Source: Actinoplanes ianthinogenes
Lineage (GTDB): Bacteria > Actinomycetota > Actinomycetes > Mycobacteriales > Micromonosporaceae
Assembly (NCBI RefSeq): GCF_018324205.1
Contig: NZ_AP023356.1
Location: 1-64,000, forward strand
DNA length: 64,000 nt
Reading direction: 5' to 3'
Part shown: piece after piece, positions 1-64,000 of the stretch
Position numbering within the stretch: position 1 is the first letter of the stretch
How the letters are laid out: each line of letters begins with the position of its first letter
Notes under the pieces: model-generated
Database searches by the model: none
What the model was told of the DNA's origin: nothing
Seen by the model: the letters and a program-made list of their open reading frames with translations, nothing else
Position numbers and translations under genes: made by a program

Positions 1-2
1 CT

Positions 3-347
3 TGCGGTGTACGTGTAGATCCGGGATATCTGCGCGAAGGTCGGCGTGAACTTCTGGCTGGTCCGGTCGTCAGCGACATCGACATGCCGCACCTAACCGG
101 CGTCGAACTCTGCCGGACGATCCGCGCGGACCCGGCGACTGCCACCCTCCCGGTCATCTTCGTCAGCGGCAGCCTCGTCCCCGGCGACTCCCGGCCGGTC
201 GACGCGCAGGCCACGGCCATCCTGTGCAAACCGTTCAAACCGGCGGAGCTCATCGCCTGTCTCGACAAGGCTCTCGCCGCGGGCCACGAACCGTGGCCAA
301 CCGCCCACCCAGTGCCCCTGAAATCTTCATTTCGGATGATAATTTGA
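3..347 (+). CDS. Response regulator receiver domain, 5' end outside window
   Basis: The reading frame is open from the left edge, so the gene starts upstream of the window. The visible part is the second half of a CheY-like receiver domain. VVSDIDMP carries the phospho-acceptor Asp (first D of DIDMP), VIFVSGS gives the switch Ser, and CKPFKP gives the conserved Lys. The protein ends about 30 residues after this Lys with no DNA-binding output domain, so it is either a stand-alone receiver or the C-terminal receiver of a larger signalling protein. An internal ATG at 84 would delete the phospho-acceptor and is not a credible start. Partner kinase unknown. Confidence 0.8.
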   Translation, partial: CGVRVDPGYLREGRRELLAGPVVSDIDMPHLTGVELCRTIRADPATATLPVIFVSGSLVPGDSRPVDAQATAILCKPFKPAELIACLDKALAAGHEPWPTAHPVPLKSSFRMII

Positions 348-471
348 TGCTTTAACCCGCTGTCATCGTATTAATGCATTGTCATCGCGCTTTGTTGATG
401 CCGGGCAGCAGGATTTCGCCGACGCTTCTAGGATCCGAACATCCACATGCCTCGACGAATTGAGGAACGTC

Positions 472-1008
472 ATGCTGATCAAACGCATCGCACGGGCGAT
501 AATCGCGATCATGATAGTCGGCGGAGGGACTGTCGCGATCGGTGCCCAGCCGGCATCGGCCAACAACGGGCCACTAAACAGCTCACACCGGGCGGCGATC
601 ATCGGCAAGGCCTCCGGCCGCTGCCTCGACGTCAAGAACGGCGACACCGTGGGCAACGGCGCCCGCCTGCAGCTGTGGGACTGCAACGGCAGCTACAACC
701 AGGGCTTCTCGAACCAGTCGATCTACAAGATCCAGACGCGCAAGTGGTATGACAAATGCCTGGACGTCGTCGACGGCAACCCGAACGACGGCGCGCGAAT
801 CCAGCAATACGACTGCAACTACAACGCCCAGCAGGATTTCTCGTTCGTCTTCGTGTACAACGACGGCGTGCACGACCTCTACCAGGTTAAGACGACCTTC
901 GGCAAATGCCTGGACGCGACGAACTACGGCACCGCGAACGGCACGCCGATTCAGCAGTACTACTGCTTCCCGTCCCACCCCGCGCAGCAGCTCTGGTGGG
1001 TTCGCTGA
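472..1008 (+). CDS. Secreted ricin-type beta-trefoil lectin (178 aa)
   Basis: A small exported carbohydrate-binding protein. ATG 472 is chosen over an in-frame ATG at 379 because a GAGG ribosome site lies 6 nt ahead and the product then begins with a classical signal peptide (basic MLIKRIAR, hydrophobic core, cleavage after AQPASA near residue 30). The mature part has three beta-trefoil lobes. Each has a GKCLD/GRCLD start and a QxW-type strand: RLQLWDC, RIQQYDC and PIQQYYC...QQLW. Only the first and last keep a Trp. No catalytic domain is attached, so it probably binds sugars as a lectin or accessory protein. A protein of the same length and fold is encoded at 36251-36787. Specificity cannot be read from sequence. 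Confidence 0.85.
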   Translation: MLIKRIARAIIAIMIVGGGTVAIGAQPASANNGPLNSSHRAAIIGKASGRCLDVKNGDTVGNGARLQLWDCNGSYNQGFSNQSIYKIQTRKWYDKCLDVVDGNPNDGARIQQYDCNYNAQQDFSFVFVYNDGVHDLYQVKTTFGKCLDATNYGTANGTPIQQYYCFPSHPAQQLWWVR

Positions 1009-1030
1009 GCCGCTCGCCTACGTGTTCGCC

Positions 1031-1061
1031 GACCGCGACCCGCGCTCCGCGGGCCGCGGTC
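1031..1061. terminator. Hairpin downstream of lectin gene
   Basis: Two 14-nt arms (1031-1044 and 1048-1061, gaccgcg... / ...cgcggtc) pair with one mismatch around a 3-nt loop, 22 nt after the lectin stop. No U-tract follows, which is common for actinobacterial terminators. It could serve both strands. Confidence 0.55.
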
Positions 1062-1072
1062 GGCCGCCACGG

Positions 1073-1166
1073 TCAGCGCTTCGCGGCGGCCAGCGCCTCG
1101 CGCACCACCTGCGCGCTCGCCGGAGTGCCGGGCACCACGCCGTAAGCCGCAACGACTCGGGTTCCC
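1073..1166 (-). pseudogene. Possible 3' remnant of an unidentified gene
   Basis: On the minus strand a frame with coding-like composition reads VVAAYGVVPGTP...REALAAAKR and stops at 1073-1075. It resembles the C-terminal end of an actinobacterial enzyme. No start or upstream body is visible because the plus-strand RAMA-like gene begins here. The parent family was not identified. The segment is short and could be chance. Confidence 0.3.
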
Positions 1167-1167
1167 G

Positions 1168-1824
1168 ATGATCGAACCCTCTGAACCAGCAGAAGCGGAA
1201 GGTCATGACGAACCTGCACCGCAACCGCGCCGCCGCCCCACACCGAACGCCCGAACCGCGATCGTGCGCATGATGAAGCACGGCATCCTTCCAGAAGGAG
1301 TGCCGATCTTCGCCCGCACCAGCAACTACCGCGCCACCGTCGACGGCGACGGGGTCATCTGGCTACCGACCGGCGACGCGTTCGTCAGCCTGGACGAAGC
1401 CGGCAGAGCAGTTTCCGGACTCGAGAAATGCGACGGCCTTGACTTCTGGCAGGTAACCGGCGAAGACGGCACCACGAACAGCCTCCGCACCATCCACAAC
1501 AAGGAAGAGCCGACGGCCGCCTCACCTCAGCCCAACGTCGACGATGATCGCCGCTGCCGGAGGGCGGCACCCGCTTGCGAGTTCGGGTGCGCCGTCGGAC
1601 ATGAACGGCCGATTCATGACGGCATGGCGTGGGCGGCCTCGGCCGCCAGCTGGACCAGTTCACGGCCATCCGCCACCGGGTCAAAGGCATCGACGTTGAG
1701 CGAGATCGCCTCGTTCGACCGCTCGACAGAACCGGTCAAGGCGGCCACCGTCCGCCCGCTGCGTACCACCATCACCACCGCCGCCGGCAGGTACCCGCTC
1801 AGCATCGCCTTGAAGATCGGATGA
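1168..1824 (+). CDS. RAMA-like domain protein with probable read-through tail
   Basis: Residues about 30-115 resemble the RAMA (restriction enzyme adenine methylase associated) domain: a helix followed by GILPEGVPIFART, RATVDGDGVIWLPTG, SLDEAGRAVSG and a DGLDFWQV Trp motif. RAMA domains are thought to sense or bind modified DNA. No methylase or nuclease is encoded nearby. From about residue 118 the sequence loses domain character and, after 1614, is antisense to the DUF6086-like gene. The original stop may therefore have been lost and the last 70-100 residues may be non-native. The frame is also open upstream of ATG 1168, so the start is uncertain. Confidence 0.5.
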   Translation: MIEPSEPAEAEGHDEPAPQPRRRPTPNARTAIVRMMKHGILPEGVPIFARTSNYRATVDGDGVIWLPTGDAFVSLDEAGRAVSGLEKCDGLDFWQVTGEDGTTNSLRTIHNKEEPTAASPQPNVDDDRRCRRAAPACEFGCAVGHERPIHDGMAWAASAASWTSSRPSATGSKASTLSEIASFDRSTEPVKAATVRPLRTTITTAAGRYPLSIALKIG

Positions 1825-2039
1825 TTCGACGCGAGATATTGCCGTGTCAGGACGTCAACAAACCCGGCGAACACCCCCGCGTCGACCTTGTACTCGTCAT
1901 AGTGCAGATCCACGATTCCGCACGGCTGGTCGGCGACCGGCACCAGCGCCTCGGTCATCCGGAAGAACAGCTGCGCCACCCTGGTAGCCGGGTTCCACAA
2001 TGTCTTCCCCGTCGTCGCATCGTCGAAGTACTGACTCAC
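1614..2039 (-). CDS. DUF6086-like protein (141 aa)
   Basis: Starts MSQYFDDATTGKTLWNPATR, matching my memory of the DUF6086 family of actinobacteria, in which a short aromatic N-terminus leads to a helical region (VAQLFFRMTEAL). No catalytic residues or transmembrane segments are visible; function unknown. It lies 7 nt downstream of the WYL regulator on the same strand, so the two are probably co-transcribed. Its last 70 codons overlap the 3' part of the convergent RAMA-like gene. Codon composition favours this strand in the overlap. Confidence 0.65.
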   Translation of the reverse strand: MSQYFDDATTGKTLWNPATRVAQLFFRMTEALVPVADQPCGIVDLHYDEYKVDAGVFAGFVDVLTRQYLASNHPIFKAMLSGYLPAAVVMVVRSGRTVAALTGSVERSNEAISLNVDAFDPVADGRELVQLAAEAAHAMPS

Positions 2040-2046
2040 TGGGCGA

Positions 2047-3033
2047 TTATCCCGGGGCCACCGGATAGAGACACGCCATCGCCCGGATCGTCGCCCTCAT
2101 GTGCTCCACCAGCTCCGGCGGACCGAGGACCTGGACCTCCGCGCCCAGCCGGAGCAGGCCCGCCGCGGCATGCGGGACGTTCTCCAACGGGATCGCGGCG
2201 CGCCGCCACCCGTCCGCCTCGGCAGGTTCCAGGGTCGCGTGAGCCGCCCGCGCCGCCCGGGGACCGAGCAGATCACCCAGCGAGGCGACCCCGTCCGGGC
2301 TCAGCCGCACCACCGCCACCGCGCTGTCGTCCGCCCGCTCATACCGCTCGACGTGCGCCTTCCAGTGCTCGGCCAGATCGAAGCCGGCCGGCCGGGTGAA
2401 CCGCTCCGGCAGCAGTCGCAGGCTCACGATCGACGAGACACGATAGGTGCGCGGCCGGTCCTTGCCGGCGGCGATCAAATACCAGACCCCGGCCTTGAGG
2501 ACCAGGCCGAGCGGTTCCAGCCGCCGGACCACCTCACCGGGCTCCGGCGACCACCGCCGATAGTGCACCTCGACCGCCTGATCCCGCCAGAGCGCCTCGG
2601 CCACCGCGAGCAGATGCGGCACCCGGTCCGGCTCCCGATACCACCCCGGGGTGTCCAGGTGGAACCGCTGCCGGATCCGGACCGACGCGTCCCGGTACGG
2701 CGTGGGCAGCGCCGCCATCAGCTTCAGCTCCGCCGCCGCCACCTGCGCCCCCAGGCCCAGCTCGGCGGCCGGCTGTGGCAGCCCGGTCAGGAACAGCGAC
2801 TCGGCCTCCTCGGCGGTCAGCCCGGTCAGCCGTGTCCGATAGCCGTCCATCAACTGGTAGCCGCCGGTCGGCCCGTGTTCGGCATAGACCGGCACCCCGG
2901 CCGCCGCGAGCGCCTCGACGTCCCGGTAGATCGTCCGGGTGGTCACGCCGAGCTCCGCGGCCAGCTGGGTGGCGCTCATCCGTCCCCGGTTCTGCAACAG
3001 CAGCAGCAGGGACAGCAGTCGGCTGGCACGCAT
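2047..3033 (-). CDS. WYL-domain (YafY/YobV-type) transcriptional regulator
   Basis: N-terminal winged HTH (MRASRLLSLLLLLQNRGRMSA, then ELGVTTRTIYRDVEAL as recognition region), a middle WYL domain (VLKAGVWYLIAAG is the WYL strand, followed by RTYRVSSIVSL) and a C-terminal WCX segment. About 328 aa, normal for the family. ATG 3033 is preferred over GTG 3054 because the palindromic operator 3054-3070 starts at that GTG and the family usually begins MRASRLL. Divergent from the DUF1579-like gene at 3094, which it probably controls together with itself. WYL domains sense small ligands; the ligand here is unknown. Confidence 0.9.
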   Translation of the reverse strand: MRASRLLSLLLLLQNRGRMSATQLAAELGVTTRTIYRDVEALAAAGVPVYAEHGPTGGYQLMDGYRTRLTGLTAEEAESLFLTGLPQPAAELGLGAQVAAAELKLMAALPTPYRDASVRIRQRFHLDTPGWYREPDRVPHLLAVAEALWRDQAVEVHYRRWSPEPGEVVRRLEPLGLVLKAGVWYLIAAGKDRPRTYRVSSIVSLRLLPERFTRPAGFDLAEHWKAHVERYERADDSAVAVVRLSPDGVASLGDLLGPRAARAAHATLEPAEADGWRRAAIPLENVPHAAAGLLRLGAEVQVLGPPELVEHMRATIRAMACLYPVAPG

Positions 3034-3053
3034 CCGCCGATCATCCCAGACCA

Positions 3054-3070
3054 CTGACAGAAGCTGTCAG
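3054..3070. promoter_or_regulatory. Palindromic operator between WYL regulator and divergent gene
   Basis: Perfect inverted repeat CTGACAG-aag-CTGTCAG in the 60-bp gap between divergent starts at 3033 and 3094. Position and symmetry fit an autoregulatory site for the adjacent WYL regulator. Confidence 0.7.
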
Positions 3071-3093
3071 GGGTAGTCCGCCAGGATCGCCGC

Positions 3094-3543
3094 ATGAACG
3101 ATTTCGACTTCCTCGTCGGCTCCTGGACCGTGGTGAACCACCGGTTGACCACGCTGTTCGCCGGCAGCGACGACTGGACGACCTTCCCCGGCACCTCCAC
3201 CTGCCGATCGATCTTCGGTGGCGGCGGCAACATCGACGAGATCGTCTTCCCGACGCTCGGCAGCAGCGGATTCACGCTGCGCCTGTTCGATGTGGAGCGC
3301 AAGGAATGGTCGCTCCACTGGTCCAGCAGCCGGACCGGCCTGCTCTATCCGCCGGTGGTCGGCACGTTCGCCGACGGCCGCGGCGACTTCTACGGCGACG
3401 ACACCCACGACGGCCGGCCGGTCAAGGTTCACTTCGTCTGGTCCGGCATCACCCCGGCCACGGCCCGCTGGGAACAGGAATTCTCCGCCGACGGCGGCCA
3501 GACCTGGGAGTCCAACTGGATCATGGAGTTGACCCGAGCCTGA
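3094..3543 (+). CDS. DUF1579-like protein (149 aa)
   Basis: Starts MNDFDFLVGSWTVVNHRLT, the opening seen in small lipocalin-like DUF1579-type proteins (FDFLxGxW). Successive beta strands end in SADGGQTWESNWIMELTRA, typical of this fold. No signal peptide, so cytosolic. An AGGA element sits about 10 nt ahead of the ATG. Expression is probably under the WYL regulator through the palindrome at 3054. Substrate or ligand unknown; members are often annotated only as hypothetical. Confidence 0.75.
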   Translation: MNDFDFLVGSWTVVNHRLTTLFAGSDDWTTFPGTSTCRSIFGGGGNIDEIVFPTLGSSGFTLRLFDVERKEWSLHWSSSRTGLLYPPVVGTFADGRGDFYGDDTHDGRPVKVHFVWSGITPATARWEQEFSADGGQTWESNWIMELTRA

Positions 3544-3576
3544 TCCGCCCGCGCGAGGTCCGCTTCTGGTCACCAT

Positions 3577-3628
3577 CACCCCGTTTTCGGTACGCACGGA
3601 GCACTCCCGCCGTACCGAAAACGCGGTG
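3577..3628. terminator. Large inverted repeat, convergent intergenic
   Basis: Arms 3577-3594 (cacc.cgttttcggtacg) and 3611-3628 (cgtaccgaaaacg.ggtg) are complementary over 18 bp with one mismatch, around a 16-nt loop. The hairpin sits between two convergent genes and probably ends both transcripts. Its arms contain the dispersed TTTTCGGTACG motif in both orientations. The rest of 3544-3759 shows nothing recognisable. Confidence 0.6.
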
Positions 3629-3759
3629 ACCCGGCCCGAAGCGCACCTCACGCCGCCGCACGCACCGAAACGCGACAGCCGCAAGCCGCAGCGCGCCGCA
3701 CCCAGAGGCCGGAGCCCGCAGCGCGCCGCGCCCCCAGGCCGGAACCCGCGCGCCGCGCC

Positions 3760-4623
3760 TCAGGCCGGAATCCGGACCGCGCCGATGCCCAGAGTGCTCG
3801 CCTTCGGCAGCAGACCGGACCCGACGATCGCGCCGAGCAACGGCCGGATGAGCTCGGACAACCGCCCGGCCCCCGCCTCACCGAGCGCCCGCCACGGCCC
3901 GGCCGCCAGCTCGTCGGTCTGCCGCTCGACCTGCTCCCGCAGCGCGTGCCCGGCCTCGGTAGCGGTCCCGCCGGCGTCCACCAGCCCCCGCCCCGCGAGC
4001 CGCTCCCGAGCCGCCGCCCACTCCTCGCCGCTCCAGCCCCGCCCCTCGAAGTTGGCCGCCGGCGCCGCCCCGATCGCGGCGAACGAGACCAGAGCCTCGC
4101 ACGGATCCAGCCCGGCGACTTGCAGGGCGGTCAGGTGCCCGTCCCCGCGATGCTCCCGCAGCACGGTCAACGCCTGCCACAGCGCCAGATGCGGCTGGTC
4201 CGGCCACGGCAGGTCGAGATTGGCCGCGGCGAGCGGCCGATGCCCCAGATCCGCACTCTCCGCGGCCCGGACGGCAAGCTCCGCCGCCTCCCGCATCCCG
4301 GTCACCGACGGCAGCAACCCGCGAAGCGTCCCGTCGACCGCCCGCAGTCGCGCGTCGAGCACCTCCCCCGGCCCCGCGACGTCCCAGATCCCCGGCACGT
4401 GCGCCGCGATCATCGCCGGGCTGAAGCTGTAGTAGGTGGCGGCCACCAGCCCCGCCCCGGCCGCACCCAGCGGCGCCGTCCGCCAGGCGAAGTAGCTCGG
4501 CCACCGTGACGTCACGTCATAACCGAGCCGTGCGGCCTCCGCGAAGGCCTCCGGCCCGAAATACAACGCCGCGTGAATCGGCTCGATCTGATGCCACATG
4601 CCCCGTGCGAGTGATCCGGACAT
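3760..4623 (-). CDS. SCO6745-family helical protein
   Basis: About 287 aa. The start MWHQIEPIHAALYFGPEA, then YFAWRTAPLGAAGAG and YYSFSPAMIAAHVP, matches the actinobacterial SCO6745 (SalK-like) family. It is predicted to be largely alpha-helical with a C-terminal winged-helix-like half (EEWAAARERLAGRGLVD..GTATEAGHALREQVERQTD). Cytosolic; function of the family is unsettled. ATG 4623 is chosen because GAGG lies 7 nt ahead; a start at 4683 would run through the divergent promoter and into the neighbouring gene. Divergent from the CGNR gene with a shared inverted repeat. Confidence 0.8.
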   Translation of the reverse strand: MSGSLARGMWHQIEPIHAALYFGPEAFAEAARLGYDVTSRWPSYFAWRTAPLGAAGAGLVAATYYSFSPAMIAAHVPGIWDVAGPGEVLDARLRAVDGTLRGLLPSVTGMREAAELAVRAAESADLGHRPLAAANLDLPWPDQPHLALWQALTVLREHRGDGHLTALQVAGLDPCEALVSFAAIGAAPAANFEGRGWSGEEWAAARERLAGRGLVDAGGTATEAGHALREQVERQTDELAAGPWRALGEAGAGRLSELIRPLLGAIVGSGLLPKASTLGIGAVRIPA

Positions 4624-4634
4624 CCCACGAACCT

Positions 4635-4660
4635 CACTGTCTATGTAGGCTACGACAGTG
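4635..4660. promoter_or_regulatory. Divergent promoter with inverted repeat
   Basis: CACTGTC (4635-4641) and GACAGTG (4654-4660) form a perfect inverted repeat with a 12-nt spacer. The spacer contains TAGGCT (4646-4651), a -10 box 7 nt before the GTG start at 4658, so the CGNR mRNA is probably leaderless. A regulator bound here would block both divergent genes. Confidence 0.55.
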
Positions 4661-5251
4661 ACGATAGAACCCTGGCGCATCACCGGTCAATCCCAAGTAG
4701 ACAGTTACGTCAGTCGAGGCGTCGAGCAGGCCGTCATCCTGGTCAACACCCTGGCCGTCACCACCGCGCACGGCCGCGCCGTCACCCCGCCCGCCTCGGC
4801 CGAGCAGCGGCTTGCCGCCATCGCCACGCGGCTCGCCACCACGTCCTTCACCGCCCCCGACGCCGACGCCCTGGCCACCGTCGCGGCCGAGATGCGGGTC
4901 GCGTTCGGCGCCACCGATCGCCTCGACGCCGCCGCGGCCCGGCTCAACGCCCTGCTGATCCGCCACCGCTCCGTGCCCAACCTGCACGGTCACCCACCGG
5001 TGCTGGCCTTCCACCGCCCCGACGCCACACTGGTCGACGCCTGGGCCGCCGACATGGGCACCGCCCTGGCCATGGTCATCGGCGTCGGTCAGGCCGCCCG
5101 GCTCGGCGCCTGCCAGGCCGGCCGCTGTTCGCTGGTCTTCTTCGACACCACCCGCAACGCCTCCCGCCGCTTCTGCGACCTGTCCTGTCAGAACCGCGCC
5201 AAGGCCTCCGCCTACCGAGCCCGCACCGCCCGAAGCACACCTCGCACGTGA
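4658..5251 (+). CDS. ABATE/CGNR zinc-finger protein (putative stress regulator)
   Basis: 197 aa. The N-terminal region is the ABATE-type helical domain of this family. The C-terminus holds a zinc finger with Cys at LGACQAGRCSLVFFDTT and FCDLSCQNRAKASAYRAR, the CGNR signature in which two CxxxC-type pairs bind zinc and the basic tail is thought to contact DNA. GTG 4658 lies right after a -10 box (TAGGCT), consistent with a leaderless transcript. Divergent from the SCO6745-like gene. Family members are often called RNA-binding or regulatory proteins on weak evidence, so the target is unknown. Confidence 0.85.
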   Translation: MTIEPWRITGQSQVDSYVSRGVEQAVILVNTLAVTTAHGRAVTPPASAEQRLAAIATRLATTSFTAPDADALATVAAEMRVAFGATDRLDAAAARLNALLIRHRSVPNLHGHPPVLAFHRPDATLVDAWAADMGTALAMVIGVGQAARLGACQAGRCSLVFFDTTRNASRRFCDLSCQNRAKASAYRARTARSTPRT

Positions 5252-5253
5252 GA

Positions 5254-5271
5254 GCCTCCGGCGCCGGAGGC
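5254..5271. terminator. Perfect 18-bp palindrome after CGNR gene
   Basis: gcctccggc/gccggaggc directly follows the stop codon. Symmetry and position suggest a terminator or processing hairpin. Confidence 0.45.
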
Positions 5272-5400
5272 ACCAAGCCGTCGTGGAACCGGCCGAGACG
5301 CCCGCGGCTCGGCGGGTTCGACCGGCGGCCTTCGCGGGCCCGTCGGTACGCAGCAGCGTCGGCCGCGGAACCCGGGTTCGCGGCTGGGCTGACTACTCTC

Positions 5401-5643
5401 ATGGGCACCGCGCGTCATCCCCCGCGCGCGGGTGCTCCCGGTGTCGCGCTCGGCCGACGGGTGCTGGGCGTGAACGGTCCGGTGGTCACGCTGACCCTGC
5501 GCTGGGGCAGCGGCGCCGAGGCATGGCTGGAGTCGGTCCAGCCCGACCACGCCCACGTGCCCGCCGTGCCGCTCCGCGTGCGCGCGCTGACCGGCTGGTT
5601 CGAGAACGGCCGCGGCGGCACGGACGTCGTCGGGTCGCCCTGA
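5401..5643 (+). CDS. Small hypothetical protein (80 aa)
   Basis: Begins MGTARHPPRAGAPGV and continues RRVLGVNGPVVTLTLRWGS, GAEAWLESVQPDHAHVPAV and VRALTGWFENGRGGTDVV. Third codon positions are almost all G or C, supporting translation, but no family is recognised. The composition suggests a small beta-rich cytosolic protein. Just after its stop another frame (from about 5635: ALTGDTAAP, then DDSGLVCTDRRGDALLAGGWARRLP) is also coding-like and ends against the TRIC gene. The true gene may therefore have continued through a frameshift. No clear ribosome site. Confidence 0.45.
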   Translation: MGTARHPPRAGAPGVALGRRVLGVNGPVVTLTLRWGSGAEAWLESVQPDHAHVPAVPLRVRALTGWFENGRGGTDVVGSP

Positions 5644-5781
5644 CCGGTGACACCGCCGCACCCGTCAGCATGGCGACCGACGACTCCGGTCTCGTGTGCA
5701 CCGACCGCCGCGGCGACGCGCTGCTCGCCGGCGGCTGGGCGCGGCGGCTGCCGCACGAGGAACTACCCGCCGGCCGAGCGG

Positions 5782-6456
5782 TCAGGCACGTTTGCTCGAC
5801 GCGTCCGAACGGCGCGTCCAGGCCCGGGGCGCCGTCCAGTGCCGCACCATCGCCACCACCCGGAACGCGAACACGAACGCCGCCGCGGCCGGCGCCGCCA
5901 CGCTCATCGGCAGCTCGAGGCGGTGGGCGACGGTGACCGCGGCCGCACCGAGCATCGCCGGGATCGCGTACAGATCGGTATTCACCTGGACCAGCGCGGG
6001 CGTCTCCCGGGCGATCACGTCGCGCAGCAGCCCGCCCCCGACCCCGGTGGTCACCCCCAGCGCCGCGGACTGCACCGGACCCAGCCCATGATCGAGCGCC
6101 TTCAGCGTCCCGGTCACGCAGAACAGCCCCAGGCCGGCCGCGTCGAACAGCAGGACGGTGAAGTTCAGCCGTTCCACCACCGGGTGCGCGAAGAACGCCA
6201 CGACCGCCGCGATCAGGGGCACCAGCAGGACTTCGACCTGCCGGAACGCCGCCGGCGGGGTGTCCCCGATGATCAGGTCCCGGATCACGCCGCCGCCGGT
6301 CGCGGTCACCTCGGCCAGGATCAGGATCCCGATCGCGTCGAAGTCCTTCTTGATGGCGGTGAGCGCCCCGGAGATCGCGAACACGAAGATGCCGACCAGT
6401 TCCAGGACGACCAGCGCAAGGTGACTCGACATCCACCCAGTGTCCGGGGCGGCCAT
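5782..6456 (-). CDS. TRIC cation channel family membrane protein (UPF0126/YadS-like)
   Basis: 224 aa with about seven hydrophobic segments arranged as two repeats of three. Each repeat carries the family signature: FAISGALTAIKK.FD..G...L...TATGGGVIRDL and FCVTGTLKAL.HGLG...LGVTTGVGGGLLRDV. These glycine-rich GGG.(I/L)RD motifs line the pore in prokaryotic TRIC channels, which conduct monovalent cations as homotrimers. The start codon follows the stop of the SPW-repeat gene without a gap, so the two are probably translationally coupled. An alternative ATG at 6432 (MSSHLALVVL) is possible. Confidence 0.9.
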   Translation of the reverse strand: MAAPDTGWMSSHLALVVLELVGIFVFAISGALTAIKKDFDAIGILILAEVTATGGGVIRDLIIGDTPPAAFRQVEVLLVPLIAAVVAFFAHPVVERLNFTVLLFDAAGLGLFCVTGTLKALDHGLGPVQSAALGVTTGVGGGLLRDVIARETPALVQVNTDLYAIPAMLGAAAVTVAHRLELPMSVAAPAAAAFVFAFRVVAMVRHWTAPRAWTRRSDASSKRA

Positions 6457-6864
6457 TCAGGCTTTCCGGCGGCCCAGCCACCAGCTCGCGAAACTCAGGG
6501 CGATCACCGCGGCGCCGACCAGGACGTCGTTCCAGGTGGTCGAGGGCACCTCGGCGTACCCGCGGACGAACGGCGCGGCGATCACCCAGGCGCCGACGGC
6601 CGCGGTGAGCAGCATCATCCAGGTGGTGCCGGCCGGGGTCATGACCCGCAGGTAGGCGAGCACCACCAGGCCCAGCCCGGAGATCACGTCGCTCCAGCCG
6701 GCGTACGTGTTGGTGGCCGAGTTGTGGCTGAACACCAGCGGCGCCGCGGTCAGCCAGACCCCGATCAGCACCAGCAGCTCACTCGGACTGTGCACCAGCT
6801 CGGCGATCAACCGCCGGGTGTCGCGGGCCGGATGCCAATGTCGCAGGGGTGGGCTCAGATGCAT
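6457..6864 (-). CDS. SPW-repeat integral membrane protein (135 aa)
   Basis: Four predicted membrane helices. Two copies of an SPW-type repeat are visible, VLIGVWLTAAPLVF...TWNDVLVGAAVIAL and YAGWSDVISGLGLVVLAY, with the Trp-Asn/Ser-Asp turn typical of the family. Begins with a cytosolic His/Arg-rich stretch (MHLSPPLRHWHPARDTRR). Function unknown. Its stop codon abuts the ATG of the TRIC channel gene, so the pair forms a two-gene membrane operon. Confidence 0.8.
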   Translation of the reverse strand: MHLSPPLRHWHPARDTRRLIAELVHSPSELLVLIGVWLTAAPLVFSHNSATNTYAGWSDVISGLGLVVLAYLRVMTPAGTTWMMLLTAAVGAWVIAAPFVRGYAEVPSTTWNDVLVGAAVIALSFASWWLGRRKA

Positions 6865-6923
6865 GGGGTCCCCCGTTCACGCCGCCGTGACCAGCACTCA
6901 TGTGAGAGCTTGCCACGTGTGCC

Positions 6924-7325
6924 CTAGCTTGCGGCGGCCTTCGCGGCGATGAACCCGTGCAGCTTCACCCACTCCGTGTCGAGCAGCGCCCCGTACAGCC
7001 GGGCGTCGTCGATCAGGTCCCGCGCCTTGTCGTAGTCCCCGGCCAGGAACGCCGCGCTGGCCGCCGCGTTCGCCCGGCGACCGGCCTCGAGGATCTCGTC
7101 GGCGGTCCGGCCGACCACCTGCGGCATCCCGTGTTTCGCCACGTGCTCGCGGAGGAACGCCTCCTCGGGCTCGCTGGCCCCGGCGATCTCGCAGACGTAG
7201 GACAGGCTGTCTCCGGCCACCTCACGATAGGCCGGCCCCCAGCGCTCCAGGGTCAGCAGCAGCTCCCGCCGCCGCAGCTCCACCCGCCGCTTTTGCAGGT
7301 CGGCACTTTCCGCCACCGCCGTCAT
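6924..7325 (-). CDS. Hypothetical helical protein (133 aa)
   Basis: Cytosolic and mostly charged-helical (SADLQKRRVELRRRELLLTLERWG; FLREHVAKHG; AGRRANAAASAAFLAGDYDKARDLIDDARLYGALLD). No known family was recognised. A strong ribosome site (GGGGGAGG) lies just before ATG 7325. It lies about 60 bp upstream of the SPW/TRIC pair on the same strand and could be the first gene of that operon. No signal peptide, membrane segment or catalytic motif is visible. Confidence 0.65.
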   Translation of the reverse strand: MTAVAESADLQKRRVELRRRELLLTLERWGPAYREVAGDSLSYVCEIAGASEPEEAFLREHVAKHGMPQVVGRTADEILEAGRRANAAASAAFLAGDYDKARDLIDDARLYGALLDTEWVKLHGFIAAKAAAS

Positions 7326-7501
7326 CCGGTCCTCCCCCAGGCCGAAAGATCATTGAGCGTTGCCAGTCTGCCCGCCGCGGGATAACCCCAAACCACGCAG
7401 AGAGCACGGCCCGGTAACGATATGTAGGGAACGCATCCAGCACTGTCTCCTTCCGGACATCTCCCGGTCCAGGTCCGCTTCGGCCCGGGTCCGCCAGTTT
7501 C

Positions 7502-7523
7502 CGGTACGCCCACAGCCGTACCG
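7502..7523. repeat. Inverted CGGTACG pair at aminoglycoside-phosphotransferase-like promoter
   Basis: CGGTACG (7502-7508) and CGTACCG (7517-7523) face each other across an 8-nt loop. The right arm overlaps TACCGT (7519-7524), a possible -10 box 7 nt before ATG 7531. This copy of the dispersed motif could therefore act as an operator. Confidence 0.4.
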
Positions 7524-7530
7524 TGGCGCG

Positions 7531-8556
7531 ATGACCATCGACCGGACGAACCGGGCAGCGCTCACGCGCCCACGACTCGCCGCCGCACCGGAGTCCGTCC
7601 GTGCCGCCGTGTCCGACCTGCTCGGCGCCCCGATCGGCACCGAGCGCCCGGCTCCGGCCGGGTTCACCCGATCGATCGCCTCGGTCGTCGAGGGCGGCGG
7701 CTCCCGGTTGTTCGTCAAGGCCGCACCGATCGGCGACGGTTCCGGTGCGGCCGTGGCGGCCGGCGCGGCCCTGGCCGATGTGGTGGGTGACCTGGGTCCC
7801 CGGCTCGTCGGCTTCCGGACCGTCGACGACTGGCAGGTGGCGGCCTACGAGGTCGTCGAGGGCGAGACGGTCACCCGGTGGACCGAGGCGGACCTCACGC
7901 GGCTGCTGCCGGTCGTGGCCCGGATGCGGGACATCATGGACCCCTGCCCGATCGGCGGCACGTCACCCTATGCGGAGGCGTTCCTGCCGCTGCTGGGCAC
8001 GTGGCAGGCGCTGGCCCGGAGCGGCACCAGCCCGGCCCGGAACGACAACAGCCCAGTTCAGGACGACAACAGCGCGGCCCGCACCAGCGACAGCCCGGTC
8101 CCGGTCGATCATCTGCGTGGGCTGTCGCTGCCCGCCGACGTCCCGGTCGGGTGGCTCGCCGAGCTGGAGAGCCGCTGGCCGGACGTCCTGGCCGACGGCA
8201 CCGCGCTGCACCACGGCGACCTGCGCCGCGACAACGTGATCCGGGAGCCCGGCGGGCGCCTCCGAATCGTCGACTGGACCCACCTCTGGACCGCCCCCGG
8301 CTGGCTGGACCTGGTCCGCCTGGCCCCGGACCTGGCCGCCTGCGGGCACGATCCGGAAACCCTGCTGCGCCGCTCGGCCTGGCGGGACGCCCCGGACGAC
8401 GGGGTGAACGTGGCGCTCGCCGGGCTGGCCGGGCGCGCCTGGCGGGAGGGGCTGCTGCCGGAGGTGCCCGGCCTGCCCGGTCTGCGCCACATGCAGCGCG
8501 AGCAGGGCCTGCACCTGCTGCGCTGGCTCAGCCGCCGGTGGCGGAGAAGTGCATGA
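7531..8556 (+). CDS. Aminoglycoside phosphotransferase (APH) family kinase
   Basis: 341 aa. Kinase-like fold with a glycine-rich segment (SVVEGGGSRLFVKAA, Lys in the VKA strand), the catalytic loop LHHGDLRRDNVI (Asp and Asn) and the metal-binding RIVDWTHLWTAPGWLDL. These match small-molecule kinases of the APH/choline kinase superfamily. The substrate could be an antibiotic, a sugar alcohol or a metabolite. Between the lobes lies a low-complexity insert with near repeats (ARNDNSPVQDDNSAARTSDSPVP, about residues 170-193). ATG 7531 follows TACCGT by 7 nt, suggesting a leaderless start. The 3' end overlaps the convergent M15 peptidase gene by 29 bp. Confidence 0.8.
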   Translation: MTIDRTNRAALTRPRLAAAPESVRAAVSDLLGAPIGTERPAPAGFTRSIASVVEGGGSRLFVKAAPIGDGSGAAVAAGAALADVVGDLGPRLVGFRTVDDWQVAAYEVVEGETVTRWTEADLTRLLPVVARMRDIMDPCPIGGTSPYAEAFLPLLGTWQALARSGTSPARNDNSPVQDDNSAARTSDSPVPVDHLRGLSLPADVPVGWLAELESRWPDVLADGTALHHGDLRRDNVIREPGGRLRIVDWTHLWTAPGWLDLVRLAPDLAACGHDPETLLRRSAWRDAPDDGVNVALAGLAGRAWREGLLPEVPGLPGLRHMQREQGLHLLRWLSRRWRRSA

Positions 8557-9439
8557 AGTCCTTCAGCGAACGGTAGTCTCCGCCCCACTTCCAGCCGATC
8601 GCGGCGAACGCCCGCACCACGACCCCGTCCGGTTCGATCATGCCGGGACGGACGTCGCGACGGTCCAGGTAGGAGGTGGCCAGCTCGGGCAGCACCACCT
8701 TGCCGCGGTGGTAGGGGTTCTGGAACGGATTGACGTCGACGGCCAGCCCGTAGGAGTGCTGGGACCAGGCCGTACGCCCGCGCACCGGCCGGCAGGCATA
8801 AGCGTCGGTGCCGTTGCCGTCCCCGGTCGGCGGCGCGTTCAGCTCGGCGGCGCTGGTGATCCGCATCTGCTCGATCGGGTAGCCCGCGGTGAACAGCCGC
8901 TGGAACACCGTGACCAGGTCAGCCGCCGCCCGCTTGTTGACCAGCAGCTCGCCGGTGTGCGCCAGCCCGTCGAACCCGCGGAAGCCGACCGTGACATAAC
9001 GCAGGTCGGTCGCTTTCACCGGGCAGGCGGCCGTCCAGGATGACCGGGCCAGCACCTCGGCCGGCACCGCCTCGATCGTGGAGTGGAACCGCCCGTCGGC
9101 CGGTGCCGACAACACATCCGTCGTGACGATCGACCGCCGGCGCAGCTCGGGCGGGGTATCCCCGGCCGCCGCGAAGCCGTCGGCGCCGACCGGGAGCACC
9201 CGCTTGCCGAGCCACGCCGGCGCGGCGCTGGCATTCCCGATCCGCCCGGCCGCTGGGCTCGGGACCGCTGAGCTCACGGCCGGTGGGCTCGCGGCCGGTG
9301 GGCGGGTGCTGGCCGGCGCCGGCGGGGACGACGCGGATCGGGGTGGTGGGCCGGCGGAGCAGCCCGCGACGACGCCGCAGGCGAGCAGGGCGGTCAGCAG
9401 CCGCCGGACCCGCCCGGGCGTGATGATCTCGTTCGCCAT
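8528..9439 (-). CDS. Lipoprotein with M15 D-Ala-D-Ala carboxypeptidase-like domain (VanY-like)
   Basis: 303 aa. ATG 9439 gives a lipoprotein signal peptide (RVRRLLTALLACGVVAGC, lipobox Cys), then a Pro/Ser/Ala linker to about residue 60 and a C-terminal peptidase domain. Zinc-site motifs of M15: SQHSYGLAVDVNPFQNPY (SxHxxGxAxD with His and Asp) and WGGDYRSLKDFMHFS with the third ligand His. The family trims the terminal D-alanine of muropeptides, so the likely role is cell-wall maturation or turnover on the outer membrane face. An upstream in-frame ATG at 9547 runs back into the tandem repeats and is rejected. Confidence 0.88.
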   Translation of the reverse strand: MANEIITPGRVRRLLTALLACGVVAGCSAGPPPRSASSPPAPASTRPPAASPPAVSSAVPSPAAGRIGNASAAPAWLGKRVLPVGADGFAAAGDTPPELRRRSIVTTDVLSAPADGRFHSTIEAVPAEVLARSSWTAACPVKATDLRYVTVGFRGFDGLAHTGELLVNKRAAADLVTVFQRLFTAGYPIEQMRITSAAELNAPPTGDGNGTDAYACRPVRGRTAWSQHSYGLAVDVNPFQNPYHRGKVVLPELATSYLDRRDVRPGMIEPDGVVVRAFAAIGWKWGGDYRSLKDFMHFSATGG

Positions 9440-9498
9440 GTCCTCGCTTCCGGCCGGTCTGGTGGAGCCAGTCTGCCAGCGCGGCGCACCCGTTCCCG

Positions 9499-9757
9499 GC
9501 CCGGAAGGCCCGGGCGCGCGTAACGGTCCAGCCGGCGCGGCGGACATCGCGCGCTCAGCCCGGCCCGAAACGCCCGGACGCGCGTAGCGGTCCGGCCCGC
9601 GGCGGACATCGCGCGCTCAGCCCGGCCGGAAACGCCCGGACGCGCGTAACGGTCCGGCCGGTGCCGCGGACATCGCGCGCTCAGCCCGGCCGGAAACGCC
9701 CGGGCGCGCGTAACGGTCCGGCCGGTGCCGCGGACATCGCGCGCTCAGCCCGGCACG
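9499..9757. repeat. Four-copy tandem repeat, 62-64 bp period
   Basis: The element containing GGACATCGCGCGCTCAGCCC recurs at 9541, 9603, 9667 and 9731 (spacings 62, 64, 64 bp). It alternates with CGCGCGTAACGGTCC. Copies differ by a few bases. GCGCGC runs on either side could pair to form stems. The array fills the space between the M15 gene start and the PadR gene end. Frames crossing it are open but low-complexity and look non-coding. Nothing recognisable lies in 9758-9848. Confidence 0.8.
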
Positions 9758-9848
9758 GCGTCGCGGCCTGGCGCCGGGACCACCGTGCGCGTGGCCACGG
9801 GACCGGGCTGCTGCTGTTGGGGCAGCGCGAGATCGTACAAAATCGTTT

Positions 9849-10406
9849 TTAATCGGGAAAGCGGCGCGCGAGAATCTCCAGCGCCGCCCTCCCCCAGGTG
9901 ATGTTGTCGCGCTCGAAGCTGATGCCACGCTGGAGGGTGAGATAGGGGCCGATGCGGTGGCCGGTGGCGAGGAACTCCTCCGGGCTGCGCGAGCCGAGGA
10001 TCTCGGCGAGGGAGCGCTCGTAGGCGGCGACCCGCTGCTCGCTCTGCTCGATCCGCCGCTCGATCGACTTGCGGACGCTGGGCACGTCGGCGTAGGTGAG
10101 CGCCTCCACCTGCACCAGCAGCTCGTCGCGGACCGTGGTCGGTTTCGGGTCCTGCTGGGTGAAGGCGAACAGCGCCGCCCGGCCGGCCTCGGTGACCGAG
10201 AACAATCGCTTGTCCGGGCGACGGTCCTGTTTGATCATGCGGGCCGAGAGCAGGCCCTCGGCCTCCATCTTCTCCAGTTCGCGGTACAGCTGCTGGGGCG
10301 TGGCCGTCCAGAAGTTGGCGACCGACACGGAGAACCGCTTGGCCAGGTCGTAACCCGAGGACTCGCGATCGATCAGTGCCGCCAGCAGGGCGTTCCTCAG
10401 GGCCAC
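9849..10406 (-). CDS. PadR-family transcriptional regulator
   Basis: 185 aa. N-terminal winged helix (ALLAALIDRESSGYDLAKRF, then TPQQLYRELEKMEAEGLLSAR and RLFSVTEAGRAALFAFT) and a C-terminal Vir_act_alpha_C-type dimerisation helix region (RKSIERRIEQSEQRVAAYERSLAEIL). Its start overlaps the end of the enoyl-CoA hydratase gene by 10 nt, making it the last gene of the fadH operon. It probably represses that operon, perhaps at the AT-rich imperfect palindrome at 13235-13252. The effector is likely an acyl or aromatic compound, by analogy with other PadR proteins. Confidence 0.9.
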   Translation of the reverse strand: MALRNALLAALIDRESSGYDLAKRFSVSVANFWTATPQQLYRELEKMEAEGLLSARMIKQDRRPDKRLFSVTEAGRAALFAFTQQDPKPTTVRDELLVQVEALTYADVPSVRKSIERRIEQSEQRVAAYERSLAEILGSRSPEEFLATGHRIGPYLTLQRGISFERDNITWGRAALEILARRFPD

Positions 10407-11209
10407 AGGCGCATCTTACGGGCCCTCGGCCGGAACTCCGGGGCCTCTTTCTTGATCACCGCGCGGCGCAGGATGGCGGTGTTCGGCAGGCGCAGCAGCC
10501 GGACCTGCTCCCAGCGCTCGCGGGCGAAGGTGCGGCGGGCGCTGCTGGTCAGCGCGCCGTCGATGAGGCGCTTGGCGGCGGCGAGCGCGTCCGGCGACTT
10601 CGCCAGCAGGCTCTCGGCGAACGCGGTCGCGGCCTTCACCGGCTCGTCGCTGAGCTCGGTGACCAGGCCCAGCCGCGCGGCCTCGGCGCCGCTGAACTGC
10701 TCGGCGGTCATGGTCAGCTTCTTGGCCACGTCGACGCCGACCACCTCGGTGAGGGTGCGCACGCCGGTCATGTCGGGGATGATCCCCCACTTGCCCTCGA
10801 GGACCGACCACTTCGAGTCCGGGGTGGCGAAGCGCAGGTCGGCGGCGAGCGCGATCTGGATGCCGCCGCCGTAACAGTGCCCGTGCACCGCGGCGATCAC
10901 CGGGACCGGGAGGCGCCGCCACGCCCAGCAGGCCTCCTGGAACTTGTTGGTGCCGCGCCACGGCGCCGGGACGAAGGCGCGCACGATCCGGCCGGGCGAC
11001 TTCAGCGTGCCGGCGATGTCCAGGCCGGCGCTGAACGACGGCCCCTCGCCGGCGATCACCACGGCGCGCACGGTGCGGTCGCGGCGCAGCTGCCGGGCCA
11101 CGCTGATCAGCTCGTCCAGCGTGTCGAGGACCAGGGCGTTCAGTTTGTCCGGGCGGTTCAGCCGGACCTGGGCGATGCCGTCCTGAACGGACAGGGACAC
11201 GTATTTCAT
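10397..11209 (-). CDS. Enoyl-CoA hydratase/isomerase (crotonase) family
   Basis: 270 aa, full length for a crotonase. Oxyanion-hole segments are GEGPSFSAGLDIAGT and AAVHGHCYGGGIQIALAADLRF. The usual second catalytic Glu position reads WGIIPDMTGVRTL, where Asp-Met replaces the canonical Glu-containing turn, so activity may be isomerase- or hydrolase-like rather than classical hydration. CoA substrate unknown. It lies 9 nt downstream of the FadH-type gene and overlaps the PadR gene, consistent with a beta-oxidation module for unusual unsaturated acids. Confidence 0.88.
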   Translation of the reverse strand: MKYVSLSVQDGIAQVRLNRPDKLNALVLDTLDELISVARQLRRDRTVRAVVIAGEGPSFSAGLDIAGTLKSPGRIVRAFVPAPWRGTNKFQEACWAWRRLPVPVIAAVHGHCYGGGIQIALAADLRFATPDSKWSVLEGKWGIIPDMTGVRTLTEVVGVDVAKKLTMTAEQFSGAEAARLGLVTELSDEPVKAATAFAESLLAKSPDALAAAKRLIDGALTSSARRTFARERWEQVRLLRLPNTAILRRAVIKKEAPEFRPRARKMRLWP

Positions 11210-11218
11210 GGATCTTCC

Positions 11219-13252
<2,034 letters not shown>

Positions 13253-13265
13253 CTAAATAAAGTGA

Positions 13266-14234
13266 CTATGGGTACGCGGTCAGCCGGGCTTCCGCGGCGG
13301 CCGGCAGATCGAAGTCGAGCCCGGCCAGATTCGCCTCGAGGTGCTCGGCGGAGCGTGGTCCCAGGATCACCGAGGTGACCTCCGGCCGGCGGTTGATCCA
13401 GGCCAGCGCGACCGTCGGCGCCGTGGTGCCCAGCTCGGCGGCGACCGCCCCCACCTCGTCGGCGATGTCGAAGTGCCGGTCGGCGAGCAGCCCGGCGACG
13501 AACGAGCGCGCCATCGGGCTGGGCATCGCCGCCCACTCGGCGAGCCGGGAGCCGGCCGCGGGCGGGGCGCCGCGCCGGTACCGCCCGGCCAGCACACCGC
13601 TGCCGAGCGGGCTGTAGGCGAGCACGCCGAGGCCGTAGCGCTCGCAGACCGGCACGATCTCCTCCTCGATGCCCCGGGCGATCAGCGAGTAACTCGCCTG
13701 GAGACTGACGAACGGCGTCCCGCCGGACCGGTCGGCCGCCCACTGGGCGGCGACGATGCCGGCCGCGGTGAAGTTGGAGCACCCGAGGTAGCGGACCTTG
13801 CCGGACCGGACGAAGTCGTCGAGGGCCGCCATCGTCTCCTCGATCGGGGTGCCCGGGTCGGGCACATGGCACTGGTACAGGTCGACGTAGTCGGTGCCCA
13901 GCCGGCGCAGGCTGGCTTCGAGTGCGCGGGTCAGGTGCGCGCGGGACAGGCCGCGATGGTTCGGCCCGTCGCCCTGCGGCGCCGCGCCCTTGGTGGCCAG
14001 CACGACGTCGGCACGGCGGTGCGCGACGGCCCGGCCGACGATCTCCTCGCTGGTCCCGCCGCGGTAGGTGTCGGCGGTGTCGATCAGGTTGTGCCCGGCG
14101 TCGAGGAACGCGCCGACGATCCGGCGCGCCTCCGGCTCCGGGGTCGGGGCCTGCGGGTCGGTGCCGAAGTTCATCGTGCCCAGGCAGGCACGGGAGACGC
14201 GGAGGCCGGAGCGGCCCAGTGTCGTGTACGGCAT
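13266..14234 (-). CDS. Aldo/keto reductase
   Basis: 322 aa TIM-barrel NADPH oxidoreductase. The catalytic tetrad is visible: Asp and Tyr in NLIDTADTYRGG, Lys in VVLATKG and His in VDLYQCHVPD. The cofactor loop reads YSPLGSGVLAGRYRRG and the end GPRSAEHLEANL. It reduces aldehydes or ketones; the substrate is not inferable. Divergent from a TetR regulator, with two GGAATC-type palindromes in the gap, so expression is probably repressed by that regulator. The strongest promoter elements for this gene lie inside the operator. Confidence 0.9.
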   Translation of the reverse strand: MPYTTLGRSGLRVSRACLGTMNFGTDPQAPTPEPEARRIVGAFLDAGHNLIDTADTYRGGTSEEIVGRAVAHRRADVVLATKGAAPQGDGPNHRGLSRAHLTRALEASLRRLGTDYVDLYQCHVPDPGTPIEETMAALDDFVRSGKVRYLGCSNFTAAGIVAAQWAADRSGGTPFVSLQASYSLIARGIEEEIVPVCERYGLGVLAYSPLGSGVLAGRYRRGAPPAAGSRLAEWAAMPSPMARSFVAGLLADRHFDIADEVGAVAAELGTTAPTVALAWINRRPEVTSVILGPRSAEHLEANLAGLDFDLPAAAEARLTAYP

Positions 14235-14251
14235 GCCGTCCCTCTACAATC

Positions 14252-14293
14252 CGGAATCGTGATTCCGCTTGAACATACGGAACCTGGATTCCG
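14252..14293. promoter_or_regulatory. Two TetR-type operators between aldo/keto reductase and TetR
   Basis: Site 1 (14252-14267) is a perfect palindrome CGGAATC-gt-GATTCCG. Site 2 (14278-14293) is CGGAA-cctgga-TTCCG. Starts are 26 bp apart. Both lie in the 77-bp divergent gap. Confidence 0.7.
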
Positions 14294-14311
14294 CTTGTCA
14301 ACGAGGCCGGC

Positions 14312-14899
14312 ATGATCCGGTCCGATGCCGCGCGCAACCGCGCGAAGGTCCTGGAGGCGGCCGAGATCGTGCTCGGCGAGCGGGGCCTGGCCGCCCGGAT
14401 GGACGAGATCGCCCGGCGGGCCGGGGTGGGGGTCGGCACGGTGTACCGGCACTTCGCCACCAAGGAGGCGCTCTACGCGGCGATCGTCTCGGCCCGCGTC
14501 GACGACCTGCTGGAGTCGGCGGCCGGGTTGCGGGAGCCGGAGACCGCGTTCTTCACGTTCTTCGCGCGCATCGTCGCGGACGCGGGGAGCAAGAAGGCGC
14601 TGACCGACGCGCTGCGGCACGCCGGGGTCGACGTCAAACAGGGACAGGACGATCAGCGGGCGCGGATGCGGGCCACGCTGGACCGGCTGCTGCGGGCCGG
14701 GCAGGAGGCCGGGGCGATCCGGGCGGACGTGGCGATGCCCGAGGTGCTGGCGCTGCTGCGCGGCGCCAGCATGGCCGCGGAGACCGGGGACTACACGGAG
14801 TCGGTGCTCGACCGGTCGTTGACGGTGGTGTTCGACGGGCTGCGGTGCAACCACTCGACGAACTCGGCGGTGGCCAGCGACCGCAGCAGCCGGTCGTAG
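14312..14899 (+). CDS. TetR/AcrR-family repressor
   Basis: 195 aa. N-terminal HTH: RAKVLEAAEIVLGERGLAARMDEIARRAGVGVGTVYRHFATKEALYAAI. The C-terminal ligand domain contains AGLREPETAFFTFFARIVADAG, as in the SACE_7040-like subgroup. The natural end of the fold is around VFDGLR (near 14845). The last 17 or so residues run into the 3' end of the convergent sulfotransferase gene (109-bp overlap) and are probably not structural. Likely represses itself and the divergent aldo/keto reductase. Confidence 0.88.
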   Translation: MIRSDAARNRAKVLEAAEIVLGERGLAARMDEIARRAGVGVGTVYRHFATKEALYAAIVSARVDDLLESAAGLREPETAFFTFFARIVADAGSKKALTDALRHAGVDVKQGQDDQRARMRATLDRLLRAGQEAGAIRADVAMPEVLALLRGASMAAETGDYTESVLDRSLTVVFDGLRCNHSTNSAVASDRSSRS

Positions 14900-15699
14900 G
14901 CGGCCTCGTCCTCGCCGGTCAGCAGGTCCCGCCACTCGCCGGCTCGGCCGGAGCGGAAGAACGCGCTCTTGCTGGTGAACAGGCCGAGCTGCTCGTCCGG
15001 CGCCAGCTCACCGGCCCGTGCCCGCATCGCCTCGAACCCGGCCGCGGCCACCAGCCCCGGCCAGGCCTCCTCCGGAATTTCGATGCCCAGCCGCCCGGCG
15101 ATCCGCCGCATCTCGCCGTCCAGGTCCCGGCTCAGGTCGGCGTGGTGCACGAGCACGACCGCGGGGTCGTCGCGCCGCTCCCACGCCTGCCCGAGGTGAT
15201 GCACCAGCCCGGGTAGCGAATCGCTGATCCATTGCAGGACCCGCTCCCGGCTCCCGGCCGGCCGCGACGGTGCGCTGCCGCTGCCGGGCAGCAGCCGGTG
15301 GATGACCTCGTCATCCAGGTTGCGCCGATGGTGGTGCATCGACACGGCCACGTCCCGCGGATCCCGGCCGACCACCAGGTAGGTCACGTCCGGCCGCCAC
15401 GGCAGCCCGTCGAGCGGCGTGTGCGTCTTGATGAACCGCCGGTGCCGCTGCGCCGTGAGCGTCCGGGTCACCTCGCCGATCGGCCGCAGGCACATGTCCA
15501 GCCAGGGCGACAGGCTGGTCAGCGGCCCGGGCAGGTCCGGCGTCCGGAAGATCAGCAACGCGCAGATCATCTGCAACCAGGTCGTCCCGCACTTCGACGG
15601 CGCGCTGATCACGATGTCCCCGGCCCGCAACGGGAACCCCTGCCACCGGCTGCTGTCGTTGAGTCCACTGCGGTACACGACCGGTGATGCGTTCCCCAT
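14791..15699 (-). CDS. PAPS-dependent sulfotransferase
   Basis: 302 aa. The 5'-phosphosulfate loop is ISAPSKCGTTWLQM and the 3'-phosphate site is GRDPRDVAVSMHHH. The KTHTPLDGLPW segment supplies the catalytic His region. C-terminal LFTSKSAFFRSGRAGEWRDLLTGED is the conserved RxGxxGxW-like PAPS contact. It transfers a sulfuryl group from PAPS to a hydroxyl or amine of a small molecule; no PAPS-synthesis or natural-product genes adjoin. The last residues (after EWLHRSPS) overlap the TetR gene tail. Confidence 0.9.
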   Translation of the reverse strand: MGNASPVVYRSGLNDSSRWQGFPLRAGDIVISAPSKCGTTWLQMICALLIFRTPDLPGPLTSLSPWLDMCLRPIGEVTRTLTAQRHRRFIKTHTPLDGLPWRPDVTYLVVGRDPRDVAVSMHHHRRNLDDEVIHRLLPGSGSAPSRPAGSRERVLQWISDSLPGLVHHLGQAWERRDDPAVVLVHHADLSRDLDGEMRRIAGRLGIEIPEEAWPGLVAAAGFEAMRARAGELAPDEQLGLFTSKSAFFRSGRAGEWRDLLTGEDEAAYDRLLRSLATAEFVEWLHRSPSNTTVNDRSSTDSV

Positions 15700-15740
15700 C
15701 TATCGACCGTACCGGCCGCCGTTCACGCGGTGGGCGGCGG

Positions 15741-16337
15741 TCAGAGACCGAACGCGCCGCCCTCGACCAGGATGAGCAGACCGATGCCGATCAGCACGAC
15801 GGGCAGCAGCACGTGGCCCCACCGGCTGAGCGCCTTCGCGATCACCGGGCGGGTCGCGAAGAAGCGGCCCGCCACCACCCAGACGGCGACCAGGACCAGG
15901 AAGACGAGCACGTAGACCGTCATGCCGGCGGCGCCCGCGGTGGCCAGGACCGGAACGTACACCCCGATGTTGTCGCCGCCGTTGGCGAAGGTCACCGCGG
16001 CCACTTCCAGGCTCTTCGGACCGTTCGCGCGGTCCTCGGCGGCCTCGTCCTCGTCGTGGCGGTGCCGCCAGGACTGGACGCCCGCCTTGATGCCGAGGGC
16101 GAGCGGCAGCAGCCCGAGGTAGGGGATCGCCGCCTCGGGCAGGAACGTCGCACCGAGCGCGGCGGCCACGGCGACGGCCAGGATGCCGGCGAACCCGAGG
16201 TACTGCCCGGCCATGATGGTGCGGGTGGTGTGCGGCTGCCCGGCGCCCTGGGCGAAGAAGAGCGCGAGCACCAGGATGTCGTCGATGTTGGTCACGGCGA
16301 ACAGGCCCACCGCCTGGCCGATGACGCCCAGGCTCAC
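15741..16337 (-). CDS. CadD-like cadmium resistance / cation transporter
   Basis: 198 aa with five or six membrane helices. Diagnostic acidic motifs of the CadD/LysE-related family are VTNIDDILVLALFF in helix 1 and FANGGDNIGVYVPV in helix 4. A charged cytosolic loop (WRHRHDEDEAAEDRANG) separates the halves. Members export Cd2+ or other cations, or other small solutes. No ArsR/CmtR-type metal sensor is encoded next to it. A copy of the dispersed GGTACGCCCGGAGC motif lies 40 bp upstream. Confidence 0.85.
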   Translation of the reverse strand: MSLGVIGQAVGLFAVTNIDDILVLALFFAQGAGQPHTTRTIMAGQYLGFAGILAVAVAAALGATFLPEAAIPYLGLLPLALGIKAGVQSWRHRHDEDEAAEDRANGPKSLEVAAVTFANGGDNIGVYVPVLATAGAAGMTVYVLVFLVLVAVWVVAGRFFATRPVIAKALSRWGHVLLPVVLIGIGLLILVEGGAFGL

Positions 16338-16376
16338 GATCGGATCACCGGACGATCCTACGGGGGACGGGCGGGT

Positions 16377-16395
16377 GCTCCGGGCGTACCCGAAT
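16377..16395 (-). repeat. Dispersed motif copy between CadD and alcohol dehydrogenase genes
   Basis: Minus strand reads ATTCGGGTACGCCCGGAGC. It sits in the divergent gap, 40 bp from one start and 25 bp from the other. Confidence 0.5.
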
Positions 16396-16419
16396 CTGGT
16401 GTTGATCTAGGGTTTTCGC

Positions 16420-17496
16420 ATGCGAACGGTTTTCATTCACGGCGAACGCGACATCCGCGTCACCGAGGTCGCCGAGCCGGCACTGCTCACCGGGCCGGAC
16501 GCCAGCGGCCGCGACGCGATCGTCCGGGTCGTCGCGTCCTGCGTCTGCGGTTCGGACCTGTGGGCCTACCGCGGGATCCGGCCGACCGAGCGGCCGCACG
16601 GCATGGGCCACGAGTTCATCGGCGTGGTCGAGCAGGTCGGCAGCGCCGTCACCACCGTGCGGGCGGGCGACTTCGTGATCGCCCCGTTCTACGTCTGCTG
16701 CGGCACCTGCGCGAACTGCCGCAACGGCTGGACCGTGCACTGCCTCAACGGCGGGTTCTGGGGCACGCCTATCAAGGGCGAGGGCGTCTCCGACGCCGCG
16801 CAGAGCGACCGCGTCCGGGTGCCGCTCGCCGACGGAACCCTGGTGGTCGTGCCCGGCGGACAGCCCGCCGACGACCTGATCCCGGGCCTGCTCACGCTCG
16901 CCGACGTGCTGCCGACCGGCCACCACGCCGCGGTCTCCGGCGGTGTCACCCAGGGTTCCACGGTCGCGGTCGTCGGGGACGGCGCGGTCGGGCTTTGCGC
17001 GATCATCGCGGCGAAGCGGCTCGGTGCGGAGCGCATCGTCGCGATGTCCCGGCACGCGGACCGGCAGGCGCTGGCCCGCCGGTTCGGCGCCACCGACGTC
17101 GTCGCCGAGCGGGGCGACGAGGGCATCGCGAAGCTCAAGGAGATGTTCGGCGGCATCGGCCCGGACGTCGTCCTGGAGTGCGTCGGCACCAAGGAGTCGA
17201 TGGACCAGGCGTTGCGCTCGGCCCGCCCGGGCGGCCAGATCGGATTCGTCGGCGTCCCCGCCGGTGGGCCCGAGCTGCCGGTCGAGACCATGTTCCGCAC
17301 GAACGTCGGGGTGCGCGGCGGGGTCGCCCCGGTCCGTGACTACATCGAGGAGCTGCTGCCCGAAGCGCTGGACGGAAGGCTGGAGTCCGGGCTGGTGTTC
17401 GACACCGAGATGCCGCTGAGCGAGGCGGCCGCCGCCTATGCCGCGATGGACGAGCGGCGGGCGGTCAAGGTCCTGCTCCGCCCGGGTCAGGCGTGA
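16420..17496 (+). CDS. Zinc-dependent medium-chain alcohol dehydrogenase
   Basis: 358 aa. Catalytic zinc ligands: Cys in ASCVCGSDLW and His-Glu in HGMGHEFIGVVEQVG. Structural zinc cluster: CCGTCANCRNGWTVHC. Rossmann motif: VAVVGDGAVGLCAIIAAKRLGAERIVA, followed by SRHADRQALARRFGATDVV. Oxidises an alcohol or polyol with NAD(P)+; substrate unknown. AGGG lies 8 nt before the ATG. Ends 8 bp from the convergent TetR gene at 17504, with no room for a long terminator. Confidence 0.9.
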   Translation: MRTVFIHGERDIRVTEVAEPALLTGPDASGRDAIVRVVASCVCGSDLWAYRGIRPTERPHGMGHEFIGVVEQVGSAVTTVRAGDFVIAPFYVCCGTCANCRNGWTVHCLNGGFWGTPIKGEGVSDAAQSDRVRVPLADGTLVVVPGGQPADDLIPGLLTLADVLPTGHHAAVSGGVTQGSTVAVVGDGAVGLCAIIAAKRLGAERIVAMSRHADRQALARRFGATDVVAERGDEGIAKLKEMFGGIGPDVVLECVGTKESMDQALRSARPGGQIGFVGVPAGGPELPVETMFRTNVGVRGGVAPVRDYIEELLPEALDGRLESGLVFDTEMPLSEAAAAYAAMDERRAVKVLLRPGQA

Positions 17497-17503
17497 CGCA
17501 GCG

Positions 17504-18154
17504 TCACGGCCGTCCCTTCGATCGGGGCGGCGCGAGTCTGTCGGCGGTGTCCGGCGTCTCCGTCGCGGACGTGAGGGTGTCCCAGGCGGCCATCGCGCAG
17601 GTGATGACAGTTTCCAGGTCGGCGCGGGTGGCGCCGTCCCGGGCCTGCACCGACAGCCCCTGCACCACAGTGGCGTAATACCGCGCGACGGCGTCCAGCC
17701 CGGCCGCCGAAAGCGTCAAGTCCCGAGCGAGCCGCTCCCGGATGGCCGCGAACTGACCGCGCCGCCGCTCCCCCAGCATCTCCCGGACCGCGTGGTTCTC
17801 CACGGCGCCGGTCGGCGCGGCCAGCACCAGCATGCAGTAGTGCGGCGTGTCCGGCCGGGTGATCTCGTCGGCGGTCGCCCGCAGCATGGCGTGCACCGCC
17901 TCCCGCGCCGTCGGCTCCTCCCGCAGCGCCCGCCGCGGCGGCTCACCCGACGTCGCCCCGTACAGCGCCATGACCTTGCCGAACAGCTCCTCCTTGCTGC
18001 CGAAGCAGGCATAGATGCTGGCCGACGCGATCCCCATCGCCTGGGCGAGGTCGCTCAGCGAGGTCCCCTCATACCCCCGCTCCCAGAACAGGTCCAAAGC
18101 CGTACGCAAAGCGGTGTCGGGGTCGAAAGTGCGCGGCCTGCCGCGAGTAGCCAT
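17504..18154 (-). CDS. TetR-family repressor (divergent from quinone oxidoreductase)
   Basis: 216 aa. Begins MATRGRPRTFDPDTALRTAL, HTH DLAQAMGIASASIYACFGSKEELF, and a C-terminal TetR_C domain as in the AcrR/YcdC-like group. Divergent from the MDR gene at 18245. The gap contains a near-perfect 22-bp palindrome overlapping the promoter (18193-18214), the probable binding site. The ligand may be an electrophile or quinone, given the controlled enzyme; this is inference. Confidence 0.9.
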   Translation of the reverse strand: MATRGRPRTFDPDTALRTALDLFWERGYEGTSLSDLAQAMGIASASIYACFGSKEELFGKVMALYGATSGEPPRRALREEPTAREAVHAMLRATADEITRPDTPHYCMLVLAAPTGAVENHAVREMLGERRRGQFAAIRERLARDLTLSAAGLDAVARYYATVVQGLSVQARDGATRADLETVITCAMAAWDTLTSATETPDTADRLAPPRSKGRP

Positions 18155-18162
18155 GGTTCAGC

Positions 18163-18233
18163 TTGACCCGCCGCGGTCGCACCGTCCAGTATTTGTTTGT
18201 CGTTCGATAAACAAGTCTCGTTCGATAAACAAG
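18163..18233 (+). promoter_or_regulatory. Promoter and TetR operator of quinone oxidoreductase gene
   Basis: TTGACC (18163-18168), an 18-nt spacer and CAGTAT (18187-18192) form a promoter pointing right. Immediately downstream, 18193-18214 is a palindrome built as TTGTTT-n-TCG-nn-CGA-n-AAACAA. A second half-site, CGTTCGATAAACAAG, follows at 18219-18233. A repressor here would cover the transcription start. Confidence 0.65.
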
Positions 18234-18244
18234 GGAGACCCACC

Positions 18245-19225
18245 GTGCGCGCTCTCCAGCAGACCTCTTTCGACGGCCCGGGCGACCTGCGCCTGATCAC
18301 CGACGCACCGATGCCCGCGCCCGGACCGGGGGAGGTGCTGATCCGGGTCACCGCCGCCGGGGTGAATTTCGTGGACATCTCGCAGGCCACCGGCACGTTC
18401 GCCGGCGGGCCGCAGCCGCCCTACGTGGCCGGTGTCGAGGCCGCCGGCGAGATCGTCACCCTCGGCGCGGGGGTGACCGGCCCGGCGCCCGGCACCCACG
18501 TCGTCGGCGTCCGCATCGACGGCGGCGCCTTCGCCGAGTACATGGTGCTGCCCGCGGCCGGCGCCGTCCCGGTCCCGGCGGGCTGGACCGGCGAGCAGGC
18601 GCTGGGCCTGCTCGTGAGCCGGCCGACCGCCCTGGCCGCGCTCAGGCAGCTGGGCGGCGTCACCGCCGGGCAGACCGTCCTGATCCACGCCGCCGCCGGC
18701 GGGACCGGGCAGACGGCGGTCACCCTGGCCAAGCACTACGGCGCGACGGTGCTCGCCACCGCCTCGCCCGGCAAGCACGACGTGGTCCGGGCCCTGGGCG
18801 CCGACCACGTCCTCGACTCCCGTCGTCCCGACCTGGCCACCGAGGTGCTGCGGCTGACCGACGGCACCGGCGTCGACCTGGTGCTGGAGTCGGCCGGCGG
18901 CGCCACCTTCGCCGCCAGTCTGGCGGCGGCCAAGCGCGTCACCGGCCGCGTCGTGGTCTACGGCCTGGCCGGCGGCGAGGCCGCGATCACCAACTGGGAC
19001 CTGGTCTATCGGCACCAGGTCCACGTCATCGGCCTGAACATCGGCGTGCTGATCCAGGCCGCCCCGCAGCTTTTCGGTGAGGTCATGGGCGAGTTGTCCG
19101 GGCTGCTCGCGGCCGGCGTGCTCGGTCCCGGCCGGCCCACCGTCCACGACCTGGCCGACGGGCCGAAGGCATTGGCCGAACTCGCGGCGCGGGCGACCGT
19201 GGGAAAGCTGGCCTTGCGACCCTGA
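18245..19225 (+). CDS. Quinone oxidoreductase-like MDR (zeta-crystallin type)
   Basis: 326 aa starting at GTG 18245 behind GGGAGA. The in-frame ATG at 18197 lies inside the operator and is rejected. Zinc-less MDR: APGPGEVLIRVTAAGVNFVDI, the cofactor motif VLIHAAAGGTGQTAVTLAKHYGATVLATA and the quinone oxidoreductase signature region. It reduces quinones or other electrophiles with NADPH. Probably induced when the TetR at 17504 binds its ligand. A SMP-30-like gene follows 9 bp later and is likely co-transcribed. Confidence 0.9.
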   Translation: MRALQQTSFDGPGDLRLITDAPMPAPGPGEVLIRVTAAGVNFVDISQATGTFAGGPQPPYVAGVEAAGEIVTLGAGVTGPAPGTHVVGVRIDGGAFAEYMVLPAAGAVPVPAGWTGEQALGLLVSRPTALAALRQLGGVTAGQTVLIHAAAGGTGQTAVTLAKHYGATVLATASPGKHDVVRALGADHVLDSRRPDLATEVLRLTDGTGVDLVLESAGGATFAASLAAAKRVTGRVVVYGLAGGEAAITNWDLVYRHQVHVIGLNIGVLIQAAPQLFGEVMGELSGLLAAGVLGPGRPTVHDLADGPKALAELAARATVGKLALRP

Positions 19226-19234
19226 ACAGTCACG

Positions 19235-20233
19235 ATGTTGGATGTCGCCATGCCCCGCCGTCTGATCAAGCCCCGCCCCTGGACGCCGCCGCCCCTGACC
19301 GACCCGGGCCCGACCGCGCCGCTCCGGGTCGACCGGCTGCTGCCGACCGGCGGGCGCGGCCCCGAGGACGTCGTCTTCGACCACGACGGGCGGATCGTCA
19401 CCGGGCTCGCGGACGGGCGGATCGTCCGGATCGACCCGGTGACCGGGGAACGGAGCGTGCTGGCCGAGACCGGTGGACGCCCGCTCGGTCTGCACCCGCG
19501 GGTCGACGGCGGGGTGCTGATCTGTGACCACGACCGGGGGCTGCTCGAGGCACGGCCGGACGGCAGCGTGCACGTCCTGGTGGACACCGTGGACGGCGAG
19601 CCGCTCACCTTCGCCAGCAACGTGGTGGAGACGCGGGACGGGACCATCTGGTTCACCACGTCGACCAGCCGGTGGAACCTCGACGAGCATCTCGGCGACA
19701 TCGTCGAGCACACCTGCACCGGCCGGCTGGTGCGCCGCGACCCGGACGGCACGGTGACCACCGTGCTGCCGGAGTTGAAGTTCGGCAACGGCCTGGTGCT
19801 GGCGCCGGACGAGTCGTACCTGCTGGTGGCCGAGACGGCCGGGTACCGGATCCGGCGGCACCGGCTGACCGGGCCGGGCGCCGGGCGTACCGAGGTGCTG
19901 GTCGAGGGGCTGGCCGGGTTCCCGGACAACATGTGGCTGGGCAGCGACGGGCTGCTCTGGGTGGCGATCGCCGCGCCCCGCAACCCATTGATCGACCGGC
20001 TGCTGCCCGGCCACGCCCTGCTGCGCACGCTGGTCTGGAACCTGCCGGAGGCGGTCCGCCCGAAAGCCGCCCCGATCGCCTGGGTGATGGCCTTCGACCT
20101 GGACGGGACCAGGGTGCACGACCTGCGCGCCACCGACGGGTCGTACGGCTTCGTCACCTCGGTCGCCGAGCGCGACGGCGTCCTGGTCGCCGGGAGCCTG
20201 ACCGCCGCCGACATCGCGGTGCTGACCCTCTGA
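19235..20233 (+). CDS. SMP-30/strictosidine synthase-like six-bladed beta-propeller
   Basis: 332 aa. Blades show PEDVVFDHDGRIVTGLADGRIVRIDP, GVLICDHDRGLLEARPDG, TIWFTTSTSRWNLDE, NGLVLAPDESYLLVAETAGYRIRRH, GFPDNMWLGSDGLLWVAIAAPRNPLIDRLL and a C-terminal VTSVAERDGVLVAGSL. This order matches the arylesterase/strictosidine-synthase-like branch, which are calcium-dependent hydrolases of lactones or esters. No signal peptide is visible. Start uncertain: ATG 19235 or ATG 19250 (MPRRLIKPRPW). It lies 9 bp after the quinone oxidoreductase gene. Confidence 0.85.
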   Translation: MLDVAMPRRLIKPRPWTPPPLTDPGPTAPLRVDRLLPTGGRGPEDVVFDHDGRIVTGLADGRIVRIDPVTGERSVLAETGGRPLGLHPRVDGGVLICDHDRGLLEARPDGSVHVLVDTVDGEPLTFASNVVETRDGTIWFTTSTSRWNLDEHLGDIVEHTCTGRLVRRDPDGTVTTVLPELKFGNGLVLAPDESYLLVAETAGYRIRRHRLTGPGAGRTEVLVEGLAGFPDNMWLGSDGLLWVAIAAPRNPLIDRLLPGHALLRTLVWNLPEAVRPKAAPIAWVMAFDLDGTRVHDLRATDGSYGFVTSVAERDGVLVAGSLTAADIAVLTL

Positions 20234-20234
20234 C

Positions 20235-20515
20235 TCAGCCGGTGGTGATCACCGGCGTGCAGTTCTCCCGGCGCGGGGTGTCGCGCCACAGGCAGATCCG
20301 CAGGCTCACCGGCTGGCCGCCGATCGTGGTCGCGACCGCCGGCGTGTGCACGTATCCGCGTTCCGTGACGGGCAGGCGCACCGGGCAGTCGTGCCACGCC
20401 CCGCCGGGCACCTGCCATCGGACCGTGGCGCCGCCGGCCTGTGGGCGGTGGTCGTCGGAGCCGGCCCGCCCCCAGTAGTACGTGGCGTCCCGGTACCGCG
20501 CATACCGCGCCGACG
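20235..20515 (-). pseudogene. 3' fragment of a secreted-protein-like gene
   Basis: A coding-like stretch reads RDATYYWGRAGSDDH, ATVRWQVPGGAWHDCPVRLPV, TERGYVHTPAVATTIGG and SLRICLWRDTPRRENCTPVITTG before the stop at 20235. Two spaced Cys and many beta-like strands suggest an exported domain. Upstream (beyond about 20515) the frame turns Arg-rich and loses coding character. No signal peptide or start is found, so this is probably the surviving C-terminus of a truncated gene. Family not recognised. Confidence 0.45.
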
Positions 20516-20602
20516 ATCTGCCTGCGGGCCGGCACCGGCTTCGCCCGCAAGCCCGCCTCCAGCGACCGCGGCGGCTCACACGACTGGGCCTACGGCTGCT
20601 GA
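20487..20602 (+). pseudogene. Short C-terminal gene remnant, opposite orientation
   Basis: A plus-strand frame reads TICLRAGTGFARKPASSDRGG then SHDWAYGC and stops at 20600-20602. It has coding-like composition but no start. It abuts the minus-strand fragment at about 20487-20515, as if two broken genes or an inverted piece met here. The rest of 20603-20682 holds the PadR promoter. Confidence 0.3.
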
Positions 20603-20659
20603 TCTCCCCCGACCCGGGCCGGTACGGCAACGCGCCGGTCCGGGTATGTACTTGGCGTA

Positions 20660-20672
20660 TACGCTCAGCGTA
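20660..20672. promoter_or_regulatory. Palindrome in PadR/ABC operon promoter
   Basis: TACGCT-c-AGCGTA is a perfect 13-bp palindrome 10 bp before the PadR start codon. It is a candidate autoregulatory operator. Confidence 0.6.
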
Positions 20673-20682
20673 CAGTGGCGGC

Positions 20683-21216
20683 ATGAGCGTTCCCCTGACC
20701 CTCCTCGGCCTGCTCGAACGCGCGCCGAGCCACGGCTACGACCTGAAACGCGATTACGACACGTTCTTCGGGGTCGGCAAGTCCCTGTCCTTCGGGCAGG
20801 TCTACGCGACGCTGAGCCGCCTCACCCGGGACGGCAAGGTGGTGATGGACGAGGTGGCGCCCGGCGACGGCCCGGACCGCAAGCGTTACGTGATCACCGA
20901 GCAGGGCGCCACCGAGGTGAGCGCCTGGCTGGCCGACCCGGTCGCGCCCGAGCCGCACCTGCAGAGCGTGCTGTTCACCAAGGTGGTGCTGGCGCTGATG
21001 CTGGACCGGCCGGCCGAGGCCTATCTCGACGCCCAGCGCCAGGCGCACGTCGCCCGGATGCGCGAGCTCACCACGGTCAAGCGGTCCGGTGGGCTGGTCG
21101 AGGGGCTGCTCGCCGACCACGGGCTGTTCCATCTGGAGGCCGATCTGCGGTGGATCGACACGACGTCGGCACGGCTCGACGCTTTGCGTACGCAAATCCG
21201 TGGGGTGAAACCGTGA
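20683..21216 (+). CDS. PadR-family regulator of ABC exporter operon
   Basis: 177 aa. MSVPLTLLGLLERAPSHGYDLKRDYDTFFG is the PadR winged-helix opening, followed by GQVYATLSRLTRDGKVVMDEV, RKRYVITEQGATEVSAWL and a C-terminal helical domain. ATG 20683 sits just after the TACGCTcAGCGTA palindrome. Its stop overlaps the GTG start of the ABC ATPase gene (GTGA), so the regulator and transporter are made together. This layout is common for drug- or peptide-responsive MacB-like exporters in actinobacteria. Confidence 0.9.
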   Translation: MSVPLTLLGLLERAPSHGYDLKRDYDTFFGVGKSLSFGQVYATLSRLTRDGKVVMDEVAPGDGPDRKRYVITEQGATEVSAWLADPVAPEPHLQSVLFTKVVLALMLDRPAEAYLDAQRQAHVARMRELTTVKRSGGLVEGLLADHGLFHLEADLRWIDTTSARLDALRTQIRGVKP

Positions 21217-21896
21217 CCGCCGCACTCGCCGCACGCGGCGTCGCGTTGTCCTTCGGCGCCACACCCGCGCTGCGTGGCGCCGACCTGGCCGTCGCCGAGG
21301 GTGAGATCGTGGCCGTGATGGGCCCGAGCGGCTCCGGCAAGTCCACGCTGCTGCACTGCCTGGCCGGCATCCTGGTGCCGGACTCCGGCGAGATCCACTT
21401 CGACGGCGCCCGGATCGACAACCTGACCGAGACGGCCCGCAGCGAGTTGCGCCGCGACCGATTCGGGTTCGTGTTCCAATTCGGTCAGCTGGTGCCGGAG
21501 CTGTCGGCGGTGGAGAACGTCGCGCTGCCCCTGCTGCTGAGCGGGGTCCGCCGCGACGCCGCGACCCGGCAGGCGCGCGAGTGGTTCGGCCGGCTCGGCC
21601 TCGACGGGCTGGAGGGGCGCCGGTCCGGTGAGCTCTCCGGCGGGCAGGCGCAGCGGGTGGCGCTGGCTCGCGGGCTGGTCGCGCGGCCGCGGGTGCTCTT
21701 CGCCGATGAGCCGACCGGGGCGCTCGACTCGTTCACCGGCGAGCAGGTGATGGAGCTGCTGGTGGGCGCGGCGCGGGAGCAGGGCACCACCGTGGTGCTG
21801 GTGACCCACGAGGGGCGGGTCGCGGCGTACGCGGACCGCCTCGTCATGGTCCGCGACGGCCGGGTGACCACCCCCTCGGAGGTTACCGTCCCATGA
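21213..21896 (+). CDS. ABC transporter ATP-binding protein (LolD/MacB-type)
   Basis: 227 aa from GTG 21213, which overlaps the PadR stop by four bases. Walker A is MGPSGSGKSTLLHCLAG, the Q-loop is FVFQFGQLVPELSAVENV, the signature is LSGGQAQRVALARGLV, Walker B is VLFADEPTGALDS and the switch His is in VLVTHEGRVAAYADR. It pairs with the FtsX-like permease that follows with an ATGA overlap. Together they form a type VII-like (MacB) exporter or mechanotransmitter without an outer-membrane partner. Substrate unknown. Confidence 0.93.
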   Translation: MTAALAARGVALSFGATPALRGADLAVAEGEIVAVMGPSGSGKSTLLHCLAGILVPDSGEIHFDGARIDNLTETARSELRRDRFGFVFQFGQLVPELSAVENVALPLLLSGVRRDAATRQAREWFGRLGLDGLEGRRSGELSGGQAQRVALARGLVARPRVLFADEPTGALDSFTGEQVMELLVGAAREQGTTVVLVTHEGRVAAYADRLVMVRDGRVTTPSEVTVP

Positions 21897-24118
21897 TCAG
21901 ACTCGGACTGCGCCTCGCCGTGGCCGGTGGCCGCGAGGCGATCACCCGGCTCGCCGTGCTGGCCGCCGCGGTCGCGATCGGCGTCGGCATGCTGCTCGCC
22001 GCCGTCGCCGGGATCAACGCGGTCAGCGCGCAGAACCTGCGGTACTCCTGGCTGAACAGCGCCGTGACCAGTGCCGCCACCGGCCCCGAGGCCCGCGACC
22101 CGGCACTGTGGGTGGTGCGGGAGGACTTCTTCGCCGGCAGCCCGATGGCCCGCGTCGACGTCGCGGTCTCCGGCCCGGACGGTCCGGTCCCGCCCGGCCT
22201 GAGCGCCCTGCCCGGCCCCGGGGAGTACGTGGTCTCCCCCGCCCTCGACCGCCTGCTGCGCGAGCGTCCCGCCGACCAGCTGCGCGACCGCTTCCCCGGT
22301 CACCAGGCCGGCGTCCTCGGCCGGGCGGCGCTGCCCTCGCCCGACTCGCTGATCGTCATCGTCGGCGGCACCCGGGCGGAGGTCGGTCGCATCACGGGGG
22401 CGACCGAGATCACCCGGATGGTCAGCATCTCGCCGGACAAGTGCCACGACTGCGTGATCGGCCTCGGCTCCAACGGCATCGTGCTGACCCTGTCGGTCGT
22501 CGCGGCCGCCCTGCTCTTCCCGCTGCTGATCTTCATCGGCACGGCCACCCGGATCTCCGCGGCCCGGCGTGAGCAGCGGTTCGCCGCGATGCGGCTGGTC
22601 GGCGCCACACCCCGGCAGATCACCCAGATCGCCGTGATCGAGTCGACCATCGCGGCGGCCACCGGCGCGATCGCCGGGTTCGGCGTGTTCTTCGCGGCCC
22701 GGGCCGGACTGGCCCGCATCCCGTTCACCGGGCAGCCGTTCTTCCTCGACGACCTGTCGCTGACCCCGATCCAGGTGCTGGTGGCCGCCTTCGGTGTCCC
22801 GCTCGCCGCCGCCCTCGCCGCCTGGATCGCGCTGCGCCGGGTCCGGATCTCCCCGCTCGGCGTGACTCGCCGGGTCACGCCGCGACCGCCGCGGGCCTGG
22901 CGGGTGCTCCCGCTGCTGGCCGGGCTCGCCGAGCTGGCCTACCTGGTCGGCAACCGGCCGCGGACCACCGAGGGCCAACTCTTCGGCTACCTGTCCGGGA
23001 TCCTGATCGTGATGACCGGCCTGATGATCGCCGGACCGTGGCTCACCATGGTCGGCTCCCGGCTGCTCGCCCGCCGGGCCCGCCGGGTCGCGACGCTGAT
23101 CGCCGGGCGACGACTCGCCGACGATCCGCGCGCCGGGTTCCGCGCGGTCAGCGGGCTGATGCTGGCCCTCTTCGTGACCAGCACCGCGACCGGCGTGATC
23201 ACCGCGATCGTCGCCGAGCGCTCCAGCGGCACCCCGGGCTCGGCCGGGCACGACTTCGTGTCGGTGGCCACGCTGCCCGAGGACGTGGGTGTGCCCGCCG
23301 CCGGCATCACCGCCGGCGGTCACCTGATTCGCGTCAACCCGGACCTGCGGCGCGAGTCGCACTTCGAGGTCCGGGACGGCCAGGTGGTGAGCAGCGACAT
23401 CAGCCTGCCGGGTCTGCTCTCGTGCGCCGAGCTGGCGACGATCCCCGGCGCCGGGACCTGCCCGGCCGGAGCCGAGGTCGCCCAGGTCTTCCCGGATCTG
23501 ACCGCGCCGGATTACCTGCCCCACACCGCGGCCGGCCCGTCCTGGCCCGCTTCCCCGCGCACCGCCGCCGAACTGGCCAAACTCAACGTCATCGACGTCG
23601 TGGTGCCGACCGACGGCACGACCGCCGCCATCGAGCGCGCCCGCACCACGCTGAACAAGGATTTCCCGTACGGCCGGGGAGCCGCCACCGAGGCCGATTA
23701 CGCCAGCGACTTCACCCGTCAGCTGAATCAGTTCCAGCGCCTGGCCGACGTCGTCATCGTCGCCAGCCTGGTGATCGCCGGATGCAGCCTGGCCGTCAGC
23801 GTCACCGGTGGCCTGACCGAACGCTGGCGCCCGTTCGCCCTGCTGCGCCTGACCGGAGTCCGCCTGTCCGAACTCCGCCGCGTCGTAGCCCTGGAGACGA
23901 CGGTCCCGCTCCTGGCCGTCTCGACCGTCGCCATCGGCGTCGGTTTCGTCGCCGCCCACCTGTTCCTGCGCTCCCAGATGCAGTACAACCTGCACGCCCC
24001 CGGTCCCACCTACTACGTGATCGTGGTCGTCGGCCTGCTCGCCTCCGTCGCCGTCATCACCTCGACGATGCCCCTGCTCAACCGCATCACCGCCCCGGAG
24101 GCCGCCCGCAACGAATAG
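21893..24118 (+). CDS. FtsX-like permease of ABC exporter
   Basis: 741 aa with a duplicated architecture: helix (about residues 15-40), large extracytoplasmic domain, three helices (IVLTLSVVAAALLFPLLIFIGTATR... VIESTIAAATGAIAGFGVFFAARAG), then a second set ending in three C-terminal helices (VVIVASLVIAGCSLAVSVTGGL, LETTVPLLAVSTVAIGVGFVAAHLFL, YVIVVVGLLASVAVITSTMPLL). Coupling segment RREQRFAAMRLVGATPRQITQIAV is typical of FtsX/MacB proteins. A CHDC motif in the first outer domain and C/C pairs in the second could form disulfides. Last gene of the operon. Confidence 0.9.
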   Translation: MIRLGLRLAVAGGREAITRLAVLAAAVAIGVGMLLAAVAGINAVSAQNLRYSWLNSAVTSAATGPEARDPALWVVREDFFAGSPMARVDVAVSGPDGPVPPGLSALPGPGEYVVSPALDRLLRERPADQLRDRFPGHQAGVLGRAALPSPDSLIVIVGGTRAEVGRITGATEITRMVSISPDKCHDCVIGLGSNGIVLTLSVVAAALLFPLLIFIGTATRISAARREQRFAAMRLVGATPRQITQIAVIESTIAAATGAIAGFGVFFAARAGLARIPFTGQPFFLDDLSLTPIQVLVAAFGVPLAAALAAWIALRRVRISPLGVTRRVTPRPPRAWRVLPLLAGLAELAYLVGNRPRTTEGQLFGYLSGILIVMTGLMIAGPWLTMVGSRLLARRARRVATLIAGRRLADDPRAGFRAVSGLMLALFVTSTATGVITAIVAERSSGTPGSAGHDFVSVATLPEDVGVPAAGITAGGHLIRVNPDLRRESHFEVRDGQVVSSDISLPGLLSCAELATIPGAGTCPAGAEVAQVFPDLTAPDYLPHTAAGPSWPASPRTAAELAKLNVIDVVVPTDGTTAAIERARTTLNKDFPYGRGAATEADYASDFTRQLNQFQRLADVVIVASLVIAGCSLAVSVTGGLTERWRPFALLRLTGVRLSELRRVVALETTVPLLAVSTVAIGVGFVAAHLFLRSQMQYNLHAPGPTYYVIVVVGLLASVAVITSTMPLLNRITAPEAARNE

Positions 24119-24163
24119 ACCGCTGCCCCGCTCCGGGCCCGCTTGGCCTTCCGGCCGCCGCTC

Positions 24164-24181
24164 TTTCGGTACGCCCAGGGC
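24164..24181 (+). repeat. Dispersed motif copy, convergent gap
   Basis: TTTCGGTACGCCCAGGGC, 46 bp after the permease stop, followed by the same CACTCCCGC tail as the copy at 3583. Confidence 0.5.
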
Positions 24182-24240
24182 ACTCCCGCCCCGCCCGGGC
24201 GGCCGGGTTCCGGCCGAGCTCAGGTCCGCCTCGACGGGCA

Positions 24241-24283
24241 GGGGTTCGGCCGGCGCTCCGTGCGAAGCCGGCGGCCGAACCCC
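24241..24283. terminator. Strong hairpin between convergent genes
   Basis: ggggttcggccg (24241-24252) pairs perfectly with cggccgaacccc (24272-24283), and further pairing of ccggc/gccgg extends the stem inward. Likely bidirectional terminator. Confidence 0.65.
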
Positions 24284-24285
24284 GG

Positions 24286-25239
24286 TCAGGGCAGGGTGAC
24301 GACCTGAGCGGCGTAGGAGAGGCCGGCGCCGAAGCCGACGAGCAGTGCGGGACCCTCCGTGTCGGACAGGGTGGCCATGGCCTGAGGGATGGAGGCCGCG
24401 CCGGTGTTGCCGTTGGTGGTGATGTCGGTGGCCACCCGCACGTGCGGGCCGAGTTCCAGGGCCTTGGCGGTGGCCGAGATGATCCGCAGGTTGGCCTGGT
24501 GAGGAATGAAAGCCGCCAGGTCGGCCGCGGCGATGCCCGCCGCGTCGAGCGCGCGTCTGGCCAGGTCGGGGACGATGGAGGTCGCCCAGCGGAAGACCTC
24601 GGGGCCGGCCATGCGCAGGATGCCCGCCTCGTCGTACCGCAGCAGCTCGCTTCCGGAGCCGTCGGCGCCCCACACCACCGGGCCGATCTCGCACGTCTGC
24701 GCCGGCCCGATGACCACCGCGCCGGCGCCGTCGCCGAACAGGAACGCCGTGCTGCGGTCACGCTCGTCGATGATGTCGGTCATGCGCTCGGAGCCGACCA
24801 CGACCACGTAGCCGGCCGAGCCGCTGCGGACGAGCGCGTCGGCGGTCGCGAGTGCGTACGGGAATCCGGCGCACGCCGCTCCCAGATCCATCGCGGCAGC
24901 CCGGGTGGCTCCCAGCGCGGTGGCGACCAGGGGTGCCGCGGAGGCCGCGCCGCTGCGGTGGGACATCGTCGCCACCAGGACGGCCGAGACGTCCGCCGGA
25001 TCGACGCCCGCGGCGGCCAAGGCCTTGGAGGCGGCCGTCACGGCCATCATGACCAGATCCTCGTCGGGTGCGGCACGCCGACGGGACTCGATGCCGCAGC
25101 GGCGGCGGATCCACTCGTCGCTCGAGTCGATCAGGGCGGCGATCGGCTCGTTGCCCACCTCGGTCCGCGGACGGTAGGAGGCGACGCTCAGGATGCGCGA
25201 TCCGGGGTGACCGGCAGGACGCTGCAATGGAGTGGCCAT
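24286..25239 (-). CDS. 3-oxoacyl-ACP synthase III (FabH/KAS III family)
   Basis: About 317 aa thiolase-fold enzyme. Catalytic triad in order: Cys in LGAACAGFPYAL, His in IPHQANLRII and Asn in NGNTGAASIP; the glycine-rich end is GFGAGLSYAAQVV. KAS III enzymes condense an acyl-CoA starter with malonyl-ACP. As a stand-alone copy far from fabD/acpP it could serve a specialised pathway or be a 3-oxopimeloyl/ketoacyl variant. The Met at 25239 (MATPLQRP) is the likelier start than 25257. Convergent with the ABC permease, separated by a hairpin. Confidence 0.9.
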   Translation of the reverse strand: MATPLQRPAGHPGSRILSVASYRPRTEVGNEPIAALIDSSDEWIRRRCGIESRRRAAPDEDLVMMAVTAASKALAAAGVDPADVSAVLVATMSHRSGAASAAPLVATALGATRAAAMDLGAACAGFPYALATADALVRSGSAGYVVVVGSERMTDIIDERDRSTAFLFGDGAGAVVIGPAQTCEIGPVVWGADGSGSELLRYDEAGILRMAGPEVFRWATSIVPDLARRALDAAGIAAADLAAFIPHQANLRIISATAKALELGPHVRVATDITTNGNTGAASIPQAMATLSDTEGPALLVGFGAGLSYAAQVVTLP

Positions 25240-25348
25240 GGTCAGCAATCCAAGCATGCCCGGCTGGGTGCACTCCGATTTCCAAGTTCCCCGCCGGTAA
25301 CCAGGCGTTCGCCGGTGACCTGGCGTAACGGCGGGGCTGGGTGCGGAT

Positions 25349-25366
25349 GCTCCGGGCGTACCGAAA
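25349..25366 (-). repeat. Dispersed motif copy upstream of MFS gene
   Basis: Minus strand TTTCGGTACGCCCGGAGC, the closest match to the consensus, in the divergent gap 38 bp before the MFS start. Confidence 0.5.
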
Positions 25367-25403
25367 GAATGGGGTGATCGGAACCGACAGCGGATGGTGA
25401 GCG

Positions 25404-26549
25404 GTGCGGCAGATGTGGCCGCTTTATGCGGCGGGGTTCACGACCGCCTTCGGGGCGCATGCGATCGCGGCGAACCTGGGTGGATTCTCCGACGACGCGG
25501 TCACCTCGCTGATGGTGCTGGGTGGGCTGCTGGCGCTCTACGACGGGGCTGAGGTGCTGCTCAAGCCGGTGTTCGGCAGTCTCGCCGACCGGATCGGGGC
25601 GCGGCCGGTGCTGCTCGGCGGGCTGATCGCGTTCGCCGGCGCGTCGGCGGTGTTCGTGGTCGCCGACCGGCCCGGCTGGCTGTGGGTGGCACGGCTCGGG
25701 CAGGGCGCGGCCGCCTCGGCGTTCTCCCCGTCGGCGTCGTCGCTGGTCGCCCGCCTGAATCCGGCGGCCAGGCACGGGCGGGCGTTCGGGTCCTACGGCT
25801 TCTACAAGTCGCTCGGGTACACCTGCGGGCCGCTGCTGGGCGGGGTGCTGGTCTGGGCGGGCGGGCTGCGGCTGCTGTTCGCGGTGCTGACCGTGCTGGG
25901 CATCGTGGTCGCGGGGTGGGCGTTCCTGGCGGTGCCGGTGGTGGCGCCGCTGCCGAAGGCGCGGCAGACCGTTCTCGACCTGGCCCGCCGGCTGAGCTCG
26001 CCGGCCTTCCTCGGGCCGACGCTGGCGCTGGCCGCCTCGACCGCGGGACTGTCGGTCGGCGTCGGGTTCCTGCCGGTCTCCGGCCGGGCGGCCGGGCTGG
26101 GCACGGTGGCGACCGGGGCGGCGGTCTCGGTGCTGGCGCTGTGCGCGGCGCTGGTGCAGCCGCGGGCCGGTCGCGCTCTCGACGACGGGCGGCTCGGCAC
26201 GCGTACGGGACTGACGGCGGGGCTGGTGGTGACCGCGGCCGGGCTGGCCACGGCGATGCTGCCGGGACTGGGCGGGGTGCTGGCCGCCGCGACGCTGATC
26301 GGGGCCGGTACCGGACTGATCACGCCGCTGGCCTTCGCGGCGCTGGCGGCCAGCACGTCGCCGGAGCGGCTCGGGCAGACGATGGGCACCGCGGAGCTGG
26401 GCCGCGAGCTGGGGGACGCCGGTGGGCCGCTGCTGGTCGCGACGGTGGCCACCGCTGCCGGGCTGAGCTGGGGTTTCGGGGTGCTGGCCGGCCTGATCGG
26501 GGTGGGCGCGGTGGTCGCGGTCTCGCAGACCCGCCGGGCGGCCGCCTGA
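25404..26549 (+). CDS. MFS transporter (DHA1-like, 12 helices)
   Basis: 381 aa, GTG start. Twelve hydrophobic segments in two halves. The loop 2-3 motif reads GSLADRIGARPVLLGG, close to the MFS consensus G-x-LaDrxGrk. The half-repeat FGSYGFYKSLGYTCGPLLGGVL is typical of drug/metabolite:H+ antiporters. Compact loops and lack of a signal peptide fit an inner-membrane exporter. A ROK regulator gene follows 43 bp downstream with its own -10 box, so co-regulation is possible but not certain. Confidence 0.88.
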   Translation: MRQMWPLYAAGFTTAFGAHAIAANLGGFSDDAVTSLMVLGGLLALYDGAEVLLKPVFGSLADRIGARPVLLGGLIAFAGASAVFVVADRPGWLWVARLGQGAAASAFSPSASSLVARLNPAARHGRAFGSYGFYKSLGYTCGPLLGGVLVWAGGLRLLFAVLTVLGIVVAGWAFLAVPVVAPLPKARQTVLDLARRLSSPAFLGPTLALAASTAGLSVGVGFLPVSGRAAGLGTVATGAAVSVLALCAALVQPRAGRALDDGRLGTRTGLTAGLVVTAAGLATAMLPGLGGVLAAATLIGAGTGLITPLAFAALAASTSPERLGQTMGTAELGRELGDAGGPLLVATVATAAGLSWGFGVLAGLIGVGAVVAVSQTRRAAA

Positions 26550-26592
26550 TCACCCGCACGATGTCGCCGTTCCGGGGCCCTAACCTGGCACC

Positions 26593-27864
26593 GTGGCAAA
26601 CGAACGGATCAACGGGCTCGCCGCGATCCTCAGCGCGATCCGCGCCGGCACCGGCGTCACCCAGCCGATGCTGGTCGAGCGGATCGGGCTCGGCCGCAGC
26701 GTGGTCGCCCAGCGGGTCGCCGAGCTGGAGGCGGCCGGCCTCATCGAGGGCGCCGGGGTCGGCCCGTCGTCCGGCGGCCGCGCGCCGCGCCGGCTGCGGC
26801 TGCGGGCGAGCCGGGGTCTGCTGCTGGGCGTCGACATCGCCGCGACCGAGCTGGTGGTCGGGGTCGCCGACCTCGGCGGCACGGTGTTGGGCACCCGGCA
26901 GCGCGCCATCGACGTCGCCGACGGTCCGGAGGTGGTGCTGGCGCTGGCCGAGCGGTTCGCCGACGAGTTGCTCGGCGGCCGGACGGCGCCGGTGTGGGCC
27001 GTCGGGGTCGGCGTGCCCGGCCCGGTCGAGTTCCGCACCGGTCTGCCGGTGGCGCCGCCGATCATGCCGGGCTGGGACCAGTATCCGATCCGGGACCGGC
27101 TCGCCGCCCGCTTCCGGGCCCCGGTCTGGGTGGACAACGACGTGAACCTGATGGCTCTCGGCGAGCTGCGGTCCGCGCCCGGCGCCGCCACGGCCGGGCA
27201 CATGCTCTACGTCCGGGTCGGGGTCGGCATCGGCGCGGCCGTCGTGATGGACGGCCGGCTGTACCGGGGCGCCAAGGGCGCGGCCGGCGACATCGGGCAC
27301 GTGGCCATCCCGGAGGGCGGCAACACGATCTGCCGGTGCGGCAACATCGGCTGTCTGGAGGCGGTCGCGGGCGGTGTGGCGCTGGGCCGGGAGGGCCGGA
27401 TGCTCGCCGAGTCACGGCAGAGCCCGGCGCTCGCGGCGATCCTGGCCGAGACCGGGGACATCCGGCCGATGGACGTGACCCGGGCCGCCACGCGGGGCGA
27501 TCAGGCGGCGCAGGCGTTGCTCGGGCGGACGGCGGCCCTGCTCGGCAGCACGCTGGCGACGCTGGTGAGTTTTTACAACCCGCACCTGCTGGTGCTCGGC
27601 GGCGGCATCGTCCGTGCCGAGGCGCACGTACTGCCCACGATCCGCGAGGTCATCCACCGGCGAGCGCTGCCGCTGGCCACCCGGGATCTGCGGATCGAGG
27701 TGTCCGGGCTGCCCGAGGAGATCTCCGGCCTGACCGGCGCGGTCTGCCTCGCCCTCGACGAGCTCTTCGCCCCGGCCACCCTGGAGACCTGGCTGGAGAC
27801 CGGTGACCCTACAGCTCGTCCGGCGCCGCCACCGGACTCCCGAACGTCTCCAGCAACCCGGTGA
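26593..27864 (+). CDS. ROK-family protein with N-terminal winged helix
   Basis: 423 aa. N-terminal HTH (ILSAIRAGTGVTQPMLVERIGLGRSVVAQRVAELEAAGLIEG), then a ROK actin-fold: LLLGVDIAATELVVGVADLGG, WVDNDVNLMALGE, the zinc-binding H-x-x-C-x-C cluster (GHVAIPEG..ICRCGNIGCLEAVAGG) and VLGGGIVRAE. The sugar-kinase Asp is present in DNDVN. ROK regulators of this type (NagC/XylR-like) sense sugars or sugar phosphates. GTG 26593 follows TAACCT by 6 nt, pointing to a leaderless transcript. The last 56 bp overlap the convergent STAS gene. Confidence 0.9.
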   Translation: MANERINGLAAILSAIRAGTGVTQPMLVERIGLGRSVVAQRVAELEAAGLIEGAGVGPSSGGRAPRRLRLRASRGLLLGVDIAATELVVGVADLGGTVLGTRQRAIDVADGPEVVLALAERFADELLGGRTAPVWAVGVGVPGPVEFRTGLPVAPPIMPGWDQYPIRDRLAARFRAPVWVDNDVNLMALGELRSAPGAATAGHMLYVRVGVGIGAAVVMDGRLYRGAKGAAGDIGHVAIPEGGNTICRCGNIGCLEAVAGGVALGREGRMLAESRQSPALAAILAETGDIRPMDVTRAATRGDQAAQALLGRTAALLGSTLATLVSFYNPHLLVLGGGIVRAEAHVLPTIREVIHRRALPLATRDLRIEVSGLPEEISGLTGAVCLALDELFAPATLETWLETGDPTARPAPPPDSRTSPATR

Positions 27865-28228
27865 TCCGCAACACCTGGTAGGTGACCGGCCCGGCCGCGA
27901 CGATCGACAGCCGGCACCCGGCCGCCTCGGCGAGCTCCAGGCAGGTCAGCAGTGCCCGCACCCCGCCCGAGTCGAGGAACAGCAGCGTGCCGGCATCCAC
28001 CTCGATCGCCCGGCCCGGATGCTCCCGCACCAGGCCGGTGACGCACTCCAGCAGCTTGTCGGCCTCTTCCCGATCCAGCTCGCCGCTGAGCACGAGACCC
28101 ACCGGACCGGCCTGCCCGGCCCCGACGACCCGCAGGTCCAGTGCGTGACTCCCGGAAACGCCGAGAGATGGTTCGTCGCCGCTGCTCAAGGAACGGTCCC
28201 TCGCTGAAGAAGCCCGAGCGCTTGCCAC
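27809..28228 (-). CDS. STAS-domain anti-sigma factor antagonist-like protein
   Basis: 139 aa; the domain spans about residues 30-125. VGLVLSGELDREEADKLLECV is the STAS opening and VDAGTLLFLDSGGVRALLTCLELAEAAG the phosphorylation loop, with Ser in the DSGG context where SpoIIAA/RsbV proteins are phosphorylated by RsbW-like kinases. No kinase or sigma factor is encoded next to it. An orphan STAS partner-switching regulator, as is common in actinobacteria. The start upstream of residue 30 is uncertain. Confidence 0.85.
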   Translation of the reverse strand: MASARASSARDRSLSSGDEPSLGVSGSHALDLRVVGAGQAGPVGLVLSGELDREEADKLLECVTGLVREHPGRAIEVDAGTLLFLDSGGVRALLTCLELAEAAGCRLSIVAAGPVTYQVLRITGLLETFGSPVAAPDEL

Positions 28229-28270
28229 CCACGGTAGCCCATCCGTGGCCGCCGGACGGGACGCGGCACG

Positions 28271-28282
28271 GCGTACCGAAAA
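28271..28282 (-). repeat. Dispersed motif copy after WXG100-like gene
   Basis: Minus strand TTTTCGGTACGC, immediately after the stop of the gene at 28283, in the orientation of that gene. Confidence 0.4.
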
Positions 28283-29236
28283 TCAACCGTCGATGCAGCG
28301 GGACAGATTCGCGATGCTGACCACCAGCGCGGTCAGGCAGGCGTCGATCCGCCAGGCCGTGGCGACGACACTGGCCAGCCGGGCGGCCAGCACCGGCAGC
28401 GGCACCACCGCGCCACCGGCCGCCCAGACGATCACCCGGGCCACCAGGTCGCCGAGCACCCCGCGGACGATGTCGCGGGTGAGCAGGATCAGGTCCCCGG
28501 CCGCCTTGGTCAGCACGGTCATCGCGGTCGACGTGGCGGCGAGCCCGCGCAACCCGACCACGTTGTTCCCCATGATCGCCCGATAGGCGCGGACGTCGGC
28601 CCGGTCCGTGGCCGGGAAGTCGCGGTCCAGGCAGCGTTGCAGGTCGGCGGCGGTCCGGTCCAGTCCGGTGGCCATCGCCTTCCACTGGGCGGCCTGTCTG
28701 GCGACCACCTCCGGGGTGCCGGTCAGGTCGTCGAGCATCCGGCCCAGCTCCGGGATCCGGATCACCGCCCACTCCAGCGCACTCGACCGCAGCAGCGCGA
28801 ACGTGTCCCCGACCGGCGCGGCGAACTCGGCCACCGGCGCGGCCTCGGCGAGCAGCGGCTCGACCCACTCCCGGCTCGTCACCGTCTCCAGCACGTCCTC
28901 GATGATCTCGGACGCCCGATCCTCCATCGTGGCCACGTCGTCGGCCGGCATCCCGAGCATCTCGGCGAACCCCTGCGTGCCGTCGGCCACCCGATGGAAC
29001 CCCTGCACGAACAGGAGCAGTGTCTCCTCCAGGTAAGCCACCAGCTCGCCGTGCCGGGCCACCCGATCACCGAAACCGGTCAGGATCCACCCGCAGCGCG
29101 CCCCGAACGCGGCCTGGTCCTTTTCGAACCGCTGCACGTCCCCGCCGATCCGGCCGAGCCGGGACCGCAGGAACGCCAGCCGGGCCGCGTGCATCCGGAA
29201 CTGCCTCGCGTCGATCGACTGCTCGGGATTCGGCAC
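28283..29236 (-). CDS. WXG100/ESX-like helical protein (317 aa)
   Basis: All-helical. Residues about 10-110 look like one long helical hairpin. About 165-260 resemble actinobacterial WXG100-type substrates: ELGRMLDDLTGTPEVVARQAAQWKAMATGLDRTAADLQRCL, then ADVRAYRAIMGNNVVGLRGLAATS, with W-K-A in place of W-x-G. A hydrophobic C-terminal segment (ARVIVWAAGGAVVPLPVLAARL) follows. Such proteins are often type VII secretion targets or toxin N-termini, but no toxin domain or ESX gene is in the window. Probably in one transcript with the STAS gene downstream. Confidence 0.55.
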   Translation of the reverse strand: MPNPEQSIDARQFRMHAARLAFLRSRLGRIGGDVQRFEKDQAAFGARCGWILTGFGDRVARHGELVAYLEETLLLFVQGFHRVADGTQGFAEMLGMPADDVATMEDRASEIIEDVLETVTSREWVEPLLAEAAPVAEFAAPVGDTFALLRSSALEWAVIRIPELGRMLDDLTGTPEVVARQAAQWKAMATGLDRTAADLQRCLDRDFPATDRADVRAYRAIMGNNVVGLRGLAATSTAMTVLTKAAGDLILLTRDIVRGVLGDLVARVIVWAAGGAVVPLPVLAARLASVVATAWRIDACLTALVVSIANLSRCIDG

Positions 29237-29245
29237 ACAGGCACT

Positions 29246-29980
29246 CTAGGCGAGGCCGTCGATCATCAATCGGACGGTGAAGTCGAACCGGTCGTGCGAC
29301 GTGCCGGAGGTCAGCTCGGCGGCGTACCGCTTGGTGTTCGGGAACGTCGCGGGCAGCGCGTCGATCCGGCGCATCAGCTCGTCGCGGCCGACCACCCAGC
29401 CCACGTGACCGTCGCCGAGCCGCCTGCTGACCAGGGAAAGCTCCAGACAGTACGCGTTGATGTACAGCATCAGCGAGTCCATCCCCCACGCCGCGGTCTG
29501 CGGCTCGACGCCCCCCGCGAGCAGGATGCCCAGCATGCCCTCGGCAAGCCGCAGCGTGTCCGGGTTGGACGGCGCGGCGGCGAACGCGGCCCGGGAGATG
29601 CCCGGATACCGCAGATACTCATCGCGCAGCCGGACACAGACGTCGATCAGCTGCTGCCGCCAGCGAGCCGGGTCCGGCGCCGGCAGGTCGATCTCGGCGC
29701 ACAGCCGGCCGATGAGCAGCTCGTCCAGGTCCTCCTTGTTGACCACGTGGGCGTACAGCGACGCCGGCCCGGTCTCCAGCGCGGTGGCCAGCCGCCGCAT
29801 GGTCAGCGCCTCGTAGCCCTCGGCGGCCACGATGCCGAACGCGGTGCTGACGATCGCGTCGACGGTGATCGGCTTCTTGCTGCCGCCGGACGGCCCGCGC
29901 CGGACCGCGGGCTTGGGCGCGGCCGGACCGGTGCCGAGCTGGTGCCGCGCTGTGCGCCGTTCCTGCGGAGTCGGTGACAT
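29246..29980 (-). CDS. TetR-family repressor of divergent MFS exporter
   Basis: 244 aa. A disordered Pro/Ser-rich N-terminal tail precedes the HTH (ITVDAIVSTAFGIVAAEGYEALTMRRLATALETGPASLYAHVVNKEDL). The C-terminal domain fits the TetR_C group that binds drugs. Divergent from the MFS gene at 30075. The 95-bp gap contains four GAAC-n3-GTTC type sites, so it very probably represses the exporter and itself. Confidence 0.92.
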   Translation of the reverse strand: MSPTPQERRTARHQLGTGPAAPKPAVRRGPSGGSKKPITVDAIVSTAFGIVAAEGYEALTMRRLATALETGPASLYAHVVNKEDLDELLIGRLCAEIDLPAPDPARWRQQLIDVCVRLRDEYLRYPGISRAAFAAAPSNPDTLRLAEGMLGILLAGGVEPQTAAWGMDSLMLYINAYCLELSLVSRRLGDGHVGWVVGRDELMRRIDALPATFPNTKRYAAELTSGTSHDRFDFTVRLMIDGLA

Positions 29981-30003
29981 ACCCGGCAGCCTACCCCAGG
30001 GAC

Positions 30004-30074
30004 GAACGGTGTTCTACACCACAAGAACGGTGTTCGTATTGTTCAGAACGCCGTTCGCCCGTAGAACGGTGGTC
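30004..30074. promoter_or_regulatory. Four-site TetR operator array
   Basis: GAACGGTGTTC at 30004-30014 and 30025-30035, GAACGCCGTTC at 30046-30056 and a degenerate GAACGGTGGTC at 30064-30074 just before the MFS start. The first three are spaced exactly 21 bp, two DNA turns, on one helix face. Confidence 0.8.
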
Positions 30075-31520
30075 ATGGCAACTCCCCCGAGCTCCCTGCG
30101 TGCGGCCTGGATCGCCCTGACCGGGCTGTCCGCCGTCTTCCTCTTCGAGATGCTCGACACCTCGATCCTCACCGTCGCGCTCCCCACGATCGGGCGCGAC
30201 CTGCACGCCTCCACCGTCGCCCTGCAATGGGTCACCGGCGCGTACGCGGTCGTCTTCGGCGGCCTCATGCTGGCCTTCGGCGCGCTCGCCGACCGCTTCG
30301 GCCGCCGCCGGTTCATGCTGATCGGCCTGGTCCTGCTCGGCGCGACCAGCCTGGCGACCGCGTTCGTCGGCACCGCCGAGCAGCTCATCGCGGTCCGGGC
30401 GCTGACCGGCGTCGCCGCCGCGATGACCACCCCCGGCTCGATGGCACTGGCCTTCCGCCTCTTCGACGACGACCGCCTGCGCGTCCGGGCCACCACGCTC
30501 ATCTCCACCGTCGGCCTGGTCGGCCTCGCGATCGGCCCGACCGCCGGCGGCCTGGTCCTCACGGTCGCACCGTGGCAGGTCCTGCTGCTGGTGAACGTGC
30601 CGATCGCCGCGCTCGCCTTCCTCGGCATCCGGGCCGGCATCGCCGCCGACGACCCGGCCGACCTGCACCGCGACCCGGTCGACGTGGCCGGCGCGGCGCT
30701 CGGCACCACCACCATCGGCCTGGCGCTGCTGGCGCCGACCCTGTTCGTGGACGGCTCACCGGCGCGCTGGCCGGTCGCCGTCGCGGCCGTGGTGACCGCC
30801 GTGCTCTTCGTCCTGCGCCAGCGCACCGCCCGGCACCCACTGCTCGACCTCAAGCTGGTCGGGCAGCCGCTGGTCGCCGGCGGCCTGGCCGACAAGGCCG
30901 CCGCCGCCCTGGCCACCGCGGGCCTCGGCTACCTGGTCACCCTCCAGCTCCAGCTGGACTGGGGCTGGACCCCCGCGCAGGCCGCGCTCGGCCTGCTGCC
31001 GCAGGTCGTCGTGCTGGTCGCGGGCGGCGCGGTCGTCGACCCGTTCGTCCGCCGGGTCGGCCTGGACCGGGCCGCCTGGATGAGCGCCACCGCGGTGGTC
31101 GCCGGTCTGGCCGTCTACACCCTGTTCGGCCGGCTCGGCTACGCCTGGGTCGCGCTCGCCCTCGCACTGGTGGCCGCCGGCCTGCGCGTGGTCGGTGTGG
31201 TCGCCGCCGTGAACGTCCTCCGCGGCCTGCCCAGGAGCCGGACCACGATCGGCGCGGCCCTCACCGACACCGCAACCGAGGTCACCTCGGGCGCCGGCCT
31301 CGCCATCGCCGGCACCGTCCTGGCCGCCGTGTTCACCGGCGACCTCGCCACCGACCACTGGACTCCCCAGCAGACCGCCGAGTTCGCCACGGCGTCCCGG
31401 GTCGCCGGGCTGGTGCTCACCCTGACCGCGGCCGCGCTCGTCGCCTGGGCCTACCGCCGCACGCACCGCCCCGCACCGGCGCCCGAGCCGCGGCCTGCCG
31501 AGGCGCCGGTCGGGGCCTAA
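30075..31520 (+). CDS. DHA2-family MFS drug exporter (14 helices)
   Basis: 481 aa from ATG 30075; longer frames upstream run through the operator array. Motif A is GALADRFGRRRFMLIG, motif D1 region FEMLDTSILTVALPTIGRDL and motif C GLVGLAIGPTAGGLVL, all features of the 14-TM QacA/EmrB drug:H+ antiporters. Inner membrane. Control by the divergent TetR at 29246 is strongly suggested by the shared operator repeats. The stop codon TAA is also part of the -10 box (TAAGCT) of the next gene. Confidence 0.92.
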   Translation: MATPPSSLRAAWIALTGLSAVFLFEMLDTSILTVALPTIGRDLHASTVALQWVTGAYAVVFGGLMLAFGALADRFGRRRFMLIGLVLLGATSLATAFVGTAEQLIAVRALTGVAAAMTTPGSMALAFRLFDDDRLRVRATTLISTVGLVGLAIGPTAGGLVLTVAPWQVLLLVNVPIAALAFLGIRAGIAADDPADLHRDPVDVAGAALGTTTIGLALLAPTLFVDGSPARWPVAVAAVVTAVLFVLRQRTARHPLLDLKLVGQPLVAGGLADKAAAALATAGLGYLVTLQLQLDWGWTPAQAALGLLPQVVVLVAGGAVVDPFVRRVGLDRAAWMSATAVVAGLAVYTLFGRLGYAWVALALALVAAGLRVVGVVAAVNVLRGLPRSRTTIGAALTDTATEVTSGAGLAIAGTVLAAVFTGDLATDHWTPQQTAEFATASRVAGLVLTLTAAALVAWAYRRTHRPAPAPEPRPAEAPVGA

Positions 31521-31530
31521 GCTCAGCGCC

Positions 31531-32025
31531 ATGCTCGAATCCCAACGCGAACGTGTCCCGCTCAACGACGACGGCGAGCAGGACACCGCCCTGGCCTTCC
31601 TGTCCTTCGCCCGCTCGTGCGTCCTGAAGAAGGTCGGCGGTCTGGACGACGAGCAGCTGCGCCGCCGCCTGGTCGTCTCCGACACGACGCTGCTCGGCCT
31701 GGTCCAGCACCTGACCGACGCCGAACGCTACTGGTTCGGCTACACGGTCGGCGGCGACAAGCAGCACGCCGACGTGGACTTCACCATGATCGTGCCGGCG
31801 GACCGCCCCGCCGACCAGGTCATCGCCGACTATCGCACCGCGATCGCCGAGTCCGACGCCCACCTTCGGGCCGTCGGTGGCCTCGGCACACGCACCGCCC
31901 ACCCGGTCGGCGACGAACACCGCACGGTCCGCTGGGTCGTCGCCCACATGACCGGCGAGACCGTGCGCCACGCCGGCCACGCCGACATCCTCCGCGAACT
32001 GATCGACGGCGTCACCGGACGCTGA
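31531..32025 (+). CDS. DinB/DUF664 family protein (putative thiol-dependent enzyme)
   Basis: 164 aa four-helix bundle. Metal-ligand His positions of the DinB/mycothiol-dependent superfamily are visible: LLGLVQHLTDAERYWFGY and RWVVAHMTGETVRHAGHADILREL. Family members include mycothiol-dependent isomerases and S-transferases. The start ATG 31531 lies 7 nt after TAAGCT (31518-31523), a -10 box overlapping the previous stop, so a leaderless transcript is likely. The stem-loop array begins 23 bp after the stop. Confidence 0.85.
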   Translation: MLESQRERVPLNDDGEQDTALAFLSFARSCVLKKVGGLDDEQLRRRLVVSDTTLLGLVQHLTDAERYWFGYTVGGDKQHADVDFTMIVPADRPADQVIADYRTAIAESDAHLRAVGGLGTRTAHPVGDEHRTVRWVVAHMTGETVRHAGHADILRELIDGVTGR

Positions 32026-32047
32026 GAGCCCACCCCCAACCCGTCAC

Positions 32048-32549
32048 GGCTGGCACTCACGGCCCTATGCGGGGCGGGGATAGGGCGCTCAACACCAGCC
32101 CGGACCTCAGCCGAGCACCAACCCGACAAACCCGGCTGGCACTCACGGCCCTATGCACGCCCGGAATAGGGCGCTGAACACCAGCCCGACCGTCACGGCT
32201 GGCACTCACGGCCCTATGCGGGGCGGGGATAGGGCGCTCAACACCAGCCCGGACCTCAGCCCCGAGCACCAACCCGACAAACCCGGCTGGCACTCACGGC
32301 CCTATGCACGCCCGGAATAGGGCGCTCAACACCAGCCCGACCGTCACGGCTGGCACTCACGGCCCTATACACGCCGGCGATAGGGCGCTCAACACCAGCC
32401 CGAGCCTCGGCCGAGCACCAACCCGACAAACCCGGCTGGCACTCACGGCCCTATGCACGCCCGGAATAGGGCGCTCAACACCAGCCCGACGATCACGGCT
32501 GGCGCTGGTGGCCCTATGCGAGGCGGGGATAGGGCGCTGAGCGCCAGCT
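32048..32549. repeat. Array of seven 53-bp stem-loops in a 149-151 bp higher-order repeat
   Basis: Each unit is 53 bp: GGCTGG at the left end, GGCCCTAT before the loop, ATAGGGC after it and CCAGCC at the right end (CCAGCT in the last). Units lie at 32048, 32134, 32197, 32285, 32348, 32434 and 32497. Spacers alternate 33-35 bp (ccgagcaccaacccgacaaa type) and 10 bp. Loops alternate too: G-rich GCGGGGCGGGG in units 1 and 3 (near copy in 7), GCACGCCCGGA in 2, 4 and 6, another in 5. In the last unit the outer stem extends to 9 bp. Frames across it are open on both strands but only mirror the repeat. Confidence 0.9.
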
Positions 32550-32900
32550 CAGGTCTTGGCGGTCTGCACTCTCTGAGCGGACCGCGCGCCATCGGAACCG
32601 CGGGTCGCAACCGGCGGCCGCGACGGTGACCCGAAGCTGCGTGGCACGGCAAGCGACGGTGAACCGCAGCTGCGTGGCTGGGGCGCGCGAGCGGCGACCA
32701 GCCGCCGATGCCGGCCGTGACCGGCACTCGCCCGGCGAGCTGCGGCCAGTCGTGGTCGCGGATCGGCGGCGCCCGACGATGTCGGAGGTGCGGGTCCAGG
32801 CGGTGTGCACCAGTTGTGGCCGCAGCGCCAGGTCGGTGGCGGCGAGCGCGGCGGCGGCTTCCAGGTCGGTGGCCCGGGCGATCCGGGCGTCCAGGACCAT
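32514..32900 (-). pseudogene. Probable gene remnant with 11-residue repeat
   Basis: From the right, minus-strand sequence reads GLTALEEQPRCG, MVLDARIARATDLEAAAALAATDLALRPQLVHTAWTRTSDIVG with good coding composition, also open upstream of ATG 32900. It then degenerates into Arg/Thr-rich sequence. Two direct repeats of 26 bp (32620-32645 and 32653-32678, period 33 bp) encode RATQLRFTVAC / RATQLRVTVAA. The frame ends inside the hairpin array. No family recognised. Likely the decayed 5' part of a gene; could also be a small real protein. Confidence 0.35.
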
Positions 32901-32978
32901 GCCGCACCGGGGCTGTTCCTCGAGCGCGGTCAGTCCCCCTTGCGCGCTTGCAGGCCGCTGGTCGCTACCGGGCCGTTC

Positions 32979-33746
32979 TCAGACCGACGCGAAGCGGGCC
33001 GCGAAGGCGACCGCGCCGACGTCACCGTCCCGCAGCCGGACCGCGATGGCGGACTCCCCGATGTTCTCCAGCGTGCGTGCCGCGAAGTTGATCGCGGCCG
33101 GTTCCCGGCGCAGCAGCTGTTTGGCGAGCCGCGCCTGGGTGGACCGCAGCGTGGCGAAGGCGCACTGATCGAGACCCGCCACGAACTCGTCGCTCAGGGT
33201 CCCGTCCAGAGCGTGCTCCACGACCAGCTCGCGCAGCCACTCCGGCCAGTAGCCGTATTTCCCGACGATCTTGCCGGCGTGGATGGCCTCGGCCGGGGTG
33301 CGCCCCGCGTGCAGCAGTTGCGCGGTGACCGGCACGTCCAGGTGGGTGACCCGCAGCGCGGAGACGAAGATGCGCAGCAGCACGACCGCGCCGAACCGGG
33401 GTTCCATCTCGGCGGCGGCGCGGGCGTACTCGCCGTCCATCACCCAGGAGACCACCTCGGCCTCGGCCAGGGCGGCCGGGTCGACCCCGCGCGAGCCGAG
33501 CCGGTCGATCGTCTCGCGGAGCCGGCTGCGCGCCTTGTCGTACCGGTCGCGCAGGCCCTCGCTGTTCGCCTTGTTGCGGAACAGGATGGCGGTGTCGGCG
33601 GCGATGTCCGCTTCCCGTTGCAGCAGCTGCGAGGTGATCCTGGGCAGCAGGAGCTCGGTCAGGCCGATGGTGAGGATCGCCTCGTCGAAGCGGTCGGTGG
33701 CCGTCTCGAACTGATGCCACCAGTCGACGGAGTGCTCGCTGGACAT
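32979..33746 (-). CDS. Hypothetical helical protein (255 aa)
   Basis: Cytosolic, charged and helical: WWHQFETATDRFDEAILTIGLTELLLPRITSQLL, FRNKANSEGLRDRYDKARSRLRETIDRLG, IVGKYGYWPEWLRELVVEHAL, RLAKQLLRREPAAINFAARTLENIG. No catalytic motif, membrane segment or known family recognised. Start at ATG 33746 (MSSEHSVDWW) is more natural than 33779. Transcribed alone; a copy of the dispersed motif lies about 80 bp upstream. Confidence 0.65.
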   Translation of the reverse strand: MSSEHSVDWWHQFETATDRFDEAILTIGLTELLLPRITSQLLQREADIAADTAILFRNKANSEGLRDRYDKARSRLRETIDRLGSRGVDPAALAEAEVVSWVMDGEYARAAAEMEPRFGAVVLLRIFVSALRVTHLDVPVTAQLLHAGRTPAEAIHAGKIVGKYGYWPEWLRELVVEHALDGTLSDEFVAGLDQCAFATLRSTQARLAKQLLRREPAAINFAARTLENIGESAIAVRLRDGDVGAVAFAARFASV

Positions 33747-33822
33747 GAGACCTCCCGGTACGCCGAATGCAAGCCTCATCGACCGGGCACACGGCGACCT
33801 GCGGATCCGCCGGCCGGTGGCT

Positions 33823-33840
33823 GCCGGGCGTACCGGAAAG
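33823..33840 (-). repeat. Dispersed motif copy after LURP-one gene
   Basis: Minus strand CTTTCCGGTACGCCCGGC, 32 bp after the LURP-one stop and in its orientation. Confidence 0.45.
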
Positions 33841-33871
33841 CAACGAACCGGAACCCGGAGCGAACCCTGAG

Positions 33872-34375
33872 TCAGTCGCCGACCCCGCGGTTCATGGCCA
33901 GGTCCAGCGCCAGGACGCTGCCGATGATCAGCAGCGGGTCGATGCCGGCGGTGATCTGGACGGCGTAGGTGTCGTGGAGGGTGAGCCAGCGCTTGGAGAC
34001 CGAGGCGACCTCGGTGCCACCCTGCTCGATCACGTACTCGTGATCCAGCAGGTTGCCCTTCATCTCCAGGTCGTCCGGGCCGGGCACGTCGATGACGAAC
34101 TTGTCCCGGAACGGGGTGAACATCTTCTTGCGCACCTCGGCGGCCTTCTCCCCGCCGATCCGGACCTCGTAGGTCGGGCGCATCGCGACCAGATGCCGGT
34201 GCACGCTGGCCACCTCGGCGCCGGTCAGGTCCTCGATCACCACCCGGTTCCGCAGGCTGAGCACCTTGCCGTCCACGTGGAAGACCTTCGTGCCGTTCTC
34301 GTCGAGCACGTCGAAGTCGTCACCGATGGCGAACAATCGTTCCCTGATCACATACATGGTTCGATTGTCCGCCAT
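33872..34375 (-). CDS. LURP-one-related (Tubby-like C-terminal) protein
   Basis: 167 aa. MYVIRERLFAIGDDFDVLDENGTKVFHVDGKVLSLRNRVVIEDLTGAEVASVHRHL is the repeated beta-hairpin pattern of LURP-one/phospholipid scramblase-like proteins. It continues with FVIDVPGPDDLEMKGNLLDHEYVIEQGG and a hydrophobic C-terminal helix (GIDPLLIIGSVLALDLAMN). Such proteins form a membrane-associated beta barrel around a central helix; bacterial function unknown. Start ATG 34375 or 34357. It lies 12 bp after the FGGY kinase gene, suggesting an operon. Confidence 0.85.
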   Translation of the reverse strand: MADNRTMYVIRERLFAIGDDFDVLDENGTKVFHVDGKVLSLRNRVVIEDLTGAEVASVHRHLVAMRPTYEVRIGGEKAAEVRKKMFTPFRDKFVIDVPGPDDLEMKGNLLDHEYVIEQGGTEVASVSKRWLTLHDTYAVQITAGIDPLLIIGSVLALDLAMNRGVGD

Positions 34376-34386
34376 CCTAGCGACGA

Positions 34387-35982
34387 TCAGCTGTGCTCGA
34401 CGGCCGCCTGCTGCACCGGCAGCGCGGCGATGTAGCGCCGCATGAACGCGTCGAAGCCCGCCACGTCCACCGGGTCCGGCGCGGCGGTGTCCAGCTGCGT
34501 GCCGGCGAACACGTCGTTGTTCAGGAACTGATCCAGGCTCTGCCCGTCCTTGCGGCCGGACAGGAACGCGGCCAGGATCGCGATGCCCCACGCGCCGCCC
34601 TCGCCGGCCAGGTCACCGACCGAGACCGGGGTGTTGATCGCGGCGGCCAGCAGGTTCTGCGCGACGCCCTGGGTCTTGAACAGGCCGCCGTGCGCGAACA
34701 TCCGGTCCAGCCGCACGGACTCGGCCTTCTGCAGCACGTCCATGCCGATCCGCAGGGTGGCCAGCGCCGAGTAGAGCTGGGTCCGCATGAAGGTGGCCAG
34801 ATCGAGCGTGCTGCCCGGCTCGCGCAGGAACAGCGGCCGGCCCTCGTGCAGCCGGGTGATCGGCTCGCCGGACAGGTAGTTGAACGCCATCAGGCCACCG
34901 CCGTCCGGCGCCCCGGCCAGCGCGGAGCGGAACAGCGTCTCGAAGATGGTGTTGCTGTCCGCCCGCACCCCGAGCGCCGTGGCGAACTCGGCGAACAGCC
35001 CGGCCCACGAGTTCAGCTCGCTGGCCCCGTTGTTGCAGTGCACCATCGCGACCAGGTCACCGGCCGGGGTGGTCACCAGGTCGACCTCGGGGTGCATCCG
35101 GCTCAGCGGCCCGTCCAGCACGATCATGGCGAAGATGCTGGTCCCGGCGCTGACGTTGCCGGTCCGGCGGGCCACCGAGTTGGTGGCGACCATGCCGGTG
35201 CCGGCGTCGCCCTCGGGCGGGCAGAGCGGCAGCCCGGCGAGGAGGACGCCAGTGGGGTCGAGCAGCGCGGCGCCGGCCTCGGTGAGCGTGCCGGCCGTCT
35301 CACCGGCGGGCAGCACCGCCGGCAGCAGCCCGGCCAGCGCCGGCACGCCGCGCCCGGCGACCAGCTCGTCGAACTGGGCGAGCATCCCGGCGTCGTAGGT
35401 CCCGGTCGCCACGTCGATCGGGAACATGCCGCTGGCGTCGCCGACACCGAGCACCTGGCGGCCGGTCAGCTTCCAGTGCACGTAACCGGCCAGGGTGGTG
35501 ACGTGGGCGAGCCGCCCGATGTGCTCTTCACCGTTGAGAATCGCCTGGTAGAGGTGGGCGATGCTCCACCGGTGCGGGATGTTGTGGCCGAACAGGTCGC
35601 TGAGCGCCTCGGAGGCGTCGCCGGTGTTCGTGTTCCGCCAGGTGCGGAACGGGGTGAGCAGCTCCCCGTCGGCGTCGAAGGCCAGGTAACCGTGCATCAT
35701 CGCGGACACCCCGAGCGCGCCGGTGGTCCGCAGCTCCGTGCCGTGTTTCGCCCGGACGTCCGCCGCGAGCTTCGCAAAGCAGTCCTGAAGCCCGGCCCAG
35801 ACCGCCTCCAGCGAATAGGTCCAGACCCGGTCGACGAACTGATTCTCCCAGTCGTGGCTGCCCGTCGCGATCGCCTCGTGGTCGGGACCGATCAACACCG
35901 CCTTGATCCGGGTCGACCCCAGCTCGATCCCGAGGGCCGTGCGCCCCTGGTCGATCGCCTCACGCAAGTTCGTCATGTTCAC
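34387..35982 (-). CDS. FGGY-family carbohydrate kinase (xylulokinase-like)
   Basis: 531 aa. N-terminal actin-fold ATPase motif [17 protein letters not shown], substrate region [13 protein letters not shown] and C-terminal lobe with [38 protein letters not shown] and [14 protein letters not shown]. Length and sequence fit the xylulokinase-like branch (cd07809 type) that phosphorylates ketopentoses or related sugars. No isomerase, sugar transporter or LacI regulator lies beside it, so the substrate is not secured. Start GTG 35982 or ATG 35976. Followed 12 bp later by the LURP-one gene. Confidence 0.88.
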
Positions 35983-36152
35983 GTTCTACCGTACGAGTGC
36001 GCTGGTCCACCAGCAGCCCCTCCCTTCAATTGTGATCGTTCCCATCGGAGCCGATCACCTGCCGTCCACACCGGGCCGGACACTCACATCGAAGCACATC
36101 ACAGCCCACTTCCGGGCTCGCCGACGCCGCCGGTTCCACCCATCAAAACCTG

Positions 36153-36172
36153 TTTTGTGTACGCCCGGAGCC
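36153..36172 (+). repeat. Dispersed motif copy between kinase and lectin genes
   Basis: TTTTGTGTACGCCCGGAGCC in a 268-bp gap (35983-36250) that otherwise shows only the kinase promoter region. Confidence 0.4.
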
Positions 36173-36250
36173 GCCGCCGCCGGATCAGGACCGGGCATGG
36201 GGCAGCGGCCCAGACATCCGCCGTGGATGGCTGGGTCACTGCGGGCGGTC

Positions 36251-36787
36251 CTACTGGAACTGCCAGTCCCCGGCGTGAAGCGAGTCGGGTCCGTCGTCAC
36301 CGATGGTGTCCTGGACCAGCGACGCCCGATCGAGCAGACTCTCCGACTTGATGATCAGCGCCTTGCCGCTGTGCCGGGCCACCAGGAACGGCCAGCCGGG
36401 GACGCCGCTCGGCATCGTGGTCCACTGCTGGTTGAAGGTGCCCGTGCAACCCTGCTGGTGCACCCCGGCACCATCGGCCTGGCTGGCGTTGTCCACGGTC
36501 ATGCACTGGCCGCTGAAGGCGACGACCAGCTCGAAGTAGCCACTGTTGTCCAGCGCCACCTTCCGCCAGAGCTGGACCACCGTGCCGTTGCAGGTGAACT
36601 GCTGTACGACGCCGCCCCTGCGGTCGACTTCGACGCATTTGCCGCTGTGCAGGTTGCGGATCTGGTTGAACGTGACCGCGTTCGGGGTGACCGGGTTCGC
36701 GCTCGCCGTTCCGGGACTGCCCAGGATCACGGCGGCTGCGGCCGCGAACGCGGCCAGTCCCGCGAAGATCTTCTGCCTGACGTTCAT
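36251..36787 (-). CDS. Secreted ricin-type beta-trefoil protein (178 aa)
   Basis: ATG 36787 follows a strong GGAGGGG ribosome site. Signal peptide MNVRQKIFAGLAAFAAAAAVILGSPGTASA, cleaved near residue 30. Mature lobes: IRNLHSGKCVEVDRRGGVVQQFTCNGTVVQLWRKV, LVVAFSGQCMTVDNASQADGAGVHQQGCTGTFNQQWTTM and a third with ARHSGKALIIKSESLLDRASLVQ..DWQFQ. Cys pairs (SGKC/FTC, SGQC/QGC) are typical disulfides; the third lobe lacks them. Sugar-binding residues seem best kept in lobe two. Divergent from the LuxR/ATPase regulator at 36897, which may control it. Confidence 0.85.
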   Translation of the reverse strand: MNVRQKIFAGLAAFAAAAAVILGSPGTASANPVTPNAVTFNQIRNLHSGKCVEVDRRGGVVQQFTCNGTVVQLWRKVALDNSGYFELVVAFSGQCMTVDNASQADGAGVHQQGCTGTFNQQWTTMPSGVPGWPFLVARHSGKALIIKSESLLDRASLVQDTIGDDGPDSLHAGDWQFQ

Positions 36788-36896
36788 GTCGTTCCCCTCC
36801 GTCACTGGATCGGACCGGCCGGACGCTACGGCCCGGTCGCCGATCCGGAATGGGTGAGCTCCCCCAACTTGACGGGTAGCCGACGGCGGGAACTGG

Positions 36897-39551
36897 GTGA
36901 GCGGGAGCGGTACTACCGTCGATGCCGTGCGGTTGTGGGAACGCGACGCGGCACTCGGCCTGCTCGATCGGCTGCTGGGCGACAGCGCTGCCGGGGGCCT
37001 CGTCGCCCTGGTGGCCGGCGAAGCCGGACTCGGCAAGTCGGCCCTGGTCACGGAGTTCGTCCGACGGTCCGGGCCGCGGGCCCGGGTCCTCTGGGGTGGC
37101 TGCGATCGCCTGATCACCCCGCGGGCGCTGGGTCCGCTGCGCGACATCGGCCGGCACACCGGTGGCCTGCTGGCCGAGCGGTTGAGCGCGCGGGCGGACC
37201 AGGAGGAGATCTTCGCGGCGTTCCTGAACGAGCTGTCCGGGCCACGGCAGCGGCCCCGGCCCGTGATCGTGGTGGAGGACGCGCAATGGGCGGACGCGGC
37301 CACCCTGGATTGGATCACGCTGCTCGGCCGACGGATCGGGCGGCTGCCCGCGCTGCTGGTCATCACCTATCGCGATGACGAGCTGGCGCTCGACCATCCG
37401 TTGCGGAGCACCCTCTCTTCGCTGCCCAGCGCCATGGTCCGCCGGGTACCGCTGCTGCCCCTGTCCCCGCAGTGCGTGCACGAGCAGGCACTGCGCACCG
37501 GCCGGGACCCGGTGCGGGCCTACCACCTGACCGGGGGCAACCCGCTGCTGGTGACCGAGCTGGCGAACGCCGCGGGGCAGGCGGTTCCGGGCGCGGTGCA
37601 GAACCTCATCCTGGACCGGCTGCGCGCCCTGCCGGCGGCGGCACGCGAACTGGCCCAGCTGGTGGCGGTGGTGCCCAGCCGCGCTGACACGGCGATGGTC
37701 GCCGGCTCAGCCGGCCTGGATGACGTGGCCGACCTCGTCGACCGGTGCATCGGCGCCGGGGTCCTCGTCGCGTCCGGCGACGGCGTGTCCTACCGGCATG
37801 AACTGCTGCGCGCGGCGGTGGAGGACGCGCTGTCGCCGCCGCGGCGGGCCGCTCTGCACCAGCGGGTGCTGGACACCCTCATCGGCATTCCCGGCACGGA
37901 TCCGGTGCGGTTGGTGCACCACGCGCGGTACGCCGGCGACGCGCCCGCAATCCTGCGATACGGGCAGGCGGCCGCAGCCGACGCGGCCCGCCACGGCGCG
38001 CACCGGGAAGCGGCGGCGTTGTACCGGGCCGCCGCGGACCACGCCGCCCGGCTGTCCGCCCCCCGGCGTGCCGAGCTGCTGGAACTGTACGCGTTGCAGG
38101 CCTACCTGGCCGGGCAGCTCAGCGAGAGCCTGCGAGCCCGGCGCCGGGCGGCGGCAGAGCGGCAGGAGCTGTGCCAGCCCCGGCAGGTCGCGGAGAACCT
38201 GCGGTGGATCTCACGGCTGGCGTGGTGGACCGGGCAGGCCGCGCTGGCCCGCGAGGCAACCGACCGGGCGGTGACCTCACTGGCCACCGGGCCGCCCTGC
38301 CGGGAGCTTGCGATGGCGTACAGCAGCCTGGCGCAACAGCACATGCGCGCGTGGGAGCACGACGAGGCGATCGCGGTGGGCGAGCAGGCCCGGGTCATGG
38401 CGCAAGAGCTGGGCGACGCGGAGACCGTCGTCCACGCGACCATCAACGTGCAGGCGGCGCGGCTCACTCGCGGGGCGACTGACGCCCGGGCCGCTCTGCT
38501 GGAGGCACACGAGCGGGCCGCCGCCGCGGGATACGTCGATCAGGCCGTCCGAGCCCTGGTGTGCCTGTCCGGCGGCCTGACCGACGAGCTGGGGCAGTAC
38601 GGCAGCGCCGTCGTGCACCTCGACCGCGCGCTGGCCTACGCCGCGGAACACGACCTCGATGGCTACCTGCACTATCTGCTCGGAGCCCGGGCGAACCTGC
38701 GGGTGCACAGCTGCGACTGGACCGGGGCGCTGCGGGACGCCGACGCGGCGCTGGCCGGGCCGGGGCAGTTCGCCGTCACAGCGGTGTTCCCGTTGGTGGC
38801 GCGGGGCCGGATCGAGGCGGCCCGCGGCCACCCCGGCGCACTCGCCACCCTGACCGAGGCCGCCCGCCGTGCCGACGAGATCGGTGAGCCGCAGTGGATG
38901 GCGCCGGTGGCGGCCGCCCGCTCGGAATACTTTCTGTGGAACGGCGACCTCGATCGCGCCGCCGCACAGGCCCGGCAGGGACTGGCTCGGGCAGCCGGGA
39001 CCTGCCAACCGTTTCACCTCGGCGCCCTGGCGTACCGGCTGTGGCAGGCCGACGGCACGAGAACCACCACGACTGCGGTCGCGGAGCCGTACCAGCAGAT
39101 GATCAACGGCGACTGGGCCGGCGCAGCGGCGGCCTGGACCGCTCGCGGCGCCATCTACCTGCGGCTGGAGGCGATGGCGGCCGGCGACCGGACGGCCGCG
39201 TCCGAGGCGCTGCGGATGCTGGACGGCCTCGGCGCCGTGCGGGCAACGGAACGGCTGCGCGCGCGCCTGCGGCAGCGTGGGGTGACCGGCGTCCCGCGCG
39301 GCCCACGCCGCCCCACCGCGGCGCACCCGGCCGGCCTGACCGCCCGCCAGGCCGAAATCCTCACCATGCTGGCCGACGGCTCTTCCAACGCGGACATCGC
39401 GGCCAAGCTGACCCTGTCCCGCAAGACCGTGGAACATCACATCTCGGCTCTGCTGGGCAAACTCGGCGCGGCCAATCGCGGCCAAGCCATCGTGATCGCA
39501 CACCGCCGGAACCTCGTCCTGAGCCCCAACCCCGCGGACCCATCGGATTAG
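36897..39551 (+). CDS. Large ATP-binding LuxR-family regulator (LAL/MalT-like)
   Basis: 884 aa. N-terminal AAA/NB-ARC-like ATPase: Walker A VALVAGEAGLGKSALVTEF, Walker B RPVIVVEDAQWADAATLDW, sensor region LLVITYRDDELALDHPLR. The middle 450 residues are TPR-like helical repeats rich in Ala. The C-terminal LuxR HTH reads GLTARQAEILTMLADGSSNADIAAKLTLSRKTVEHHISALLGKLGAANRGQAIVIA. A signal-dependent activator. A second start, GTG 36927, follows TACCGT (36914-36919) by 7 nt and would give MRLWERDAAL, the usual opening of this family. Divergent from the lectin gene and upstream of the siderophore operon; it may activate either. Confidence 0.9.
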   Translation: MSGSGTTVDAVRLWERDAALGLLDRLLGDSAAGGLVALVAGEAGLGKSALVTEFVRRSGPRARVLWGGCDRLITPRALGPLRDIGRHTGGLLAERLSARADQEEIFAAFLNELSGPRQRPRPVIVVEDAQWADAATLDWITLLGRRIGRLPALLVITYRDDELALDHPLRSTLSSLPSAMVRRVPLLPLSPQCVHEQALRTGRDPVRAYHLTGGNPLLVTELANAAGQAVPGAVQNLILDRLRALPAAARELAQLVAVVPSRADTAMVAGSAGLDDVADLVDRCIGAGVLVASGDGVSYRHELLRAAVEDALSPPRRAALHQRVLDTLIGIPGTDPVRLVHHARYAGDAPAILRYGQAAAADAARHGAHREAAALYRAAADHAARLSAPRRAELLELYALQAYLAGQLSESLRARRRAAAERQELCQPRQVAENLRWISRLAWWTGQAALAREATDRAVTSLATGPPCRELAMAYSSLAQQHMRAWEHDEAIAVGEQARVMAQELGDAETVVHATINVQAARLTRGATDARAALLEAHERAAAAGYVDQAVRALVCLSGGLTDELGQYGSAVVHLDRALAYAAEHDLDGYLHYLLGARANLRVHSCDWTGALRDADAALAGPGQFAVTAVFPLVARGRIEAARGHPGALATLTEAARRADEIGEPQWMAPVAAARSEYFLWNGDLDRAAAQARQGLARAAGTCQPFHLGALAYRLWQADGTRTTTTAVAEPYQQMINGDWAGAAAAWTARGAIYLRLEAMAAGDRTAASEALRMLDGLGAVRATERLRARLRQRGVTGVPRGPRRPTAAHPAGLTARQAEILTMLADGSSNADIAAKLTLSRKTVEHHISALLGKLGAANRGQAIVIAHRRNLVLSPNPADPSD

Positions 39552-39738
39552 CGCAACAGCCGTCCACTCTACCGAGTGGGATTCGCGCCTTATGTGGCAA
39601 TCGTCACTCGGCGGTCGCCGCAGTCGTCCTCATGAGGATATGCGCAGGTCGCGCCCTGCCCGAGTGCCCGGTGGGCCCGGTGCCGAGCACCCGAGGCAGG
39701 TTTCCTTCTCGCGCCCCAGAAGGTTAGGGTCCCCTTGG

Positions 39739-39757
39739 TTAGGTAAGCATTACCTTA
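39739..39757. promoter_or_regulatory. Iron box (IdeR/DmdR-type operator)
   Basis: TTAGGTAAGCATTACCTTA is a near-perfect palindrome close to the actinobacterial iron-box consensus (TTAGGTTAGGCTCACCTAA) and ends one base before the first candidate start codon. Fe(II)-loaded IdeR/DmdR would shut the siderophore operon when iron is plentiful. The rest of 39552-39738 shows no gene. Confidence 0.85.
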
Positions 39758-41239
39758 GTGGAGGCCTCGTTGGAGCGGTCCGATTCCCCGCATCTGTTTT
39801 CCGGGTCCACGCTGGACGGTTACACGTCCGGCGTGTGGCACGCGTCGGCGCTGCTCGCCGACCGGGTGAAGGCAGTGCGGCAGCCGTACTCCGGCGCAGG
39901 CGTCGCCGAGCTGCAGGAGCAGATCGACACCGTCGACCTCGACCGGCCCCTCGGTGACACCGGTGCGGCCTTGCACGAAGTCGCCCGGCTCTACCTGGAC
40001 AACGCCGTCTGGTTCCACGAGCCCACCTACGTCGCCCACCTCAACTGCCCGGTGGCCATCCCCGCGCTCAGCGCGGAGGTGCTGATCTCGGCGGTCAACT
40101 CCTCGGTGGACACCTGGGACCAGAGCACCGCGGGCACCCTCATCGAGCGCCGCCTGATCGACTGGACGGCCGGGCGGATCGGCTTCGGCCCGGGTGCCGA
40201 CGGCATCTTCACCAGCGGCGGCACCCAGTCCAACCTGCAGGCCCTGCTGCTGGCCCGCGAGGAGACCCTGGCCGGTCCGGCCGGGGACCGGGCCACCGCG
40301 ATCCCGAAGCTACGGATCTTCGCCACCACCGAGAGCCACTTCAGCGTCAGCAAGTCGGCCGGCATCCTCGGCCTGGCCGCCGACGCGGTGGTCGGTGTGG
40401 CCACCGACGGCACCGGCCGGATGGACCCGGAGGCGCTCGCCGCCGCCATCGACGACGTGCGACGCGACGGCGGGATCCCGATGGCCGTCGTCGCCACCGC
40501 CGGCACCACCGACCTGGGCCGCATCGACCCGGTCGACGCCATCGCGGGGATCTGCGAGAGCCGGGGCATCTGGTTCCACGTCGATGCCGCGTACGGCTGC
40601 GGGCTGCTCGTCTCGCGCCGCCGGAACCTGCTGGACGGCATCGAGCGGGCCGACTCGGTGACCGTCGACTTCCACAAGAGCTACTTCCAGCCGGTCAGTT
40701 CCAGCGCGATCGTGGTGCGCCGGGGCGAGACGATGCGCCGCATCGCGGTGCACGCCGACTACCTGAACCCGCGCACCGCCGTCGTGCCGAATCAGGTCGA
40801 CAAGAGCCTGCAGACCACCCGCCGCTTCGACGCGCTGAAGCTGTGGATGACGCTGCGGACCATGGGCGCCGAGCAGATCGGTGCCATGTTCGACGCTGTC
40901 ATCGACCGGGCGCACGAGGTCTACCTGGAGATCTGCGACGACCCGGACTTCGAGGCGGTGGCCGCGCCGACGCTGAGCACGGTCCTGTTCCGGTACAGGC
41001 CGGCCGGGACGACCGTCGCCGAGTGCGACGACCTGATGCCGCGGCTGCGCCAGCGGCTGTTCCACGGCGGCCGGGCGATCGTCGCCGGCACCACCATCGG
41101 CGGGCACTACTGGCTCAAGTTCACCCTGCTCAACCCGAACACCACCAGGGACGACCTGCGCGGCGTGCTGGACCTGATCCGCGGGATCGGCGCGGAGATG
41201 ACCGGCGAGCGCGACGAGGCCGCGGCGGTGATGGCCTGA
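39758..41239 (+). CDS. PLP-dependent decarboxylase (DesA-like, siderophore diamine synthesis)
   Basis: 493 aa group II decarboxylase. PLP features: ITSGGTQSNLQALLLARE, ring-stacking His in TESHFSVSKSAGI (H194), Asp in WFHVDAAYG (D276), Schiff-base Lys in VTVDFHKSYFQPVS (K307). It decarboxylates lysine, ornithine or 2,4-diaminobutyrate to the diamine backbone of a hydroxamate siderophore; lysine to cadaverine is likeliest given the DesB/DesD-like partners. Start uncertain: GTG 39758 touches the iron box, while TTG 39770 has GGAGG five bases before it and may be the real start. First gene of four; its stop overlaps the next start (TGATG). Confidence 0.9.
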   Translation: MEASLERSDSPHLFSGSTLDGYTSGVWHASALLADRVKAVRQPYSGAGVAELQEQIDTVDLDRPLGDTGAALHEVARLYLDNAVWFHEPTYVAHLNCPVAIPALSAEVLISAVNSSVDTWDQSTAGTLIERRLIDWTAGRIGFGPGADGIFTSGGTQSNLQALLLAREETLAGPAGDRATAIPKLRIFATTESHFSVSKSAGILGLAADAVVGVATDGTGRMDPEALAAAIDDVRRDGGIPMAVVATAGTTDLGRIDPVDAIAGICESRGIWFHVDAAYGCGLLVSRRRNLLDGIERADSVTVDFHKSYFQPVSSSAIVVRRGETMRRIAVHADYLNPRTAVVPNQVDKSLQTTRRFDALKLWMTLRTMGAEQIGAMFDAVIDRAHEVYLEICDDPDFEAVAAPTLSTVLFRYRPAGTTVAECDDLMPRLRQRLFHGGRAIVAGTTIGGHYWLKFTLLNPNTTRDDLRGVLDLIRGIGAEMTGERDEAAAVMA

Positions 41240-42519
41240 TGCGCACGTACGACTTCGCCGCGATCGGCGTCGGCCCGTTCAACCTGGGGCTGGCCGCCCT
41301 CACCGAGGACCTCACCGGCGTCGACGGGATCTTCCTGGAGCAGCGGGCCGGGTTCGACTGGCATCCCGGCCTGATGATCGACGGCGTGACGATCCAGGTG
41401 CCGTTCATGGCCGACCTGGTCACGATGGCCGATCCGACCTCGCGCTTCTCGTTCCTCAACTACCTCAAGCAGGTCGGTCGGCTCTATCCGTTCTACATCC
41501 GGGAGAGCTTCTACCCGCTGCGCGCCGAGTACAACGAGTACTGCAAGTGGGTGGCCGGGCAGCTGTCGTCGATCAGGTGGGACACCCGCGTCGACACCGT
41601 CACCCACGACGGCGAGGCCTACCTGGTGCACACGAACGGTGAGACGTTCCGGGCCCGCAAGCTGGTGCTAGGCATCGGCACCGCGCCGCGTGTCCCGGCT
41701 GCCGTGGACCAGGGGCCCTACCTGCACAGTGCCGACTACCTGCCCGGGAAGGCCGAGCTCCAGCGACTCGACTCGATCACGATCATCGGCAGCGGGCAGA
41801 GTGCCGCCGAGATCTACCTCGATCTCCTCAACGACATCGAGACGTACGGCTACCACCTGAGCTGGATCACCCGCTCGCCGCGGTTCTTCCCGATGGAGTA
41901 CACCAAGCTCACGCTGGAGATGACCTCGCCGGAGTACATCCGGTACCACCGGCGCCTGCCGCTGGAGACCCGCGACCGGCTCGGCCGGGAGCAGCGCAAT
42001 CTGTACAAGGGCATCAGCGGCGACCTGGTCGATGCCATCTACGACACCCTCTACGCCAAGAGCCTGGCCGGGCCGGTGTCCACCACGCTGCTCACCGGCA
42101 CCGCCCTGTCCGGCGTGATCTGGGACGGCGAGCGCTGGACGCTGGCGCTGGAGCACCAGGAGGAGGGCAGCTCGTTCACGGCCACCACCCGCGGACTCGT
42201 GCTGGCCACCGGTTACGCCCCACGGGTGCCGTCCTTCCTGGACCCGGTCCGTGATCGGATCAACTGGGACGCCCACGGCCGGTTCGACGTCGCCGTCGAC
42301 TACGCCGTCGACCGCCGGGGTGAGGAGATCTTCGTCCAGAACGCGGCCGAGCACACGCACAGCGTGACCGACCCCGACCTGGGCATGGGCGCCTACCGCA
42401 ACAGCGTGATCCTGCGGGGTATCACCGGGCGCGAGATCTACCCGGTCGAGGAGTCGATCGCCTTCCAGCAGTTCGGGGCCCCCACGGCCGACATCCCCAA
42501 GGCACTGGTGACATCGTGA
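41239..42519 (+). CDS. L-lysine/cadaverine N6-monooxygenase (IucD/DesB family)
   Basis: 426 aa. FAD motif AAIGVGPFNLGLAAL, the substrate-site signature DWHPGLMIDGVTIQVPFMADLVTMADPTSRFSFLNYL, NADPH motif ITIIGSGQSAAEIYLDLL and the C-terminal LATGYAPRVPSFL. It hydroxylates the terminal amine of lysine, cadaverine or ornithine; the upstream decarboxylase favours cadaverine. The ATG overlaps the previous stop by one base, and its own stop overlaps the following GTG (GTGA), so all products are made in fixed ratio. Confidence 0.93.
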   Translation: MRTYDFAAIGVGPFNLGLAALTEDLTGVDGIFLEQRAGFDWHPGLMIDGVTIQVPFMADLVTMADPTSRFSFLNYLKQVGRLYPFYIRESFYPLRAEYNEYCKWVAGQLSSIRWDTRVDTVTHDGEAYLVHTNGETFRARKLVLGIGTAPRVPAAVDQGPYLHSADYLPGKAELQRLDSITIIGSGQSAAEIYLDLLNDIETYGYHLSWITRSPRFFPMEYTKLTLEMTSPEYIRYHRRLPLETRDRLGREQRNLYKGISGDLVDAIYDTLYAKSLAGPVSTTLLTGTALSGVIWDGERWTLALEHQEEGSSFTATTRGLVLATGYAPRVPSFLDPVRDRINWDAHGRFDVAVDYAVDRRGEEIFVQNAAEHTHSVTDPDLGMGAYRNSVILRGITGREIYPVEESIAFQQFGAPTADIPKALVTS

Positions 42520-44720
42520 GACTCGTACCGCTGAACCTCGATCGTGATCTTGATCTTCTCGTCGCCTGGGTGACCCATCCCCGTTCGCACTACTGGGGTC
42601 TGCAGGGCGCCACCGTGGAGCGGGTGCGCGAGGAGTACCAGGGCTTCCTGGACAACCCGCACTACGACGTGTGGCTCGGGCTGGACGACGACGATGTCCC
42701 GCTGTTCCTCGCCGAGACCTACGACCCGGCGCACAGCGAGCTGGCTGCTCACTATGCCGTGCAGCCCGGTGACATCGGCATGCACGTGCTCGTCGCGCCG
42801 CCGACCCGCAAACGCTCCGGGGTGACCTCCGCGGTGATGCGGGCCGTCATGGACTTCTGCTTCGCCGATCCGCGGATCGAGCGGGTCGTCGTCGAGCCGG
42901 ACGTCCGCAACGACGCCATCCAGCGCAAGAACGCCGAGGTCGGGTTCGTGCCGGAACGCGACGTGCCGCTGCACGGCAAGACCGGCCGGCTCAGCTTCTG
43001 CACGCGCACGGCGTACGCGATGAGCGTCCCGCACCTGCGGCCGGAGGCCATCGCGTTCGCGCACCGGCGACTGATCGCGAAGGCCATCGCCGAGTTCAGC
43101 CACGAGCGCCTGATCTCGCCCCTGCCCGATCCTTCCCAGCAGGACAGGTATCGATTCGGGGAGAACACGTTCACCGCGAAGCGCTACCCGCTCGAGCACT
43201 GGGTGATCGACCCCGAGTCGCTGGACGGGCCGCTCGACGCGCTCGACTTCATCGCTCGCCTGCGCGAGACGCTCGGCATCCCGGAGAAGCTGCTCGGCAC
43301 GTACCTCGAGGAGATCTCCGCGACGCTGGCCGGCAGCGCCTGGAAGTATGCGCACCGCCGGGAGAGCGCCGAGGACCTCGTGCACGCGAGCTTCCAGACC
43401 ATCGAGGCGGCCATGACCGAGGGGCACCCCGGGTTCGTGGCGAACAACGGGCGCATCGGTTACGGGCTCGGCGATCATGAGGCATACACCCCGGAGTCCG
43501 GGCGGCCGGTCCGCTTGCGGTGGGTCGCCATTCGCAAGGACGAGAGCATCTTCGTGTACGCCGGGGACGAGCTCGACCACTACCGGGCCGAGCTGGGCGA
43601 CCTGCTGGACCGGTTCGAGCGGCAGCTCCGTGCCCACGGACTGGACCCGGCCGACTACCGCTACCTGCCGGTGCACCCGTGGCAGTGGGAGCACAAGGTC
43701 GCCGTCACGTTCGCACCCGACGTGGCCCGCAGGGCGATCGTCCCGCTCGACGCCGGACCTGATCGTTATCAGGCACAGCAGTCGATCCGGACGTTCTTCA
43801 ACCTGGACCGGCCGGAACGCCACTACGTCAAGACCGCGATCGCCGTGCAGAACATGGGCTTCCTGCGCGGGCTGTCGCCGAAGTACATGCGGGCCACCCC
43901 ACCGATCAACGACTGGGTCGCGCGGGTCGTGGAGGGTGACGAGGAGCTGCGCGCCTGCGGATTCGGCGTGCTGCGGGAGCTGGCGTCGATCGGGTACGTC
44001 GGCGACGCCTATCACCGGAGCGGGACGCCCAGTGCGTACACCAAGATGCTCGCCGCCCTGTGGCGGGAGAGCCCGCTCCCGCGCCTCGCCGACGGCGAGC
44101 GGCTCGCCACCATGGCCAGTCTGCTGCACCGCGACCGCGCCGGGAACTCGCTGGCCGCCGCCCTGATCCGCGAGTCCGGCGTGGCACCGGCGGCGTGGGT
44201 GGCGACCTACCTGCGCGCCTACCTGCGGCCGATCGTGCACTGCCTGCTCAAGCACGATCTGGCGTTCATGCCGCACGGCGAGAACCTGATCCTGGTGCTC
44301 GAGAACCACGTACCGGTGCGGGTGTTCATGAAGGACATCGGCGAGGAGGTGGCGGTCATGAACGACCAGCCGCTGCCGCCCGAGGTCGAGCGGATCCGCA
44401 TCGAGGTCAGCGACGAGATCAAGGAACTGGCGGTCTTCACCGACGTGTTCGACGGGTTCCTGCGGCACCTCGCCGGTATCCTCGACGCGGACGGGGTGCT
44501 CGGCGCCACCGAGTTCTGGGCGCTCGCCGGCGACTGCATCCGCGAGCACGCCAAGGACCACCCGTCCCTCGGCGGGCGGCTCGACCTGCTGCGGCCCACG
44601 TTCCGGCACTCCTGTCTGAACCGGCTCCAGCTGCGCAACACGCTGCAGATGGTGGACCTCACCGACCAGGCCAGCTCGCTGATCTTCGCGGGCGAGCTGG
44701 ACAACCCGGTCGCGGCATGA
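42516..44720 (+). CDS. GNAT acyltransferase fused to IucA/IucC siderophore synthetase (DesC-DesD fusion)
   Basis: 734 aa, GTG start. Residues 1-170 are an IucB/DesC-type GNAT domain: LDLLVAWVTHPRSHYWGL, VQPGDIGMHVLVAPP, VVVEPDVRNDAIQRKNAEVGFV. Residues about 180-734 are an NIS synthetase: YRFGENTFTAKRYPLEHWV, EGHPGFVANNGRIGYGLGDHEAY, YRYLPVHPWQWEHKV, TAIAVQNMGFLRGLSPKYM, HDLAFMPHGENLILVLENHVPVRVFMKDIGEEV and the C-terminal LRNTLQ. The GNAT domain would acylate the N-hydroxy-diamine (acetyl- or succinyl-CoA). The synthetase then activates carboxylates with ATP to join and perhaps cyclise units. In Streptomyces these are separate genes (desC, desD). Confidence 0.93.
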   Translation: MRLVPLNLDRDLDLLVAWVTHPRSHYWGLQGATVERVREEYQGFLDNPHYDVWLGLDDDDVPLFLAETYDPAHSELAAHYAVQPGDIGMHVLVAPPTRKRSGVTSAVMRAVMDFCFADPRIERVVVEPDVRNDAIQRKNAEVGFVPERDVPLHGKTGRLSFCTRTAYAMSVPHLRPEAIAFAHRRLIAKAIAEFSHERLISPLPDPSQQDRYRFGENTFTAKRYPLEHWVIDPESLDGPLDALDFIARLRETLGIPEKLLGTYLEEISATLAGSAWKYAHRRESAEDLVHASFQTIEAAMTEGHPGFVANNGRIGYGLGDHEAYTPESGRPVRLRWVAIRKDESIFVYAGDELDHYRAELGDLLDRFERQLRAHGLDPADYRYLPVHPWQWEHKVAVTFAPDVARRAIVPLDAGPDRYQAQQSIRTFFNLDRPERHYVKTAIAVQNMGFLRGLSPKYMRATPPINDWVARVVEGDEELRACGFGVLRELASIGYVGDAYHRSGTPSAYTKMLAALWRESPLPRLADGERLATMASLLHRDRAGNSLAAALIRESGVAPAAWVATYLRAYLRPIVHCLLKHDLAFMPHGENLILVLENHVPVRVFMKDIGEEVAVMNDQPLPPEVERIRIEVSDEIKELAVFTDVFDGFLRHLAGILDADGVLGATEFWALAGDCIREHAKDHPSLGGRLDLLRPTFRHSCLNRLQLRNTLQMVDLTDQASSLIFAGELDNPVAA

Positions 44721-47071
44721 GGGTCTACCGCGACGCCTACGGGATCCCGCACCTGCGCGCCGGCTCGGTCCTCGACCTCGCCTGGCTGCAGGGGCGGGTG
44801 ACCGCAACCGACCGGGGCCGGCAGATCACCGTCGAGCGGCTCCGCTCCGAGGGGCGTCTCGCCTCCGTCGCCGGGGCCGCCGAGGTGGGGTGGGACCGGT
44901 TCGCGCGACGGGTGCGGCTCGACGAGACGGCGCGGCGGTCATTCGACGGACTGGACGATGCGACCCGGCGGTGGTTGCGGGCGTACGCGGCGGGGGTCCG
45001 CGCCGGCGGCATCGAGTGGCAGCCGTGGTCGTCGCTCGGCGTGTTCCAGGTGCAGCACATTCTGTTCGGGACGTTCGGCAACAAGATGTGGCGGGCGCAC
45101 GTCGAGCGGACCCTGGGCCCGGACGCCGTCGCGTGGTTCGCCACCGAGGGGCCGGGCGGCTCCGGCAGCAACGCCTGGACGGTTCCGGGCGAGATCGCCG
45201 GCGACCCGCACCGGCTCCTCGAACTGCCCGGCGTCTACCAGCAGGTCCGGCTCGCCTGCCCGGCCTTCGACGTGGCCGGGCTGACCTTCCCGGGCGTGCC
45301 CGGGGTGCAGCACTTCGGCCACACCGGATCGGTGGCCTGGGCCGTCACCAACGCGATGGCCGATTACCAGGACCTCTACATCGAGGAACTGCGCGCGACC
45401 GGGGACGGGTTCGAGGCGCGCGGCGCGACCGGCTGGGAGCCGGTGGCCACCCGCCAGGAGACGATTGCCGTCCGCGACGAGCCCCCGGTCGTGGTCGACG
45501 TCCTGGAGACCGCGCGCGGGCCGGTCATCGATGGGAACCTGAGTCTTCGTACGCCGTCCTTGTCCACATGCGACCTGGGCTTCGGCGCCCTGTTGCCGCT
45601 GCTGCACGCGTCCACCGTCGACGATGTCGCCGACGCCCTGTCCCACTGGGTCGAACCGGTCAACAGTGTCCTCACCGCCGACAGCACCGGCCGCACCCTG
45701 CAGCTCACCGTCGGCCGGGTGCCGCAGCGCGACGAGCGCAACCGGATCGTGCCGGTGCCCGCCTGGGAGGCCCGCTACGCGTGGCGGCCGGGGTGGGCGC
45801 CGATGTTCCGTGCCGAGGTGACCACCGCCGTCAACGCCAACGACCGGCGGCCCGACACCGAGCCGTACGGCGTGGACTTCGCACCGCCCGCGCGCGCCCA
45901 CCGGATCCGTGAGCTGCTCGACTCTCGCGTGCCGCACGAGTCGATCCACATGGACACCACGCTTCCCGCCGGCTCCGCCGAGGCCGGGCGCCGGATGGCC
46001 GAGCGGTCGGCCGTCGCCCGCGAGTTGTGCGACCTGCCCGCGTTGGCGCCGCTCTTCTCGCCGTCCGGTCATGATCCGCTGTTCGCGCCGTGGATCGATC
46101 CCCGGGCGCGGATCGGGCTTGCGCTCGACGGGGTGCTCGCCGGGCTCGGCCTCGATCCGGAGGCCCTCGCCGCCGCGCCCGCGACGCCCGATTCTCTCTG
46201 GGGTGCGCGGCATCTGCTGCACCCGCTCCAGTTGCCCGGGCTGGACGCCGACGTGCCGGAGGTCCGGCTCGGTGGCTCGGCCGATTGCGTGCTCGCCACG
46301 TCCAGCATTCCCGGGGTCAGTGATCTGTGCTGGCGCGGGCCGGTCGCCCGCTATGTCTGGGACATCGCCGACCGGCGGCGCAGCCGGTGGGTCGTACCGT
46401 TCGGCGCGTCCGACGACCCCGCGTCGCCGCACTTCCTCGACCAGCTGCCGCTCTGGGCGCACGGGACGCTCGTCCCGCTGGTCACCGACTGGGAGGAACT
46501 CATGGAGGAGCCCTTGATCGCCTTCGCGGAGAAGCTGCCCGGCCTGGGCGAGCTGACCATGGTTCCGCTCGATCCGGCCGCGCACGCCCCGGTCGTGCAC
46601 GGCTGGGTGACCAAGGAGCGCAACCGGTTCTGGGGCATGGGCGGGCACTCGGTCGCCGACGTCGAGGAGATCTACGGGTACGTCGACAGCCTGGAGAGCC
46701 ACCACGCCTACCTGCTGCTGCTCGACGACGGCCCGATCGGGATCTTCCAGACGTACGAGCCGTCACTCGACCCGGTCGGCGAGTGCTACGACGTGCAGCC
46801 CGGTGACTTCGGCTCGCACCTTCTGATCGACGCCGAGGGCCACGATCTGCCGCACCTGACCAGCGCCGTCTTCCCGGCCCTGCTCCGGCACCTCTTCGCG
46901 GCGGACCCGGCCCGCGCACGCATCATCGCCGAACCGGACGTCCGCAACGACCGCATGATCAGCCGCCTCCGGCGGGAGGGTTTCACCCTGGGCCCGGAGA
47001 TCGACCTGGGCCACAAGCGGGCCCAGCTGGCCTTCCTCGACCGGGCACGGTTCGAGGCGTCCGAGAGGTAG
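44717..47071 (+). CDS. Penicillin-acylase-family Ntn hydrolase fused to a C-terminal GNAT domain
   Basis: 784 aa; ATG overlaps the previous stop (ATGA). Residues 1 to about 600 match penicillin/AHL acylases: RDAYGIPHLRAGS, spacer, then SGSNAWTVPGEIAGDPHRLLELPGVYQQV, where Ser151 would be the self-processing N-terminal nucleophile. FPGVPGVQHFGHTGSVAWAVTNAMADYQDLYIEEL and VTTAVNANDRRP follow. Residues about 615-784 are a second IucB-like GNAT: VVHGWVTKERNRFWGMGG, YDVQPGDFGSHLLIDA, IIAEPDVRNDRMISRLRREGF. No signal peptide, so cytoplasmic, unlike periplasmic PvdQ. Likely roles: removing or exchanging an acyl group on the siderophore or its precursor, or cutting imported siderophore; the GNAT may supply the other acyl chain. 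Confidence 0.88.
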   Translation: MRVYRDAYGIPHLRAGSVLDLAWLQGRVTATDRGRQITVERLRSEGRLASVAGAAEVGWDRFARRVRLDETARRSFDGLDDATRRWLRAYAAGVRAGGIEWQPWSSLGVFQVQHILFGTFGNKMWRAHVERTLGPDAVAWFATEGPGGSGSNAWTVPGEIAGDPHRLLELPGVYQQVRLACPAFDVAGLTFPGVPGVQHFGHTGSVAWAVTNAMADYQDLYIEELRATGDGFEARGATGWEPVATRQETIAVRDEPPVVVDVLETARGPVIDGNLSLRTPSLSTCDLGFGALLPLLHASTVDDVADALSHWVEPVNSVLTADSTGRTLQLTVGRVPQRDERNRIVPVPAWEARYAWRPGWAPMFRAEVTTAVNANDRRPDTEPYGVDFAPPARAHRIRELLDSRVPHESIHMDTTLPAGSAEAGRRMAERSAVARELCDLPALAPLFSPSGHDPLFAPWIDPRARIGLALDGVLAGLGLDPEALAAAPATPDSLWGARHLLHPLQLPGLDADVPEVRLGGSADCVLATSSIPGVSDLCWRGPVARYVWDIADRRRSRWVVPFGASDDPASPHFLDQLPLWAHGTLVPLVTDWEELMEEPLIAFAEKLPGLGELTMVPLDPAAHAPVVHGWVTKERNRFWGMGGHSVADVEEIYGYVDSLESHHAYLLLLDDGPIGIFQTYEPSLDPVGECYDVQPGDFGSHLLIDAEGHDLPHLTSAVFPALLRHLFAADPARARIIAEPDVRNDRMISRLRREGFTLGPEIDLGHKRAQLAFLDRARFEASER

Positions 47072-47072
47072 A

Positions 47073-47101
47073 TTGTTCCGCTGCCCCGGGCGGCGTAAGT
47101 T
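47073..47101 (+). promoter_or_regulatory. Promoter of epimerase/ManD pair
   Basis: TTGTTC (47073-47078), 17-nt spacer, TAAGTT (47096-47101), 8 nt before ATG 47110. This gives the next two genes their own leaderless-type start, separate from the siderophore operon. Confidence 0.6.
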
Positions 47102-47109
47102 TTCCGATC

Positions 47110-47952
47110 ATGGGGGATCGGGTGCTCGTCACCGGCGCGGCCGGGCTGGTCGGCCGGGCAGTTCTGGATCTGCTCGCCGCCCGCGGGAGGCCGGTCACCG
47201 CGCTGGTGCTGGACCCGGTCACCGACCTGCCCGCCGACCGGGTCGTGACCGGCGACGCCCGGGATCCGCAGGTGGTCGCGGAGGCGCTGCGCGACGTGGA
47301 CGCGGTGATCCACCTGGCCGCCATCCCGCATCCGGACGCCGACCCGGCCGAGGAGGTGTTCGGACGCAACAGCCTGGCCACCTTCACCGTGCTCGACCAC
47401 GCCGGGCGGGCCGGGATCCGGCGGGCGGCGATCGCCAGCAGCTACGCGATCTGCGGGCTGCCGTTCGCGCGGCGGCCGCTGCGGATGCCGTACCTGCCGA
47501 TCGACGCGCGGCTGCCGCTGCAGATCACCGATCCGTACGCGTTGAGCAAGCGTGCCGACGAGGCCACCGCCGAGATGGTGGCGCTGCGATACGGGACGGA
47601 CGTGGTGGCGCTGCGGCTGCCGTTCATCGGCGACCCGGCCGGGCGGCTGCGCGAGACCGCCGAGCGGTTCGCCGCCGACCCGGGCAGCGGCGCCCCGGAC
47701 GTGTGGAGCTACCTGGACACCCGCGACGCCGCCCGGGCGCTCGTGGCCGCCCTGGAGCCGGCCTCGCCGGGCTGTCACGTGCTCTACGTCGCGGCGCCGC
47801 GGATCCTCGCCCCCCAGCCGACCGAGTGGCTCCTGGACCGCTTCCATCCCGGCGTGCCCCGGCCCCACTTCCCCGGCCGGACCGTCCCGATCGACCTGGA
47901 ACCCGCCCGTGAGCTGCTCGGCTTCACCGCCGAGTTCGTGGCGGACCGATGA
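47110..47952 (+). CDS. NAD-dependent epimerase/dehydratase (SDR, possibly uronate dehydrogenase-like)
   Basis: 280 aa extended SDR. Cofactor motif VLVTGAAGLVGRAVLDLL, VIHLAAIPHPDA, catalytic Ser in AIASSYAICGLP and Tyr/Lys in DPYALSKRADEA. Lacks membrane or secretion signals. The ATGA overlap with a ManD-like enolase-superfamily gene suggests a sugar-acid pathway: oxidation of an aldose or uronate, then dehydration of the aldonate. Own promoter at 47073-47101. Substrate unproven. Confidence 0.85.
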   Translation: MGDRVLVTGAAGLVGRAVLDLLAARGRPVTALVLDPVTDLPADRVVTGDARDPQVVAEALRDVDAVIHLAAIPHPDADPAEEVFGRNSLATFTVLDHAGRAGIRRAAIASSYAICGLPFARRPLRMPYLPIDARLPLQITDPYALSKRADEATAEMVALRYGTDVVALRLPFIGDPAGRLRETAERFAADPGSGAPDVWSYLDTRDAARALVAALEPASPGCHVLYVAAPRILAPQPTEWLLDRFHPGVPRPHFPGRTVPIDLEPARELLGFTAEFVADR

Positions 47953-49187
47953 CGCCCTGGACGCACCGCGACAACCTGCGGATCACCGGGGTCCGGGTGA
48001 TCGTCACCGCGCCCGAGGGCGTCAACCTCGTGGTGGTCCGGATCGACACCACCGAGCCCGGGCTGTACGGCCTCGGCTGCGCCACCTTCCACCAGCGGTT
48101 CGCGGCGGTGGCCGGCGCCATCGAGCAGCACGTGGCGCCGCTGCTGGCCGGGCGGCACCCGGCGGACATCACCGATATCACCCGGACGCTGCACTTCTCG
48201 TCGTACTGGCGCGGTGGCCCGGTGCTCAACAGCGCGCTCTCCGGTGTGGACATGGCGCTCTGGGACATCGCCGGCAAACGCGCCGGCCTGCCGGTGTACG
48301 AGCTGCTCGGCGGCCGGTTGCGCGGCGCGGTCCCGGTGTACCTGCACGCCGAGGGCGCGACCGTGGAGGACACGCTGGACCACGCGGAACGGCTGATCGC
48401 CGCCGGGTACCGTCATGTCCGGCTCCAGACGGGTGGTCCGGGGCTCGGCACCTACGGCGCGCCGGGCACGCCCGGGGCCTATCCGGACGCGCCCTACCCG
48501 GACGGCTGGAGCGTCCACCACTATCTCCGGCAGACGCCGCGCCTGTTCGCCGCGGCCCGCGACCGCCTCGGCGACGACGTCGAACTGCTGCACGACGTGC
48601 ACAGCCGCCTCACCCCTAAACAGGCGGTGACGCTGGCCCGGGCGCTGGAGCCGTACCGGTTGTTCTTCCTGGAGGACGTGGTCGCGCCGGAACACTACGA
48701 CCGTCTCCCGGAGGTCCGCGCCGCCTCCCCGGTGCCGATCGCGGCAGGCGAGCTGACCGTCTCGGTCGCCGAGGCCGCCCGCCTGGTCACCACCGGCGGC
48801 GTCGACCTGCTCCGCTGCCACATCTCCGCGATCGGCGGCCTCACCCCGGCCCGCAAACTGGCCGACCTGTGCGAGCTCTCCGCCGTCCAGACCGCCTGGC
48901 ACGCCCCGGCCGACGTCTCCCCGATCGGCGCCGCCGCGAACCTCGCCCTCGACCTGACCAGCCCGGCCTTCGGCATCCAGGAGGGCCACGTCTACCCGGA
49001 ACCGGTCCACGAGATCTTCCCCGGCACTCCGGTCATCGCGAAGGGCTACGCCACCCCGCCGGAGGGCGTCGGGTGGGGCGTCGGCCTGGACGAGAAACTT
49101 GCGGAGCGCTTCCCCCCGGTCTTCGGCGTCCACGAACGCTGGACCAGCACGGTCCGCCGGCCCGACGGCGCCGTCGAAGCCCCCTGA
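47949..49187 (+). CDS. Enolase-superfamily sugar-acid dehydratase (ManD/RspA-like)
   Basis: 412 aa, the length of mannonate dehydratases. Metal ligands in order: Asp in ELLHDVHSRLTP, Glu in FFLEDVVAPEH, Glu in IAAGELTVSV. His in HDVHSR and in QTAWHAPADVSPIG are the ManD-subgroup acid/base positions. NSALSGVDMALWDIAGKRAGLPVYELLGG is the capping/family signature. It removes water from D-mannonate, D-gluconate or a similar acid to give a 2-keto-3-deoxy acid. Co-translated with the SDR before it. A dispersed-motif copy follows the stop. Confidence 0.9.
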   Translation: MTPWTHRDNLRITGVRVIVTAPEGVNLVVVRIDTTEPGLYGLGCATFHQRFAAVAGAIEQHVAPLLAGRHPADITDITRTLHFSSYWRGGPVLNSALSGVDMALWDIAGKRAGLPVYELLGGRLRGAVPVYLHAEGATVEDTLDHAERLIAAGYRHVRLQTGGPGLGTYGAPGTPGAYPDAPYPDGWSVHHYLRQTPRLFAAARDRLGDDVELLHDVHSRLTPKQAVTLARALEPYRLFFLEDVVAPEHYDRLPEVRAASPVPIAAGELTVSVAEAARLVTTGGVDLLRCHISAIGGLTPARKLADLCELSAVQTAWHAPADVSPIGAAANLALDLTSPAFGIQEGHVYPEPVHEIFPGTPVIAKGYATPPEGVGWGVGLDEKLAERFPPVFGVHERWTSTVRRPDGAVEAP

Positions 49188-49210
49188 CCGCTTTTCCTCC
49201 GGCACACCCC

Positions 49211-49230
49211 TTTTCGGTACGCGTTGAGCC
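49211..49230 (+). repeat. Dispersed motif copy after ManD-like gene
   Basis: TTTTCGGTACGCGTTGAGCC in the 59-bp convergent gap, 23 bp after the stop and in the gene's orientation. No other hairpin is visible there. Confidence 0.5.
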
Positions 49231-49246
49231 GCCGCCCCGTCCGTCG

Positions 49247-49888
49247 TCAGGCGCGCAGGTACCTGAGGACGGCGAGGACCCGCCGGTGGCCGGTGTCGGT
49301 ATGCGGCAGGTCGAGTTTCGCCAGGATGCTGCTCACATACTTCTCGACCGCGCTGTGGCTGACCTGCAACGCCTCGACGATGCCGCCGTTCGAACGCCCC
49401 TCGGCCATCAGCCGCAGCACCTCCGTCTCGCGCGGGGTGAGCCGATCGAGCGGGTCGGCCCGGCGGCGCACCAGCAGCTGGGCCACCACCTCGGGATCGA
49501 GCACCGTCCCGCCGGCGGCCACCCGGCGCACCGCGTCGAGGAACTCCGACACGTGCGCCACCCGGTCCTTGAGCAGGTATCCCACGCCGCTGGTCTGCAC
49601 GGACAGCAGGTCGGTGGCGTACCGCTCCTCGACGAACTGGGACAGCACCAGGACGGCGATCTCGGGGAACTGCCGGCGGATTACGAGCGCGGCACGGATG
49701 CCCTCGTCGGTGTGCGTGGGCGGCATGCGCACGTCGATGAGCGCCAGGTCGGGGCGGTGCTCGGCGACCGCCCGCAGCAGCAGCCCGGCGTCCGGCACCG
49801 CGGCGGCCACGTCGAAGCCGCCGTCGGCGAGCAGTCTGGTCAGGCCGGCCCGCAGCAGCACCGAGTCCTCACCGATCACGATGCGCAC
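49247..49888 (-). CDS. NarL/LuxR-family response regulator
   Basis: 213 aa. Receiver: VIGEDSVLLRAGLTRLL (acidic pair), phospho-Asp in LALIDVRMPPTHTDEGI, Ser in VLVLSQFV, Lys in GYLLKDRVAHV. HTH: RLTPRETEVLRLMAEGRSNGGIVEALQVSHSAVEKYVSSILAKLDL. Its start overlaps the end of the histidine kinase gene by 13 bp, so the two form a classic actinobacterial NarL-type pair. Targets unknown; the divergent secreted hydrolase at 51221 is a candidate. Confidence 0.93.
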   Translation of the reverse strand: MRIVIGEDSVLLRAGLTRLLADGGFDVAAAVPDAGLLLRAVAEHRPDLALIDVRMPPTHTDEGIRAALVIRRQFPEIAVLVLSQFVEERYATDLLSVQTSGVGYLLKDRVAHVSEFLDAVRRVAAGGTVLDPEVVAQLLVRRRADPLDRLTPRETEVLRLMAEGRSNGGIVEALQVSHSAVEKYVSSILAKLDLPHTDTGHRRVLAVLRYLRA

Positions 49889-51057
49889 GGCAGCTCCACG
49901 GTGATCGTCGTCGGCCCGCCGGGCGGACTGTGCAGGGCGAACGTGCCGTCCACCGAGGCCGCGCGCTGGGCCAGCCCGCGCAACCCGCCGCCGCCCGGGT
50001 CGGCGCCGCCCCGGCCGTCGTCACTGACCGCGACGCGGAGCCGGTCGCCGGCCCGGTCGACGGTGACCTCGGCGTGGCTCGCGCCGGCGTGCTTGGCGAC
50101 GTTGGTGAGAGCCTCGGAGACGACGAAGTACGCGATCGCCTCGATGACCGGCGAGCAGCGGTCCGTCGCGGTGACGCGGACCCGGACCGGCAGCGGCGCG
50201 CGGGCGGCGATGCCGGACAGCGCCGCGTCCAGGCCCCGGGAGTCGAGCACGGCCGGGTGCAGTCCCCGGACGAACTCGCGCAGCTCGGCCAGGGCCTCGG
50301 TGGCTTCGTCGTGGGCTGCCGCGATCGCCTGCCGGGCCGGGTCGGCGGCATCGCCGAGGGCGGCGCGGGCCATCCCGAGGTTCATCGCGAGCGCCACCAG
50401 ACGCTGCTGGGCGCCGTCGTGCAGGTCCCGCTCGATGCGGCGGCGCTCGGCGTCGGTGGCGGCGACGATGTCGGCCCGGCTCCGCGACAGCGACTCCACC
50501 CGCGCGGACAGCGTGTCGCTGCGGCTGGGACCGAGCAACGCCCGGGCCGCGGCCGTGTCGGCCCGGGCGAGGGCCCGGGCCACCCAGGGAGCCGCCAGCA
50601 GCGTGAGCGCGCCCAGCATCAGGCTGACCGGGAACGGCCGGCCGTCCTCCCAGGCGCCCGCGATCTCCAGGGGCATGGCCAGCAGGAGGGTGGCCACGGC
50701 GGCTCCGCCGAGCACGCCGGTGACCAGCGCCAGCGCGTGGTAGGCGAGCTGCCGCCAGGTGCCGCGGGCTCCGTCCCGGCCCGGCGGGATCGCGACGCCG
50801 AGCAGCAGCCGGAAACGCCGCCGCTGCAAGGCGGAGAGGCGCCGCACGGTCCACCACAGCGGCACCGGGACGATCACGGTGAGCACCACGAACAGCGTGG
50901 TCAGCATCCCGTCGCTGCCGGGCGCGTAGAGCAGGCTCCACGCCGCGCAGTAGCCGGCGCCGATCGGCAGGCCCGCGGTGAACACGAAGGACACCACGCC
51001 GGCCGGCACCCCGGCGAGCGTGTGGATGGTGGCACGCCAAGCGTCGGTCCAGGTCAC
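49876..51057 (-). CDS. Membrane histidine kinase (HisKA_3/NarX type)
   Basis: 393 aa. Sensor region with about five membrane helices (PAGVVSFVFTAGLPIGAGYCAAWSLLY; LTTLFVVLTVIVPVPLWWTV; LALVTGVLGGAAVATLLLA; VSLMLGALTLLAAPWVARAL). Dimerisation/phosphoacceptor box: ERRRIERDLHDGAQQRLVALAMNLG with His in DLHDGAQ. HATPase: EALTNVAKHAGAS (N-box), VAVSDDGRGGADPGGGGLRGLAQRA (G1/G2). GTG 51057 is the likely start; a longer frame beginning 51093 exists. Phosphorylates the overlapping NarL-type regulator. Confidence 0.9.
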   Translation of the reverse strand: MTWTDAWRATIHTLAGVPAGVVSFVFTAGLPIGAGYCAAWSLLYAPGSDGMLTTLFVVLTVIVPVPLWWTVRRLSALQRRRFRLLLGVAIPPGRDGARGTWRQLAYHALALVTGVLGGAAVATLLLAMPLEIAGAWEDGRPFPVSLMLGALTLLAAPWVARALARADTAAARALLGPSRSDTLSARVESLSRSRADIVAATDAERRRIERDLHDGAQQRLVALAMNLGMARAALGDAADPARQAIAAAHDEATEALAELREFVRGLHPAVLDSRGLDAALSGIAARAPLPVRVRVTATDRCSPVIEAIAYFVVSEALTNVAKHAGASHAEVTVDRAGDRLRVAVSDDGRGGADPGGGGLRGLAQRAASVDGTFALHSPPGGPTTITVELPCAS

Positions 51058-51220
51058 ATGATCACCGTAGAGAGCGTACGACCCGCAGGCCATGGGGCCC
51101 GCCCACCCCTCGGGGGTGCGGAAAACCCCACCCCGGACCGGCTGCCCGCCGCACTGACAGGACGGCCGGTTCCCGGCAGCGTGGATCCCGACCCGCTCGC
51201 CCCGAAAAGAGGGACTCACC

Positions 51221-52405
51221 GTGCTCGAACACTCCCCGGTCCTCAGCCGCCGCCGGCTGCTGACGGCCGCCGCGCTCACCTCCGGTCTCGCACTGATCGG
51301 CGGCGCCGCACCCGCCACCGCCCGGCCGGCCGCCCGCGGAGTCCGGCTCCCCGCACCGACCGGCCCGCACGCCCTCGGCACCGTCTCGCTCCATCTGGTC
51401 GACACCAGCCGCGCCGACCCGTGGGTGCCGTCCCACCCGGCTCGGGAAATCATGGTCCAGTTCTGGTATCCGGCCCGGGACACCCGCGGATATCCGGCGG
51501 CGCCGTGGCTGTCGCCCGGCGCGGTCCCGCACTTCGCCGAGGTGTTCGGGTTCCCCGCCGACGTCGTGCGCTCGACGACCACCCACGCCCGGACGGGAGC
51601 GCCGGTGGACCGGGCAGCCGGCGGGCGACCGGTGATCCTCTACTCCCCCGGGCTGGGCGGCGACCGCGGCACCGGCACCGCACTCGTCGAGGAGTTGGCC
51701 GCCCACGGCTACATCGTCGTCACCATCGACCACACCCACGACGCCACCGAGGTGGAATTCCCCGGCGGGCGGGTCGAGACCGGCGCGATCCCGCCCGAGA
51801 TCGACGACCAGGTCATCGCGCGGGCCACCGCGGTCCGGGAGGCGGACACCCGGTTCGTCCTCGACCGGCTGGCCGTCCTCAACGCCGGCCCCGGGATCCT
51901 GCGCGGCGCCCTCGACCTGAACCGGATCGGCATGTTCGGCCACTCCCTGGGCGGGAGCACCACCGCCGCCACGATGCACGACGACCGACGGGTCAAAGCC
52001 GGCGTCAACCTGGACGGCACCCTGGTCGGCGCTGCCGCCGTGGCCGGCTCCGGCCGCCCGTTCTTGCTGCTCAGCAGCGACCACGGCGCCGAACCGGAAG
52101 ATCCCACCTGGGACACGTTCTGGGCGAACCAGCGAGGCTGGAAGCGCGAGCTGACACTGAGCGGCTCCACCCACGCGTCCTTCAACGACAGCGAGGTGTT
52201 CTATCCGCAGCTCGCCCCGGTGCTCGGCCTGACCCCCGAGCAGGTCATGGAGCAGATCGGCACCCTCGACCCGGGACGCTCCGTCATGCTCCAGCGCACC
52301 TGCCTGCGAGCCTTCTTCGACCACCACCTGCGGCACCGGCCCAGCCGCCTGTTCCGCGCTCCCGACCCTCGGTACCCCGAGCTCCGACTCCTCCGAGCGG
52401 GCTGA
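51221..52405 (+). CDS. Tat-exported alpha/beta hydrolase (PAF-acetylhydrolase/lipase-like)
   Basis: 394 aa, GTG start behind AGAGGGA. Twin-arginine-type signal SRRRLLTAAALTSGLALIGGAAPATA. Catalytic Ser in NRIGMFGHSLGGSTTAATM, oxyanion region LYSPGLGGDRGTGTALVEELAAHGYIVVTIDHTHDATEVEF, Asp in LDGTLVG or LLLSSDHGAEPEDP and His in SGSTHASFNDSEVF. The layout matches secreted platelet-activating-factor acetylhydrolase-like lipases. Divergent from the two-component system. Confidence 0.88.
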   Translation: MLEHSPVLSRRRLLTAAALTSGLALIGGAAPATARPAARGVRLPAPTGPHALGTVSLHLVDTSRADPWVPSHPAREIMVQFWYPARDTRGYPAAPWLSPGAVPHFAEVFGFPADVVRSTTTHARTGAPVDRAAGGRPVILYSPGLGGDRGTGTALVEELAAHGYIVVTIDHTHDATEVEFPGGRVETGAIPPEIDDQVIARATAVREADTRFVLDRLAVLNAGPGILRGALDLNRIGMFGHSLGGSTTAATMHDDRRVKAGVNLDGTLVGAAAVAGSGRPFLLLSSDHGAEPEDPTWDTFWANQRGWKRELTLSGSTHASFNDSEVFYPQLAPVLGLTPEQVMEQIGTLDPGRSVMLQRTCLRAFFDHHLRHRPSRLFRAPDPRYPELRLLRAG

Positions 52406-52407
52406 GC

Positions 52408-52427
52408 GCTCCGGTCGTACCGGAAAT
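52408..52427 (-). repeat. Dispersed motif copy before HAD gene
   Basis: Minus strand ATTTCCGGTACGACCGGAGC, three bases after the lipase stop. CCGGT..ACCGG symmetry makes this copy itself palindromic. Confidence 0.45.
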
Positions 52428-52492
52428 CGGGTTTCACCTGCCGAAGCGGACCGTAACCCGGCGCGCGGCCTTCCCTCGGATAGCCTTCGGCG

Positions 52493-53143
52493 GTGGTTCG
52501 CGGGGTGGTGTTCTTCGATGTCGACGGCACGCTGGTGCCGGGGACCAGCAGCGGGCAGCATCTGGCCGGGCTGCTCGGTCATGCCGAGGTGGTCCGGGAG
52601 GCGGAGGACAGTTACGCGTCGGGCACCCTGACCAACGACGAGGTGTGCGTGATCGACGCCCGCGGCTGGGCGCAGCGGACGCCGGGCGAGGTGCGCGGCT
52701 TCCTGGCGTCGCTGCCCCTGGTGGACGGGATCACCGAGACCGTCGCGTGGTGCCGCGAGCATCGGCTGGTCCCGATCCTGGCCACGCTGGCCTGGGAGCC
52801 GGTCGGCGCCCACCTGTGCGACCGGTTCGGCTTCGACCGGTCGTGCGGGCCGCGCCTGGAGGTCGTCGGCGGCCGCTACACCGGCGGAGTCGCGGCCACC
52901 TTCGACGAGTCGGGCAAGCGCGACTTCGCCCTGGCCGTGGCCGCCGAGCTGGGCGTTGCCCCGGAGCGTTGCGCGGCCATCGGCGACAGCCGCTCCGACC
53001 TCCCGTTGTTCGCGTCGGTCGGCCTGGCGGTCGCCTTCAACGCGACCGAGGCCGCCCGGGCCGCCGCCCACGCCGCGGCGGCCGGTCCCGACCTGCGGGC
53101 CGTCCTGCCCCACCTCGACGCCTGGCAGCGATTGCTCCGCTGA
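52493..53143 (+). CDS. HAD-superfamily phosphatase (SerB-like)
   Basis: 216 aa. Motif I FFDVDGTLVPGTSSGQH with nucleophile Asp, motif II around LATLAWEPVGAHLC, motif III Lys in ESGKRDFALAV and motif IV AAIGDSRSDLPLFASVGLAVAFNA. The closest match is the phosphoserine-phosphatase-like HAD-IB group, which act on small phosphorylated metabolites. GTG 52493 follows TAGCCT (52481-52486) by 6 nt, so the mRNA is probably leaderless. Not obviously linked to its neighbours. Confidence 0.88.
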   Translation: MVRGVVFFDVDGTLVPGTSSGQHLAGLLGHAEVVREAEDSYASGTLTNDEVCVIDARGWAQRTPGEVRGFLASLPLVDGITETVAWCREHRLVPILATLAWEPVGAHLCDRFGFDRSCGPRLEVVGGRYTGGVAATFDESGKRDFALAVAAELGVAPERCAAIGDSRSDLPLFASVGLAVAFNATEAARAAAHAAAAGPDLRAVLPHLDAWQRLLR

Positions 53144-53217
53144 CCGATTCCTTTTCGGGGTGGGGGTGGTCTGCATCGTCGTCGGTTCGCGGGAACCGTC
53201 CGAATCAGGGAGAGACG

Positions 53218-54105
53218 ATGCCGAGCAAGGAATCCGAAGCGGTCCGCAGGCACTGGGTGACGGCACGCCGGGGCATGGTGGAGCCGGACGCGGTGCAGGT
53301 CGACGAGGAGGCGTGGGGTGATCTGACCGCGGAGCCGCGGGAGGTGGACTACGTCGAGGTCGAAGCGGCCGGGTTGCCGGCCATGTGGGTGACCCCGAAG
53401 CGGAGTGCGGCGGACCGGGTGCTGCTGTGCATGCACGGTGGCGGGTTCATCAGTGGGTCGATCTACACCCATCGCAAGCTCTTCGGGCACCTGGCCAAGG
53501 CGAGCGGGGCGCGGGCGTTGATCTTCGACTATCGGCTCGCTCCCCAGCACACGCATCCGGCGCAGGTGGACGACGCGACAGCGGTCTACCGATGGCTGCT
53601 GGATCAGGGGCTCCGTGGCGAGCAGGTGGTGTTCACCGGGGACTCGGCGGGTGGCGGGCTGTCGATCAGCACCCAGTTGCGGGCGCGGGATCAGGGGTTG
53701 CCGCTACCGGCCGGGGCGATGCCGTTCTCGCCCTGGGTGGACATGGCGGCCGACGGCGAGACCTATGACAGCAACCGGGACCGGGATCCGTTCTTCCACC
53801 GGGAATCGGTGCGCCGGTTCGCCGGGATGTTCCTCGGACCGGGCGGCGACCCGCGGGACCCGCTGGCCAGCCCGGTGCACGCGGACCTGGCCGGGCTCGG
53901 GCCGATCTACATTCAGGTGGGCGGGGACGAGACCCTGCTGGGTGACGCGCAGCGGCTCGCCGCGCGGGCCCGGGACAGTGGTGTGGACGTACGGATGGAT
54001 GTTTTTCCGGGCATGCTGCACACCTTTCAGATGGCGGCGGGCCGGGCGCCGGAGGCGGACGACGCGATCCGGCGGATGGCCGCATGGGTGGGAGCGCGGT
54101 GGTGA
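53218..54105 (+). CDS. Alpha/beta hydrolase of the hormone-sensitive lipase family
   Basis: 295 aa. HGGG oxyanion motif in LLCMHGGGFISGSIY, nucleophile Ser in VVFTGDSAGGGLSIST, Asp in GGDETLLGDA and His in FPGMLHTFQMAAG. A cytosolic esterase for short acyl esters or small xenobiotics. ATG 53218 follows AGGGAGA. Its stop overlaps the ATG of an ECF sigma factor gene (TGATG), an unusual pairing that implies that enzyme and sigma factor respond to the same condition. Confidence 0.92.
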   Translation: MPSKESEAVRRHWVTARRGMVEPDAVQVDEEAWGDLTAEPREVDYVEVEAAGLPAMWVTPKRSAADRVLLCMHGGGFISGSIYTHRKLFGHLAKASGARALIFDYRLAPQHTHPAQVDDATAVYRWLLDQGLRGEQVVFTGDSAGGGLSISTQLRARDQGLPLPAGAMPFSPWVDMAADGETYDSNRDRDPFFHRESVRRFAGMFLGPGGDPRDPLASPVHADLAGLGPIYIQVGGDETLLGDAQRLAARARDSGVDVRMDVFPGMLHTFQMAAGRAPEADDAIRRMAAWVGARW

Positions 54106-54992
54106 TGACGGAAGCGGTCGACGAGTTCAGCGTCAGCACCGGGCCGTTCCGGCGGGAGCTGCTGGCGCACTGCTATCGGATGCTCGGTTCGGTGGACGAG
54201 GCCGAGGACGTCGTGCAGGAGACCTATCTGCGGGCGTGGAAGTCGTTCGGCGGTTTCGAGGGCCGCTCGTCGGTGCGTGTGTGGCTGTACCGGATCGCGA
54301 CCAACGTCTGCCTGACCGCGATCCGGCAGCGGGGACGGCGGGCGGTGGTGGAGCCGATTCCGGACGAGATCGTGACACCCGAGGCCGCGGACCCGGCGAC
54401 GGTCGTCGCCGGCCGGGAGAGTCTGCGGCTCGCGCTGATCGTCGGCCTGCAATGCCTGCCGCCGCGGCAACGGGCCGTGCTGATCCTGCGGGAGGTCCTC
54501 GGCTTTCCCGCCGGTGAGGTGGCGGACATGCTGGACACGACGGTCGCGGCGGTGAAGAGCAGCCTGCAACGGGCGCGGGCCCGCTTGGAGGCGACGGTCC
54601 CGCGGCCTGAGGCGTGGTGCGAGCCGGACGATCCGCGAGCGCGGGAGCTGCTCGATCAGTACGTCGCCGGGTTCGAGCGGGCGGACATCGCGGCGTTGGA
54701 GCGGGCGCTGCGCACCGACGCGGCGATCGAGCTGGCCGGGACGGGCACCTGGTTCTCCGGGCGGGAGGCCTGCCTGCGGTTCCTGACCGGGGTGATCGGG
54801 TCGCCGGGTGACTGGCGGATGATCCCGACGGTCGCGAACGGACAGCCGGCGGCGGCCGCGTATCGCGACGGCAAGGCCTTCGGGCTCGGGGTTCTGACGG
54901 TGAGCGGCGCCGGGATCGCCCGCATCCTGGTCTTCGACGGCGGCGCCGACCTGGTCGGCCGGTTCGGCCTCCCGCCGACGGTGGACGGCTAA
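54105..54992 (+). CDS. ECF sigma factor with C-terminal SnoaL-like domain (SigG/SigX5-like)
   Basis: 295 aa from ATG 54105. Sigma region 2: FRRELLAHCYRMLGSVDEAEDVVQETYLRAWKSF..RSSVRVWLYRIATNVCLTAIRQRGRR. Region 4: LPPRQRAVLILREVLGFPAGEVADMLDTTVAAVKSSLQRARARL. C-terminal about 110 residues form an NTF2/SnoaL-like domain (LDQYVAGFERADIAALERALRTDAAIEL, REACLRFLTGV, VANGQPAAAAYRDG with the NGxPA motif). In these groups the SnoaL domain regulates the sigma factor in place of a separate anti-sigma factor; none is encoded here. Four bases overlap the convergent gene end. Confidence 0.92.
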   Translation: MTEAVDEFSVSTGPFRRELLAHCYRMLGSVDEAEDVVQETYLRAWKSFGGFEGRSSVRVWLYRIATNVCLTAIRQRGRRAVVEPIPDEIVTPEAADPATVVAGRESLRLALIVGLQCLPPRQRAVLILREVLGFPAGEVADMLDTTVAAVKSSLQRARARLEATVPRPEAWCEPDDPRARELLDQYVAGFERADIAALERALRTDAAIELAGTGTWFSGREACLRFLTGVIGSPGDWRMIPTVANGQPAAAAYRDGKAFGLGVLTVSGAGIARILVFDGGADLVGRFGLPPTVDG

Positions 54993-55747
54993 GGGCGGCA
55001 GTGGCCCGGTTCGCCCTGTGGCGTGTAGTCCGGCATCCCCGGTTGCAGGAAGCGAAGACAGAGTGAGCACCAGCTGCCGACCGGTCCCCGCCACTCCACT
55101 CGGCGGATGACCTCGGGGAGCTGCTGACCGGACCGCGCGAAGCAGCGCACCGCCCAGCTGTCCTCGCCCTCCGGCCAGCCGTTCAGCGTGAGGTGCACGG
55201 CGAAATCCTCGTCGGACCACCACAGGTCGGCGGGGCCGGTGGCCTCCGGGACCGGCGGGATCCCGATCACGCCGATCTGCGGGATCACCCCGGTGCCGGT
55301 CGTCTGGGCGAACGTGGCGTGCGGCCACCCGGCGACCTCGGCCAGCAGTGCGTGCTTCTCCAGCCGCTGCTCCAGGCTGCGGTCGATCACGCGGTCCGGC
55401 CACTCCCCCGGGCCCATGATCGTCCGTCCGTCGAGGAGCACGGCGAGGCCCCAGGTCCAGGAACCGTCGACGATCGCCGGCATCGTCCAGCCATGCTCGG
55501 GAGTCCACGCGAAGTACGCCTCGCCGTCGAGCCCGTATTCCATCTCGGCCCCGCGCGGCCCCAGCCGGTAGGTGAGCCCGCCGTACCGCTCCTCGAACGC
55601 GATGGCTGCCGCGATCAGTTCCTCCGGCACGACGGGAAGCGGACCGTCCGGTCCGTCGGCGCTCGCCAACCGCCGGATCTGCGCTGCGGACGTCCGCACC
55701 CCACGCTCGCCGTAGGCTGCCAGGAACCGTGCGACGCGCGGGGTCAT
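54989..55747 (-). CDS. SUKH/SMI1-like hypothetical protein (252 aa)
   Basis: MTPRVARFLAAYGERGVRTSAAQIRRLASADGP is followed by IAAAIAFEERYGGLTYRLGPRGAEMEYGLDGEAYFAWTPEHGWTMP, whose FEERYGGL and following strands recall SMI1/KNR4 (SUKH) proteins, often toxin-immunity or adaptor proteins. The C-terminal half ends in WYC-rich SWCSLCLRFLQPGMPDYTPQGEPGHC with Cys that might bind metal. Its ATG overlaps the stop of the GH43 gene in that gene's unshifted end frame (ATGA). No toxin gene is evident. Confidence 0.6.
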   Translation of the reverse strand: MTPRVARFLAAYGERGVRTSAAQIRRLASADGPDGPLPVVPEELIAAAIAFEERYGGLTYRLGPRGAEMEYGLDGEAYFAWTPEHGWTMPAIVDGSWTWGLAVLLDGRTIMGPGEWPDRVIDRSLEQRLEKHALLAEVAGWPHATFAQTTGTGVIPQIGVIGIPPVPEATGPADLWWSDEDFAVHLTLNGWPEGEDSWAVRCFARSGQQLPEVIRRVEWRGPVGSWCSLCLRFLQPGMPDYTPQGEPGHCRP

Positions 55748-56788
55748 TCGAAGAACTTCAGACTGAACCCGGTGTCGGTCGCCGGCCCGGGAACGTTCGC
55801 CCGGGAGTACGTGGTGTTGCCCCACCAGCAGAACGTGCCGGTGTACCAGTAGCGGTTCGCCCACGTGTACGGCGTGCCCTTCGGGACCGCGTGGTACATC
55901 AGCGGGAAGCGCGGGCCGGCCGGCGGGCTGGTCGCGATGTCGCCGTTGAGCAGCACGAAGCTGTGGTGGCCGGGCCCGTTGGCGTACAGCGTCGGGTCCC
56001 AGCCCGCCAGCCATCATGGTCGCCCGGTTCGAGCCGAACAGGCAGCCGTTCGACTTGTACCAGTCCCACACGTACGCCGGATCCCCGCCCGCACGCAGCC
56101 GCAGCTCGCCGAGGCAGTACTGGTCGCTCCAGCTGCCGTTCGCGGAGTACACGATGTGCAGCCGGCCGTCCGGGTCTCGGATCGCCTCCGGAGCCTCGTT
56201 GATGTACGGGTTCCCGACCACCCGCTCCCAGCTCTCCCGCGGCTGCGAGATCACGTAACGCGCGCCGGTGACCGTGGCCGGGCCGGTCATCCGGGCGATG
56301 TACAGGTTCTGTTCGACGTTGGTGGTGCCGGCCCAGCCGGACCAGACGAACCACCGCTGCCCGTTGAAGACGACCATCGTGCCGTCGATGGCCCAGCGGT
56401 CGTCGGGCAGCGCGATCCGGGTCGCGCCGGTGTAGCCGGAGTCCGCGGTGGCCGAACTGATCACGTACATCCGATGGGCCGCGCCGCGCCCGGCGGTGAA
56501 GTAGATGTAGAACCGCCCGCCGTCGTAGTGGATCTCCGGGGCCCAGACCTCGCCGAGGTCGCCGGTGTCCGACCAGACCGTGCGGGCGGCCGCGGTGGCC
56601 AGTCCGCCGGTCGAGGAGGCCTGCCGCACCGCGATGCCGCGGTCGCCCACCGACTGGACGCCGACGTAGGTGCCGCCGACCCGCAGCACGCTCGGGTCGC
56701 TGGCACGCAGGCTGGTCTGGGCCGCTCGGGCCGGAGCGGCCGGCAGGAGGGCGAGAAGGCACGCGGCAGCGGCCAGTTTCCGGAGCAC
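55744..56788 (-). pseudogene. Secreted GH43-like glycoside hydrolase, frameshifted
   Basis: Signal peptide (LRKLAAAACLLALLPAAPARA), then a five-bladed-propeller pattern: RASDPSVLRVGGTYVGVQS (Asp base), EVWAPEIHYDGGRFYIYFTAG, WAIDGTMVVFNGQRWFVWSGW (middle Asp), NEAPEAIRDPDGRLHIVYSANG (Glu acid). Near 56002-56006, after RATMMAGG, the frame shifts by one base. The rest (WDPTLYANGPGHHSFVLLNGD ... DTGFSLKFFE) reads in another frame to the stop at 55744. One extra C in a CGGGCTGGG run would explain it, either a real mutation or a sequence error. GTG 56788 follows GGAGG. Probable arabinan/xylan-acting enzyme. Confidence 0.82.
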
Positions 56789-56865
56789 GGCGCCCTCCAC
56801 AGATTGACGGACTTCTTTGTTGAGGTTTGTTGACAGTAGAGCGAACGCGTGCGAAGAATCAAGCC

Positions 56866-56877
56866 GAGAGCGCTCTC
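56866..56877. promoter_or_regulatory. LacI-type operator between GH43 and protease genes
   Basis: GAGAGCGCTCTC is a perfect 12-bp palindrome resembling the CebR-type core TGGGAGCGCTCCCA. It lies in the 119-bp divergent gap, 31 bp before the protease start, near TTGTTGA repeats at 56819-56833. Confidence 0.6.
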
Positions 56878-56907
56878 TTCAACATCCCCCGACGTGAAGG
56901 ACGTTCC

Positions 56908-58437
56908 ATGCCCCGTCCGCTCCCAGCAACCCTCCTCGCCGGCGCGATGGTCCTCGCCGGCCTCACCGTCACGTCACCGGCAGCCGCCACGCCCCCTGCC
57001 GGACCGGACGCCGCCGCGCGTGCCGCCGGACCGGATGCCGGCATGCTCGCTGCGATGCGCCGCGACCTGCACCTCACCGACGACCAGATCGCCCAGCGGC
57101 TCACCACCGAGGCGGCCGCCCCGGTGATCGAAAAGCGCCTGCGCGCCAAGCTCGGCAAGCGCTTCGCCGGCGCCTGGATCCCGGCCGGCGCCACCCGCCT
57201 CACGGTCGCGGTCACCAGCCGGGCCGACGCCGCCGAGGTGCGAGCCGAAGGCGCCGTACCCACCGTCGTCAGCCGCGGCGAGAGCGACCTGGCCGCCGCC
57301 CGCGCCACACTCGACCAGCACAGCGCCCAGGCGCCCGACGCGATCCGCGGCTGGTATGTCGACACCATCGCCAACCGCCTGGTGATCACCGCCGAACCGG
57401 GCGCCGAGGCGACCGCGCGCGCCTTCGCCGCCGCCTCCGGCGCCGGGCCGGTCACCGTCCGGACCGCCGAGGAACAACCACGACCGATGTACGACACGCG
57501 GGGCGGCGACCAGTACGTGATCAACGGCAACGTGCTCTGCTCGATCGGCTTCCCGGTCGCCGGCGGCTTCGTCACGGCCGGTCACTGCGGCGGCGCCGGG
57601 AGCACCACGCTCGGCTTCAACAACCAGGCGCAGGGCACCTTCGCCGGCTCGTCGTTCCCGGGCAACGACTACGCCTGGGTGCGGACCAACGGCAACTGGG
57701 TCTCGCAGCCCTGGGTGAACAACTACGCCGGCGGGAACGTGCTGGTCGCCGGCTCGCAGGAGGCCGCGATCGGCAGCTCGATCTGCCGGTCCGGGCGCAC
57801 CACCGGCTGGCGCTGCGGCACCCTGCTCGGCAAGAACGAGACGATCAATTACGCCCAGGGTGCGGTCTCCGGCCTGAGCCGCAGCAACGCCTGCGCCGAG
57901 CCGGGCGACTCCGGCGGCTCGTGGATCTCCGGGAACCAGGCACAGGGCGTCACCTCCGGCGGCACCGGGAACTGCTCCAGCGGCGGCACCATGTGGTTCC
58001 AGCCGGTCACCGAGATCCTCCAGGTCTACGGCCTGTCCCTGACCACCACCGGCGGCGGCTCCGCCCTGGTCAGCAACTGGAACAACCTGTGCATCGACGT
58101 CCCGAACAGCAACTTCTCCGACGGCGTGCAGGTGCAGACGTGGGGCTGCAACGGCACCGGCGCGCAGAAGTGGGAGGCGACCGGGGGCGCGCTGCGCACC
58201 GGCAACAACATGTGCCTCGACGTCCCGTGGGGCTCGACGGCCAACGGGGCGATCATCCAGATCGCGACGTGCAGCGGGAATCCGGCACAGCAGTGGGTGC
58301 TCAGCGCGGCCGGCGACCTGGTGAACCCGCAGGCCAACAAGTGCCTCGACATCAAGGACTGGGTGAACGGCAACGGCGCGAAGCTGCAGCTGTGGGACTG
58401 CGCCGGCACCGCCAACCAGAAGTGGCGCCGCGGCTGA
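56908..58437 (+). CDS. Secreted alpha-lytic-type serine protease with ricin domain
   Basis: 509 aa, ATG 56908 behind GAAGGA. Signal peptide to about residue 30 (AAATPPA). A pro-region of about 165 residues (MLAAMRRDLHLTDDQIAQRLTTEAAAPVIEKRLRAKLG... GWYVDTIANRLVITAEPGA) is the S1E folding prodomain. Protease: His in GFVTAGHCG, Asp in FPGNDYAWVRTN, Ser in CAEPGDSGGSWIS, with Cys pairs as in streptogrisins. The C-terminal 125 residues form a ricin beta-trefoil (VQVQTWGCNGTGAQKW, AIIQIATCSGNPAQQW, AKLQLWDCAGTANQKW) that would anchor it on polysaccharide. Divergent from GH43; joint control by sugar availability is likely. Confidence 0.93.
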   Translation: MPRPLPATLLAGAMVLAGLTVTSPAAATPPAGPDAAARAAGPDAGMLAAMRRDLHLTDDQIAQRLTTEAAAPVIEKRLRAKLGKRFAGAWIPAGATRLTVAVTSRADAAEVRAEGAVPTVVSRGESDLAAARATLDQHSAQAPDAIRGWYVDTIANRLVITAEPGAEATARAFAAASGAGPVTVRTAEEQPRPMYDTRGGDQYVINGNVLCSIGFPVAGGFVTAGHCGGAGSTTLGFNNQAQGTFAGSSFPGNDYAWVRTNGNWVSQPWVNNYAGGNVLVAGSQEAAIGSSICRSGRTTGWRCGTLLGKNETINYAQGAVSGLSRSNACAEPGDSGGSWISGNQAQGVTSGGTGNCSSGGTMWFQPVTEILQVYGLSLTTTGGGSALVSNWNNLCIDVPNSNFSDGVQVQTWGCNGTGAQKWEATGGALRTGNNMCLDVPWGSTANGAIIQIATCSGNPAQQWVLSAAGDLVNPQANKCLDIKDWVNGNGAKLQLWDCAGTANQKWRRG

Positions 58438-58455
58438 ATTCAGATCAAAATCCGA

Positions 58456-58496
58456 TTTTGGTACGACCGGAGCCGGCTGCTCTCGCCGGCTCCGGT
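58456..58496. terminator. Hairpin with dispersed motif, convergent gap
   Basis: TTTTGGTACGACCGGAGCC (58456-58474) leads into an 11-bp stem, accggagccgg (58466-58476) with ccggctccggt (58486-58496), loop 9 nt. Likely terminator for both converging genes. Confidence 0.6.
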
Positions 58497-58506
58497 GGTG
58501 ACATGG

Positions 58507-58932
58507 TCAGCCGGTTACCGCGGCGGTGCGCACGTCACAGTTGCCGCCCCGCTCGGCGCGCCGCACCGTGCTGCCGGCGCACACCCGCACGTCCGGCTCG
58601 GCACCGCCCCAGAGCAGCTCGGCGGTGGCGCTGAAGTTGGTCTTGCCCGGGCCGCACAAGCTGGCCACCGTGCGCCAGACGATGCCGTCGGCCGGACCGT
58701 TGCCGGCGATCTGGACGACGCCGCACCGGCTGCGGCTGTTCACCGCCAGGGTGCCCTGGACCCGGACCGGCGGGACGGGCCGCTCGGGGAAGCTCATCAT
58801 GCGGTCATAGGTGCCGTATGCCGAGGCGGGGCCGGCGGCCAGCTCGAAGGTGTTGTCCGCGGCGACCGCCGGCGAGGCCGCGGTGAGAATCAGGCCGAGG
58901 CCCGCGAGGGCGCCGAGAGCGATATTCTTCAT
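58507..58932 (-). CDS. Small secreted protein, four Cys (141 aa)
   Basis: ATG 58932 is preceded by TGGAGT. Signal peptide MKNIALGALAGLGLILTAASPAVA, cleaved before ADNTFEL near residue 25. The mature 117 residues are beta-rich with Cys in SRCGVVQIAG, ASLCGPGKTN, VRVCAGSTVRR and GGNCDVRTA, so probably two disulfides. No family recognised. It lies 130 bp downstream of another small secreted protein gene on the same strand; the two may form a pair. Confidence 0.7.
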   Translation of the reverse strand: MKNIALGALAGLGLILTAASPAVAADNTFELAAGPASAYGTYDRMMSFPERPVPPVRVQGTLAVNSRSRCGVVQIAGNGPADGIVWRTVASLCGPGKTNFSATAELLWGGAEPDVRVCAGSTVRRAERGGNCDVRTAAVTG

Positions 58933-59061
58933 CGTTACTCCAGAATTGTTCATCGGTTGGTCGAAAAATGGCATGCGGCGGCCGCCCCACCCGAAAGGCG
59001 CGGCTCCGGCCGGCACAACGAAATGGCGCCCGGCGCGACATGCGCCGGAACGCGGAAAAGG

Positions 59062-59457
59062 TCAGCGCACGTAGAGCGTGTAGCTCGGCGCGAAGCCGGT
59101 CTGGCACCGGAAGGACACCCACACGCGGCGGGCGACGCCGTCCGCACCGACCTGGCGGCACTCGGCCTGCGCGTCGGCGACCTCGTTGAAGGCGGCGGTG
59201 TAGACCAGCTTCTCGCTGGACCGCGGCGTGGTCCGCGGGGTGAACGTGACGGTCAGGTCGTCACCGGCGAAACCGCTGCGCACGGTGGGTGAGCGCCACA
59301 GCCCGGCGGCCGCCCCGGCGTCGCCGATGACCGCGGCGCGGCCGAACCCGTAGGTGCCGAGCATCTCCGTGCTGCGGGCGGGAGCGGCCTGGGCCGCGGC
59401 GGGAGCGAGCACGGCGGTCACGGTCGCGGCGAGAGCGGCGACATGAATCTTACGCAT
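59062..59457 (-). CDS. Small secreted protein, two Cys (131 aa)
   Basis: Signal peptide MRKIHVAALAATVTAVLAPAAAQA. Mature part: LGTYGFGRAAVIGDAG, VRSGFAGDDLTVTFTPRT, KLVYTAAFNEVADAQAECRQVG, RRVWVSFRCQTGFAPSYTLYV. One probable disulfide, beta-rich, no catalytic motif, no family recognised. Its leader region contains T-rich DNA and an AT-rich island upstream (59605-59640), unusual for this genome, suggesting a strong or regulated promoter. Confidence 0.7.
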   Translation of the reverse strand: MRKIHVAALAATVTAVLAPAAAQAAPARSTEMLGTYGFGRAAVIGDAGAAAGLWRSPTVRSGFAGDDLTVTFTPRTTPRSSEKLVYTAAFNEVADAQAECRQVGADGVARRVWVSFRCQTGFAPSYTLYVR

Positions 59458-59604
59458 TTTTTAACGTTCCTTTGCGAACAGCCCGGGGATCTTCCCGTGG
59501 CATGACACGTCCGCCGGAAGATTTTTTCTCCCGGCGAGACGAAACCATATCAGCATTCCAAAGGAGACAGACAAGGGAGACACATGTGGACGCCGTCACA
59601 CCCA

Positions 59605-59640
59605 CCCAATAACTATTAGTACTCAATTAACGATTGTTAA
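59605..59640 (-). promoter_or_regulatory. AT-rich island with palindrome upstream of small secreted protein
   Basis: About 36 bp of mostly A/T sequence ends in TTAAC-gatt-GTTAA (59627-59640), a perfect 5-4-5 inverted repeat. Probably promoter/operator for the gene at 59062-59457. The 59458-59604 leader shows only a T-run flanked by CCGG/CCGG. Confidence 0.4.
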
Positions 59641-59693
59641 GTCGCCTGCCCCTGCACTCGCCTCGGCGAAACTCCCACCACCCCCCAGTCACC

Positions 59694-59795
59694 GCAAAAC
59701 GCCGCCGGTGAGGAGGCAAGCGATTCTCCGACGCCCGCGGGGTGTGCGGGCGGCGGAGAATCGCCTGCCTCCTCACCGGTTACAAGGCGTTTTGC
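59694..59795. repeat. About 100-bp long hairpin
   Basis: Left arm 59694-59730 (gcaaaacgcc...ggtgaggaggca..cgattctccg) pairs with right arm 59754-59795 (cggagaatcg..tgcctcctcacc...ggcgttttgc). The loop pairs again (cgcccgc 59732-59738 with gcgggcg 59746-59752). The right arm has five extra bases. It contains the stop codon of the membrane protein gene and runs into the 33-bp repeats, so it may be a terminator or a MITE-like insertion. Confidence 0.75.
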
Positions 59796-60663
59796 CGCGG
59801 AGCGAAGCGAAGCCAGCAAGCTCAGTGCCGCGGAGCGAAGCGGAGCCAGCAAGCTCAGTGCCGCGGGGCGAAGCGGAGCCAGCCAGCTCAGTGCCGGTCA
59901 GCTCAGCAAGGGTCTCCGGGCAGTAGGCGGGTCCGGCCCCGCTGCGGAACGTTCCCGCGCCGGATGGCAGCCGGGTCGTGTGCGCCTCGCCGGCAAAGGT
60001 CCAGCGCAGTTCCAGATGCCAGGTGGCGATGCCGGCCGGTGGGTCCACGAAGACCTCGAACTGGATCGGATCGTCCTCGGCGACCGTGTAGGGGAAGCCC
60101 TTGGTCCGGTGCTGCGGCACGGTCATGATCGGCCGGCGGACGTCGCGCAAGGTGAGACCGAAATCCTGGATGTCGAGATGGGCGCCGCACCCGCCGCCGG
60201 TCGGCACGATCCGGACGGCGCGCGGGGCCGGCTCCCAGCCGTCGACGACGGCACGCAGGTCGCGCAGGATCGCGCGGCCCTGGCGCAGACTCTCCACGGT
60301 GAACACGACGGTGCCGGCGGTGGGGGTCGCTCCGTGCGCCGCAAACCAGGCGTCCGACTCGTCGGGGCCGAAGAGTGCCACCGGGGGTGCCGGATCACCA
60401 CGCAGGTCGCGCAGGCCGCCGCGGGCGACGTACTGGGACCGCAGACAGGACGCGTCCCCGGCGCCGGTGCCCTGCACCGAGACACGCAGCGCGTCGCCGG
60501 GCGCCGCACTGATGCCGGCCGGGGACGGCTGTGTCTGCTCCCGGACCTCACCGAAGCCGTCGGCGACCGCGCTGACGAGCGTGCCGAGCGCGCTGACCGC
60601 GGCGACGATCAGACCGGCGGCGACCCAGAACTGTGTCGGACGGCGATGACGGGGATCGGGCAC
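59773..60663 (-). CDS. Membrane-anchored extracytoplasmic protein with repeat tail (296 aa)
   Basis: GTG 60663 follows GAGGAG, 8 bp after the preceding stop. Short basic N-terminus (PDPRHRRPTQ), one membrane helix (FWVAAGLIVAAVSALGTLVSAVA), then an outer domain with Cys in DASCLRSQYV, GGGCGAHLDI and GPAYCPETL and strands such as IQFEVFVDPPAGIATWHLELRWTFAGE. No family recognised. The last 35 residues are three 11-residue repeats GTELAGSASLR-like, encoded by the 33-bp tandem repeat, then KTPCNR inside the hairpin: the native C-terminus was probably near GPAYCPETLAEL. Co-transcribed with the beta-propeller gene. Confidence 0.7.
   Translation of the reverse strand: MPDPRHRRPTQFWVAAGLIVAAVSALGTLVSAVADGFGEVREQTQPSPAGISAAPGDALRVSVQGTGAGDASCLRSQYVARGGLRDLRGDPAPPVALFGPDESDAWFAAHGATPTAGTVVFTVESLRQGRAILRDLRAVVDGWEPAPRAVRIVPTGGGCGAHLDIQDFGLTLRDVRRPIMTVPQHRTKGFPYTVAEDDPIQFEVFVDPPAGIATWHLELRWTFAGEAHTTRLPSGAGTFRSGAGPAYCPETLAELTGTELAGSASPRGTELAGSASLRGTELAGFASLRGKTPCNR
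59793..59891. repeat. Three 33-bp tandem repeats
   Basis: Unit TGCCGCGGAGCGAAGCGGAG... ending in CTCAG at 59793, 59826 and 59859, with 1-3 differences each; a broken fourth start follows. The period is a multiple of three, so the minus-strand frame gains 11 residues per copy. Confidence 0.85.
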
Positions 60664-60671
60664 GGTTCTCC

Positions 60672-62039
60672 TCAACTGATGCGAAAGCCGCGGACGACGC
60701 CGCCCTGCTCGGCCAGCAACCATGGGCCGGCGACGCTGAACCCGTCGCCCTCGAGGTCCCACAGCGGGCGACCGGTGTCGTCCAGCGCGTACAGATGTGA
60801 ATCGGTGGTCTCGAACTGGTCCACCGTGATCTGCCGGGTCGTCATGACGTGCACGAGGGTCGTGCCGGTGCGCGGGTCGGCGATCGGGTACTCGTCGGTG
60901 CCCGGCCACTCCGGCGACTGCCACAGCGTCTGCCCGGTGCGGGCCCGCACCGCAGCGAGTGACACGGTGGCCTTGCCCGCGGTGAACGGCGAATGCCGGC
61001 GGAAGAAGAGGCGGTCGTCCGGCTGCCCGGTGGCCCGCGTGAAGTAACCCCGGCCGGATCCGGCCTCCTGCCAGAGCAGGGTGCCGTCGTCACGGTCGTG
61101 CACGGTCGCCTTGTCGTGGTCGTCGACCACCACGACCTCGCCGATCGGGAGGAACTCCGGGTACGTGTCGGGCGGGATCCGCACCGGCGCCGGGCCGATG
61201 GCGGTGATCGCCGGCCGGGCCCAGTCGACGGAGTACCAGCGGCCGGTGAAGCTGTCGACCAGCCGGGTGTCCGCGAACCAGACCGGGGAGCAGCCGGTCA
61301 GCAGTGCCGGCACCGCGGTGACCGTGCCGTCGGCGAGACTGTATCGGACCAGGTGACCACCACTCATCCCGAGCAGCCAGGGACGCGCCGGGACGGTGCA
61401 GATCAGTTCCTTCGCGGGCCCGTCCTGCCACACCACCCGGCCGGTCGCCGGGTCCATCCCCCACAGGCCCAGCGTCCCGTTGCCCGCCTCGGCGTTGATG
61501 ACGATCAGGCAGCGGTCGGCGGCCACGGCGACCGGCAGCGCGCCGGCCGGGAACCGCTCGGTCCACCGGGTCCGGCCGGTGCGCAGGTCCACCGCGTGCA
61601 GGACGGGCCGGCGACCGTAGACCCCGGTCACCGTGAGCGCCACGTCGCCGACGACCTTCACCCACGAGTCGTCGTCCATCCCGATGGTCACCGGGCCCGG
61701 TTCGGCCGGGTACCGCCATCGCCAGCGGACGGCGAGCGTGTCCGGGTCGAGTCCGACCAGCCACTGCGGGTTCGGGCCGGCCCGCAGCGGCACACCGACG
61801 TCGAGCAGGACGACGTCCTCGGTGAGTGTCGCGCTCAGGATCGGGCCGAACCGGCCGGGCAGGCGCACCGGAGCGGGAAGTCGCCGCACCGCGCGGCCGG
61901 TGCCCGCGTCGGCGGGAGCGCACGGGTCGACGAAGACCGGCGCGCTCGCGGCCGGCACGGCCTGGCGTGCGGCGACCCCGAATCCGCTCGCCAGCAGCAC
62001 ACCGGCAGCGGCCAGCGCGGCCCAGTACCGTCCGTTCAT
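60672..62039 (-). CDS. Membrane-anchored PQQ-like beta-propeller protein
   Basis: 455 aa from ATG 62039 (GGAG ahead; GTG 62051 also in frame). N-terminal hydrophobic anchor (YWAALAAAGVLLASGFGVAA). The rest is repeated PQQ-enzyme-type blades: LVGLDPDTLAVRWRWRYPAEPGP, LHAVDLRTGRTRWTERFPAG, LWGMDPATGRVVWQDGP, VHDRDDGTLLWQEAG, LAAVRARTGQTLWQSPEWPG and LYALDDTGRPLWDLEGDGFSV. No enzyme residues are evident, so it is probably a structural or sensing propeller outside the membrane. Operon with the single-helix protein downstream. Confidence 0.82.
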   Translation of the reverse strand: MNGRYWAALAAAGVLLASGFGVAARQAVPAASAPVFVDPCAPADAGTGRAVRRLPAPVRLPGRFGPILSATLTEDVVLLDVGVPLRAGPNPQWLVGLDPDTLAVRWRWRYPAEPGPVTIGMDDDSWVKVVGDVALTVTGVYGRRPVLHAVDLRTGRTRWTERFPAGALPVAVAADRCLIVINAEAGNGTLGLWGMDPATGRVVWQDGPAKELICTVPARPWLLGMSGGHLVRYSLADGTVTAVPALLTGCSPVWFADTRLVDSFTGRWYSVDWARPAITAIGPAPVRIPPDTYPEFLPIGEVVVVDDHDKATVHDRDDGTLLWQEAGSGRGYFTRATGQPDDRLFFRRHSPFTAGKATVSLAAVRARTGQTLWQSPEWPGTDEYPIADPRTGTTLVHVMTTRQITVDQFETTDSHLYALDDTGRPLWDLEGDGFSVAGPWLLAEQGGVVRGFRIS

Positions 62040-62150
62040 GCTCGTCTCCACCCGCTCGTCCGTCGCGGGTTAGAGGAATATCGCGTGCCCCGGAATGATC
62101 GCCAAACGGCCGGTCTCCTACGGGGCCGTCCGAACGGTCAGAAGTCGGGT

Positions 62151-62912
62151 TCAGGTGCGGGTGTGATCGCCGTCGATCAGGCGCGGGCCGTGGATCTCGT
62201 GGTGCAGCCGCTGCATGCGTTCGTCGAGCCGGGCGGCGTCCTCGGCGGCGGCGGCCAGCTCGGCGCGCAGGGCGGCGGGCACGTCGGCGTCGTGCTTGTA
62301 GTAGATCTTGTGTTCGAGGCTCGCCCAGAAGTCCATCGCGACGGTGCGCAGCTGGACCTCGACCGGGACCGCGACGACCTGGTCGGACAGGAAGACCGGG
62401 ATCTCCACGATCAGGTGCAGGCTGCGATATCCGTTCGCCTTCGGCTGGGCGATGTAGTCCTTGGTGACCACCAGGTGCACGTCCGGCTGCCGGGTGAGCA
62501 TCCGGGCCACGGTGTAGACGTCCGGCACGAAACCGCAGACGATCCGGATCCCGGCGATGTCGCGGATCCGGGTCCGCAGGTCGTCGACGTGCAGCGGGCA
62601 GTTGAGCCGGCGCGCTTTCGCGGTGATGCTGCCGAGGGACTTGAGGCGGGGCGTGACGTGCTCGATCGGGTTACCGCGGCCGCGGTGCGCGAGCTCCTCG
62701 GCCAGGATGTTGATCTTCGTTTCGATCTCGGCGAGTCCGAATTTGTACACCATCAGGAACTTGTTCAACTCGGCCATCGCCCCGTGCAGCACCTCGGGCT
62801 CGGGGTGATGGGCGAAACCCAATGTGCCGAACGGCCCGCCGGCCGGCTGCACCCGGGCGACTTGGCGGTCACCCGCGCCGAGGTCTCCCGCGCGGGGATG
62901 CTCGGTGGTCAC
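62151..62912 (-). CDS. Small alarmone synthetase ((p)ppGpp synthetase, RelQ/RelP-like)
   Basis: 253 aa from GTG 62912 (GAGGAGAG ahead; ATG 62933 also in frame). Synthetase domain only: VTPRLKSLGSITAKARR (R..K...S...K), IRDIAGIRIVCGFVPDVYTVARML, VVTKDYIAQPKANGYRSLHLIVEIPV (G-loop Tyr), VEVQLRTVAMDFWASLEHKIYYK. No HD hydrolase, TGS or ACT domain. It makes ppGpp/pppGpp from GTP/GDP and ATP, a single-domain source of alarmone responding through transcription rather than ribosomes. Active-site residues look intact. Confidence 0.92.
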   Translation of the reverse strand: MTTEHPRAGDLGAGDRQVARVQPAGGPFGTLGFAHHPEPEVLHGAMAELNKFLMVYKFGLAEIETKINILAEELAHRGRGNPIEHVTPRLKSLGSITAKARRLNCPLHVDDLRTRIRDIAGIRIVCGFVPDVYTVARMLTRQPDVHLVVTKDYIAQPKANGYRSLHLIVEIPVFLSDQVVAVPVEVQLRTVAMDFWASLEHKIYYKHDADVPAALRAELAAAAEDAARLDERMQRLHHEIHGPRLIDGDHTRT

Positions 62913-63013
62913 GTCCGTCTCTCCTCGGTGCATCCGGTGGCTCCTCCACCGTTATCGGCACGTCCGCGAGGCACAGTAGCGGACTGCCGCTCGGCTTTCC
63001 GCGTTGCCCGGCG

Positions 63014-63033
63014 CGCTTCGACCGTACGGGAAA
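63014..63033 (-). repeat. Weak dispersed motif copy before M14 gene
   Basis: Minus strand ATTTCCCGTACGGTCGAAGC in the 239-bp divergent gap 62913-63151. Nothing else recognisable there beyond the ribosome site of the next gene. Confidence 0.3.
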
Positions 63034-63151
63034 TTTCTGGGAATTAGCCGCAAGCTGACCGCCTGCCGTGCCCGGCGGCCGTGCCGATGTTGACAGTCAT
63101 CGATCGAGACGGTGGGGTGGATCTCACGTCCTTCGATGCCCAGGAGGCTTG

Positions 63152-64000
63152 ATGTCACCCCGACTCCGTGGGGCGGCCACCGCCGCCGCACTCGTCCTGG
63201 GGCTCTCGTTCGCCGCGACACCGGCGAACGCGGAACCCGCCGCCGACCCCGCACCAGCCATCTCGCTCAGCTCCGGCGAGCATGCGCTGATCCGGTTCCG
63301 GCTGCCCGATCAGGCAACGCTCGACCGGCTCGTCGCCGACGGCGCCGACCTGGCCGCGCGACCGAGGACCGACACGGGCGCGGTCCTCGCCGACCTGGTG
63401 GTCGACGACGCGCAACTCGCCGCGCTGGCCAAGAGCGGGGCGGTGCCGGTCCAGCTGATCCAGACCGAGGCCGACGCCGCCGCCCGGAAACCGTCCCGTG
63501 CGCGCCTGGCCGCCGCGGCCGACACGCTCACTTTCCTCCAGGCCTACTGGTGGACCACCGGGGGCCGCACGTTCCTCCAGACCGAGGTCGCCACCACCGC
63601 GACCGACGACCCGGACGTCGAGATCACCGTCACCTGGACGACCGCCGACGGGTCCACCGGCAGTTATCCGCTGGTCCGGTTCGAGGACTCCGGCGAATAC
63701 CAGTATCACTATGCGCTGCCGCAGCCGTTGCCGGCCAAGCCGGTGCAGGTCACCGCGACCTCCAGCCTCGGCGGGAAGTCCCGCGTGGTCACCCCGGCGG
63801 TCTGGCCGGGCGCGACTCCGCCGCCCGCGCCGGCCGGGTACCAGAAGGACTTCGTGTCGGCATACATGACGCCGACCGACATCGCCGCGCGGATCAAGCG
63901 GCTCGCCCGGCAGTACCCGAAGCTGGTCGACGTGATCAACCTGCCGAACAAGACGCAGGGGTACCGGCGGACCGCGGTCGCCTATCTGGGTGACCCGAAC
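63152..64000 (+). CDS. Secreted M14-family zinc carboxypeptidase, 3' end outside window
   Basis: ATG 63152 follows AGGAGG by 4 nt; the frame is open to the right edge (283 codons). Signal peptide SPRLRGAATAAALVLGLSFAATPANA. The N-terminal region (LRFRLPDQATLDRLVADGADLA..) looks like a prodomain. LTFLQAYWWTTGGRTFLQTEV and the strand-rich part are the extra domain of large actinobacterial M14 enzymes. The peptidase fold begins YMTPTDIAARIKRLARQYPKLVDVINLPNKTQGYRRTAVAYLGD. Zinc ligands (HxxE, His) would lie beyond the edge and cannot be checked. Confidence 0.85.
   Translation, partial: MSPRLRGAATAAALVLGLSFAATPANAEPAADPAPAISLSSGEHALIRFRLPDQATLDRLVADGADLAARPRTDTGAVLADLVVDDAQLAALAKSGAVPVQLIQTEADAAARKPSRARLAAAADTLTFLQAYWWTTGGRTFLQTEVATTATDDPDVEITVTWTTADGSTGSYPLVRFEDSGEYQYHYALPQPLPAKPVQVTATSSLGGKSRVVTPAVWPGATPPPAPAGYQKDFVSAYMTPTDIAARIKRLARQYPKLVDVINLPNKTQGYRRTAVAYLGDPN

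Follow-up and report, generated by a model that had tools for sequence, protein, structure and literature searches.

A candidate REP/BIME-like family of 53-bp extragenic palindromes in Actinoplanes

Families of extragenic palindromes as dense as the one considered here are known chiefly from Proteobacteria, and their spread there is generally attributed to a RAYT; such REP/BIME elements characteristically bind gyrase, IHF or Pol I. In the literature from which the comparison is drawn (PMC2817692, PMC3733652), the REP/BIME sequences of E. coli, Pseudomonas and Stenotrophomonas are extragenic, imperfect palindromes that reach high copy number, often form arrays with regular spacing, are enriched downstream of genes, are species-specific in sequence and undergo complementary changes in their arms, and these features are shared by a set of units in Actinoplanes. 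The text searched of the same two REP surveys makes no mention of Actinobacteria. Differences are also evident. A REP is 20-40 bp with a GTAG or CGTC tag, whereas the Actinoplanes unit is 53 bp, has no tag and ends in GGCTGG/CCAGCC; BIME units alternate in orientation, whereas those of Actinoplanes repeat in one; and REP/BIME elements go with a RAYT/Y1 transposase that the Actinoplanes ianthinogenes genome lacks. REPINs (PMC3116915), which are REP pairs tied to RAYT, resemble the units in that two inverted halves form one dispersed high-copy element. They differ in the matter of the Y1 transposase and in that the half-sites of the Actinoplanes units have no evident palindrome of their own. A further likeness is to integron attC, an imperfect palindrome with two paired boxes around an unpaired middle that goes with a cognate integrase and gene cassettes, but the Actinoplanes units have no cassettes between them and occupy hundreds of dispersed loci. 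The 53-bp family is apparently an undescribed counterpart of REP/BIME without the usual transposase; the open-licence literature yielded nothing relevant on Actinoplanes repeats, with earlier description elsewhere being possible.

The window, i.e. the whole stretch of 64,000 nucleotides that was analysed, starts at position 1 of contig NZ_AP023356.1 and contains one array of these units between two convergent genes. Gene calls, here and throughout, come from a purpose-written codon-usage script and not from a published annotator.

31531-32025, plus strand: upstream gene, mycothiol-S-transferase/DinB superfamily (Pfam MST, 5e-36); 22 bp separate its stop codon and unit 1
32048-32100, plus strand: unit 1, 53 bp, loop GCGGGGCGGGG
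32101-32133, no strand: 33-bp spacer
32134-32186, plus strand: unit 2, 53 bp, loop GCACGCCCGGA
32187-32196: 10-bp spacer
32197-32249, plus strand: unit 3, 53 bp, loop GCGGGGCGGGG
32250-32284: 35-bp spacer
32285-32337, plus strand: unit 4, 53 bp, loop GCACGCCCGGA
32338-32347: 10-bp spacer
32348-32400, plus strand: unit 5, 53 bp, loop ACACGCCGGCG, where the alternation is broken
32401-32433: second 33-bp spacer
32434-32486, plus strand: unit 6, 53 bp, loop GCACGCCCGGA
32487-32496: 10-bp spacer
32497-32549, plus strand: unit 7, 53 bp, loop GCGAGGCGGGG, arms better paired, terminal CCAGCT
32979-33746, minus strand: convergent downstream gene, 255 aa, no Pfam match, ending 429 bp from unit 7

A preliminary description had noted seven units of exactly 53 bp at 32048-32549 with spacers of 33-35 bp and 10 bp, and the measured coordinates agree: successive starts are 86, 63, 88, 63, 86 and 63 bp apart, leaving spacers of 33, 10, 35, 10, 33 and 10 bp and a pair period of 149-151 bp. 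Its alternation of loops holds for two loop types, but unit 5 has ACACGCCGGCG in place of the G-rich loop, and the pairing of unlike hairpins that it took as the duplicating unit, though real here, is local: other arrays mostly repeat every 63 or 64 bp, and the two-tier arrangement is a product of local duplication history and no general rule. The boxes GGCTGG/CCAGCC and GCCCTAT/ATAGGGC are conserved as it stated, save that unit 7 terminates in CCAGCT. On both strands of the 64-kb window there are 13 occurrences of GGCTGG-N41-CCAGC, all inside the array, with 0.1 expected from shuffles. A CRISPR array has unique spacers of constant length separating identical repeats, whereas spacers here recur (and most arrays have spacers of about 10 bp), so its exclusion of CRISPR holds. 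A coding explanation was rejected, given that 64-bp steps disrupt any reading frame and that no gene was called across the array. Elsewhere in the window, at 9495-9754, is a further tandem array with a period of 63-64 bp, of sequence unrelated to the 53-bp units.

A search of the genome and of relatives, which the preliminary description had recommended, uncovered a genome-wide family with carriers among congeners, and brought out what that description had missed: about 250 arrays, convergent placement and inner boxes specific to species. GGCTGG-N41-CCAGCC has 768 exact copies in the A. ianthinogenes genome against 9 for a control, compared with the more than 100 extragenic copies by which REP/BIME families are recognised, and GGCCCTAT-N{5,20}-ATAGGGC has 208 forward matches in the 9.9 Mb, with none for the reversed control and a loop of 11 nt in all matches listed. 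A spaced sample (stretches at fixed steps across 3.1-9.9 Mb plus the window, 864 kb in all) contained 22 arrays with 155 units; extrapolation, in which the window's own array is counted, puts the totals at about 250 arrays and about 1,800 units, or close to 1% of the genome's DNA. Arrays comprise from 1 to 12 units and are internally homogeneous, with copy number varying between arrays. Looser definitions of the unit pick up chance matches within genes, mostly single, and these were excluded from counts.

The geometry is rigid. Units start with RGCTGG and finish with CCAGCY, and are laid out as 6+8+7+11+7+8+6, i.e. GGCTGG, 8 nt, inner box, 11 nt, matching inner box, 8 nt, CCAGCC. When the three inner segments were left free in length, the left middle segment was 8 and the loop 11 in 113/113 and the right middle segment was 8 in 112/113, even with loop and middle sequences being unconserved, and histograms of the gap between GGCTGG and CCAGCC in four genomes have a single sharp peak at 41, to which one congener (G067) adds a small shoulder at 40. 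Some copies in the latter (L210-L227) have a palindrome that apparently runs a few bases past 53 bp, followed by GC-rich flanks. Orientation is likewise uniform, 50 of the 53 arrays with a majority arm order being pure in that order.

The family is best read as genus-restricted, REP/BIME-like extragenic palindromes. Among 68 Actinoplanes genomes searched for GGCTGG-N41-CCAGCC, ten have 60-768 copies (beyond the 768 of A. ianthinogenes, nine congeners have 597, 554, 437, 272, 246, 162, 97, 96 and 60), another four have 28-36 and the remainder do not rise above background, nor do about 390 genomes from elsewhere in the order, including 78 of the same family. A search of 84,980 species for a pair of complete units with a 63-bp step gave 118 stretches, and the 80 listed are all from Actinoplanes (A. 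xinjiangensis, palleronii, utahensis, liguriensis, flavus, aureus and regularis). The unit of the A. ianthinogenes type had no match in the other species searched, a set from which the window's own genome may have been missing. The inner box differs between species: GCCCTAT in A. ianthinogenes, GCTGTCT in xinjiangensis, GGTGCCT/GGTGTCT in palleronii, GTGGTTA in liguriensis, GTGGTGT in genome G078 and GGCGTTA/GTCGTCA in G067. In a single-gene tree A. ianthinogenes groups with G011 and G078, and G067 with G017 and G033, the other carriers being scattered. In the two nearest relatives no array adjoins the counterpart of the upstream gene, but what lies downstream is different, and so neither can be taken for an empty version of the window locus.

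In the spaced sample 16 of 20 callable arrays lie between convergent genes, an arrangement of only 132 of 721 adjacent gene pairs (18%; p 4e-9), and the same holds elsewhere (6/9 in G011, 10/18 in G067, 6/8 in G078, 22/40 in xinjiangensis and 10/15 in palleronii; all p<0.004), where certain G067 stretches were picked for having hits, which biases density in that genome and context counts less so. Divergent gaps rarely contain arrays, one quarter of the A. ianthinogenes convergent gaps of at least 60 bp contain units, and overlap with a gene was seen for just 1 of the 22 spaced-sample arrays, on a weak call. For 13 of 20 A. ianthinogenes arrays the nearest stop codon is more than 100 bp away, a point against the reading preferred below.

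The reading preferred here, to which a probability of about 0.5 is given, is that the array consists of amplified REP/BIME-like hairpins marking 3′ ends between convergent genes. The window array would be a tandem amplification of a dispersed, Actinoplanes-specific 53-bp extragenic palindrome, REP/BIME-like in working, with unequal recombination or slippage between adjacent copies generating the tandem copies. Transcripts entering from either side would fold into a hairpin, marking the two 3′ ends and keeping them apart, whether by bidirectional termination or by 3′-end protection, and the duplex or folded strand may also be read by a protein whose specificity varies between species. At gene 3′ ends the units would then act as a bidirectional hairpin and, because their spacing is fixed, probably also as a protein site. 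Intrinsic bidirectional terminators are similarly strong GC-rich hairpins between convergent genes, but the Actinoplanes units differ in having no U-tract, a constant 53 bp, constant GGCTGG ends and tandem arrangement. No U-tract follows the hairpins and a terminator scan of 31000-34000 found no terminator, so that any genuine termination would fall outside the predictions of the standard model. The units have no Rfam match, which, with the lack of a conserved loop, leaves the earlier suggestion of a multi-copy sRNA unsupported; the resolvase site also suggested, though conceivable, gained no positive evidence.

How far the units are stem-loops, as first described, depends on the part considered. 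The outer box is nearly invariant and, its first base apart, about 99% paired, and the inner box is paired at about 99% in its first four positions and less nearer the loop. The 8 nt between the boxes, however, pair at only 0.36 in A. ianthinogenes arrays, against 0.75 in four single copies, and a single copy in that genome has a perfect fold (-57.7 kcal/mol, z -11). In G067, pairing is better within a unit than between arms taken from different units (0.90 vs 0.69 in the middle, 0.85 vs 0.64 in the inner part; 0/1000 permutations reach the observed values), and the middle part in G011 behaves likewise. This covariation argues that pairing is maintained there through compensatory change, though intra-palindrome correction during replication could contribute. 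The complementary mutations familiar from REP/BIME are thus present in G067 and G011 and missing from the middle part in A. ianthinogenes, where arms give no covariation signal even though length is unchanged. A pure terminator hairpin would not need to keep the length of a middle segment that is mostly unpaired and does not covary, and invariant spacing despite unpaired middle nucleotides suggests reading by a protein. Because some species preserve pairing and others preserve length alone, a hairpin role and a protein-site role are both entertained here. The original proposal of selective pressure on structure or on binding by a protein is supported by the fixed geometry in several species and the arm covariation in a relative. 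An arm polarity, with CTGG/CTGA on one arm and CTCA on the other, is heterotypic at 0.85 in A. ianthinogenes and 0.73 in G078 (0.50 expected) and absent from four other species sets, so it looks inherited and not general, and was rejected as a general X/Y feature.

The rigid geometry also bears on an account in which the hairpin is incidental and each unit is bound as duplex DNA by a dimeric or oligomerising protein, e.g. gyrase or a nucleoid protein, loading at convergent junctions to relieve positive supercoiling or anchor loops, as proposed for BIME-2. This is judged doubtful, even though a 63-bp period is six helical turns and would place units on one helix face, steps of 63 or 64 bp dominate in two genomes (108/132 unit-to-unit distances in A. 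ianthinogenes and 26/31 in G078), the 53-bp frame is free of indels around unconserved loop and middle sequences, and arms are retained in arrays lacking middle pairing and placed convergently. As a counterpoint, strong base-pair covariation in G067 and G011 implies that pairing itself matters there, inner boxes vary by species whereas gyrase is conserved, spacing is mostly 107-109 bp in G011 and sometimes 105 bp in G067, and the 63-bp period could descend from an ancestral duplication. It is possible, if only tentatively so, that the units are sites of a putative Actinoplanes-specific protein recognising a rigid 53-bp palindrome at convergent junctions in a private inner-box dialect for each species, and either spreading its sites without Y1 or organising the chromosome.

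A different type of explanation, considered unlikely, treats the units as mobile elements resembling MITEs or REPINs, non-autonomous and without host function, whose transposase recognises GGCTGG plus the inner box, their intergenic placement reflecting selection against insertions elsewhere. Patchy copy number across the genus, from background to 768, would fit, as would fixed ends and length, inner boxes that differ by species as REPs differ with their RAYT, and the dispersed near-identical copies of G067. Candidate mobilisers fared poorly, however. Y1 transposase (RAYT, PF01797) has no hit in A. ianthinogenes and none in the carriers G078, G090 and G076, and was rejected in that role; a reverse transcriptase or retron-like origin was rejected as PF00078 does not track carriers and is absent from five. 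Target-site duplications, a trait of DDE-type MITEs, were sought as perfect repeats of 2-15 bp and not found at 15 single copies in G067 and 7 in G011, the few single copies that could be tested. Nor did the 864 kb contain a lone half-site resembling the end of an autonomous element, since every one either belonged to a degenerate unit or looked like a chance match, and an element so bounded was rejected. Phage and plasmid origins were set aside too, with no hits for the A. ianthinogenes-type unit in viral contigs and plasmid matches no more numerous than chance.

Many of the unit arrays in A. ianthinogenes have beside them another dispersed element, about 150 bp long (L025:5845-5990, plus strand; L018:2763-2910 and L017:6250-6399, minus strand). 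It has a stem that covaries, with both sides changed at 7 pairs, long invariant stretches and no Rfam family, and matches occur in 27 of 61 genomes searched, some with at least 10 copies. In G024 two inverted copies flank an intergenic stretch of about 0.8 kb (L051:1580-2490) in a manner resembling terminal repeats, and in two congeners it is adjoined by different tandem arrays, with 50-bp and 17-bp periods (L032:1677-1845, L031:1673-1828).

That the arrays are simply neutral tandem repeats, arising by slippage in tolerant intergenic DNA and dispersed by occasional gene conversion, is very improbable. Internal homogeneity and variable copy number are compatible with it, but a 53-bp frame common to several species with different sequence and almost no length variation, arm covariation and a strong convergent bias all speak against it.

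If an actinomycete genus has a family of similar scale to those of Proteobacteria, invariant in geometry and species-specific in its cores but lacking a RAYT, then there is more than one route by which such families originate. The presence of carriers and non-carriers in one genus amounts to a natural experiment on dense hairpin arrays at convergent gene ends.
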